NCBI GenBank assembly: GCA_014377705.1
Contig: JACMPC010000125.1
Coordinates: 1 to 38,080 of the forward strand
From: Dermatophilaceae bacterium
GTDB lineage: Bacteria; Actinomycetota; Actinomycetes; Actinomycetales; Dermatophilaceae
Reading direction: 5' to 3'
DNA length: 38,080 bases
Shown here piece after piece: positions 1 through 38,080 of this stretch; position 1 is the stretch's first letter; each line of letters opens with the position of its first letter. The notes beneath the pieces were generated by a model. That model was not told the origin of the DNA and made no database searches. It worked only from the letters and a program-made list of their open reading frames with translations. A program made the translations under genes and the position numbers.

Positions 1-270
1 CCAGAGCCCGACAGGGCGGAGCAACCTGGTCGCTCATCGGAGCCCGACTCGGCGTGTCACGTCAAGGCGCACAGCAGCGCTTCACATCCAGCATGGCTGC
101 CCCAAAACGTCCACCCCCAACGGCCAGGCAAATACCTGGAACCAGCACACCCAACAACTAGCGGCTTGACATCTAAGACCATGGGATGTCTAGGCACGGT
201 GCCCCAAAATCCCGCCAAACCTAGGTGTCGGGATCGAGGCGGCCGGGGCCTCAGGACCTCCGGCCGCGAG
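1..270. other. No gene seen; region downstream of glgX
   Basis: No convincing gene is visible in these bases. Open frames here are continuations of non-coding frames from glgX. Apart from a hairpin directly behind the glgX stop, the only structure noted is a nine-base direct repeat, GAGCCCGAC, at about 4-12 and 40-48, which may be chance. Confidence 0.5.
239..267 (-). terminator. Hairpin just downstream of glgX
   Basis: Perfect 8-bp arms, GCGGCCGG (239-246) and CCGGCCGC (260-267), enclose a 13-nt loop. The hairpin begins four bases after the glgX stop codon on the minus strand. There is no clear U-run, so it is either a weak intrinsic terminator of the GC-rich actinobacterial kind or an mRNA 3'-end stabiliser. 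Confidence 0.5.
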
Positions 271-2403
271 TCAGGACTTGGCGGGAAGGACTGACTCGAG
301 CACCACGATCGACCGTCCGGGCACCGCGTGCGTCGTCGCGGCCAGCCAGCTCGGCCGGCCGGTGGCTGGCGGCTCTGCCTCCGACGTATCCAGACGGATC
401 TGCCAGGTGCCGCCGTACTGGGCGGGCGGCAGCGCGAAGTCGACAGGAGCGCTGTGAGCGTTGAAGAGCAGCAGGAAGTCGGAGTCCTGGATGCGCTGGC
501 CGCGGGGGTCCGGCTCGGGGATGGCCTGCCCGTTGAGGAAGACCATGAGGGTGCGGGCGTAACCATTGCGCCAGTCCTCCTCATCCATCTCGGTGCCGTC
601 CGAGGAGAACCACTCGATGTCTCCGAGAGCGCTCTGACCGCCATGGGCGGCGTCGCCGGCGAAGAAGCGACGTCGCCGGAATACGGCATGCTCTTTGCGC
701 AGTGAGACCACGGCACTGGTGAAGGCCAGCAGCTGGCGCTCACTCTGCGCCAGCTTCCAGTCGATCCAGGCGAGCTCGTTGTCCTGGCAGTAGACGTTGT
801 TGTTGCCGTGCTGGGTCCGGCCGATCTCGTCGCCGTGGGCGATCATCGGGACGCCCTGGCTGAGCAGCAGCGTGGTCAGGAAGTTGCGCTGCTGCTGCCG
901 GCGCAGTGCGTTGACGGCGGCATCGTCGGTCTCGCCCTCGGCCCCGCAGTTCCAGGACCGGTTGTGGCTCTCACCGTCCTTGTTCGATTCTTTGTTGGCG
1001 TCGTTGCGCTTCTCGTTGTAGGAGACGAGGTCCCGCAGGGTGAAGCCGTCATGGGCCACGACGAAGTTGATCGAGGCGATCGGGCGGCGTGCCGAGTGCT
1101 CGTACAGGTCGCTGGATCCCGTGAGGCGAGAAGCGAACTCGCCAAGGGAAGCAGCCTCGCCGCGCCAGAAGTCACGCACCGTGTCGCGGTATTTGCCGTT
1201 CCACTCGGTCCACAGCGGCGGGAAGTTGCCGACCTGGTAACCGCCGTCGCCGAGATCCCACGGCTCGGCGATGAGCTTGACCTGGGAGATCACCGGATCC
1301 TGCTGGATGATGTCGAAGAACGCCGAGAGCCGGTCGACCTCATGGAACTGGCGGGCCAGGGTTGCCGCGAGGTCGAAGCGGAACCCGTCGACATGCATTT
1401 CCTCGACCCAGTATCGCAGCGAGTCCATGATCAGCTGCAGGACGTGCGGGTGACGCATCAGCAGGCTGTTGCCGGTGCCGGTGGTGTCGTAGTACTTCGA
1501 CTTGTCCTCGTCCGTGAGGCGGTAGTACGAGGCGTTGTCGATGCCACGGAAGGCGATGGTCGGGCCCTTCTCGTTGCCCTCCGCGGTGTGGTTGTAGACG
1601 ACGTCCAGGATGACCTCGATGTTGGCCTCGTGCAGCGCCTTCACCATGGCCTTGAACTCGGTGACTTGCTGACCACGAGATCCGGTCGCGGCATAGGCCG
1701 CATGCGGGGCCAGGAAGCCGATGGTGTTGTAGCCCCAGTAGTTCGTCAAGCCCTGGTCCACCAGGGTTGAGTCCTGGACGAACTGGTGCACGGGCATCAG
1801 TTCGATGGCCGTCACCCCGAGCCCGGTGAGGTGGTCGATGATCGCCTGGTGACCGATCGCGGCGTACGTCCCGCGAATACTGTCCGGCACATCGGGGTGG
1901 GTCATGCTGAGGCCCCTCACGTGGGCCTCGTAGATCACGGTGTTGTGGTACTCGTGGCGGGGCGGCCGGTCGTGGCCCCAATTGAAGAACGGGGTGACGA
2001 CCACGGACAGCATGGTGTGGCCCAGCGAGTCCGCGTCGTTGAACGTCGCCGGCTTGCCGAGGTCGTAGGAGTACAGGGACCCGTCGCCGTCGATCTGGCC
2101 GTCGATGGCCTTCGCGTAGGGGTCAAGCAACAGCTTCGCCGGGTTGCAACGATGGCCCTTGGCCGGATCGTAGGGACCGTGAACCCTGAAGCCGTAGCGC
2201 TGGCCCGGCTCGATGGCGGGAAAGTAACCGTGCCAGACGTGTCCGTCGACCTCGGTGAGCTCGATCCGGGTCTCGGCCCCGGCATCGTCGATCAGGGCCA
2301 CCTCAACCTTGTCCGCGACCTGCGAGAAGAGCGCGAAGTTGACCCCGCTGCCGTCGAACGTGGCACCGAGAGGGTAGGGATGGCCCGGCCAGGTGGGGTT
2401 CAT
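271..2403 (-). CDS. glgX: Glycogen debranching enzyme GlgX
   Basis: This is a cytoplasmic GH13 isoamylase-type enzyme of 710 aa. It hydrolyses alpha-1,6 branches of phosphorylase-trimmed glycogen. An N-terminal CBM48-like domain (from about residue 5, [18 protein letters not shown]) precedes the catalytic barrel. The barrel shows DGFRFDLA with nucleophile D344, [14 protein letters not shown] with acid/base E380, and VVAHDGFTL with D452. All three catalytic acids are present and the length fits the family. The frame stays open upstream to 2673, but family-like sequence begins at ATG 2403, which has an AAGGA-type ribosome site in GACAAGGACTTC. It is divergent from the GGDEF-EAL gene, so 2404-2628 should hold both promoters. 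Family assignment is firm; the exact start is inferred. Confidence 0.95.
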
Positions 2404-2628
2404 GAAGTCCTTGTCGCAGTCGAGGTGCAGCCGATATGAAGGCCCAGTCTGTCCTGTCAGGTGCCCCGGGACACAACCAGCACACCGACGTGCTGTCTGG
2501 CAATCCTCTTTTCGGGTCGAGTCGGCCGGTGACCGGCCATGTTTCTGTCGTACAAATGGCTGTATGTGGCTCCCACCTGGATGCGTCCTCACGATCGGAT
2601 CACCCTCTAGTTCGGCGCGGCTTAGTTT

Positions 2629-5600
2629 TTGTTTGTGGCATCCTTTTCCGAGCCCTCTACGAGGGCCGCTCAACCGGCCGGCGGGCTCGCCGATGACGAG
2701 CGCGGGCCGACGACCGCCGACTCACCGAGACGGGCGCCAAGGTTTCTCTGGATCGCCTACCTGATCTGGGCCGGAGGGCTCACCTGCTTCTTCTACCTGG
2801 TCACCTCCCTTTCATCGCAGACCTGGATGGTGCTGGGTCTGTCCGCGGTCGTGGCGACGGTCATAGGGGTCCGCCGCAACCGTCCGAGACAGCCATTGGC
2901 CTGGTGCCTGCTCGCCGCGGCCGAGCTGACCTTCATCGCGGGGGACACGAGCTACAACGTTCTGACCGAGGTTATGGGCCAGGACAACCCCTTCCCATCG
3001 GTGGCTGACCTGTTCTACCTGCTCACATACCTCTTCGTTGCCGCCGGCCTCTTCATGATCATCAAGGCCCGTTCGTCGTCCCGGGACATTCCCAGCCTGA
3101 TCGACGCCGTGATCATCACGACGGGTCTGGGCCTGCTGTCCTGGGTCTACCTCATCGTGCCGAACTTCCAGGTAGATGGGCTGGACGCGTTGCAGCGGGT
3201 GACCTCGGTGGCCTACCCGCTCGGCGACGTCCTGGTCCTCGCGATGCTGGCGCGACTGATCGCCGGTGGCGGCCTGCGGATCCGATCCATGCAGTTCCTG
3301 GTGATCGGTGCACTGGGCATCATGGTCGCAGATGCCCTTTACGGGCTAATCCAGCTCAATGGCAAGTGGAAGGTCGGCGGTCCTGTCGATCTCGGCTGGG
3401 CCCTCTTCTACATCGCCTGGGGCGCAGCGGCCCTGCATCCATCGATGCGTGAGCTGACCAAGGTCGCGCCGCTGCCCAGTGTCGCCGTCAGCCGGCTGCG
3501 GATCGTTCTGCTGGCCTCGGCCAGCCTGGTCGCTCCCGGCGTGCTCTTCCTGCAGGCCCAGCGGGGCAAGGAGATCCCGGCGACCACGGTGGCCGTCTTT
3601 TCCGCGGTGCTCTTCATTCTGGTGCTGGCCAGGATGGCCGGCATCCTGGACGCCCATCAGCAGTCGGTCCGGCGTGAACGGTCTCTGCGTACCTCGAGTC
3701 AGGCCCTGGTGGCTGCGCAGGGGCTGCCGGACATCTACAAGGTTGCCCTCGACGGCGCCGCATCCTTGATCGGCGCGGGGACGCTGAAGGCAGCCTCGGT
3801 CTATCTGGCTGACTCCGACGAGATTCACTGCATGGCGAACTCAACCACGAGCCGCAAGCTGCCTGATGAAGCGGCGCTGTGGGATGCCGCACGCGGAGGC
3901 GGCCACCTGAGCGAGTCCGGTGCCGTCAGCGTCAATCCGCTGCGCTATGACCTGCAGGACCGCGGCATGCTCGTCGTCGAGGGCAGGACCGCCCTCAGTG
4001 TCGAGCAGCACTATGCGCTCGCTACCCTGGCCTCCCAAGTGGCACTGGCGGTCGTGAGCGCCACTCTCGCCGAGGAGCTGCGCGATCGCCAGAGCCAGGA
4101 GCAGTTCCGCGGGATGATCCAGAACGCCTCGGACATCATCGTGGTGGTGGACGAGATCGGACTGATCAGCTACGCAACGCCCTCGCTGGAACGCGGACTC
4201 GGGCATCGGGCCAGTGACCTGCTCGGGACTCCGCTGCTTGATCTGCTGCACCCCGAAGAGCTCGCGATGGCAGAGACGCTGATCTCCGGTCTGGCGAGTC
4301 GGCTCTCGCAGTCGCAGGTGGTTTCGGACTGGCGTCTGCGGCATGAAGACGGCCGGTATCTGTTCTTCGAGGTGCTTGCCAGCAACCTTCTGGACAACTC
4401 GAGTGTGTCCGGCGTCGTGCTCACCATGCGCGATGTCTCGGAGCGGCGTGCGCTGGAGCAACAGCTGATGCATCAGGCGTTCCACGACGAGCTGACCGGT
4501 CTGCCGAACCGGGCCCTGTTCCAGGATCGCGTCGAGCATGCGCTCGCGCGCGCCGCCCGAGGTGGCGGCACCGTGGCGATGGCCATGATGGACCTGGACG
4601 ACTTCAAGATCGTCAACGACACCCGGGGCCATGGAGCGGGCGACGCACTGCTGAGTGAGGTTGCCCGGCGGCTCCAGGACACACTGCGCTCCAGCACCAC
4701 CATCGCGCGGCTGGGAGGCGACGAGTTCGCCATCCTGATCGAGGACATCACCGACGGCTCACAGCTCGATGGCCTCACCGACCGCATCATCCGGCCCTTC
4801 CGCCTGCCGTTCGTTGTCGACGGTGAGGAGCTGGTGGCCTCGGCAAGCATTGGCGTGGTTCTGAGCGGCGGCCCTGAGCCGACCCTCAACCTCTCAGAGC
4901 TGTTCCAGTGCGCTGATCTAGCCCTGTATGCGGCCAAGGAGCGCGGAAAGGGGCGCGTGGAGCTCTACCGTGACGACCTGCATACCCGGATGATGAGTCG
5001 CGCAACCCTGCGCACCGAACTTGACGCAGGTATGAAGGAAGAGCAGTTCGAGCTGTACTTCCAGCCTGTCGTGGTGATCGACACGGGGGAGATCCAAGGC
5101 TCTGAGGTGCTGATCCGGTGGAACCACCCCACTCGTGGCCTGGTCATGCCGGGGGACTTCATCGCTCACGCCGAGGAGACCGGTCAGATCGTCGAGCTGG
5201 GGCGGTGGGTTCTCGATCATGCCTGCGCGCAGTGGCGGCAGTGGGCCGACCAAGGGCACTCCAGTCACAACCTGGCCGTGAACGTGTCGGTGCGCCAGCT
5301 GAAGGAAACCGGCTTCGTTGATGAGGTTCGGTCGATCCTGACGCGCCATGCGATGAATCCCGCCGCGCTTGTCATCGAGCTGACCGAGAGCATCTTCGCC
5401 CTTGATGCGTCGAAGATGAAAGAACAGCTGGTCGCGCTCCGGGACATGGGGGTGCGGATTGCCATCGACGACTTCGGCACCGGCTACTCCAGCCTCTCCT
5501 ACCTGCAGCAGTTTCAGATCGACGAGGTCAAGGTGGACAAGGTTTTCGTGGACGGCCTCGGATCGGGGAATCCCGATGATGGCGCACTGGCGAACGCCAT

Positions 5601-6042
5601 CGTGTCCATGGCTCACTCGCTGCGGCTCGAGGTGGTTGCCGAGGGCATCGAGGAAGCCGCTCAGCGAGACGAGCTGTGGTCCATGGGTTGTGGGCTCGGG
5701 CAGGGATATCTGTACTCCAGGCCGGTCCCGGCCTCGGACATGCTCAGCTTGCTGAATGACGGCCGCCCCATGGGCAGGCACGCACCCGGGTCCGACGGGA
5801 GGATCACCCGACTGCGTTCACACGCGCCAGGTGGCCGCCCCACCCCTGCAGCTGCTGAGGCCGATCCCAGCACCAGGCCCGGAGAGGCAAACGCGGCTCC
5901 CCGAGACTCAGCCTCGCGGGATCCAGCCTCACGAAAGGCAGCCCCACGCAAGGCAGCGCCACAAGAGTCAGTGGCCCGAAAGGCAGCACGAGAAGAATTA
6001 GTAGCCCAACAATCAGCGCCCCGGAAGTCAGCATCCAGTTAG
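2629..6042 (+). CDS. Membrane GGDEF-EAL protein with GAF-like and PAS domains
   Basis: Predicted cyclic-di-GMP turnover protein of 1137 aa. An N-terminal multi-pass membrane domain (about 38-345) carries PFPSVAD, SVAYPLGD and DLGW. A GAF-like region (about 350-480) and a PAS domain (about 490-615) follow. The GGDEF domain has LGGDEF at 695-700. The EAL domain has the signature as EVL (826-828), keeping the Glu, and intact IDDFGTGYSS with DD at 947-948. Both catalytic halves look competent, so the protein could make or break c-di-GMP, or the GGDEF may regulate the EAL. From about residue 1065 the tail is Ala/Pro/Arg/Lys-rich with pentapeptide repeats. The start is uncertain: TTG 2629 or GTG 2635, neither with a clear ribosome site. 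It shares its membrane domain and tail style with the protein at 16917-19286. It lies 56 bp upstream of an oxoamine synthase gene. Confidence 0.9.
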   Translation: MFVASFSEPSTRAAQPAGGLADDERGPTTADSPRRAPRFLWIAYLIWAGGLTCFFYLVTSLSSQTWMVLGLSAVVATVIGVRRNRPRQPLAWCLLAAAELTFIAGDTSYNVLTEVMGQDNPFPSVADLFYLLTYLFVAAGLFMIIKARSSSRDIPSLIDAVIITTGLGLLSWVYLIVPNFQVDGLDALQRVTSVAYPLGDVLVLAMLARLIAGGGLRIRSMQFLVIGALGIMVADALYGLIQLNGKWKVGGPVDLGWALFYIAWGAAALHPSMRELTKVAPLPSVAVSRLRIVLLASASLVAPGVLFLQAQRGKEIPATTVAVFSAVLFILVLARMAGILDAHQQSVRRERSLRTSSQALVAAQGLPDIYKVALDGAASLIGAGTLKAASVYLADSDEIHCMANSTTSRKLPDEAALWDAARGGGHLSESGAVSVNPLRYDLQDRGMLVVEGRTALSVEQHYALATLASQVALAVVSATLAEELRDRQSQEQFRGMIQNASDIIVVVDEIGLISYATPSLERGLGHRASDLLGTPLLDLLHPEELAMAETLISGLASRLSQSQVVSDWRLRHEDGRYLFFEVLASNLLDNSSVSGVVLTMRDVSERRALEQQLMHQAFHDELTGLPNRALFQDRVEHALARAARGGGTVAMAMMDLDDFKIVNDTRGHGAGDALLSEVARRLQDTLRSSTTIARLGGDEFAILIEDITDGSQLDGLTDRIIRPFRLPFVVDGEELVASASIGVVLSGGPEPTLNLSELFQCADLALYAAKERGKGRVELYRDDLHTRMMSRATLRTELDAGMKEEQFELYFQPVVVIDTGEIQGSEVLIRWNHPTRGLVMPGDFIAHAEETGQIVELGRWVLDHACAQWRQWADQGHSSHNLAVNVSVRQLKETGFVDEVRSILTRHAMNPAALVIELTESIFALDASKMKEQLVALRDMGVRIAIDDFGTGYSSLSYLQQFQIDEVKVDKVFVDGLGSGNPDDGALANAIVSMAHSLRLEVVAEGIEEAAQRDELWSMGCGLGQGYLYSRPVPASDMLSLLNDGRPMGRHAPGSDGRITRLRSHAPGGRPTPAAAEADPSTRPGEANAAPRDSASRDPASRKAAPRKAAPQESVARKAAREELVAQQSAPRKSASS
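5896..6039 (+). repeat. Degenerate 15-bp tandem repeats coding a C-terminal pentapeptide tail
   Basis: The last roughly 48 codons before the stop show a 15-bp period. Units read approximately ASRKA, APRKA, APQES, VARKA and QSAPRK, with GCA/TCA-GCN-CCN-CGN-AAG-like codons. The reading frame is kept and the array is degenerate. No folded domain is apparent and the composition is basic and Ala-rich. Confidence 0.75.
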
Positions 6043-6098
6043 GTCAGCGGTGAGCAGTCCCGCCGCCGACTCGGTTCCCAACGAGACAGGACACCCGC

Positions 6099-7361
6099 AT
6101 GCCGATTAGCAATCCCGCATTCCGACCGGTTCAGGACGTCAAATGGGCCGACCTCCAGCGACTGCGGACCTTATCTCCGATGTACGACGCGGTGATAGAG
6201 GAAGTGAGAGGAAGACGGATCCGGATCCGGGACCACTGGCTGGCGGACTTCGCCTCGTGCAACTACCTGGGCTTTGATCTCGAGCCGGAGATCATCGACT
6301 CCGTGGATGCCAGCCTCCGGAAGTGGGGAACACACCCCAGCTGGTCACGACTGCTTGGCAACCCGCGCCTGTACATCGACATCGAGGACCGACTCACCGA
6401 GCTCCTCGGCGCCGAGGACACCCTGGTGCTGCCGACGATCACCCACATCCACATGTCGGTCATACCCGCGATCGCGGGACGGGGGGACATCTTCCTGGAC
6501 GGTCAGGCGCACCGGACCATCTACGACGGATGCATGGTTGCCCGAGCCCATGGAGCCACGGTGCGCCGGTACCCGACCGGGGATGTCGCGGCTCTCGACG
6601 CGATGCTCCGGGCTGCGCCGAAGGGCAACACCAAGCTGATCTGCGCGGACGGCGTCAACAGCATGACGGGCAACCCCCCTGACCTCAAAGCACTTGCCGC
6701 GGTCGCTCGCAGGCACGGAGCGCTGCTGTATGTCGATGACGCGCACGGTTTCGGCGTCATCGGCGAGCGCACCAAGTCCGAGACCACCCCCTACGGGAGC
6801 CGGGGGAACTCGATCGTCAGATATGCCGGTGAGACCTACGACGACATCATCCTCGTCGGCGGCTTCTCCAAGTCGTACTCCTCGCTGCTGGCCTTTATCG
6901 CCCTGCCGACCTGGCTGAAGGACCACCTCAAGGTCGCGGCGGCTCCGTACCTGTTCTCCGGTCCGTCGCCCGTCGCCTCGCTGGCCACGGTGCTGGCCGG
7001 TTTTGACGTCAACGACGATCGCGGGGATGAGATCAGGGCCTCCCTCTATCGCAAGACCGCGAAGGTCCTCGACACAACCTCCGAGCTGGGCCTTGCCACG
7101 CCGAACACCTCCGGCCTGCCGATCATCGAGGTGCCACTGGAAGACCCTGAAGACATTGACGAGGTGGGGCACTTCCTGAACGAGGCGGGCATCTATGTCA
7201 CTCTCGCCGCCTACCCGCTGGTGCCACGCGCGGAGGTGGGGTTCCGAATCCAGGTCACGGCGGCCAACGGTGACGACGAGATCGACGAGCTGTGCAGCAC
7301 CCTGCACCTGCTGAGCGAACGATTCCCCCTCCAGAGAAAGCTGCACGAGCAAGTTGCCTGA
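6099..7361 (+). CDS. PLP-dependent alpha-oxoamine synthase (AONS/KBL/CqsA-like)
   Basis: A 420-aa fold-type I PLP enzyme resembling 8-amino-7-oxononanoate synthase, 2-amino-3-ketobutyrate CoA ligase and CqsA/LqsA-type signal synthases. These condense an amino acid with an acyl thioester and lose CO2. Visible motifs are ADFASCNYLGF near residue 50, VDDAHGFGVIGE with cofactor-binding D213 and H216, and GGFSKSYSS with the predicted Schiff-base K258. The usual Gly-rich segment of biotin-type enzymes (GTGSGGSR) reads GTHPSWSRLLGN here, so substrate use probably differs from BioF. No bio genes are nearby. The start is ATG 6099 with only a weak upstream purine stretch. The stop overlaps the next gene, an MFS exporter, by 8 nt (TTGCCTGA), suggesting translational coupling. 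The product is unknown. A secreted aminoketone or lipid-like molecule is inference. Confidence 0.85.
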   Translation: MPISNPAFRPVQDVKWADLQRLRTLSPMYDAVIEEVRGRRIRIRDHWLADFASCNYLGFDLEPEIIDSVDASLRKWGTHPSWSRLLGNPRLYIDIEDRLTELLGAEDTLVLPTITHIHMSVIPAIAGRGDIFLDGQAHRTIYDGCMVARAHGATVRRYPTGDVAALDAMLRAAPKGNTKLICADGVNSMTGNPPDLKALAAVARRHGALLYVDDAHGFGVIGERTKSETTPYGSRGNSIVRYAGETYDDIILVGGFSKSYSSLLAFIALPTWLKDHLKVAAAPYLFSGPSPVASLATVLAGFDVNDDRGDEIRASLYRKTAKVLDTTSELGLATPNTSGLPIIEVPLEDPEDIDEVGHFLNEAGIYVTLAAYPLVPRAEVGFRIQVTAANGDDEIDELCSTLHLLSERFPLQRKLHEQVA

Positions 7362-8664
7362 CACTGCGGCCCAAACCCCGAAGCTCCTGGCGCCTTTGCG
7401 TCACCGGGATTTTCGGCTGCTGTGGATTGGCGCCTCCGCGTCACTGGTCGGTGACGGTGTCTACCTCATCGCCCTGGCCTGGCAGGCCTACACCCTGTCG
7501 AGCTCGCCCGCCGCCCTGGCCATGCTGGGAGTCTGCGCCACGGTGCCACAGCTCCTGGCGCTGCTGGGCAGCGGAATCCTCAGCGACCGGGTCGATCGTC
7601 GGCTGATCCTGCTCGGCGCTGACGTCATCCGTTTCGTCGCGGTCCTCGTGGTGGCCGTGCTGGTCATGTCCAGCACTGCCACCATGTGGCAGCTGGCGGT
7701 GCTCAGCGTCGTCTACGGGCTCGGAGCCGGAACCGCTGCACCGGCCTTCGACGCGATCATCCCGGACCTGGTGCCGGAACAGGACCTGGAGCAGGCCAAC
7801 GCGCTGGACCAGTTCCTGAGACCGGCCATGCTGCGCCTTGCCGGGCCGGCACTGGGCGGGCTCCTGATCGCCGTCGGCGGCGCCGGCGCCGCGTTCCTGT
7901 TCGACTCCATCACCTTTCTCGTCTCAGGCCTGTGCGTGTGGCGGATGGTGAGCCACTCACGGGCCGCCGACCCCACAGACCGGGCAGACCCGGCTTACTC
8001 CGGCGAGCGCACCTCGGTGCTGTCCGATGCCATGGCGGGCGTGCGCTTCGTCAGGAGTCGAACCTGGTTGTGGGGAACCCTTGGCTCGGCCACCGTGGCG
8101 TACCTGGCGTTCATGGGTCCCATCGAGGTGCTGCTGCCGTACCTGGTCAAGGAGGTGCTGCACGGCCCGGCCACTGACTTCGGCATCATCCTTGCCGCCG
8201 GCGGGGTCGGTGCGCTGGCCGCCGCGGCCATCGTCGGGCAGGTGGGCCTACCGCGCCGCCAGCAGACCTTCATGTACATCTGCTGGACTCTCGCCGCACT
8301 GTCCGTGGCGGGCTTCGGGCTGGCCACTGCGGGATGGCAGCTCATGATTGTCTGTATGGTCCTGAACGGGCTGGAGGCGGCCGGGACAGTTGCCTGGGCC
8401 ACCACCAAACAACGCCTCGTCCCCGCCGACATGCTCGGACGGGTATCCAGCCTGGACTGGTTCATCTCCATCGCCGGACTGCCGGTGTCTTTCGCGCTGA
8501 CAGCCCCGGTGGCCGCCCTGATCGGGGTCCGGGCAACGTTCATCGGGGCGAGCCTGCTCTGCGCGGGTGTGACTCTGACGGCACTGTTCTTGCCCCATAT
8601 GCGGGATGTGGACGGGGCGCTGGGGACCACCCAGGCGCCCGCGCTGGAGGCGGATGCGGCATGA
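7354..8664 (+). CDS. MFS transporter (EntS/MFS_3-like exporter)
   Basis: A 436-aa major facilitator with about 12 hydrophobic segments. It opens with LRHRDFRLLWIGASASLVGD, the typical start of EntS/drug-exporter-like MFS proteins. The cytoplasmic loop 2-3 motif A is present as GSGILSDRVDRRLILLG near residue 75. It begins at TTG 7354 inside the last codons of the oxoamine synthase, and its stop overlaps the next start as ATGA (8661-8664). This is operon packing, so export of the synthase product is a reasonable inference. The substrate cannot be read from sequence. Confidence 0.88.
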   Translation: MPDTAAQTPKLLAPLRHRDFRLLWIGASASLVGDGVYLIALAWQAYTLSSSPAALAMLGVCATVPQLLALLGSGILSDRVDRRLILLGADVIRFVAVLVVAVLVMSSTATMWQLAVLSVVYGLGAGTAAPAFDAIIPDLVPEQDLEQANALDQFLRPAMLRLAGPALGGLLIAVGGAGAAFLFDSITFLVSGLCVWRMVSHSRAADPTDRADPAYSGERTSVLSDAMAGVRFVRSRTWLWGTLGSATVAYLAFMGPIEVLLPYLVKEVLHGPATDFGIILAAGGVGALAAAAIVGQVGLPRRQQTFMYICWTLAALSVAGFGLATAGWQLMIVCMVLNGLEAAGTVAWATTKQRLVPADMLGRVSSLDWFISIAGLPVSFALTAPVAALIGVRATFIGASLLCAGVTLTALFLPHMRDVDGALGTTQAPALEADAA

Positions 8665-9113
8665 GGAAGGCCATACTTCAGGAGCTCCTCAGTGACCTTT
8701 CGGCGGCGTTCGCGACAAGGGACCCGGAGAGGCTCCTAGGACTCTTCAGCGCGACGGCCGACGTCACCTATGCAGGCTCGGAACGCGGCGAGCGGGCGAC
8801 AGGTCCGACCGAGCTTCGCCGGATGTTGTCAGATCTGCTCGCCCGCCCCCAGACCTACACCTTCGACTTCCCTGCCGTCACCTTCAGCGAGCACAGTGGC
8901 CTGGTCTGGCTGCTCGCAGACGGTGACTGCACGGAAACCGGTGCGGACGGCGTGACGGATACCTTCGCGTACCGGCTGACCGGGGTGCTCGCCAGGGAGA
9001 CCGGGCGGTGGCGCTGGCTGGTTCTGGTCGGCTCAGAGCCGACAGAGCCAGACGAGCAGCACATCGACACCGTCGGCGCCGCGCCACTTCCGGGAGCGAC
9101 CCCCTCCGGGTGA
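8661..9113 (+). CDS. NTF2/SnoaL-like small protein
   Basis: A 150-aa protein with the pattern of the NTF2-like (SnoaL, DUF4440) superfamily. An N-terminal helix leads to LSAAFATRDPERLLGLFS, then a TYAGSERGE strand, and the end is strand-rich (FAYRLTGVLARETGRWRWLV). Members are small cone-shaped folds that act as cyclases, isomerases, hydrolases or binding modules. No catalytic set can be assigned. ATG 8661 overlaps the stop of the upstream MFS gene by 4 nt, so it belongs to the same operon. It might act on or bind the product of the oxoamine synthase. That role is inference. Confidence 0.75.
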   Translation: MRKAILQELLSDLSAAFATRDPERLLGLFSATADVTYAGSERGERATGPTELRRMLSDLLARPQTYTFDFPAVTFSEHSGLVWLLADGDCTETGADGVTDTFAYRLTGVLARETGRWRWLVLVGSEPTEPDEQHIDTVGAAPLPGATPSG

Positions 9114-9132
9114 TTCCGACGGCTCGCGGGGG

Positions 9133-9864
9133 TCAGAGGTGCTGAACCCAGAGGTTCTCTTCGACGTACGTTCCCGTGTCCTCTTCCCTGCTGATGTCGA
9201 CCGGACCGAGCGAGCCTGGCACGAGGTACCGCCCGGTCTCCGGGAACACCATGCCGGTCCAGGACTCCCACTGCGCGATGGTCCCGGTGATCACCATGGA
9301 CCGCGCGGCGGGGGCGAGGATGGTGGCTCCCATCCGCTGGTGGGTTCGGATCCAGGGATCGATCGACAGCCCGTCCTTGCCGGTCCAGGTCGCGAAGCTC
9401 GACATCGGGGTGAGCGGGTACCTCGGCTTCAGGGTCGGGCGCACCGGGGCGATGACATGGGACAGCCCGGCCGCAACCCCACGGGCCCGCACGGCTGTCA
9501 AAATCTTCCCGGCCAGGCCCCGTCCGGTCTCACCATCGATCACCGCGACCGTCATGTAGGTCAGCGTCGTCGGCTCGATGCCGTTCTCATGACCTTTGAC
9601 CGCGCGGACCATGGTGTCGTCATAGCCGTCGGGCAGGTCTTCGAGCGTGCCGTCCCAGTGAATCGCCACGCCCCAGGCGCCGGCAACAACTCGGTCCCCC
9701 TCCAGCATCAGGACGTCGTACTGCGCGAAGAACTCCGCGACCTGAGCCTCGTACCGCATCATGACCGGGTCATGGGGAAAGAGGAACTCGGGCCACTTGC
9801 CCCGGAGAGCCACGTCCGCCTCACGCTTGAGATCTGGTCGATCACAGCTGGTGACGATCTCCAT
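9133..9864 (-). CDS. GNAT-like N-acetyltransferase
   Basis: A 243-aa protein that looks like a GCN5-related acyltransferase. The segment TYMTVAVIDGETGRGLAGKI (about residues 107-126) resembles the GNAT strand-4 and acyl-CoA pyrophosphate-binding loop (R/Q-x-x-G-x-G/A). It is followed by a helix and RPTLKPRYP. The C-terminal half is longer than in minimal GNATs and is not recognised. ATG 9864 is chosen because the sequence becomes protein-like there. The frame continues upstream to 10173 but that part looks unrelated. The gene converges with the NTF2-like gene, with 19 bp between stops. The substrate is unknown. Confidence 0.7.
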   Translation of the reverse strand: MEIVTSCDRPDLKREADVALRGKWPEFLFPHDPVMMRYEAQVAEFFAQYDVLMLEGDRVVAGAWGVAIHWDGTLEDLPDGYDDTMVRAVKGHENGIEPTTLTYMTVAVIDGETGRGLAGKILTAVRARGVAAGLSHVIAPVRPTLKPRYPLTPMSSFATWTGKDGLSIDPWIRTHQRMGATILAPAARSMVITGTIAQWESWTGMVFPETGRYLVPGSLGPVDISREEDTGTYVEENLWVQHL

Positions 9865-10050
9865 GAGGCCCAGCCTAGCGCGGTTGCCGGGTCGGGAGGG
9901 TCCGCGGCGGTGTGCACAGTGGGTGGCCTCCGCGCACGTGGTCACCGCGCCCGGCTCGATCTCCGACGAGCCGTCGGAACGGTTGCCACGCTTGTTCTTG
10001 AGCCGTTGCCGCGCGAAGGCGTTGCGGGTCCCGTCATCCAGGACAGGAGG

Positions 10051-10173
10051 ATCAAAAGCAGGTCGGCCCCGGTCCCTGCGCGCGATCCCCTCGCGCACCG
10101 CAGGATCGGCCAGAAGGACGTTGTATTCCGAAAGGGCGGGGGGACTGGTGGGTGCCTGCTTCCGTGAAGTCAT
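10051..10173 (-). pseudogene. Possible N-terminal remnant of an AidB-like acyl-CoA dehydrogenase
   Basis: An ATG at 10173 opens a frame whose first 41 residues resemble the N terminus of AidB-type acyl-CoA dehydrogenases: PPALSEYNVLLADPAVREGI compared with the usual PPL-x-x-YNL...DPAL-x-EA pattern. After about residue 41 the similarity stops and the frame runs on, unrelated, into the GNAT-like gene. No FAD-binding or catalytic part is present. I read it as a decayed 5' fragment. The match is short and from memory, so it could be coincidence. Confidence 0.35.
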
Positions 10174-10253
10174 GCGTCAGGGTCTGGCGTCGGTGGTTTC
10201 CGCTCATTCTGGTGCTCACAGCCGGTGCAGGACGACTCCCCATAGGGGGGCGG

Positions 10254-10282
10254 TTGGACTCGCCTACCTCAAATCGGTTAAT
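10254..10282 (+). promoter_or_regulatory. Candidate promoter of the tRNA cluster
   Basis: TTGGAC (10254-10259) and GTTAAT (10277-10282) are spaced by 17 bp, in a locally AT-richer stretch about 50 bp upstream of the tRNA-Gly gene. Position and spacing fit a housekeeping-sigma promoter. No start site was measured. Confidence 0.5.
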
Positions 10283-10329
10283 GTCTCCAAGCACGCACAG
10301 CGACGAGAATCTGGTCGCTGAGTGTTCCT

Positions 10330-10402
10330 GCGGACATAGCTCAGTTGGTAGAGCGCAACCTTGCCAAGGTTGAGGTCGCCGGTTCGAGCCCGGTTGTCCG
10401 CT
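10330..10402 (+). tRNA. tRNA-Gly (anticodon GCC)
   Basis: The cloverleaf is complete. Acceptor arms GCGGACA and TGTCCGC pair over seven bases with discriminator T. A GCTCAGTTGGTAGAGC D-arm, an anticodon loop with GCC in CTTGCCAAG, and a GGTTCGAGCC T-arm are present. CCA is not encoded. It is first of three closely spaced tRNA genes. Confidence 0.97.
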
Positions 10403-10463
10403 CGAAGGCTTCATGCCTTCGCCGAAGGCCCCACCGGCTTTCTGCGAGGGCGTGAACCGTCAC

Positions 10464-10534
10464 GGTGGAGTGGCCGAGAGGCGAGGCAACGGCCTGCAAA
10501 GCCGTCTACACGGGTTCAAATCCCGTCTCCACCT
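10464..10534 (+). tRNA. tRNA-Cys (anticodon GCA)
   Basis: Acceptor arms GGTGGAG and CTCCACC pair over seven bases with discriminator T. The anticodon is GCA in CCTGCAAAG and the T-arm is GGGTTCAAATCCC. Length is 71 nt and CCA is not encoded. Gly-Cys-Val clusters are common in Actinobacteria. Confidence 0.97.
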
Positions 10535-10552
10535 CGACTAACCCACACCAAT

Positions 10553-10624
10553 GGGCGGTTGGCGCAGCGGTAGCGCGCTTCCCTGACACGGAAGAGGTCG
10601 CTGGTTCGATCCCAGTACCGCCCA
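10553..10624 (+). tRNA. tRNA-Val (anticodon GAC)
   Basis: Acceptor arms GGGCGGT and ACCGCCC pair over seven bases with discriminator A. The D-arm is GCGCAGCGGTAGCGC, the anticodon GAC lies in CCTGACACG, and the T-arm is CTGGTTCGATCCCAG. Length is 72 nt with no encoded CCA. A strong hairpin follows 13 bases later. Confidence 0.97.
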
Positions 10625-10637
10625 CGAGCACGATACG

Positions 10638-10669
10638 GCCCCTGGCCTGCGACTACGCGAGCCAGGGGC
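10638..10669 (+). terminator. Hairpin ending the tRNA transcript
   Basis: Perfect 9-bp arms GCCCCTGGC (10638-10646) and GCCAGGGGC (10661-10669) with a 14-nt loop lie directly after tRNA-Val. No immediate T-run follows, only AATTT about nine bases later. A terminator or processing structure is likely from its position. Confidence 0.65.
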
Positions 10670-10703
10670 TGCCGCAATTTCGAGGCCTGACACCATGCGC
10701 CTC

Positions 10704-10841
10704 CTAGGCCACCCCGTACTGCGTGGTCACCGCCCCCTGCGGGCCCTTGTCCCGTTCGGCAGCGATCTTCTTTCGCAGAGTCAGGACCTCGGCAACGGGA
10801 CCCTTTGGGCGTTCGCACGTACGCAGTCGCGGGATGAGCAC
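10704..10841 (-). CDS. Small unrecognised ORF or gene fragment next to tRNA-Val
   Basis: A GTG-started frame of 45 aa ends at TAG 10704. It has protein-like composition: RPKGPVAEVLTLRKKIAAE, then GAVTTQYGVA at the end. A TGA lies a short way upstream in frame. There is no obvious ribosome site. It might be a small gene or the 3' end of a lost one. No family is recognised. The rest of the gap (10625-11036) shows only the tRNA hairpin and a pair of short direct repeats. Confidence 0.25.
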   Translation of the reverse strand: MLIPRLRTCERPKGPVAEVLTLRKKIAAERDKGPQGAVTTQYGVA

Positions 10842-10951
10842 CAAGGCACCCTGCTGATGTCACGGGCAGATACCCAGGGGCAAAATGCCTGCGCGGAATT
10901 CGGAGCTCCGGACTGAGCGCATACTGCTGGGGCAAACCTGGGAGGACTTTT

Positions 10952-10975
10952 GGCGTCATAACGCTGAGGCGTCAT
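10952..10975 (+). promoter_or_regulatory. Paired GGCGTCAT direct repeats upstream of nfnA
   Basis: GGCGTCAT occurs at 10952-10959 and again at 10968-10975, 16 bp apart start to start, and 62-85 bases before the nfnA start. The arrangement suits a regulator site in the nfnAB promoter region, but eight-base repeats can arise by chance. Confidence 0.3.
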
Positions 10976-11036
10976 GGAGCCACTCGGACCGAAGGGATTG
11001 AGATGTCGACAACGAAGCCGACGGTAGGAAAAGGAT

Positions 11037-11942
11037 ATGTACAAGATACTTGGGCGAGTGGACTACTCAGCAGACGTGTTCATGCAGGTCATCGAGGCGC
11101 CGGCGGTCGCTGCGGCCTGCCAACCGGGACAGTTCATCATCCTGATGATCCACCAGGAGGGAGAGAGGATCCCGCTCACGATCGCCGACTACGACCGCGA
11201 GTCAGGAACCATCACCATCGTCGTGCAGGCAGTCGGCACCTCGACGCGGCATCTGCAGACGTTGGGCAAGGGCGACTCGATCAGCAACTTCATCGGCCCG
11301 CTGGGGATGCCGAGCGAGATCGAGAACGTCGGCACTGTCGTCTGCGCCGGCGGCGGCGTCGGGATGGCGCCGATCTATCCCATCGCCAGGGCGCTGAAGG
11401 AAGCCGGCAACAAGGTCATCGCCATCATGGCCGCCCGCAACGAGAGCCTGCTGTTCTGGGAAGACAAGATGCGGGAGGTCAGTGATGAGCTCATCGTCAC
11501 CACCGACAACGGCAGCCGCGGACGCAAGAGCCTGGTCACCGAGCCGCTCAAGGAGCTCTGCGAGACCGGCGACGTCAACCTCGTCTACGCCATCGGCCCG
11601 GGCGTCATGATGAAGTTCTGTGCCCGGACCACCGAGCCGTATGGCATCAAGACCTTCGTCAGCCTCAACTCGATCATGGTCGACGGGACCGGTATGTGTG
11701 GCGGCTGCCGGGTCAGCGTCGGCGGCGAGACCAGGTTCGTCTGCGTCGACGGGCCCGAGTTCGACGGCCACCAGGTCGACTTCGACCTGCTGATGTCCCG
11801 CCAGCGACAGTACCGATCACAGGAGAAGGAGTCGCTGGACACCTACCTGTCGAAGGCAGCCGTCACGAAGGTGGCCTTGGCGAATTCGGCTGCGTCGAAT
11901 GCGGCGGCGTGCAGTGCGGCGGCGGTGGCGGCACATGTCTGA
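11037..11942 (+). CDS. nfnA: NfnA: FAD/[2Fe-2S] subunit of NADH-dependent ferredoxin:NADP oxidoreductase
   Basis: A 301-aa protein of the PyrK/SudB family, the small subunit of the cytoplasmic electron-bifurcating transhydrogenase NfnAB. This enzyme balances NADH, NADPH and reduced ferredoxin. An N-terminal FAD-binding barrel is followed by the NAD-binding segment VCAGGGVGMAPIYPIARAL (about residues 102-120). The C-terminal cluster motif is D-x4-C-x2-C-x11-C in DGTGMCGGCR...FVCVDGP. The first ligand position is Asp, as in NfnA, rather than Cys as in PyrK. ATG 11037 has a good AGGAAAAGGA ribosome site. About 20 residues at the C terminus are an Ala-rich repeat not expected for the family. It overlaps nfnB by 8 nt. 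The partner gene makes this assignment firm over a lone PyrK. Confidence 0.9.
   Translation: MYKILGRVDYSADVFMQVIEAPAVAAACQPGQFIILMIHQEGERIPLTIADYDRESGTITIVVQAVGTSTRHLQTLGKGDSISNFIGPLGMPSEIENVGTVVCAGGGVGMAPIYPIARALKEAGNKVIAIMAARNESLLFWEDKMREVSDELIVTTDNGSRGRKSLVTEPLKELCETGDVNLVYAIGPGVMMKFCARTTEPYGIKTFVSLNSIMVDGTGMCGGCRVSVGGETRFVCVDGPEFDGHQVDFDLLMSRQRQYRSQEKESLDTYLSKAAVTKVALANSAASNAAACSAAAVAAHV
11883..11927 (+). repeat. Three 15-bp units coding the Ala-rich NfnA tail
   Basis: In-frame units start at 11883, 11898 and 11913 and encode NSAAS, NAAAC and SAAAV. DNA units are about 65-85% alike, dominated by GCG codons. The array sits just before the stop, beyond the conserved part of NfnA. Confidence 0.6.
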
Positions 11943-13419
11943 GGCCACCAAGACAGGCCACGGCAACCGGCCGCAGCGGCAGCCTAAGCGGCCGAAGCTG
12001 CCTCGCACCGCTATGCCCTGCCAGCCGGCCGAACGTCGGGCGACCAACTTCGAGGAGGTGACCACCGGCTACGACGACGAGATGGCCGTCATCGAGGCTA
12101 GCCGCTGCCTGTTGTGCAAGAAGCCCAAGTGCGTGGACGGCTGCCCCGTGGGCATCGACATCCCTGCCTTCGTCAGGCTGATCGAGGTCGGCGACCCCGC
12201 CGGCGCCATCGTCAAGCTCAAGGAGACGACCAGCTTCCCTGCCGTCTGCGGTCGCGTGTGCCCGCAGGAGGAGCAGTGTGAGGCACTCTGCGTCCTCGGC
12301 AACAAGCAGGAGCCGGTTGCCATCGGGCGGCTGGAGCGCTATGCCTCCGACTGGGAGACTGCCCACGGCGCCTCCGTCAGGCCGCGGACCGCGCCCAAGC
12401 AGGGCAAGAGCGTGGGTGTGGTTGGTTCCGGCCCCGCGGGCCTCACCTGCGCCGGCGAGCTGGCCAAGATGGGCTATGACGTGACCATCTACGAAGCCCT
12501 GCACAAGCCCGGAGGGGTGCTCGTCTACGGCATCCCCGAGTTCCGGCTGCCCCAGGCGATCGTGGCGCGCGAGTGCGAGTACGTCGAGTCCCTGGGCGTG
12601 CAGATCAAGACCGACTACGTCATCGGTCGCACCCTGACCGTCGACCAGATGCTTGCCGACTGTCACGACGCCATCTTCCTGGCCAACGGCGCCGGGCTAC
12701 CCTCCTTCATGGACATTCCGGGGGAGAACCTGAACGGGGTGTACTCCGCCAATGAGTTCCTCACCCGGTCGAACCTGATGAAGGCCTACCGCTTCCCCGA
12801 GTACGACACCCCGATCGCGGTGGGCAGGAGGGTCGCAGTGATCGGCGGCGGCAACGTGGCGATGGACTCGGCGCGCACCGCACTGAGGCTGGGCGCCGAG
12901 GTGCACCTGATCTACCGCCGTACCCGCGACGAGATGCCGGCCCGAAGTGAGGAGATCGACCACGCGCTGGAGGAGGGGATCGTCTTCGACCTGCTTTCAA
13001 ACCCGACGCAGATCATCGGCGATGCCGATGGCTGGGTCAACGCGATCGAGGTTATCGACATGGAGCTGGGGGAGCCGGACGCCAGCGGTCGTCGTCGCCC
13101 CGTGCCCCTTGAAGGCTCCGAGAGGCGTATCCCGGTGGACGTGGTCATCGTCTCGGTCGGCACCAATGCCAATCCGCTGCTCACCAGGAACACGACCGGG
13201 CTCGACCTCACCAACCGCGGCAACATCATCGCCGACGAGCACACTCTGGCCACCAGCAAAGAGGGCGTATTCGCCGGCGGCGACATCGTCACCGGTGCTG
13301 CGACGGTCATCCTGGCGATGGGCGCTGGCAAGACCGGCGCGCGTTCTATCGACCGCTTTCTGCAGGGCAGGCCGTTGCTGACAGACCAAGAGGAAGAGGC
13401 CATTGCCGCCGCTCCCTGA
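11935..13419 (+). CDS. nfnB: NfnB: large subunit of NfnAB (glutamate synthase small-subunit-like)
   Basis: A 494-aa flavoprotein like the GltD/GltA small subunit of glutamate synthase. Here it is paired with NfnA and so assigned as NfnB, the NADPH- and ferredoxin-side subunit. The N-terminal iron-sulfur region has CLLCKKPKCVDGCPVG and CGRVCPQEEQCEALC. A first dinucleotide fold follows (VVGSGPAGLTCAGELAKMGY, GGVLVYGIPEFRLP). The second is VIGGGNVAMDSARTALRLGA with YRRTRDEMPA for NADPH. The C-terminal FAD motif is GVFAGGDIVTGAATV. ATG 11935 overlaps the nfnA stop as ATGTCTGA. The first 45 residues are basic and Pro-rich and poorly conserved. A glutamate synthase role is unlikely because no large gltB-type subunit is present in the window. 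Confidence 0.9.
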   Translation: MSEATKTGHGNRPQRQPKRPKLPRTAMPCQPAERRATNFEEVTTGYDDEMAVIEASRCLLCKKPKCVDGCPVGIDIPAFVRLIEVGDPAGAIVKLKETTSFPAVCGRVCPQEEQCEALCVLGNKQEPVAIGRLERYASDWETAHGASVRPRTAPKQGKSVGVVGSGPAGLTCAGELAKMGYDVTIYEALHKPGGVLVYGIPEFRLPQAIVARECEYVESLGVQIKTDYVIGRTLTVDQMLADCHDAIFLANGAGLPSFMDIPGENLNGVYSANEFLTRSNLMKAYRFPEYDTPIAVGRRVAVIGGGNVAMDSARTALRLGAEVHLIYRRTRDEMPARSEEIDHALEEGIVFDLLSNPTQIIGDADGWVNAIEVIDMELGEPDASGRRRPVPLEGSERRIPVDVVIVSVGTNANPLLTRNTTGLDLTNRGNIIADEHTLATSKEGVFAGGDIVTGAATVILAMGAGKTGARSIDRFLQGRPLLTDQEEEAIAAAP

Positions 13420-13785
13420 GGCTCGGACGCGCCTGGTCGGACATGGCGTCTGATCTGCGCGAATGCAGGTCGGAAACCGTTTTCGTCACCGAGTCGGGAA
13501 ATGCAGGTCCATGGTGCCAAAGGCCACAAAAAGCAGGGCGCCGAGTCTCCGGAATACCGATAGGGAACTCGGGTCAGCACGAAGAGGCCAGTAAACGATG
13601 CACCGGCGAAGCTTCTCAAGCATGTGATGCTCAGGACTGGATGTACAGGTTAAAGAGCGAGCAAATTATAGGTTGTCGTGGGCCCGAACTGAGTTTTTAT
13701 CCCGGGGGGCACCAAAACTGGAAGAAGCATCTCCGATACGATCCGATCCAAGCATGTGGCGTTTGAGCGGTGATGCACGATCCTG
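13420..13785. other. Intergenic region, no gene seen
   Basis: No convincing coding frame is visible. An AT-richer stretch at about 13645-13705, containing AAATTATAGG and GTTTTTATC, stands out from the GC-rich background and probably holds the promoter of the downstream GAF-ANTAR gene. The ten-base word AATGCAGGTC occurs twice (about 13462 and 13499). Confidence 0.4.
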
Positions 13786-14550
13786 ATGTGTCTGTCCCGC
13801 GCTGCGAAAGGCCGCCATTTCGGCGACGAAAGCCAAGGGGCGCCCACGTTGTATCACCAGCCACTTTTTCTGCAGACGCTGTCCAGGTTCGCCGTGGTCC
13901 TGCCGGCCCGCTATGACCTCGAGGTATCGCTGTCTGAGCTCACTGAAAGCGTGACCGCAGTGCTGGGACTGTCCGGCAGCGGCGTCACGATGGCCGAGGA
14001 CGGCCAACTTCGTTTCGTGACCGCCGTGAGCCAGGCCTCCGGGGAGCTGGAGCGTAACCAGGAGCAGCACCAGGCCGGTCCGTGCCGGGATGCCTACGAG
14101 ACCGGCGAGGTCGTCCGGGTGACCGACGTGCGAAGGGAGCCCCAGCGGTGGCCGCAGTTCGCCCTCGCCGCCGCTGGCCTTGGCGTGGCCGGTGTGGCCG
14201 GGATCCCGATGCGGCTGGCGGACGTGATCATCGGCGCCCTGAGCCTCTACTCGCCCGAGCCCCGGCAGTGGTCGGATGGCGACATCGCCGTGGCCTCGGT
14301 CCTGGCCGATGTGGCGACCAGCTATGTGGTCAACGCCTCGAAACTGCGTCAGCAGGAGCAGCTCAGCGAGCAGCTTCAGGAGGCGCTGGAGTCACGAGTC
14401 GTCATCGAACAGGCCAAGGGAATCACCGCATACAAGAACGCGATATCAGTCGATCAGGCCTACCAGCGGATGCGGGGGCACGCCCGAAACAACAACGCCA
14501 GCCTGCGTATGGTGGCCGAAGCGATCGTTGCTGTGGGGCTTCAGGTCTGA
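13786..14550 (+). CDS. GAF-ANTAR domain regulator
   Basis: A 254-aa protein with a GAF sensor (about residues 35-185, including AGPCRDAYETGEVVRVTDV and GVAGIPMRLADVIIGALSLY) and a C-terminal ANTAR domain (about 195-250, SRVVIEQAKGITAYKN...QRMRGHARNNNASLRMVAEAIV). ANTAR domains bind paired RNA hairpins and act as antiterminators. The GAF would sense a ligand or redox cue. There is no receiver domain, which is usual for actinobacterial members. The start is unsure: ATG 13786 lacks a ribosome site, and TTG 13849 just before the GAF is an alternative. Its RNA target is not identifiable here. Confidence 0.88.
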   Translation: MCLSRAAKGRHFGDESQGAPTLYHQPLFLQTLSRFAVVLPARYDLEVSLSELTESVTAVLGLSGSGVTMAEDGQLRFVTAVSQASGELERNQEQHQAGPCRDAYETGEVVRVTDVRREPQRWPQFALAAAGLGVAGVAGIPMRLADVIIGALSLYSPEPRQWSDGDIAVASVLADVATSYVVNASKLRQQEQLSEQLQEALESRVVIEQAKGITAYKNAISVDQAYQRMRGHARNNNASLRMVAEAIVAVGLQV

Positions 14551-14708
14551 TTTCACCCGGTGGGACTTGGGGCGGGTGCTGTAGGACTTCAGATTGGCTG
14601 CTTTGAGATGACGGTCCAAGCTTCGCCGAGCTGGCCGTGTGATCCGAGCTATAGGCTGCCTGGGGTATCGGGTGTAAAATGCGGGGTGCCGCCTCGGACC
14701 CCGGCGGC

Positions 14709-14732
14709 GTCGAACAATCAGTCGAACAATCA
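14709..14732. repeat. 12-bp tandem direct repeat
   Basis: GTCGAACAATCA occurs twice head to tail, 104 bases upstream of the STAS/HATPase gene. It could be a regulator site or slippage duplication. The rest of 14551-14836 shows no gene. Confidence 0.5.
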
Positions 14733-14836
14733 ACTGCTGCGTCCCCCCAGAACTTGGTGACGTCGGTATCTTCCCGCGCTGCTCCTGACTCTGGTGGCCC
14801 GTTTCCTTAGCTCCGGGACTACCGAATCGAGTTGTC

Positions 14837-15868
14837 ATGGTGTTGCAGCCCAGCAGTCGACCCACCCGCACCCCAGTCTTCGACCATCACGTCGTGCGCT
14901 TTCCGACCCGTAGCGTGGCCAAGGCCCCCGACCAGCCTGCGCCGAAGTCGGCGAGCCTGCCGGCAGCAGATCGGCAGGGCAAGGTCAGAACATACGTCGT
15001 GCGAGAGGTGGCGATTCTGGAGGTCTCTGGTCATCTCGGCGACGTCGTCGGAGAGCTGGACCGTGCGATCCAACTTGCCTTGGCCGAGGGACCCCACGGC
15101 GTGGTCTGCGACCTGTCTGCGGCGCTCGACGGCGCCCGGCCGGTGCCCACGGAGTTACTTGCCACGGCGGGACGGCATGTTCGTGACTGGCCGGGCATCC
15201 CGGTCGCCGTGGCCAGCCCGGATCCGCAGGTTCGCGAGGCGCTGCGTGCCCAGCCACTTGGCCGGCACCTGATCGTGACCTCGTCATTGTTCTCCGCGGT
15301 TACCGCGGTCCGGGCTGCTCCCACTCTGGACGTCAAGACAAAGCGACTCGCGCCACACCCGACCGCCCCGAGTGCCGCGCGGCAGTTCGTCACGCGCACC
15401 TTGCTGGACTGGAGCCTGGGCCGGGTTCTGCCCTTCGCCAGCCTGGTGGTCAGCGAGCTGGTGGCCAACTCGGCGGACGATGCCGGCACGGAGATCGACC
15501 TGTCCATCGTCTGGGACCAGGACGCCCTGCGGCTGACCATCCGGGACCACGGTCCCGCTAAACCGGGGCAGCGACCGACACCACTCGATCTCGTCGGGCG
15601 AAGACTCACTGTCGTCGCCGGACTCTCACGAGCCTTCGGGGTTCTGCCCACCGCCGATGGCGGCAAGCTCGTCTGGGCGGTACTCGACGCCCCGCGGTCA
15701 ATCCCGTCGACGAACGCCCACAGCTCTGCCGCCGAGCGCCAGGAGGGGCTCATCGGGCAGCACTCGCGTGCTCTGGAAAATTCGCTGTTGCGCGGCGACC
15801 CGAAGCATCTTCCCGCCAGCGGCGTGCCCACACGAGCACCGCAAGGGGTGCTCTCGCTCGTCCAGTAG
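14837..15868 (+). CDS. STAS-like plus HATPase (RsbW-like) fusion protein
   Basis: A 343-aa protein with two recognisable parts. Residues about 48-165 resemble a STAS fold (VAILEVSGHLGDV, VVCDLSAALDGARPVP). The Ser/Thr that is phosphorylated in anti-sigma antagonists is not evident at the expected place after DLS. Residues about 185-295 are a GHKL-type ATPase of the anti-sigma kind: N-box SELVANSADDA, then LTIRDHGPAKPG, GRRLTVVAGL, and GKLVWAVLD. Such proteins usually control alternative sigma factors by partner switching. Having both modules in one chain suggests built-in autoregulation, which is inference. The last 45 residues look disordered. ATG 14837 has only a weak ribosome site. No sigma factor gene lies nearby. 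Confidence 0.78.
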   Translation: MVLQPSSRPTRTPVFDHHVVRFPTRSVAKAPDQPAPKSASLPAADRQGKVRTYVVREVAILEVSGHLGDVVGELDRAIQLALAEGPHGVVCDLSAALDGARPVPTELLATAGRHVRDWPGIPVAVASPDPQVREALRAQPLGRHLIVTSSLFSAVTAVRAAPTLDVKTKRLAPHPTAPSAARQFVTRTLLDWSLGRVLPFASLVVSELVANSADDAGTEIDLSIVWDQDALRLTIRDHGPAKPGQRPTPLDLVGRRLTVVAGLSRAFGVLPTADGGKLVWAVLDAPRSIPSTNAHSSAAERQEGLIGQHSRALENSLLRGDPKHLPASGVPTRAPQGVLSLVQ

Positions 15869-16106
15869 GACCGACCCAGCCCTGGCCCGGTGGAGCTCAA
15901 CGCAGGAGCGTGACCTCGGCAACTATCTCCGCCGCGTCGGAGAAGCATCGTCGCCGGACGAGCGAGCCCGGCCTGCGCGGTTCGTCTTCGCTTCTGGCCG
16001 GGCGGCCCGTACCGTGCCGCACCGCGCCCCGCCGTTGGCGCGCATTGACCGATGACCCCGGACAGGACGAAACTCGTTCGGGACAGACGGCTCCGAGGAG
16101 GACCAC

Positions 16107-16889
16107 GTGAAGAAGAAGGTCTACGAGAAGGAGCTCCTGCGCCTTCAGGCTGAGCTCGTCGTCCTGCTTGAGTGGGTGCGGACCGAGGGCAAACGGGTCG
16201 TGGTGGTCTTCGAGGGTCGCGACGCCGCGGGCAAGGGCAGCACCATCAAGCGAGTCACCCAGTACCTCAACCCTCGCGTTGCCCGAATCGCCGCGCTACC
16301 GCGACCGACCGATCGCGAGCGCACACAGTGGTACTTCCAGCGGTACATCGAGCAGCTCCCCGCGGCCGGAGAGATCGTCCTGTTCGACCGCAGCTGGTAC
16401 AACCGCGCCGGGGTCGAGTGGGTGATGGACCTGTGCACGGCCGAGGAGTACCGCCGATTCCTGCACCAGTGCCCGCTGTTCGAGCGGCTGCTGGTTGAGG
16501 ACGGCATCATCCTGCGCAAGTACTGGTTCTCGGTCAGCGACGGCGAGCAGGAGAGCCGGTTCCGCTCCCGGGTGACGGATCCGATGCGGCAGTGGAAGCT
16601 CTCCCCGATGGATGTGGAGTCCCTCACCCGCTGGGAGGACTACTCGCGGGCTAAAGACGAGATGTTCGTGCACACCGACATCCCGGAGTCTCCCTGGCTG
16701 GTCGTCGAGAGCGACGATAAGCGTCGTGCCCGGATCAACATGATCGCCCACCTGCTCCAGAGCATTCCCTACGAGCCGGTGGCGAGGCCCCCGCTGGAGC
16801 TGCCGCAGCGGCCGGCACCGACTGGCTACCGTCGTACGCCGCGCAGCCTGCAGACCGAGGTGCCCGACCACGCAGCCAGCCTGGAGTGA
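16107..16889 (+). CDS. ppk2: Polyphosphate kinase 2 (PPK2 family)
   Basis: A 260-aa cytoplasmic kinase that transfers phosphate between polyphosphate and nucleotides. The Walker A is FEGRDAAGKGS with D39, K43 and G44. The lid region is ALPRPTDRERTQWYFQRY, and the Walker B is VLFDRSWYNRAGVEWV with D94 and R95. The single-domain length and RDAAGKG/FDRSWYNR motifs suit class I PPK2, which mainly phosphorylates nucleoside diphosphates. Sub-class and nucleotide preference cannot be settled by eye. GTG 16107 has a GAGGAGG ribosome site. It converges with a GGDEF-EAL gene, 27 bp between stops. The 15869-16106 gap shows no gene. Confidence 0.93.
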   Translation: MKKKVYEKELLRLQAELVVLLEWVRTEGKRVVVVFEGRDAAGKGSTIKRVTQYLNPRVARIAALPRPTDRERTQWYFQRYIEQLPAAGEIVLFDRSWYNRAGVEWVMDLCTAEEYRRFLHQCPLFERLLVEDGIILRKYWFSVSDGEQESRFRSRVTDPMRQWKLSPMDVESLTRWEDYSRAKDEMFVHTDIPESPWLVVESDDKRRARINMIAHLLQSIPYEPVARPPLELPQRPAPTGYRRTPRSLQTEVPDHAASLE

Positions 16890-16916
16890 GAACGCCGACA
16901 CCTCAGCCGTAGGCCA

Positions 16917-19286
16917 CTACGACCATGGCGACGCGTCTTGTGGTGACGCGTCTTGTGGTGACGCGTGTAGTGGTGACGGGATCCCGCGGAGCCAGCTGCC
17001 CGGGGAGCTCAGCAAAGCGTCGACGGACTCCGCAGAAACAGCCTTGGAGAACAGGAAGCCCTGGGCGCGGTGGCAGCCGAGGTCGGTGAGAGCGTCACGC
17101 TCCGCCTCACGTTCGATGCCCTCGGCCACGACGGTGAGGCCGACTCGCTCGGCGAAGGCCAGAACTCCGGCGACGAAGCGATGCCGGGTGGTGTCCTGGT
17201 CCACTCCGGTGATGAACGAGCGGTCGATCTTGACCTCGTCGATTGGGAGGTCCCTGAGTCTGGCCATCGAGCTCAGACCGGTGCCGAAGTCGTCCACCGA
17301 GAGCCGTATCCCGAGCCGCCGGAGCTCGTGACAGACCGTGAGGCTGATTGCCGTGTCCATCAGGCCCCCCGTCTCGGTGATCTCGAGCACCAGCCGGTCG
17401 CCGGCCAGGCAGTGCCGTTTCAGCTCGGCGGCGACGGTCCGCGGGAGCGTGGGTGAGGACAGCTGCCCGGGGCTCACGTTGACGGCCACCCGAACCTCCG
17501 AACCACCCGGTAGGGCCGTCCACCTTGCCAGCTGGTCACACGCCTGCGCCAGGACGAACTCGAACAGCGGATCGATGAGCTCACAGTGCTCGGCCACCCG
17601 CACGAAGACCTCTGGGTTTATCGGGCGTCCCTCGGGCGCCCACCGCGCCAGCGCCTCCAGCATGTCCAGCCGGCCGGTCGACAGGTCGATGATGGGCTGG
17701 AAGGCCACCGTGATCTCGTTCTTTGCCAGGGCCACGGCAAGGGCCCGCCCGAGCTCGACGTCGTCGATCTCATCGAGCTGAAGCCCTGCGGTGTGCACGA
17801 GGACATCGGCCCCGCCACGGCTCTTGATGACGTACATGGCCAGGTCCGCGCTGAGCAGCAGGTCATCGACGGTGGGGGTGTGGTCGATCAGGTCAACCCG
17901 CGCCACCCCGATGCTGGCGCGCACGGACATCTCCCGATGGCCGAAGGGGAAGGGCTCCGTGAGGCTATTCAGCAGCGCACAGGCAACCTCACCCGCGTCG
18001 ATCCGGTCTTCCAGCAGCACGGCGAACTCGTCACCGCCGAACCGCGCCAGCGTATCGGCGCCGGACAGCACCTCGCCGAATCGTGCCGAGACCCGCTGCA
18101 ACAGATCGTCACCAGCACTGTGACCCAGCTTGTCATTGACCGCCTTGAAACCATCGAGGTCGAGGAAGCAGATGGCCAGTGGCCGGCGGTCGCGACGGTG
18201 CAGCTCAAGAGCGTGTGACAACCGGTCGACGAACAGGGCCCGATTCGCGAGTCCGGTCAGCTGGTCGTGGAAGGCCTGATGCCGCAGCTCGGACTCCGTC
18301 TGGGCGAGCGCCAGGGCGAGCTTCTGGTTGTCGCGGACCGTGAAGAACTGTCGGGTCACGACCAAGAGCACGATCACGCCCGTCATCACCACCTCAAAGG
18401 TCGAAGGGGTGAGCCCGGAGGTATACCGCCAGCCGATGAACACGAAGGCGCCACCGAAGGGGATGTAGGGCAAGATGGCGCCGGCAACCGTGGGGCTCTG
18501 CGCCGGCGCCTGGCTCGAGGTCGCGCCAGGGGTCAGTGATGCGAACGCGAAAGTCCCGAAGGCGAAGAACCAGCCGAGGTCGAACATGCTGCCGGTGGCG
18601 TAGGACTCCTTGGCGACAAGGAAGGCAAAACCGCTGTCCGCCACCGTCATCATCAGGAGTCCGAAGGCGACGAACGCGAGAGGCTCCCGGTAGGCGGCTG
18701 CCCGGGACAGGACAAGGAAGCAGACGACCAGCAGCACGATGTCGGACAGGGGGTAGGCCACCGACACGGCCGTCGCAAACGGTGAGGTGCCGCCGGCCTC
18801 GACCACTGCTCCCAGCACCGTCGCCCAGGACATGAGGCCGATTGCGCTGGTGATCAGGAGGGCGTCCAGGGTCATCCGGCGCCGGTCGGCACGGGAGGCG
18901 TTGGCGGGGAAGAGGGTGAGCGCGATCACGGCCCCGACCGGGAAGCCGAGATAGCCCACATCGGCCAGACCCGGGAACGGTGTCGCCGTGTGCTGGACCA
19001 GCTCGTACCACGACCAGACCGCCTGGCCAATCCCCCAGGAGAGGCAGGCCATTGCGAGACCAGCCCAGGCGGCACGGAGTCGTCCCGAGCCTCGAGAGGC
19101 GGCCAATGCACAGTTGGCCCCGCCCAGCAAAGCGGCCATGGTCATGGAGATATCCACAAAAGGACGGTCCACGTTGCCGGTGAGATACGTGGGGACGACG
19201 ACGATAAGCAGGAGGGCGGTCAACAGTCCCACGACGCGGCTGACGCGGCTGAAGCGGCGCAGTCGCAGGGCGGTCAGATCCGTCAT
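16917..19286 (-). CDS. Membrane GGDEF-EAL protein
   Basis: A 789-aa predicted c-di-GMP enzyme. The N-terminal multi-pass membrane domain (about 15-320) has PFPGLAD, SVAYPLSD and DLGW, the same markers as the protein at 2629-6042. GGDEF follows with RFGGDEF (GGDEF at 417-421), LTGLANRALF and FLDLDGF. The EAL domain has MLEALARW (EAL 544-546), EITETGG, VDDFGTGLSS (DD 665-666), DEVKIDRSF and VAEGIE. All key residues for both activities appear present, so net activity is unknown. No PAS or GAF lies between membrane and GGDEF domains. The C terminus has two exact and one partial ASPQD repeats. ATG 19286 is taken as the start. The gene is divergent from nhaA. Confidence 0.92.
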   Translation of the reverse strand: MTDLTALRLRRFSRVSRVVGLLTALLLIVVVPTYLTGNVDRPFVDISMTMAALLGGANCALAASRGSGRLRAAWAGLAMACLSWGIGQAVWSWYELVQHTATPFPGLADVGYLGFPVGAVIALTLFPANASRADRRRMTLDALLITSAIGLMSWATVLGAVVEAGGTSPFATAVSVAYPLSDIVLLVVCFLVLSRAAAYREPLAFVAFGLLMMTVADSGFAFLVAKESYATGSMFDLGWFFAFGTFAFASLTPGATSSQAPAQSPTVAGAILPYIPFGGAFVFIGWRYTSGLTPSTFEVVMTGVIVLLVVTRQFFTVRDNQKLALALAQTESELRHQAFHDQLTGLANRALFVDRLSHALELHRRDRRPLAICFLDLDGFKAVNDKLGHSAGDDLLQRVSARFGEVLSGADTLARFGGDEFAVLLEDRIDAGEVACALLNSLTEPFPFGHREMSVRASIGVARVDLIDHTPTVDDLLLSADLAMYVIKSRGGADVLVHTAGLQLDEIDDVELGRALAVALAKNEITVAFQPIIDLSTGRLDMLEALARWAPEGRPINPEVFVRVAEHCELIDPLFEFVLAQACDQLARWTALPGGSEVRVAVNVSPGQLSSPTLPRTVAAELKRHCLAGDRLVLEITETGGLMDTAISLTVCHELRRLGIRLSVDDFGTGLSSMARLRDLPIDEVKIDRSFITGVDQDTTRHRFVAGVLAFAERVGLTVVAEGIEREAERDALTDLGCHRAQGFLFSKAVSAESVDALLSSPGSWLRGIPSPLHASPQDASPQDASPWS
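16929..16973 (-). repeat. 15-bp tandem repeat at the 3' end of the GGDEF-EAL gene
   Basis: Three head-to-tail 15-bp units (TGACGCGTCTTGTGG and close variants on the plus strand) code for the C-terminal pentapeptides ASPQD, ASPQD and a variant. Two units are identical or nearly so, which suggests recent slippage. Confidence 0.85.
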
Positions 19287-19592
19287 CGGGTGGCCTTCGC
19301 GGCGTTCGCGGAGCGGCGGGCTGAGGCGTTCATGGGAGGCTTCCTGGTAAGGGACAATATGGCCGCCCCACGATGTCGGAAACGACTTCTTTTACAAAGT
19401 TAGGCCGCTCAAACGGCGTTCCGCAGTCGAATGCCACTAACTCACCCATACGACCGATGGTGCGGTGGGAGGGGTGGTAGGAAGTCCCGATGGCGAGCGA
19501 GGGCTTGGGGAGCGTCGTTCTCGCGTAATCTTGGTTCCGGCGGTCCGGGTTCGGGCCTTGCGCCGATCGCCGCGACCTGGAGGAACACGCAG

Positions 19593-21494
19593 ATGTCAGA
19601 GGCTCGACCGCCCCTACCCCCCCGGGAGTCCGGGACCTCCGGCAACACCGACTGGACCTGGCGTCGTGAGACCCCGCTGAGCCGGTTCCTGCGGACCGAG
19701 AGCGGCAGCGCCTCGGTGTTGCTCGCAGCGACTGTCGCCGCACTGGTCTGGGCGAACGTCGCCACTGCCTCCTACCAGACCGTATGGCGCACCGAGCTCT
19801 CGGTGCAGGTCGGCAGTTCGGGCGTGGCGCTGGACGCCGTCGGCTGGGTGAACAGCGGACTGATGACCTTTTTCTTCTTCGTGGTGGGCCTGGAGGCCCG
19901 GCGCGAGCTAGACCTGGGCGAGCTGCGCGAGCGGCGCCGGATGATCCTGCCGGTCACCGCCGGGATCGCCGGCATGAGCGTGGCCGCTTTGCTCTACCTC
20001 ATGATCAACACCGGTGAAGCTTCGGCGCGGGGCTGGGGGGTGGCCATGTCCACCGACACCGCCTTCGCCCTCGGGATGCTGGCCCTCATCGGACCGCGGT
20101 TCCCCGAGAGGCTGCGCGCCTTCCTGCTCACCGTGGTGGTGGTCGACGACGTGGTCGCGCTGCTGGTGATCGCCACTGTGTACACCAGCCAGCTCGACGT
20201 CATACCTCTGCTGGCAGCCTTTGCCCTGTTCGCGGGAATCCTTGCGCTCAAACGGTTCCGGGTCCGCCATGGAGTCGTGTACCTGCTCCTTGGCATCGCC
20301 ACCTGGGTCGCGATGCTCCGTTCCGGGGTCGACCCCGTGGTGGTGGGCCTGGCCATGGGCCTGCTCACCTACGCCAACCCGGCCGACCGCGGGGATCTCG
20401 AGCGGGCCACCACCCGGTTCCGTGACTTCCGCGAGCAACCCACCCCCGCGCTGGCCCGCTCTGCCCGCGCGAGCCTGCATCAGGCCATCTCACCGAACGA
20501 GAGGCTCCAGGAGGCCTTCCACCCCTGGACCAGCTTCGTCATCGTGCCGTTGTTCGCGCTGGCCAACGCCGGGATCCCGGTTCAGGCCGATTTCCTGTCG
20601 CACGCATACCGGTCGCCGATCACCCTGGGCATCATCGCCGCGTACGTTCTGGGCAAACCGCTGGGCATCCTGACCGGCTCGTGGCTGGTCAGCCGGCTGA
20701 GCCGCGGGCGGCTGCAGCCACCGGTGGGCTGGGCCGCGGTCGCAGGTGGTGGCACCATCGCCGGCATCGGTTTCACCGTCAGCCTGCTCATTGCGACGCT
20801 GGCGTTCAGCGGACGCGACCTGCAGGAGGCAAAGCTCGGCATCCTCACCGCGGCCCTGGGCGCTGCCGGGGTGACCTGGCTGCTCTTCCGGATCACCGCC
20901 GCCCTGCCACCGGCCCGGCGGGCACGGGCACTGCTCGGCAGCGCGGAGTCCATCGTCGACCTCGCCGACCCGGTGCACCCGGACCGTGACCACGTCCGTG
21001 GTCCGAGCGATGCGCCCGTCACCTTGGTGGAGTACGCGGACTTCGAGTGCTCGTTCTGCGGCCGGGCTGAGCCGATCATCCGCGAGCTGCTCGCCGACTT
21101 CGGCGACATCCGGTACGTATGGCGCCACCTTCCGCTGCCCGACGTGCACCCGCACGCCCAGCTCGCGGCCGAGGCGTCGGAGGCAGCGGCACGCCAGGGT
21201 GCCTTCTGGGCGATGCACGACCTCCTGCTGGACCATCAGGGTGCGCTGCTCACTCCCGATCTGGTGACGTATGCCGAACTGCTCGGCCTCGACGTCCCGC
21301 GGTTCACCAGTGAGCTGCGCCGTCACGCGGGCGCGGTCCGGGTCACCCGGGACGTCGAGGGCGCCGGTCTCAGCGGCGTGTCCGGCACCCCGACGTTCTT
21401 CCTCAACGGAAGGCGCCACCACGGTGCCTACGACATCGAGAGCCTTTCCAACGCGGTCCGCCTGACCCGGGCCTTGGTGATGCTGAAGCCGTAG
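19593..21494 (+). CDS. nhaA: Na+/H+ antiporter NhaA fused to a DsbA-like thioredoxin domain
   Basis: A 633-aa membrane protein. Residues about 28-430 are NhaA: TPLSRFLRTESGSASVLL, FFFFVVGLEARREL, and the transport acids D185 and D186 in VVVDDVVALL. NhaA expels Na+ in exchange for protons. Residues about 455-630 are a DsbA/thioredoxin-like domain (PVTLVEYADFECSFCGRAEP) with redox pair C486 and C489 and the cis-Pro segment GVSGTPTFFLNG. NhaA-thioredoxin fusions are known in Actinobacteria, though what the redox domain does is unclear. ATG 19593 follows GGAGG. The frame is open upstream to 19431 but that part is not NhaA-like. Confidence 0.94.
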   Translation: MSEARPPLPPRESGTSGNTDWTWRRETPLSRFLRTESGSASVLLAATVAALVWANVATASYQTVWRTELSVQVGSSGVALDAVGWVNSGLMTFFFFVVGLEARRELDLGELRERRRMILPVTAGIAGMSVAALLYLMINTGEASARGWGVAMSTDTAFALGMLALIGPRFPERLRAFLLTVVVVDDVVALLVIATVYTSQLDVIPLLAAFALFAGILALKRFRVRHGVVYLLLGIATWVAMLRSGVDPVVVGLAMGLLTYANPADRGDLERATTRFRDFREQPTPALARSARASLHQAISPNERLQEAFHPWTSFVIVPLFALANAGIPVQADFLSHAYRSPITLGIIAAYVLGKPLGILTGSWLVSRLSRGRLQPPVGWAAVAGGGTIAGIGFTVSLLIATLAFSGRDLQEAKLGILTAALGAAGVTWLLFRITAALPPARRARALLGSAESIVDLADPVHPDRDHVRGPSDAPVTLVEYADFECSFCGRAEPIIRELLADFGDIRYVWRHLPLPDVHPHAQLAAEASEAAARQGAFWAMHDLLLDHQGALLTPDLVTYAELLGLDVPRFTSELRRHAGAVRVTRDVEGAGLSGVSGTPTFFLNGRRHHGAYDIESLSNAVRLTRALVMLKP

Positions 21495-21531
21495 GGCCGG
21501 TGCCGTAACACCACCAGCCGGGTGGGGATGG

Positions 21532-21561
21532 CCCACCACCGCACCTCCCACCACCGCATCT
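21532..21561. repeat. Non-coding 15-bp duplication
   Basis: CCCACCACCGCACCT (21532-21546) is followed directly by CCCACCACCGCATCT, one mismatch. It lies just after nhaA. Along 21495-22136 no gene is supported. A short minus-strand frame ending near 21946 contains a hydrophobic stretch but has no usable start. Confidence 0.6.
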
Positions 21562-21705
21562 ACCACTCGCGAACCCGCAAGCCTCTGACCCCTGCCGAAA
21601 CCGACACTCCACCCAGATGGCCGTGACACACCGTCAAACATCTGGCTCGCTCTCCCGGCCCCCGCGCAGCCCCACGACTGATGACCTGGGCTCTTGAGGC
21701 CGGCG

Positions 21706-21790
21706 AACGTTTGGTCACATGTGGTGGCAGACGTTCCCGTTCTGGGCCGGGGCAGGGACGTTTGGTCACATGTGGTGGCAAACGATCCCG
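21706..21790. repeat. Two copies of a palindromic 34-bp element, 51 bp apart
   Basis: The 23-bp core ACGTTTGGTCACATGTGGTGGCA, split here as ACGTTTGGTCACATG and TGGTGGCA, is identical at 21707-21729 and 21758-21780. Similarity runs on through CCCG with a few mismatches. Each copy is bounded by CGTTTG and CAAACG (CAGACG in the first) and has CACATGTG at its centre, so each is a dyad. Possible roles are a regulator binding site or a dispersed repeat element. Confidence 0.75.
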
Positions 21791-22136
21791 GTCCTACGTT
21801 CGATGGCCCAACTGCCCGTGGCGCGCACTGTCCTTGCGCGCTGCAGAGGCCCCTGCGACCCTCCGACACGGCCAACCTAGGATGCCCGGGGAGTTGTTGA
21901 CCTTGACCCACATCAGCCCGGCAGATTCAGGGTGACCAGCAGCAGTCAGTCGGCCGCTGCATCTCCAGCCATTGCGAGGTCCTCGCGGTATCCGCCGGCG
22001 GTGATCGCGCAGCTGGCACTGGCGATGGCCGCAGCAATGATCGGCGCCAGCCAGAAGGGCCAGGGTCGACGCGGCGCACCGTTGCCGTTGAACGCAGGAA
22101 ACGCCGGGCGGAGCCGGCCAAGACCACGAACACGCC

Positions 22137-22601
22137 TCAGCGCGTGTGCCGCAACCACCACAGGCCGATGAACGGCAGCACCAGCGGCACGAAGCCGTAG
22201 CCGCTGCCGAACGAGGTCCACACCGTCGCCCTGGGGAAGGATCCGGGTAGCAGCAGGCTCGCCGCCCCGACGACGAGCACTCCGACCAGCTCGATGCCGA
22301 TGGCCACGGTCGCCAGACGCCGTGAGGTCACATCCCCGCGAGCGAGCGAGACTGTGGCGACGATGTACACGACGGCGGCAAACGCGGACAGCAGGTAGGC
22401 GAGCGGCGCCTTGGCGAACTCGGTGGAGAGCTGAACCGCGGACCGCGAGGTTGCCGCGAGAGCGAACAGCCCGTAGACCGCCACCAGGAAGCGGCCGAAC
22501 CCCCGTCCCGTCGGAGCTGGCGCGTACCCTGTCCCGGATCCCGGTTGTCCTCCGGATCCTGGCTGTTCTCTCCTGTCAGGCTGTGCTCCCAGGTCAGCCA
22601 A
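22137..22601 (-). CDS. Small integral membrane protein, unknown function
   Basis: A 154-aa protein. A Gly/Pro-rich hydrophilic N terminus (about 30 residues) is followed by about four transmembrane segments beginning FLVAVYGLFALAATSRSAV and ending LVLPFIGLWWLRHTR. No known family motif is recognised. TTG 22601 overlaps the stop of the upstream membrane gene by 8 nt (TTGGCTGA), so the two are probably co-translated and may form a complex. Together they look like a conserved actinobacterial membrane pair, which is an impression and not a verified match. Confidence 0.7.
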   Translation of the reverse strand: MADLGAQPDRREQPGSGGQPGSGTGYAPAPTGRGFGRFLVAVYGLFALAATSRSAVQLSTEFAKAPLAYLLSAFAAVVYIVATVSLARGDVTSRRLATVAIGIELVGVLVVGAASLLLPGSFPRATVWTSFGSGYGFVPLVLPFIGLWWLRHTR

Positions 22602-22959
22602 CCGAACCAGCCCAGACCTGCTGCACCCGAAGAACCATGACCGGGGTGATCAGGAAGGCGAGCGCGATCACGGCCGTGCCCCCACGCGACTTGTCACCCC
22701 AGGCCCAGACGAAAGCCGCCGGCGGAATGGCGAGGCAGCCCAGCAGGTACATCACGAACTCGCCGCGGGCCAGGTTGTGGTCGCTCCCGGCCATCTGCAC
22801 GATCCCGCCAATGGCGTAGCCGACGAGCAGCACCTCCAGCACCAGGCCCGCGGCCAGCAGGGCAACCCCCCGAGGCCGGTTCGCGGCAGCACTGATGAGC
22901 ACCCACGCGGCACAGAACAAGGCTACAACGGTGATCGCCGTGGCGTATGGACCTGTCAC
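22594..22959 (-). CDS. Small four-helix membrane protein, unknown function
   Basis: A 121-aa protein with four hydrophobic segments (about 7-25, 32-52, 67-88 and 94-113) and short polar loops. It starts at GTG 22959 with an AGGA ribosome site eight bases upstream. It is first gene of a two-gene minus-strand operon with the 154-aa membrane protein. No motif gives function. It is divergent from the MFS gene at 23060. Confidence 0.7.
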   Translation of the reverse strand: MTGPYATAITVVALFCAAWVLISAAANRPRGVALLAAGLVLEVLLVGYAIGGIVQMAGSDHNLARGEFVMYLLGCLAIPPAAFVWAWGDKSRGGTAVIALAFLITPVMVLRVQQVWAGSVG

Positions 22960-23046
22960 CTGCGAATCCTGTCATGCACGCCGGAGAACCGCCAGAAAGC
23001 CATACCAGCCAACGAGAAAGACCCGTATCCGCAGGGACCGGTGAAC

Positions 23047-23052
23047 TAGCGT
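23047..23052 (+). promoter_or_regulatory. Candidate -10 element of a leaderless MFS gene
   Basis: TAGCGT lies seven bases before GTG 23060, and no ribosome site precedes that GTG. This placement is typical of actinobacterial leaderless transcripts, where transcription begins at the start codon. No convincing -35 was seen. Confidence 0.35.
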
Positions 23053-23059
23053 CTGCCGG

Positions 23060-24298
23060 GTGACGGTGCCCGGCTCAGCCCATACCTCCCGGCGTCGCTG
23101 GGTCATGCTGACGCTGGGCACCTCGGCTCAGGCGATCGCGTCCTGCCTGCTGTTCGGCCTGCCCTTCCTGCTGCCATATCTGCTCCGCACCGAGGGGCTC
23201 ACCCTTGCCCAGGGCGGCGCGCTGGTCGCCGCCCCCTCCCTCGGGCTGGTGGTCACGCTCATCGCCTGGGGGGCATTCGCCGACCGGTATGGCGAGCGCC
23301 TTGCCATCGCGATCGGGCTGGGGCTGACCGGGGTGATCGGGCTGGCCAGCGCGACGGTGAGCGGCTTGGGCGGGCGCGCCGTGCTCTTCGCGCTGATGGG
23401 GGCCGCCGGCGCGTCGGTGAACTCGGCCAGCGGCCGGCTCGTGATGGGCTGGTTCGGGGTACATCAGCGAGGTCTCGCCATGGGCATCCGGCAGATGGGG
23501 CAACCCCTGGGGTTCGGGCTGGCCGGCGTGCTCCTGCCGCCGCTGGCGGCGCGGGGCGGGCTGCCCTTCGCGCTCGCTGTCCCGGCAACGACCTGTCTGT
23601 TGGTGACCGCCGCGGTGGTGCTGTTCGCCGCGGACCCGCCGCACGAGGAGGCGGTGACGCAGCCGAGACCCGGGTCGCCATACCGGCGGCTGATCCTGTG
23701 GCGACTGCATGCGGCGAGCTCGCTGCTGGCGGTGCCGCAGTTCGCGACGGCGGCCTTCTCGGCCGAGTATCTCGTCTCGCAGCGTGGTTGGGACGCCACA
23801 ACTGCAGGGCAGCTGCTGGCCGTCGTGGCGCTTGGGGGAGCCGCCGGCCGGCTGGGGGCCGGCCGCTGGTCGGATCTCGTCGGAAACCGGCTCGGGCCGA
23901 TGCGCCTCATCGCCATGGCAGCCTGCCTGTCAACGGTGTGGGTGGCTGTGACGGCCTCCACCGGGGTGTCGCTGGTGGTGCTGGCCCTGGCTGTGGCCTC
24001 CATCGTCTCGGTGTCGGACAACGGGCTGGGCTTCACCGCCACGGCCGAGCTCGCCGGGCGCGTCTGGTCCGGGCGGGCGCTTGGTGTTCAGAACACGATG
24101 CAGAACGTCGCCGCCTTCGCCACGGCTCCTCTGGTGGGACTGCTGGCCGGGTCTTATGGCTTCGGGTGGGCCTTTGCGGCAGTGGCCGTCTTCCCCGCGC
24201 TGGGGGCGTGGCTGACACCAGTGAAGGGGGAGCGCCAGGTGCAGTCCGCAGCCGCGCAGGCCACGGGGCCTCAGACCACTGAGGATCAGAAGACCTGA
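23060..24298 (+). CDS. MFS transporter
   Basis: A 412-aa major facilitator with about 12 membrane segments. Motif A between helices 2 and 3 reads AWGAFADRYGERLAIAIG (about residues 70-87), and GIRQMGQPLGFGLAG lies in helix 5. The layout suits a metabolite or drug transporter. The substrate is unknown. GTG 23060 is chosen because VPGSAHTSRRRWVMLTLG gives a normal short N terminus, and it may be leaderless. The 24299-24474 gap after it shows nothing clear. Confidence 0.88.
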   Translation: MTVPGSAHTSRRRWVMLTLGTSAQAIASCLLFGLPFLLPYLLRTEGLTLAQGGALVAAPSLGLVVTLIAWGAFADRYGERLAIAIGLGLTGVIGLASATVSGLGGRAVLFALMGAAGASVNSASGRLVMGWFGVHQRGLAMGIRQMGQPLGFGLAGVLLPPLAARGGLPFALAVPATTCLLVTAAVVLFAADPPHEEAVTQPRPGSPYRRLILWRLHAASSLLAVPQFATAAFSAEYLVSQRGWDATTAGQLLAVVALGGAAGRLGAGRWSDLVGNRLGPMRLIAMAACLSTVWVAVTASTGVSLVVLALAVASIVSVSDNGLGFTATAELAGRVWSGRALGVQNTMQNVAAFATAPLVGLLAGSYGFGWAFAAVAVFPALGAWLTPVKGERQVQSAAAQATGPQTTEDQKT

Positions 24299-24474
24299 CA
24301 CGCTGTCTGGTCGTGGACGGCCAGAGGCACACTTGCACGAGCTGGCCGATCCAGCGACCGCGACGGAGAGCTCGCGTCGAGGGCCTTGAGCAGTGCCGCC
24401 CACATCTCGCAGCCTTCGCCACCCCGGTCCCGGCCCGGCTCGGGACATCGCCCGCCTCAGGTGTCGCGCCGGGC

Positions 24475-24972
24475 TCAGAGGACGGTGGCCCCGTACATCT
24501 GCCCGAGCGGGTCGGCGATGAGCTCGAGCCGTGCGCCGTCCGGGTCGCGGAAGTACAGCGAGGTCTCACTCTCCATCTGGTATCCGACGCCGGTCCGGTC
24601 GAGGCTGGCCCGCAACCGGGCCCACTTCTGCGGCTCCACGGAGATGGCCAGGTGGTGGAGCCCGCCGAGCACTTCGGCGTACGGCCGGAGGTCGAGTCCT
24701 GGCAGGTCGAAGAAGGCCAGCAGGTTGCCGTTGCCGATGTCGAAGAAGAAGTGGCTCGACCCCTGGTAGTCGCGGTTCTCGAAGATCTCGGTCAACGGGA
24801 ACTCCAGCACCCCCTGGTAGAAGGCGATGGTGCGTTCGACATCCGAGCAGAGCAGCGCGATGTGATGCAGGCCCCGGGCCGACGAGTCGGGGCGGTCGGT
24901 TGTGCAGCGAAGGTACCGGGTGCGGATCCGGTCCCGCTCGGCATTGATCGCGGCCAGGTCGAGGTCCGTCAT
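24475..24972 (-). CDS. VOC (glyoxalase/dioxygenase superfamily) protein
   Basis: A 165-aa vicinal-oxygen-chelate protein. Two beta-alpha-beta modules are visible: GLHHIALLCSDVERTIAFYQ with a likely metal His, and LHHLAISVEPQKWARLRASL. The end is SLYFRDPDGARLELIADP, where the Glu is the usual third metal ligand. Such proteins include glyoxalases, dioxygenases and resistance proteins, and the substrate is not evident. ATG 24972 has an AGGAG ribosome site seven bases upstream. The frame stays open far upstream only because of tandem repeats. It is divergent from a luciferase-like gene. Confidence 0.88.
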   Translation of the reverse strand: MTDLDLAAINAERDRIRTRYLRCTTDRPDSSARGLHHIALLCSDVERTIAFYQGVLEFPLTEIFENRDYQGSSHFFFDIGNGNLLAFFDLPGLDLRPYAEVLGGLHHLAISVEPQKWARLRASLDRTGVGYQMESETSLYFRDPDGARLELIADPLGQMYGATVL

Positions 24973-25009
24973 GTGAGGCTCCTGTGTCAGTGCGGGCGGA
25001 TCAGCTATC

Positions 25010-25038
25010 TGAATACTGGATAAAGGCGTTGAGGTCAA
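25010..25038 (-). promoter_or_regulatory. Promoter of the VOC gene
   Basis: On the minus strand TTGACC (25038-25033) and TATTCA (25015-25010) are separated by 17 bp and lie about 38 bases upstream of the VOC start. This is a good housekeeping-sigma match. Confidence 0.6.
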
Positions 25039-25061
25039 TGCACAGAGGGCCGACGCCACGT

Positions 25062-25121
25062 CCGGGCGCCTGGCCGGGCGCCTGGCCGGGTGCCTGGCCG
25101 GGTGCCTGGCCGGGCGCCTGG
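25062..25121. repeat. 12-bp tandem repeat in a divergent promoter region
   Basis: About four and a half copies of a 12-bp unit (CGCCTGGCCGGG with T/C variation) lie between the divergent VOC and luciferase-like genes. They sit directly before the coding repeats of the latter. Copy number could vary between strains. Confidence 0.85.
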
Positions 25122-25126
25122 GATCG

Positions 25127-25260
25127 GTGCAGACTGGGACGATGCAGACAGGGGCGGAGCAGACAGGGGCGGAGCAGACACGGGCGGGGCAGACAGCGGC
25201 AGAGCAGACAGCGGCAGAGCGGACAGCGGCAGAGCGGACAGCGGCAGAGCAGACAGGGGG
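25127..25260 (+). repeat. 15-bp tandem repeats coding the N terminus of the luciferase-like protein
   Basis: About eight in-frame units of CAGACAGCGGCAGAG type encode QTGAE, QTRAG, QTAAE and RTAAE. Adjacent units in the middle are identical or nearly so. The array joins the 12-bp promoter repeats upstream with almost no gap. Confidence 0.85.
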
Positions 25261-26188
25261 GTGGCAGCCGGGATCGGTACACATCGGGGTGTCCGAACGC
25301 AGCGGGTATGGCGCTGTTGACGTGCGAACCGGTGCGCGATGGATGGTCGAGCGGATCAGGGCGGCACGCGACGCCGGCCTGGAGTCCCTCTTTCTCGGCG
25401 AGCACCATGCCACCGGAGGCACCTACTACCAGAACGCACCGATGCTGGGACGGCTGCTGGCGGAGTGGGGGGACCGGCCGGCCGGTGCGCTGTTCCTGTT
25501 GCCGTTGTGGCACCCGGTGACTCTGGCCGAGCAGATCGGCACTCTCGCCTCGCTCACCCGGGGGCGGTTCATTTTGCAGTGCGCCCTCGGGGGCGGCGAG
25601 GACCAGTTCGGCGGTATGGGGGTTCCGCTGCGAGGCCGGGTGGCACGGTTCGAGTCCAGCCTGGACGTACTGCGACGCCTGCTGGCCGGAGAGGAGGTCA
25701 CCACGCAGGAACCCCTGCCGCTACGGGCAGCCCGCGGCGGCCCGCTGCCCCCCGAGCCGGTTGACGTATGGATCGGCGCCTCGGCGCCGGCGGCGATCGA
25801 CCGGGCCGCCCGGCTGGGGGACGGGTGGATCGCCGCGCCGGGACTCACCCCGGCGGAGGCAGAGCGGCAGATCGAGCACTACCGCTCCTGCTGTGCCGCG
25901 CATGGACGACCAGTGGGCGTGACCGCCATCCGGCGTGATGTCCATGTCGGCGCGGATCCCGCCGACGCGCGACGGGTCGCTGACCCGATCCTGACGCACG
26001 GATACCGGGGACTGCCACCCGAGTCGCTGGTGGTCGGGGATGTGGACCAGGTGAGCCAGGCCTTCGCCGACCTGGACACTCTCGGGTACAGCCATGTGCT
26101 GGTGCGCCACCTCGTCGACGACCAGAGCGAGGTCCTGGCCTCCTACGAGCGCCTCGCCGAGGTGTGCGCCGTCCTTGCCGGACCGTGA
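25127..26188 (+). CDS. Luciferase-like (LLM class) flavin-dependent oxidoreductase
   Basis: A 353-aa protein if GTG 25127 is used. From residue 51 it is a bacterial-luciferase-like TIM barrel: VHIGVSERSGYGAVD, GLESLFLGEHHATGG, GALFLLPLWHPVTLAEQIGT, GRFILQCALGGG and VDVWIGASAPAAIDRAARLG. Members use FMN or F420; which one is not clear. The first 50 residues are QTAAE-like pentapeptide repeats. No start codon lies between them and the first barrel strand (the expected place holds GTA), so the repeats are probably translated. ATG 25142 is an alternative start. The neighbouring VOC gene is divergent and may act in the same pathway, which is inference. Confidence 0.82.
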   Translation: MQTGTMQTGAEQTGAEQTRAGQTAAEQTAAERTAAERTAAEQTGGWQPGSVHIGVSERSGYGAVDVRTGARWMVERIRAARDAGLESLFLGEHHATGGTYYQNAPMLGRLLAEWGDRPAGALFLLPLWHPVTLAEQIGTLASLTRGRFILQCALGGGEDQFGGMGVPLRGRVARFESSLDVLRRLLAGEEVTTQEPLPLRAARGGPLPPEPVDVWIGASAPAAIDRAARLGDGWIAAPGLTPAEAERQIEHYRSCCAAHGRPVGVTAIRRDVHVGADPADARRVADPILTHGYRGLPPESLVVGDVDQVSQAFADLDTLGYSHVLVRHLVDDQSEVLASYERLAEVCAVLAGP

Positions 26189-26261
26189 TCCGACAACGCG
26201 CTGCGGGACCGTGATCCGACAGCGCGCCGCGCGGGACCGTGATCCGACAGCGCGCCGCGCC
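26180..26261. repeat. Three 26-28-bp tandem repeats across the luciferase-like stop codon
   Basis: Units starting at 26180, 26206 and 26234 share GGACCGTGATCCGACA and CGCGC. The first includes the TGA that ends the luciferase-like gene, so the array grew from that gene's 3' end. No gene is seen from here to 26444. Confidence 0.8.
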
Positions 26262-26444
26262 GGGCAGTGACCGAGAGCAGCGAATTCCGCCGAGTCACCC
26301 GGATCCGACGGGCACCGGCGGTATCCGCGTGACCTTTGGGCATCTCATTGGCGGCGCCCAGGCCGCAGAGGCGGGGTCGGCCCTGCGGCCTCGGCGTCGA
26401 GGTGCTTGCCCGCTACCGAACGGCAACGCGTCTGGCCGGTTGCT

Positions 26445-29357
26445 CTAGACAGCGCCAAGACCAGGCGCTGCGGCCCGTTGACCCGACCCCGGCCGGGTGA
26501 GCTCCTCCAGCAGCTCAAGCACGTGCCGGTACGGCTCGCCGGTCGCCCGGGTCATCCCGAGCTCGCAGGTTCGGTTGCACGAGGCGTGCGCGGTGGCACC
26601 GAGGGCCGCGACATCGGCAGCCTCCGCCTGGGTTGCCGACTCGGTCAGCTCCGGATGCAGCATGCCGCGGTCACCGGCGAAGGCGCAGCAACCGGCATTC
26701 TCCGGGACATGCACGTGATCAGCCACCGCCTCAGCCACCGTGGTCAGGCTCTCGTTCAAGCCCAGCCGGGTGGACGAGCAGGTGGGGTGCAGGACCAGGG
26801 ACTCGATCCTGGCGTGGTCGGGCAGCGTCGGCAGGATGTGCCGGAGGGCGAACTCGACGGAGTCGATGATCGTCATCGGCGTGGCGCCGGTATCGGTCTC
26901 GATCGTCTGGCGCAGACCCTCGGTGCACGACGAGGCGTCGCACACGATGGGCAGGCGGCCGTTGCGGGTCGCCACGCGCAGCGCCGCCAGGGTCTTGTGC
27001 TGCATGGTCTTCTGACCGGCAACTAGCCCCTTGGAGGCCCACGGCGTGCCGCAGCACAGGCCGTCGATGCCCTGCGGCACCAGCAAGGTGATGTCCGCAC
27101 GTTCGCAGAGCAGCTCGAAACTCTTCTGAATGCCCGGCGAGTCATCGACCGCCGGCCCGAACATCGTCCCGACACAGGCAGGGAAGTAGACCGCCCGCGG
27201 CTCGCCGGACGGAGCCGGGCGCTTGCGGGCGCTGCCGCCACCGGGGAGCTCGGCTGAGTAGAGGGGAAGGGTGTCGGTGCCGAGTATCTTGCGTCCGAGC
27301 TTGTTCGGGACGAGCACGACGCCGATCGGGACCTTGCGGACCCCGTCAAGGGCCTTGCCCGCGCCCTTGGTGACGGTGCTCCAGTGCTTGGCGGCACCAC
27401 CCCAGGCCGCGTTGACAGCCGCCCCCGCATTGGCGCGGCGGAACCGCTTGACCAGCGTCGCGGTGTTGATGTTGACCGGGCAGGCGGTCTGGCAGAGGCC
27501 GTCGACGGCGCAGGTCTGGACAGAGCCGTAGTCCCAGTCCTTCTCGAGCTCGGTCGCCAGGGCGTGGTCGCCGTCGAGCTTGGCCTGTTCGATGGCCCGC
27601 AGGGTGACGATCCGCTGGCGCGGGGTCAGGGTGATGTTCCGGCTGGGACAGACCGGCTCGCAGTACCCGCAGGACACGCAGCGATCCACCTCTTCGGCGA
27701 CCGGTGGCGCCGACTTGATGTGGCGCAGGTGGGCCTTTGGGTCGTCATCCATGAGCACGCCGGGATTAAGCATGCCCGCGGGGTCGAACAGCATCTTGAT
27801 CTGGCGCATCACGTCATAGAGCTCGTCGCCGTACTGGCGGCGCACGAAGGGGGCCATCACGCGGCCCGTTCCGTGCTCGGCCTTGAGAGAGCCGCCCTCG
27901 CCCAGGACCACGTCAACCATGTCCTCGGTGAACGCGGCGTAGCGGTCCAGCTCTTCTTTGGCCTTGAAGCCGTCGGTGAGCATGAAGTGGATGTTGCCGT
28001 CCTTGGCGTGGCCGAAGATGACGCTGTTGCGATAGCTGTACTTGTCGAAGAGCTTGATCAGCTCGATGCAGGTGTGACCCAGGGCGGGCACCGGCACGAC
28101 GACGTCCTCCAGCAACGCCGTGGTGCCCTGGGTGCGGGCCCCGGCGACGGCGGTGTACAGCCCCTTGCGCAGGTGCCAGAGCTGGGCCCGGGCCGCGGCG
28201 TCCGCGCTGAAGGCCGCCGGTGCGCTGAGCGGCAGACGGCTGACCAGGTCGACGCCGAGGTGCTGCAGGTCGACGAGTCGCTCCGCGCTGTCCGCGTGGT
28301 ACTCGACCAGCAGCGCCGCGTGGTCCCGGACCGAGAGGTCGAGGATGATCGGGGGGGTGCCCGGCAGGGCCTGGCCCACCTTCAGGGACAGGGCGTCCAT
28401 CAGCTCCAGGGTGGCCGCACCGGTCTCGACGAGGGCGGGAAGCGCGGTGTTGGCGGACTCCAGGTCGTCGAAGATCAGTAGTCCGGTCGTCACGTGGTTG
28501 AGCTTGGGAATCGTCCGGAACACGGCCTCGGCCACGAAGCCCAGGGTCCCCTCGCTGCCCACGATCAGGTGGGCCAGGATCTGCGCGGGCCGGTCGTAGT
28601 CCAGCAGGGCGTTGATGCCGTAGCCCATGGTGTTCTTCATCGAGAACTGGTGCTGGATGGTCGCCACCGAGGCGGCGTTGTCGCGCACCCGGTGGGACAG
28701 CCGCAGCAGACCCTCGAACAGGGCGGGCTCCAAGGTCCGGAGCCGTTCGTCGGCGTCCACCGCGCCGGTGTCGATGACCGTGCCGCTGGGCAGCACGACG
28801 GTCAGGGACTCCAGGGTCTTGTACGTGTTGTCCACGGTGCCGCAGGCCATGCCGGAGGAGTTGTTGGCCACCACCCCGCCGATGGTGCAGGCACCCTCGC
28901 TTGCCGGGTCAGGCCCGAACTTGCGGCCGTAAGGGGCGAGCCGGGCGTTCAGCGCCCGAACGGTGACACCAGGCTGGACCCGAACGTGGGTGCCCCCGCC
29001 GAGCACCTCGATCTCCTTGAAGTTGCGGCGGACGTCGACCATGACGCCGTCGGTGATCGCCTGGCCGCTGAGGCTGGTGCCACCCGAGCGAAAGGTGAGC
29101 GGCACTCCCTGGGTAGCGCTGGCACGAAGCAGTCTGCCCACCTCGGCGGCATCACCGGCGAATACCAGGGCTTGCGGGATCAGCAGGAAGTGTGAGGCGT
29201 CATGGGCTCCCGCGTGCAGATCCAGGGCACGGGTCCTGACCTGCCCGGGGTCCGCCACCGCCGCGCGGAGTGCGTTGATGATGGAGCCGTCGGGTCCTGT
29301 CATGGTCTGCGTCCGATCGTGGACATTGGTGCGGGATGTCGCGGCGGAGTTCGTCAT
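26445..29357 (-). CDS. dld: D-lactate dehydrogenase, FAD and Fe-S type (GlcD-GlcF-like fusion)
   Basis: A 970-aa membrane-associated oxidoreductase expected to oxidise D-lactate to pyruvate and pass electrons to quinone. The FAD-binding domain (about 50-260) has PLTFRSGGTSLSGQA and CTIGGVVANNSSGM, followed by an FAD-oxidase C region with FGHAKDGNIHFML. Two ferredoxin-type clusters are CVSCGYCEPVCPS and CAVDGLCQTACPV. The C-terminal cysteine-rich CCG region shows CCGTPW, HPTCSSTRLG and CCAFAGDRG. Its position behind a lactate permease gene supports D-lactate over glycolate as substrate. ATG 29357 overlaps the lctP stop as TGATG. A second ATG at 29303 is possible. TAG 26445 ends it. Confidence 0.92.
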   Translation of the reverse strand: MTNSAATSRTNVHDRTQTMTGPDGSIINALRAAVADPGQVRTRALDLHAGAHDASHFLLIPQALVFAGDAAEVGRLLRASATQGVPLTFRSGGTSLSGQAITDGVMVDVRRNFKEIEVLGGGTHVRVQPGVTVRALNARLAPYGRKFGPDPASEGACTIGGVVANNSSGMACGTVDNTYKTLESLTVVLPSGTVIDTGAVDADERLRTLEPALFEGLLRLSHRVRDNAASVATIQHQFSMKNTMGYGINALLDYDRPAQILAHLIVGSEGTLGFVAEAVFRTIPKLNHVTTGLLIFDDLESANTALPALVETGAATLELMDALSLKVGQALPGTPPIILDLSVRDHAALLVEYHADSAERLVDLQHLGVDLVSRLPLSAPAAFSADAAARAQLWHLRKGLYTAVAGARTQGTTALLEDVVVPVPALGHTCIELIKLFDKYSYRNSVIFGHAKDGNIHFMLTDGFKAKEELDRYAAFTEDMVDVVLGEGGSLKAEHGTGRVMAPFVRRQYGDELYDVMRQIKMLFDPAGMLNPGVLMDDDPKAHLRHIKSAPPVAEEVDRCVSCGYCEPVCPSRNITLTPRQRIVTLRAIEQAKLDGDHALATELEKDWDYGSVQTCAVDGLCQTACPVNINTATLVKRFRRANAGAAVNAAWGGAAKHWSTVTKGAGKALDGVRKVPIGVVLVPNKLGRKILGTDTLPLYSAELPGGGSARKRPAPSGEPRAVYFPACVGTMFGPAVDDSPGIQKSFELLCERADITLLVPQGIDGLCCGTPWASKGLVAGQKTMQHKTLAALRVATRNGRLPIVCDASSCTEGLRQTIETDTGATPMTIIDSVEFALRHILPTLPDHARIESLVLHPTCSSTRLGLNESLTTVAEAVADHVHVPENAGCCAFAGDRGMLHPELTESATQAEAADVAALGATAHASCNRTCELGMTRATGEPYRHVLELLEELTRPGSGQRAAAPGLGAV

Positions 29358-31105
29358 CAGGGGACCATCCAGCCGAGAATGGAGGTGGATTGCAGGAAGA
29401 TGAAGCCGGCCAGGAGGGTCAGCAGGGCGAGGCTGGGCCAGAGCATCTTGCGGAAGAGGATGTTCTCTCCACCGGCGAGGCTGGCTGCTGCGGCGGCGAC
29501 GGCGAGGTTCTGCAGGGAGACCATCTTGCCCAGGGCTCCGGAGGTGGAGTTGGACACCGCCATCAAGACGGGATCCAGGCCGCTCTGGTGGGCGGCGCTG
29601 ACCTGGAGCTGTCCGAAGAGGGCGTTGGACGAGGTGTCCGAGCCGGTCAGTGCGGTGCCGATCCAGCCGATGACCGGCGAGAGTACAGCGAAGAAGCCGC
29701 CGGTCGCGGCCAGGGCCACGCCCAGGGTCGTGGTCTGGCCGGAGAGGTTCATCACGTAGGCCAGCGCCAGCATCAGGCAGACCGTGACGATGGTCCAGCG
29801 CAGCGCGTAGACGCCTTCCTTGTAGATCCGGGCACCCTTGGCGATGCTCACCTTGTACAGGGCCATGGTGGCCAGCCCGGAGATGAACAACATGGTGCCG
29901 ATGCCCTTGATGTGGTCGAACGTGAACTTCATCGCCGAGGGCGCCTTGCCCGATGCGGTCTGGACATCCAGTCCGGGCCAGGACTTGATCACGTAGCTGC
30001 CGTTGGCGCTGAGCCAGGCCTTGACCGAAGGGATCTGGGCGATCGTGAAGACCGCGATGATGATCAGGTACGGGGCAGTGGCCATCAGGATGTGGCCGCC
30101 TGAGGGGCGGCTGTTGTCTTCTGCCGGCGGGCTGTCCGGGGTGTGCGCTCCGCGGGCGGTCGCGGCACCGGCGACGGCCTCGGTCACCGACCTGCTGGCG
30201 GAGTAGCGGGCCGTACCCACTGCTGCGCCTTCGCCTGAACCTGCGAGCACCGGTGCCGGCACCTGGTCGTCGGCCTCGTCCGAGCCGATGGTCTGGGCCG
30301 GCTGCCAGAACGCCAGCATGCCCATGACGGCAGCGACGGTCGCGACCGCGGCAATGACATCTGTCAGCGCGAACGCCATGTAGTTGGATGCGACGAACTG
30401 CGAGAGGGAGAAGACGAACCCGGCGACCAGGGCCACCGGCCAGGTCTGCTTCAGACCCCGGCGGCCATCGACGATGTAGACCAGCACCAACGGCACAACC
30501 AGGGCGATGATCCCCTGCCGGCCGGCCATCTTGGCCAGCGTGTCCTGGCTCAGCCCGGTAACCCCGGCCAGCGCGATGATCGGCGCACCCATCGCACCGA
30601 ACGCGACCGGGGCGGTATTGGCCACCAAGGCGACCATCGCCGACTTCAACGGCTTCATCCCCGCCGCGATCAGCATCGCCGCGGCAATCGCCACCGGCGC
30701 ACCAAACCCGGCCAACGCCTCCAGCAGCGCACCAAAACCAAACGCGATCAGGATCGCCAAGATCCGGTGGTCCCGGCTGATCGAACGAATCGTCTGACCC
30801 ATCACCTCGAACCACGGGGTAGCCACCGTCAGCCGGTACACCCACAACGCGTTGACCAGGATCCACAGAATCGGGAACAACCCGAACGCGATGCCCTCGG
30901 CAGTACTACTCAACGCCTGACCCACAGGCATCTTCCAGCCGAAGACCGCCAGCACGATGGACAGGACCAGGCTCACAAACGCCGCCTTCGGCGCCTTGAC
31001 CCGGAACCCGCCGATCAACACGAACAAAAGAACCAGGGGAAGTGCCGCACACAAGGCCGACAGGACAAGGGACCCGGCAATCGGATCAAGGATCTGTCTA
31101 AACAT
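29357..31105 (-). CDS. lctP: L-lactate permease (LctP/LldP family)
   Basis: A 582-aa transporter with many membrane segments that imports lactate, probably with protons. Typical features are GFGALLEALAGFGAPVAIAA (about residues 125-145), NTAPVAFGAMGAPI, and GSDTSSNALFGQLQ near the end. A hydrophilic loop of about 60 residues in the middle (around 285-345) is Ala/Ser-rich. ATG 31105 has GGAGG nine bases upstream; an in-frame GTG at 31120 falls inside that ribosome site and is rejected. Its stop overlaps the dld start, so the pair is one translational unit. Confidence 0.95.
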   Translation of the reverse strand: MFRQILDPIAGSLVLSALCAALPLVLLFVLIGGFRVKAPKAAFVSLVLSIVLAVFGWKMPVGQALSSTAEGIAFGLFPILWILVNALWVYRLTVATPWFEVMGQTIRSISRDHRILAILIAFGFGALLEALAGFGAPVAIAAAMLIAAGMKPLKSAMVALVANTAPVAFGAMGAPIIALAGVTGLSQDTLAKMAGRQGIIALVVPLVLVYIVDGRRGLKQTWPVALVAGFVFSLSQFVASNYMAFALTDVIAAVATVAAVMGMLAFWQPAQTIGSDEADDQVPAPVLAGSGEGAAVGTARYSASRSVTEAVAGAATARGAHTPDSPPAEDNSRPSGGHILMATAPYLIIIAVFTIAQIPSVKAWLSANGSYVIKSWPGLDVQTASGKAPSAMKFTFDHIKGIGTMLFISGLATMALYKVSIAKGARIYKEGVYALRWTIVTVCLMLALAYVMNLSGQTTTLGVALAATGGFFAVLSPVIGWIGTALTGSDTSSNALFGQLQVSAAHQSGLDPVLMAVSNSTSGALGKMVSLQNLAVAAAAASLAGGENILFRKMLWPSLALLTLLAGFIFLQSTSILGWMVP

Positions 31106-31144
31106 CAGAACTGCCTCCACGCTGAGGATGGTGCCGCAATCTCG

Positions 31145-31292
31145 CGGCTTTCGGAACTACTGGTGATGTCACCAACGGCAGCCGCGCCCATGTCCGGCTT
31201 CGTCGTCGAACAGTCGGGCGAGGTCCTCCGCAGGGACGGCAGATGCCCTCGTTTGTTGGCATCGGCATAGAAGGGCAGCTGGCCGAAAGCCG
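31145..31292. repeat. Long-range 10-bp inverted repeat between lutC and lctP
   Basis: CGGCTTTCGG at 31145-31154 and CCGAAAGCCG at 31283-31292 are perfect inverses, 128 bp apart. They flank the lctP promoter region. They could close an RNA stem in the lutC-lctP read-through or be chance. No gene lies in 31106-31316. Confidence 0.4.
31161..31174 (-). promoter_or_regulatory. Candidate operator upstream of lctP
   Basis: TGGTGATGTCACCA is a perfect 6-bp-arm palindrome 56-69 bases upstream of lctP. Its TGGT and ACCA ends match the half-sites of the lutA-gntR operator, but the spacer is six bases, not three. The same regulator may bind, with lower certainty. Confidence 0.35.
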
Positions 31293-31316
31293 TGAGCGAA
31301 CCCCGCCCGGACAGGG

Positions 31317-31937
31317 TCACGCCGACTCGACAAGCACGATGCGCAGGGTTCTCGGGCCGTGCACGCCATGGACCCTGATGAGCTCGATATCGACGGTGGC
31401 ACTGGGCCCGCTGACCCAGGTGAGAGGGCGACCGGCGGCAACAGATGCGCTCAGTTTTGCCACCGCCTCTGGGACGTCACCGACGATCTGGTCCGCACTC
31501 AGGACACAGACGTGCAGATCCGGCACCAGGGTCAGCGCGCGACGGCCCTGGCCCCCGGTGTGGTCAAGCACGATCGTTCCGGTGACGGCGATCCCGACGG
31601 TGGCAATGGTGAGCACGGCGTCGACAACGTTCAGCTCCTCAGAGCTCAACGCCGGCTCGTCGCGGACGATGTCGATGCTGTCCGGCACCCAGTCCTTGTT
31701 GAAACCGGCCGGGATGACGACCCTGACGGCTCCCGCCAGACTTTCGGCGACAGCGGCCGCGACACCGGCGGTGTTGGTGCGGATCACGGTGGCCTTGTAG
31801 TCCTCGACCCGCTCGACGAACATGCCCACCGGATCAGCCAGCTTCACTGTGTGGGCGTAGTCCCTGCGCGTCTGGTGGTCGGTGGGTGTGACCTTCGCTG
31901 ATCGAACCCGACTCAGTATCTCCTCGCGTGCGCTCAT
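31317..31937 (-). CDS. lutC: LutC, lactate utilisation protein C
   Basis: A 206-aa LUD-domain protein, third subunit of the LutABC L-lactate-oxidising complex. It begins MSAREEILSRVRSAKV. The core contains AVRVVIPAGFNKDW, VVDAVLTIATVGIAVTGTIV and ALTLVPDLHVCVL, with PLTWVSGPSATVDIELIRVHGVHGP (split at PLTWVSGPSATVDI and ELIRVHGVHGP) at the end, the segment conserved in the family. ATG 31937 overlaps the lutB stop by 4 nt (ATGA). Confidence 0.93.
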   Translation of the reverse strand: MSAREEILSRVRSAKVTPTDHQTRRDYAHTVKLADPVGMFVERVEDYKATVIRTNTAGVAAAVAESLAGAVRVVIPAGFNKDWVPDSIDIVRDEPALSSEELNVVDAVLTIATVGIAVTGTIVLDHTGGQGRRALTLVPDLHVCVLSADQIVGDVPEAVAKLSASVAAGRPLTWVSGPSATVDIELIRVHGVHGPRTLRIVLVESA

Positions 31938-33454
31938 TTCTGATCCGTTTCCGTGCGAGCGGTCTTGCTGGATGTCCCGGTGTTCTTGCGGCCGCCGTCG
32001 GTGCGCGTCCACCAGGCGCGGAACGACTCCGCCGGAGGCGCGGGGCAGTCCCGGGCATCGGTCCAGCGATTCATCGGCGCCGGCATCCGCCCGATCATTC
32101 CGTTCTTCCACAGCACCCGGGTCGAGAGACCCGCCGCCTTCTGCATCAGCCCCAGCCTGCGGCCACCTCCGAGCAGCCACGACGCACCCTTCATGGTGGT
32201 CAGCAGCGTGCCCGGCATACCCGACCGGTGGGAGTCCACGACCTGCTCGCGCAGGTGGACCAAGACCTCGGGAATGTTGATCTTGACCGGGCAGACCTCG
32301 TAGCAGACTCCGCAGAGGCTGGAGGCGAAGGGCAGCGCATCCGTCGACTTGGATGTTCCGACGCCTTTGAGCATCGGTGTCAGGATCGCCCCGATCGGAC
32401 CGGGGTAGATCGTGCCGTAGGCGTGACCGCCGACCCGCTCGTAGACCGGGCAGACGTTCAGGCAGGCCGAGCACCGGATGCAGCGGAGGGCCTGTCGGCC
32501 CACCTCGTCGGCCAGCACCTTGGTGCGGTTGTTGTCGAGGAGGACAACATGCACCTCCTGGGGGCCGTCACCGGGGGTGACCCCGGTCCAGGTCGAGGTG
32601 TAGGGGTTCATCCGCTCGCCGGTGGCCGAGCGGGGGAGGAGCTGCAGGAAGACCTCGAGGTCCTCCCAGGTCGGCACGATCTTCTCGATGCCCACCACCG
32701 AGATGAGGACCTCGGGCAGGGTCAAACACATCCGCCCGTTGCCCTCGCTCTCCACGACCGCCAGGGTGCCGGTCTCAGCGACCATGAAGTTGGCGCCGGA
32801 CACGGCGACCTTGGCCCGCAGGAACTTCTCCCGCAGGTGCCGGCGGGCGGCTCCGGCCAGCTCGGCCGGCTCGTCGGACAGGTCGGCTGCGGCCGGCATA
32901 CCGACCTTGCCCATCTCGCGCAGGAAGATCTCACGGACCTCGGAGCGGTTGCGATGGATGGCCGGCACCAGGATGTGGCTGGGCAGGTCATGCCCCAGCT
33001 GGACGATCAGCTCGGCCAGGTCGGTCTCCCAGACGGAGATCCCGGCCTTCTCCATCGCGATGTTCAGCTCGATCTCGCCGGTGGCCATCGACTTGACCTT
33101 GACCACCTCGTCCACCTCGTGCCGGCGGGCGATGTCGATCACGATCTGGTTGGCCTCGGCGGCGTCCCGGGCCCAGTGCACGGTGGCGCCGGCCTTGGTC
33201 AGTGATTCCTCGAGCTGAACGAGGTAGTGACCCAGGTTGGCCATCACGTCGTCCTTGATGTCCGAGCCGGCCACCCGCAGCTGTTCCCAGTCGGGCAGCT
33301 CGGCGGTGACCCGCGCGCGCTTGGTGCGGATGGTGTGCGTCGCGTGGTGCATGTTGCCGCGCAGCTGGCTGTCGGCCAGTGCCCTCTTGGCCGCGACCGG
33401 GAAGGGCGGGATGCCCAGGAACGTTCTGGTCTCGATCATGGGCCGGTTTGTCAT
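31934..33454 (-). CDS. lutB: LutB, iron-sulfur protein of L-lactate oxidation
   Basis: A 506-aa protein with an N-terminal LUD-like domain (VDEVVKVKSMATGEIELN, GANFMVAETGTLAVVESEGN) and two [4Fe-4S] motifs (CIRCSACLNVCPVYERVGGH and CGVCYEVCPVKINIPEVL). It passes electrons within the LutABC complex. ATG 33454 is used because it overlaps the lutA stop by 4 nt and starts family-like sequence (MTNRPMIETRTFLGIPPFP). The frame is open a further 32 codons. The last 25 residues are polar and not conserved in type. Confidence 0.94.
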   Translation of the reverse strand: MTNRPMIETRTFLGIPPFPVAAKRALADSQLRGNMHHATHTIRTKRARVTAELPDWEQLRVAGSDIKDDVMANLGHYLVQLEESLTKAGATVHWARDAAEANQIVIDIARRHEVDEVVKVKSMATGEIELNIAMEKAGISVWETDLAELIVQLGHDLPSHILVPAIHRNRSEVREIFLREMGKVGMPAAADLSDEPAELAGAARRHLREKFLRAKVAVSGANFMVAETGTLAVVESEGNGRMCLTLPEVLISVVGIEKIVPTWEDLEVFLQLLPRSATGERMNPYTSTWTGVTPGDGPQEVHVVLLDNNRTKVLADEVGRQALRCIRCSACLNVCPVYERVGGHAYGTIYPGPIGAILTPMLKGVGTSKSTDALPFASSLCGVCYEVCPVKINIPEVLVHLREQVVDSHRSGMPGTLLTTMKGASWLLGGGRRLGLMQKAAGLSTRVLWKNGMIGRMPAPMNRWTDARDCPAPPAESFRAWWTRTDGGRKNTGTSSKTARTETDQK

Positions 33455-34188
33455 GCCGCATCCTCCGTCGACGCCAGGATCTCGGCCAGGTGCATGACCC
33501 GGATCCCGGAGCGTTGCCGGGTCAGCAGGCCGCCGATGTGCATCAGGCACGAGTTGTCCCCGGCGACCAGCACCTCGGCGCCGCTCTCGCGAACGTGGCG
33601 GGCCTTGTCAGCGCCCATCGCCACCGAGACGTCGGGGTTCTTCAATGAGAACGTGCCACCGAAGCCGCAGCACTCGTCTGCCGCAGGGAGGTCAACCATG
33701 GTGATCCCGCGGACCGCGGCGAGGAGCCGTTCCGGCCGGCTGCCCACTCCGAGCAGCCGGGTCGAGTGACAGGTGGGGTGCATGGTGACCCGGTGCGGGA
33801 AGTAGGCCCCCACGTCCACCAGGCCGAGCTTGTCGACGATGAACTCGCTGAGCTCGTAGACGCGGGGTGACACCTCGTTGACCGCCCTGATCAGGCCCTT
33901 GTCGCCGGAGCGGGCCGCGACGATCGTGTGCTGTTCACGTGCCGACGCCACACAGGAGCCGGACGGAGCGACGATGGCGTCGTACCCGGCGAAGGCGTCG
34001 ACGAAGGCTCGCACGACCGGGATCGCCTCGGGGACATAGCCGGAGTTGACATGCATCTGCCCGCAGCAGGTCTGGGCCTTCGGGAACTCGACCTCCACTC
34101 CCAGCCTGCGCAGCAGCTGAACGGTGGCCTGGCCGGTGGCGGGGAACATGGTGTCGTTCAGGCAGGTCACGAAGAGGGCCACCTTCAC
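33451..34188 (-). CDS. lutA: LutA, cysteine-rich subunit of L-lactate oxidation
   Basis: A 245-aa protein of two CCG-domain repeats: TCCGQMHVNSGY with HPTCHSTRL, and DECCGFGGTFSLKNPDVS with AGDNSCLMHIGG. These bind iron-sulfur or disulfide centres as in heterodisulfide reductase. It is first gene of lutABC. GTG 34188 has GAGG about 12 bases upstream. The genes lutA, lutB and lutC are joined by ATGA overlaps. The operon is divergent from the GntR-type regulator with a shared 200-bp control region. Confidence 0.94.
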   Translation of the reverse strand: MKVALFVTCLNDTMFPATGQATVQLLRRLGVEVEFPKAQTCCGQMHVNSGYVPEAIPVVRAFVDAFAGYDAIVAPSGSCVASAREQHTIVAARSGDKGLIRAVNEVSPRVYELSEFIVDKLGLVDVGAYFPHRVTMHPTCHSTRLLGVGSRPERLLAAVRGITMVDLPAADECCGFGGTFSLKNPDVSVAMGADKARHVRESGAEVLVAGDNSCLMHIGGLLTRQRSGIRVMHLAEILASTEDAA

Positions 34189-34263
34189 GGGAGCAGCCTC
34201 AGAAGGGCGCTGATGGAAGTGAGATCAGGTCGAGATACCGAGATCATTGGTGTTCCCATCAAA

Positions 34264-34274
34264 TGGTCGGACCA
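34264..34274. promoter_or_regulatory. LldR-type operator between lutA and the GntR gene
   Basis: TGGTCGGACCA has 5-bp arms about a central base and fits TNGTnnnACNA, the site I recall for the lactate regulator LldR of corynebacteria. It lies 76 bases upstream of lutA and just upstream of the promoter for the regulator gene, so one site could control both directions. Confidence 0.7.
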
Positions 34275-34284
34275 AACATTGGGG

Positions 34285-34313
34285 TTGACCATAGTGCTAA
34301 AATCTCGTACTGT
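34285..34313 (+). promoter_or_regulatory. Promoter of the GntR-family regulator gene
   Basis: TTGACC (34285-34290) and TACTGT (34308-34313) are spaced by 17 bp, 11 bases after the operator. Transcription would start about 34320 and give a leader that contains a short ORF. Confidence 0.55.
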
Positions 34314-34356
34314 CCAACGTTTTCGTCACAGACTCCTTCAGGGAGCTGGAAGGACA

Positions 34357-34392
34357 ATGGCCAACACCGCTGATCAGGGGATGGGGACGTGA
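34357..34392 (+). CDS. Possible 11-residue leader peptide before the GntR gene
   Basis: An ATG at 34357 with a clear ribosome site (GGAAGGACA, AAGGA about four bases before the ATG) opens an 11-codon frame, MANTADQGMGT. Its TGA (34390-34392) overlaps the regulator start GTG (34389-34391) as GTGA. It would make the regulator's translation depend on reading this short frame. No amino-acid run suggests attenuation. Confidence 0.4.
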   Translation: MANTADQGMGT

Positions 34393-35156
34393 CCACATCG
34401 GAGTCCGTGCGCGACAGGTGGGCTGATGACTGGACGCCGCTACCCCGATATCGGACCTACGAGCAGGTTCTGCAACGGATCGAGTCACAGATCTTCAGTG
34501 GCGCCCTGCGAGCCGGCGAGCGGCTCCCACCGGAGAGGGAGCTCGCAGAGCTGCTCGGGGTGAGCCGCCCGGCCGTACGAGAGGCACTACGCGTCCTTGA
34601 AGCCCAGGGAGCCGTGCGGTCGCAGGCCGGCAACGGCCCCGGTTCCGGCACAACGATCGACCGCCTGCCCAGTGACGCACTGGCCCGACTCCTGCGCCTG
34701 CACGTGGCTCTGGGGTCGTTCCCGCCACAGGACATCATCGACACCAGGGTGACGCTCGAGCGATCGAGCGTAGCCCTCGCCTGCCAAAATGCCGGCCCGA
34801 AGGACATTGAGCGGATGCGCGCGCCGCTTCTTGCGATGGACGAGCCGGACATCGATCGGGAGACGTTCAACCAGTTCGACATTGACTTTCACGTGGCCCT
34901 GGCCGATGCCGGCGGAAACCGCCTGATGTCGGACGTGACCCGCGCGATACGCGAGTCGGTGCGGACACCGTTTATGGCAGCGGTGACCGCGATGCCGGAG
35001 ACCGGCGAGGGCGGCTGGCTCGGCATCCGCGAGGGCCTGCGGGTCCAGCACCACGCCATCTTCGCCGCCGTTGAGTCCGGTCAGGCCGAGCGGGCCGCCG
35101 AGCTGGTGGAGTCCCACATCCGCGACTTCTATGTCGACCTGAACGCCGAAGCCTGA
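34389..35156 (+). CDS. lldR: GntR-family (FadR subfamily) lactate regulator, LldR/LutR-like
   Basis: A 255-aa DNA-binding regulator. The N-terminal winged helix (about 27-90) shows GERLPPERELAELLGVSRPA and VREALRVLEAQGAVRS. The C-terminal FCD domain has FNQFDIDFHVALADAGGNRL with metal-type D and H, then HHAIFAAVESGQAERAAELV and ESHI, giving the usual Asp/His/His/His set. Its place divergent from lutABC and an LldR-type operator beside it argue that it responds to lactate. Repression relieved by L-lactate is known for LldR and inferred here. GTG 34389 is chosen. It may be translated by coupling to a short upstream frame. Confidence 0.9.
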   Translation: MTTSESVRDRWADDWTPLPRYRTYEQVLQRIESQIFSGALRAGERLPPERELAELLGVSRPAVREALRVLEAQGAVRSQAGNGPGSGTTIDRLPSDALARLLRLHVALGSFPPQDIIDTRVTLERSSVALACQNAGPKDIERMRAPLLAMDEPDIDRETFNQFDIDFHVALADAGGNRLMSDVTRAIRESVRTPFMAAVTAMPETGEGGWLGIREGLRVQHHAIFAAVESGQAERAAELVESHIRDFYVDLNAEA

Positions 35157-35505
35157 CCGCACCACCGCCGCACGCTGCGCCCACGCCCAGAATTCACGCC
35201 CGAAAGGGTTGCCGCTGCCAGCGGCGTCGAGCCGGGATGAACCCTCCACCATGTCAGCAACCGACCATGACCGAGATCTCGGCGAAGTTCCGGCGGGAGG
35301 GTATTGAGAGCGAGCGGGCGGTTGCCGGCTTCGCTCGATTCCCGGTGGATGGACCCCGCAGGTATTTTTGCCCCCTCCCTGGCCCGGGCCCGCTGATATC
35401 TCGCAGTCCCACGGACCCCTATCCTGTTGATGAGCCGCCACACCGATCAATTTCCTGATCTGTCGATGAGCGCCGTACCGCTGGATATCCTGAGAGGAAC
35501 CTCCC
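35157..35505. other. Intergenic region, no gene seen
   Basis: A short hairpin, GCCGCT-GCC-AGCGGC at 35211-35225, could end the regulator transcript. A frame from 35267 to 35458 starts with an ATG but lacks a ribosome site and has low-grade composition. The end of the region should hold the promoter for the aminotransferase gene. Confidence 0.4.
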
Positions 35506-36753
35506 GTGACTGCAACAGACATCCGGCCCGTCGAACCGAGCGGCGTCGCCTCGACCACCGAGCACATCGAGCTGGCCGAGACAGTCATGGCGCACAACTA
35601 CCACCCGCTTCCGGTGGTGATCGCCGAAGGACACGGCGCCTGGGTGACCGACGTCGAGGGCAAGCGATACCTCGACTGCCTGGCCGGATACTCCGCGCTG
35701 AACTTCGGTCACGGCCACCCGGATCTGGTGGCGGCCGCACAGGCGCAGCTCACCCGGGTGACGCTGACCAGCAGGGCCTTCCACAACGACCAGCTCGGGC
35801 CGTTCTGCCGCGACCTGGCCAAGCTGGCCTGCATGGATCTGGTCCTGCCGATGAACACCGGCGCCGAGGCCGTCGAGACGGCGATCAAGGTCGCCCGCAA
35901 GTGGGGCTACGACGTCAAGGGCGTCCCCGACAACCAGGCGAACATCATCGTGGCCGACGGCAACTTCCATGGCCGGACCACCACGATCGTCAGCTTCTCC
36001 ACCGACGAGGTGGCGCGCAGCGGCTTCGGGCCGTTCACCCCCGGTTTCACCGTGGTGCCGTATGGCGATGCCGCGGCACTGCGAGCAGCCGTCACCCCCC
36101 ACACCGTGGCCGTGCTGATCGAGCCGGTGCAGGGGGAGGCCGGCGTGGTGGTGCCGCCGGCGGACTACCTTCCCTCGGTGCGTGCCCTGTGCACCGAGCA
36201 GAACATGCTCTTCATCGCCGATGAGATCCAGTCGGGGCTCGGTCGCACCGGGACCACCTTCGCCTGCGAGCTCGAGCGCGTCGTTCCCGACATGTACATT
36301 CTGGGCAAGGCGCTGGGCGGCGGCATCGTCCCGGTCTCAGCGGTGGTCTCGTCGAACGAGATCCTGGGAGTGATCCACCCCGGCAACCACGGCTCGACCT
36401 TCGGCGGCAACCCGCTGGCCGCAGCCGTCGGCCACGCGGTCGTCAAGCTGCTGGCCACCGGGGAGTACCAGGAACGCGCCAGGGTGCTCGGAGAGCAGCT
36501 TCGGGTGCGCCTCGAGGCGCTCATCGGCCACGGCGTCATCGCCGTGCGGACGCGTGGCCTGTGGGCCGGTGTCGACATCGACCCCGCCCTGCTGACCGGT
36601 CGCGAGATGTGCGAACGCCTGGCAGCCAAAGGAGTCCTGGCCAAAGACACCCACGGCTCGACGGTGCGCCTCGCGCCGCCGATCGCGATCGAGGCGGTCG
36701 ACCTGGACTGGATGGTCGACCAGTTCGCGGCTGTCCTGGCGGAGGTGAGCTGA
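35506..36753 (+). CDS. rocD: Ornithine aminotransferase
   Basis: A 415-aa class III PLP aminotransferase that converts ornithine and 2-oxoglutarate to glutamate semialdehyde and glutamate. Family-typical segments are LDCLAGYSALNFGHGHPDLV (about residue 46), MNTGAEAVETAIKVARKWGY (about 117), GNFHGRTTTIVSFS, IEPVQGEAGVVVP, FIADEIQSGLGRTG with the PLP-binding Asp, and ILGKALGGGIVPVSAV with the Schiff-base Lys. YSALNFGH and the NTGAEAVE motif favour ornithine over acetylornithine or GABA enzymes. GTG 35506 has GAGAGGA upstream. The next gene is separated by a terminator-like hairpin and a riboswitch. Confidence 0.92.
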   Translation: MTATDIRPVEPSGVASTTEHIELAETVMAHNYHPLPVVIAEGHGAWVTDVEGKRYLDCLAGYSALNFGHGHPDLVAAAQAQLTRVTLTSRAFHNDQLGPFCRDLAKLACMDLVLPMNTGAEAVETAIKVARKWGYDVKGVPDNQANIIVADGNFHGRTTTIVSFSTDEVARSGFGPFTPGFTVVPYGDAAALRAAVTPHTVAVLIEPVQGEAGVVVPPADYLPSVRALCTEQNMLFIADEIQSGLGRTGTTFACELERVVPDMYILGKALGGGIVPVSAVVSSNEILGVIHPGNHGSTFGGNPLAAAVGHAVVKLLATGEYQERARVLGEQLRVRLEALIGHGVIAVRTRGLWAGVDIDPALLTGREMCERLAAKGVLAKDTHGSTVRLAPPIAIEAVDLDWMVDQFAAVLAEVS

Positions 36754-36763
36754 GCCGGCGGTT

Positions 36764-36791
36764 GGTCGGCCCGCCGCCCGGTGAGCCGACC
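36764..36791 (+). terminator. Hairpin after rocD
   Basis: GGTCGGC (36764-36770) and GCCGACC (36785-36791) make a 7-bp stem with a 14-nt GC-rich loop, 11 bases after the rocD stop. No U-run follows. Confidence 0.5.
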
Positions 36792-36814
36792 GCGCGCTTG
36801 ACTATGCTCGGCCG

Positions 36815-36955
36815 CGCGTGGGACCGTTCGATGACTTGATACCCGCGGTCTGGGGAAGCCGGTCGAACTCCGGCGCTGACCCGCAACCGTAGGCCGCCTC
36901 TGGTCCGTGCCCTCATCGGCACCAGGACCACGCGACGAGCCGGAGCACCGGATCG
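36815..36955 (+). ncRNA. Cobalamin riboswitch
   Basis: The core reads GGAAGCCGGTCGAACTCCGG, then CGCTGACCCGCAACCGTA, the adenosylcobalamin-aptamer signature with its B12-box variant. The 3' closing part is GACGAGCCGGAGCACCGG. A -10-like TATGCT lies at 36803-36808 with TTGACT partly overlapping it. Boundaries are approximate. It precedes a gene pair tied to ECF-type cobalt/vitamin uptake, and cobalamin should repress it. About 100 bases follow before the GTG. Confidence 0.88.
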
Positions 36956-37057
36956 TGGGCCCAAGGCTCCATTTGCCCGCCGAGGTCTGCGGTCCGGAGT
37001 CGGTAGTTGTGGCGACCCAGCCCGGCCTCCCTCTTCGGCGCGAGAGAGGTCCACCCA

Positions 37058-37801
37058 GTGAAGCCCGCCCGTTCTGCCCTACATGCCCGCCCGTCGAGCC
37101 TGCTCCGCGCTGCCGTCATCCTGATGCTGGTCACCCTGGCTGGTGGCCTTGCTGCCGCGCCTGCGCAGGCCGCCGCCTACCGGTACTGGGGGTACTTCCA
37201 CCTCGCCAACGGCGCGTGGACCTTCGCCCAGACCGGACCCGGGCAGGCCGTCCCGGCCGATGGCTCGGTGGAGGGCTGGCGTTTCGCCGTCGCCGACGAG
37301 AGCTCGATGCGCACCCCCCGTGCCACGCCCAGCTTCGCGACGATCTGCGCTGGCACCTCGGTCACGGCGGGGCACAAGCGCGTCGGCCTGGTCATCGACT
37401 TCGGCCGTCCCGCCGATGCTGCCGACGCCACCAAACCCCCGCCCGCCGCCAAGGCCACCTGCGTCGCGGTGCCCACCAAGTCCAACGGCGCAGACGTCCT
37501 GGCCGCAGCCGGCACCACCCTGCGTCTGGACAAGGCACTGACCTGCGGCATCAACGGCTGGCCCGCCACCGGCTGTGGCGACCCCGTCGCCCCCGTACCT
37601 GCCGCGGCCGCCAGCCCGGACACCAAGATCACCATCGCCGCACCCGCCACGGCCGCCATGGCAGGCAGCACCAGCAAGCCGGCGGCCGAGTCGCCGAACA
37701 GCTCACGCGGCCTGCTGCTGGGTGGGGCCGGAGCAGTCATCCTGGTCGCGCTTCTCGGATTCGCGGCCTGGCGCCGCGGCCGGGATGCCACGGACAGCTG
37801 A
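37058..37801 (+). CDS. SCO2322-like secreted, membrane-anchored protein
   Basis: A 247-aa protein with a signal peptide (hydrophobic stretch LLRAAVILMLVTLAGGLAAA and likely cleavage after PAQA, about residue 35). The extracellular domain begins YRYWGYFHLANGAWTFAQTG. An Ala/Pro-rich linker (about 180-215) leads to a C-terminal membrane helix, GLLLGGAGAVILVALLGFAA, and a basic end. This matches the SCO2322 family seen beside cobalt-type ECF transporters in Actinobacteria. Its molecular role is unknown; metal or vitamin capture is a guess. GTG 37058 has GAGAGAGG before it. It is 16 bp upstream of ecfT and under the cobalamin riboswitch. Confidence 0.8.
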   Translation: MKPARSALHARPSSLLRAAVILMLVTLAGGLAAAPAQAAAYRYWGYFHLANGAWTFAQTGPGQAVPADGSVEGWRFAVADESSMRTPRATPSFATICAGTSVTAGHKRVGLVIDFGRPADAADATKPPPAAKATCVAVPTKSNGADVLAAAGTTLRLDKALTCGINGWPATGCGDPVAPVPAAAASPDTKITIAAPATAAMAGSTSKPAAESPNSSRGLLLGGAGAVILVALLGFAAWRRGRDATDS

Positions 37802-37817
37802 GCGAGCCGGACCCGAG

Positions 37818-38080
37818 ATGAACCGTGCCCACCACGACCCCCGGCTGCCGCGACTGCTGCACCCGGCGGCGTGGTGGGCCTGGGCGATCGGCCTTGCCAT
37901 GGCCGCCAGCCGCACCACGGACCCTCTGCTGCTCGCCCTGGTCGTGGCCGTCGCCGGCTTCGTCGTGGCCTCTCGCCGCGAGCTCGGCGCGGCTCCGCCT
38001 TTCGGGGCCTTCCTCCACCTGGGTCTGATCGTCATCGCGATGCGGGTGGTGCTGCAGGCGGTACTCGGCGGCGGTGTCCC
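37818..38080 (+). CDS. EcfT/CbiQ-type transmembrane subunit of an ECF transporter (5' part)
   Basis: The window ends after 87 codons. The visible part starts MNRAHHDPRLPRLLHPAAWW and has hydrophobic helices AWAIGLAMAASRTTDPLLLA and LVVAVAGFVVASRRE, then a third helix beginning LGLIVIAMRVVLQ. This fits the N terminus of energy-coupling factor T subunits, which join the substrate-binding S subunit to the ATPases. With the cobalamin riboswitch, cobalt or a B12-related substrate is the likely cargo (inference). ATG 37818 lies 16 bp after the previous stop. ATPase genes should follow outside the window. Confidence 0.8.
   Translation, partial: MNRAHHDPRLPRLLHPAAWWAWAIGLAMAASRTTDPLLLALVVAVAGFVVASRRELGAAPPFGAFLHLGLIVIAMRVVLQAVLGGGV

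What the first reader, a model, noticed from the sequence alone, without database searches (positions are those of the whole stretch)
6099..9113. Coupled oxoamine synthase, exporter and NTF2-like trio beside a c-di-GMP enzyme
An alpha-oxoamine synthase with an atypical GTHPSWSR segment, an EntS-like MFS exporter and an NTF2/SnoaL-like protein are joined by 8-nt and 4-nt overlaps. No biotin, threonine or sphingolipid genes are near. Related enzymes (CqsA, LqsA) make aminoketone signals. The trio follows a GGDEF-EAL gene by 56 bp. It could make and export a small signal or metabolite linked to c-di-GMP control.
Basis: partly seen in the sequence, partly recalled or inferred. Interest (0 to 1): 0.55.

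Follow-up and report, generated by a model that had tools for sequence, protein, structure and literature searches.

The report
Signal-like enzyme tied to c-di-GMP sensor
A small-molecule-making enzyme of an unstudied family is coupled throughout the actinobacteria to a membrane sensor that makes or breaks the messenger c-di-GMP, and in Streptomyces the two are one protein, which points to an unknown chemical signal feeding a major bacterial control circuit.

Summary
In detail: oxoamine synthase (AOS), MFS exporter and SnoaL-like gene are joined by 8-nt and 4-nt overlaps, conserved in two relatives, 56 bp behind a PAS-GGDEF-EAL gene. The context is stronger than claimed. The AOS belongs to an actinobacterial clade (invariant WGTHPSW.R loop) outside BioF, Kbl, HemA and SPT (100/100 support); CqsA was compared only by profile and structure. 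In 117 distinct loci, 108 have a GGDEF-EAL gene within 6 kb, and 113 have that protein's N-terminal ten-helix membrane domain, for which Pfam has no family. In 44 loci, all Streptomyces(-like), sensor, GGDEF, EAL and AOS are one reading frame. By elimination this fusion should be CdgF, an orphan of S. venezuelae; that strain was not read. The exporter is in 44 loci, SnoaL in 21 (always with it); a methyltransferase replaces SnoaL in Streptomyces. In several deep lineages the sensor carries a histidine kinase instead, so the sensor is a steadier partner than c-di-GMP. Best reading: a synthase-exporter-receptor circuit working like CqsA/CqsS but not a member, usually with c-di-GMP output. Functional linkage is near certain; that the product is the sensor's ligand is inference. 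No chemistry is shown. Interest 0.75.

The parts
2629..6042 (+). Membrane sensor PAS-GGDEF-EAL protein, 1137 aa
   Evidence: GGDEF motif RLGGDEFA, EAL motif EVL and the EAL catalytic motifs intact
2737..3678 (+). N-terminal ten-helix membrane domain ('10TM sensor'), no Pfam family; steadiest partner of the AOS
   Evidence: no Pfam match at E 0.5; AlphaFold pLDDT 91, pTM 0.86, ten long helices; within 6 kb of the AOS in 113 of 117 distinct loci
4099..4437 (+). PAS domain
   Evidence: PF00989, residues 491-603
4477..4953 (+). GGDEF domain (diguanylate cyclase)
   Evidence: PF00990, residues 617-775
5017..5724 (+). EAL domain (c-di-GMP phosphodiesterase)
   Evidence: PF00563, residues 797-1032
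6099..7361 (+). Alpha-oxoamine synthase (PLP-dependent, fold type I) of the GTHPSWSR clade
   Evidence: PF00155; tree outside BioF/Kbl/HemA/SPT; structural match Z 39.7, 2.6 A over 364 residues to 5vnx; H138, S188, D213, H216, K258, R383 line up with BioF H133, S179, D204, H207, K236, R361 (the roles of these BioF residues are recalled)
6327..6350 (+). GTHPSWSR loop in place of the family's usual G-x-G-type loop
7354..8664 (+). MFS_3 exporter, TTG start, 8-nt overlap with the AOS
   Evidence: 44 of 117 loci
8661..9113 (+). SnoaL/NTF2-like protein, 4-nt overlap with MFS
   Evidence: 21 of 117 loci, all 21 with MFS

Best explanation
The four genes 2629-9113 form a small-molecule circuit. The AOS condenses an amino acid with an acyl thioester to an alpha-aminoketone (reaction type from the family; substrates unknown). 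The SnoaL-like protein, or in Streptomyces a methyltransferase, tailors it, and the MFS_3 protein exports it. The ten-helix membrane domain of the neighbouring protein binds the product or a derivative and, through PAS, sets the balance of its GGDEF and EAL domains, so product level is read out as c-di-GMP. It works like CqsA/CqsS and LqsA/LqsS (AOS-type synthase beside its receptor) but with c-di-GMP output in place of phosphorelay; in Streptomyces synthase and receptor are one polypeptide, probably CdgF. Shown: gene order, overlaps, fusion, conservation, intact catalytic motifs, fold. Inferred: substrates, order of tailoring, export of this product, and above all that the product is the sensor's ligand.
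For: Of 117 distinct loci (125 examined, 8 duplicates dropped; L039 left out beforehand as the same contig as L092), 113 have the 10TM domain and 108 a GGDEF-EAL gene within 6 kb; 84 of 84 loci with 4 kb on both sides and AOS score over 550 have both. 44 fusions, in 38 of 42 Streptomyces plus 6 of 6 g151 loci. In the class sample, the six f37 genomes with the AOS are the only ones of 39 listed f37 genomes with a strong sensor hit (E 1e-112 or better); the other 33 reach 1e-33 at best; three of the six (G518, G599, G645) were not in the sensor model. Output swaps around a kept sensor: histidine kinase in L227, L228, L243, L247 and, beside a GGDEF-EAL copy, in L226, L229, L234 (for L226, L227, L228, L243, L247; L229 and L234 by inspection of the translation); L243 (kinase) and L244 (GGDEF-EAL) have sister sensors. 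GGDE[FY] in 98 of 101 neighbours, the other 3 gapped in the alignment. CqsA/JqsA/LqsA-type synthase genes are stated to lie always next to the cognate sensor kinase (PMC3566124, passages read).
Against: No binding or product data. The 10TM domain is common without the AOS: 205 of 394 genomes of the class have it at 1e-20 while 36 of 394 have the AOS, and the window genome has six hits, so it is not a dedicated receptor family. In the sensor tree the AOS-linked copies of f36 and of L138 fall with unlinked sensors, and four unlinked copies fall with the linked ones, so sensor and AOS do not track each other cleanly. The distant L245 has an AOS relative without the sensor, L092 has EAL without the sensor end. 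73 of 117 loci show no MFS within 6 kb. The 80 named loci are the best-scoring ones and rich in Streptomyces.
Confidence: 0.5

Rival explanations
1. Reverse direction: the sensor detects an outside cue and its local c-di-GMP (or phosphorelay) switches the AOS on or off; the product is an effector metabolite, not the sensor's ligand.
For: Fusion and 56-bp neighbourhood suit local control of a target enzyme; 10TM-PAS-GGDEF-EAL proteins are sensors in their own right and common without AOS.
Against: No c-di-GMP-binding domain beyond GGDEF-EAL was found in the window or fusion proteins scanned; in L227, L228, L243, L247 the partner is a histidine kinase and no GGDEF-EAL lies within 6 kb in the stretch read, so c-di-GMP is hardly the common regulator there.
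Confidence: 0.3
2. Ordinary secondary-metabolite or envelope-lipid operon whose pathway enzyme happens to sit beside a regulator; linkage reflects co-regulation only.
For: Exporter and tailoring genes vary between lineages as in metabolite clusters; SgcJ/EcaC-type SnoaL similarity (below cut-off).
Against: 44 in-frame fusions and 84 of 84 well-flanked loci with the sensor go beyond co-regulation; the neighbours shared between loci that were scanned are a methyltransferase, Aat and MFS, not PKS, NRPS or acyl ligase (not every neighbour was scanned by Pfam).
Confidence: 0.15
3. Stand-in for BioF, Kbl, HemA or SPT.
For: Same fold (Z 33-40 to all of them) and PLP residues.
Against: Scores below every curated cut-off (best BioF 193 of 426); own clade 100/100; BioF N47 and T233 face C54 and G255 in the four clade members aligned, C54 and G255 being invariant in all 23.
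Confidence: 0.03

Closest known systems
CqsA/CqsS (Vibrio) and LqsA/LqsS, JqsA/JqsS (Legionella, Janthinobacterium) alpha-hydroxyketone signalling
   Same: AOS-fold synthase gene beside a membrane sensor protein (PMC3566124, passages); CqsA structure matches the model at Z 34.8, 3.7 A over 363 residues
   Different: Synthase not in that family (67 bits against cut-off 428; 17% identity in the structural alignment); output mostly GGDEF-EAL; fused in Streptomyces; exporter and tailoring gene added
CdgF of Streptomyces venezuelae (10TM-PAS-PAC-GGDEF-EAL, function not defined; PMC6205966 and PMC13232838, passages)
   Same: Same architecture as the window's 2629-6042 product and the N-terminal part of the fusion; S. 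gardneri, S. narbonensis and S. zaomyceticus have five EAL proteins each, as S. venezuelae has five GGDEF-EAL proteins, one of them the fusion
   Different: The published architecture names no AOS domain; S. venezuelae itself was not examined here
BioF / Kbl / HemA / SPT alpha-oxoamine synthases
   Same: Fold, PLP lysine, histidine and arginine positions
   Different: Separate clade, changed loop (GTHPSWSR) and substrate-side residues, other gene context
PRK07505 (NF005697), uncharacterised AOS relatives
   Same: AOS relatives of unknown function; the one seen lies beside an MFS gene (L197)
   Different: Window scores 132.6 of 342

Membership tests
Alpha-oxoamine synthase superfamily | Fold type I with PLP lysine and stacking histidine | tested here: met
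BioF / Kbl / HemA / SPT | NCBIfam equivalog score and position in tree | tested here: not met
CqsA/LqsA autoinducer synthase | NF005526 cut-off (428 bits) | tested here: not met
   67.2 bits for the window, 60.7 and 85.4 for two clade members; CqsA was not in the tree, no full sequence at hand
CqsA/LqsA autoinducer synthase | Synthase gene adjacent to a membrane sensor | tested here: met
   sensor domain within 6 kb in 113 of 117 loci
CqsA/LqsA autoinducer synthase | Makes an alpha-aminoketone/hydroxyketone signal sensed by the neighbour | not testable with these tools
   needs chemistry
c-di-GMP turnover enzyme | Intact GGDEF and EAL catalytic motifs | tested here: met
   (101 sequences)
c-di-GMP turnover enzyme | Cyclase or phosphodiesterase activity | not testable with these tools
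   needs assay
CdgF | 10TM-PAS-GGDEF-EAL, the one such protein with an intact EAL beside the degenerate-EAL CdgC | tested here: inconclusive
   By elimination in three other Streptomyces species; S. gardneri has exactly two 10TM hits, the fusion and a 1074-aa frame with the weaker EAL; S. venezuelae not read; that the three are its close relatives is recalled
7TM rhodopsin/GPCR-like fold for the sensor | Structural match well above helical background | tested here: inconclusive
   Z 11.6 at best over 185 residues, below the stated 13 for helical bundles; Foldseek no match at E 0.001

The most novel reading that the evidence does not exclude
A phylum-wide family of chemical signals in Actinomycetota: a new oxoamine synthase clade makes an aminoketone-type autoinducer that is bound by a ten-helix membrane receptor and converted directly into c-di-GMP turnover, with synthase, receptor and messenger enzyme in one polypeptide (CdgF) in Streptomyces, where c-di-GMP controls development.
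Probability: 0.4. Interest if true: 0.92.

Novelty: new variant of a known kind. Interest (0 to 1): 0.75.

Why it matters
The input signals of GGDEF-EAL proteins are mostly unknown; for Streptomyces PMC6205966 says so of their PAS and GAF domains and PMC13232838 (2026) still calls CdgF's function undefined. A synthase fused to such a protein names a chemistry to look for. If the product is the ligand, it would be a signal-to-c-di-GMP circuit that can be tested by deletion, extract and enzyme assay, in a genus known for antibiotics.

Tried and rejected
Aat link: in f36 genomes a Leu/Phe-tRNA-protein transferase gene (over the aat cut-off in the one scanned by NCBIfam) lies by the AOS in 12 of 12 f36 loci read, L080-L091, which suggested tRNA-dependent tailoring. 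Weakened: it is the only PF03588 gene in each of the eight f36 genomes searched by handle, and in G517 and G546, which have no AOS match, it still lies about 1.5 kb from a 10TM gene. One Streptomyces (L155) also has one near the AOS while 10 of 12 Streptomyces searched have none. Left open, not part of the model.

Viral contigs: no relative. Plasmids: 644 records match, all below 60% identity, so the clade was not found there. The first quick tree held a PRK07505 outlier (L197) and was rebuilt without it and with 9 of 28 actinobacterial rows, 33 rows in all. CqsA could not be put in the tree. The AOS model has low confidence at 72-90, the GTHPSWSR loop, so no pocket was read from it. Foldseek and VIA give no clear relative for the sensor. 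In one search GGDEF-EAL is 'missing' in L231 and L238 only because contigs end there (4469 and 3788 bases); L082 and L119 also lie at contig ends.

Literature: full-text searches for an AOS or aminotransferase with GGDEF/EAL or c-di-GMP, and for CdgF and its locus tags listed no paper on such a fusion; the library lacks most subscription journals. One search gave the CqsA/LqsA paper. PMC6205966: abstract, section 9 and passages seen; PMC13232838, PMC12096830, PMC3566124: passages; all others: search listing only.

Full report
Observation. The closest relatives, L039 (AOS 88% identical) and L040 (84%), keep all four genes in order and both overlaps, in a different neighbourhood in L040; in L039 the GGDEF-EAL gene is 5'-truncated. 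Among 58 genomes (own included) only these two besides the own genome have an AOS above 80% identity; every other match is 25-33%.

Synthase. A profile from three sequences found the clade in 2 of 396 genomes of the order and 36 of 394 of the class, and a profile from 23 found it in 26 of 396 of the phylum; the own genome is counted each time. Twenty-three aligned members share WGTHPSW[SC]R. The three scanned stay below every NCBIfam cut-off, and 11 members form their own clade against BioF, Kbl, HemA and SPT at 100/100; a first quick tree agrees. PLP residues are kept; two positions facing BioF N47 and T233 are changed to C and G. The model matches AOS structures at Z near 39, with low confidence in the loop itself. 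CqsA was tested only by profile and structure.

Partner. In most Streptomyces and all g151 loci the AOS follows the EAL domain in the same open frame across a linker of a few dozen residues (7 linkers printed). In five genomes first read, including the window, the order is GGDEF-EAL, AOS, MFS, SnoaL; in f36 it is GGDEF-EAL and Aat with the AOS mostly convergent. In the phylum sample the order can be AOS, sensor-GGDEF-EAL, MFS. With profiles over six-frame ORFs, 117 distinct loci gave: sensor 113, GGDEF-EAL 108, MFS 44, SnoaL 21 (all with MFS), methyltransferase 47 (3 with MFS), Aat 13, fused 44, SnoaL with methyltransferase 0, all within 6 kb. The four without the sensor are L082 and L119 (contig ends), L092 (5'-truncated gene) and L245 (distant relative). 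With 4 kb on each side and a score over 550, 84 of 84 have sensor and GGDEF-EAL; that filter leaves out the kinase-only loci L227, L228, L243 and L247. By chance this is not expected: the window genome has 13 EAL matches in 3.8 Mb, S. gardneri 5 in 9 Mb.

Sensor. The N-terminal domain has no Pfam family, ten long helices and a confident model, and no clear structural relative. Its output varies: PAS-HisKA kinase (L226, L229, L234, each beside a second copy with GGDEF-EAL), kinase with receiver (L227), HisKA_3 kinase (L228, L247), hybrid kinase (L243). L243 and L244 carry sister sensors but kinase and GGDEF-EAL respectively; their AOS is the distant kind, 38-39% identical to the window's. This is what one expects if the sensor, not c-di-GMP, is what the synthase needs. 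Against a strict pair: the domain is widespread without AOS and its tree mixes some linked and unlinked copies.

CdgF. S. venezuelae has five proteins with GGDEF and EAL, of which CdgF is 10TM-PAS-PAC-GGDEF-EAL, bound to the membrane and of undefined function. S. gardneri, S. narbonensis and S. zaomyceticus each have five EAL proteins, the best-scoring one in a frame of about 1600 aa, the fusion; S. gardneri has two 10TM proteins, the fusion and one with a weaker EAL match, as CdgC would be. So the fusion is probably CdgF. The paper reports no developmental role for CdgF from the mutant phenotype under its conditions. Whether S. venezuelae CdgF itself carries the AOS was not seen.

Verdict. 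The functional tie is close to certain; the signal-receptor reading is the best of several and carries about even odds. No chemistry, binding or activity was shown here.

Noticed in passing
window 16917-19286 (-): A second 10TM-GGDEF-EAL gene 8 kb downstream, of another sensor subfamily.
   Followed up: partly
window 9133-10173 (-): ORF without Pfam or NCBIfam match in its 9136-9888 part (full length no Pfam), conserved (79%) beside the cassette in L039.
   Followed up: partly
window 10330-10625: tRNA-Gly, tRNA-Cys, tRNA-Val in a row, close behind the cassette; a possible insertion site.
   Followed up: no
L039/L092 about 2000-9000: In UBA4719 the EAL gene is 5'-truncated next to an integrase-like ORF and large ORFs that look like tail-sheath genes (by eye): phage insertion or misassembly.
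   Followed up: no
G517 C1 1047032-1049931; G546 C1 2098260-2101165: Aat gene beside a 10TM sensor gene in genomes without an AOS match: an N-degron enzyme linked to a sensor.
   Followed up: partly
L190: AOS within a longer protein, followed by an AMP-binding protein gene, on a Methylocystis plasmid.
   Followed up: no
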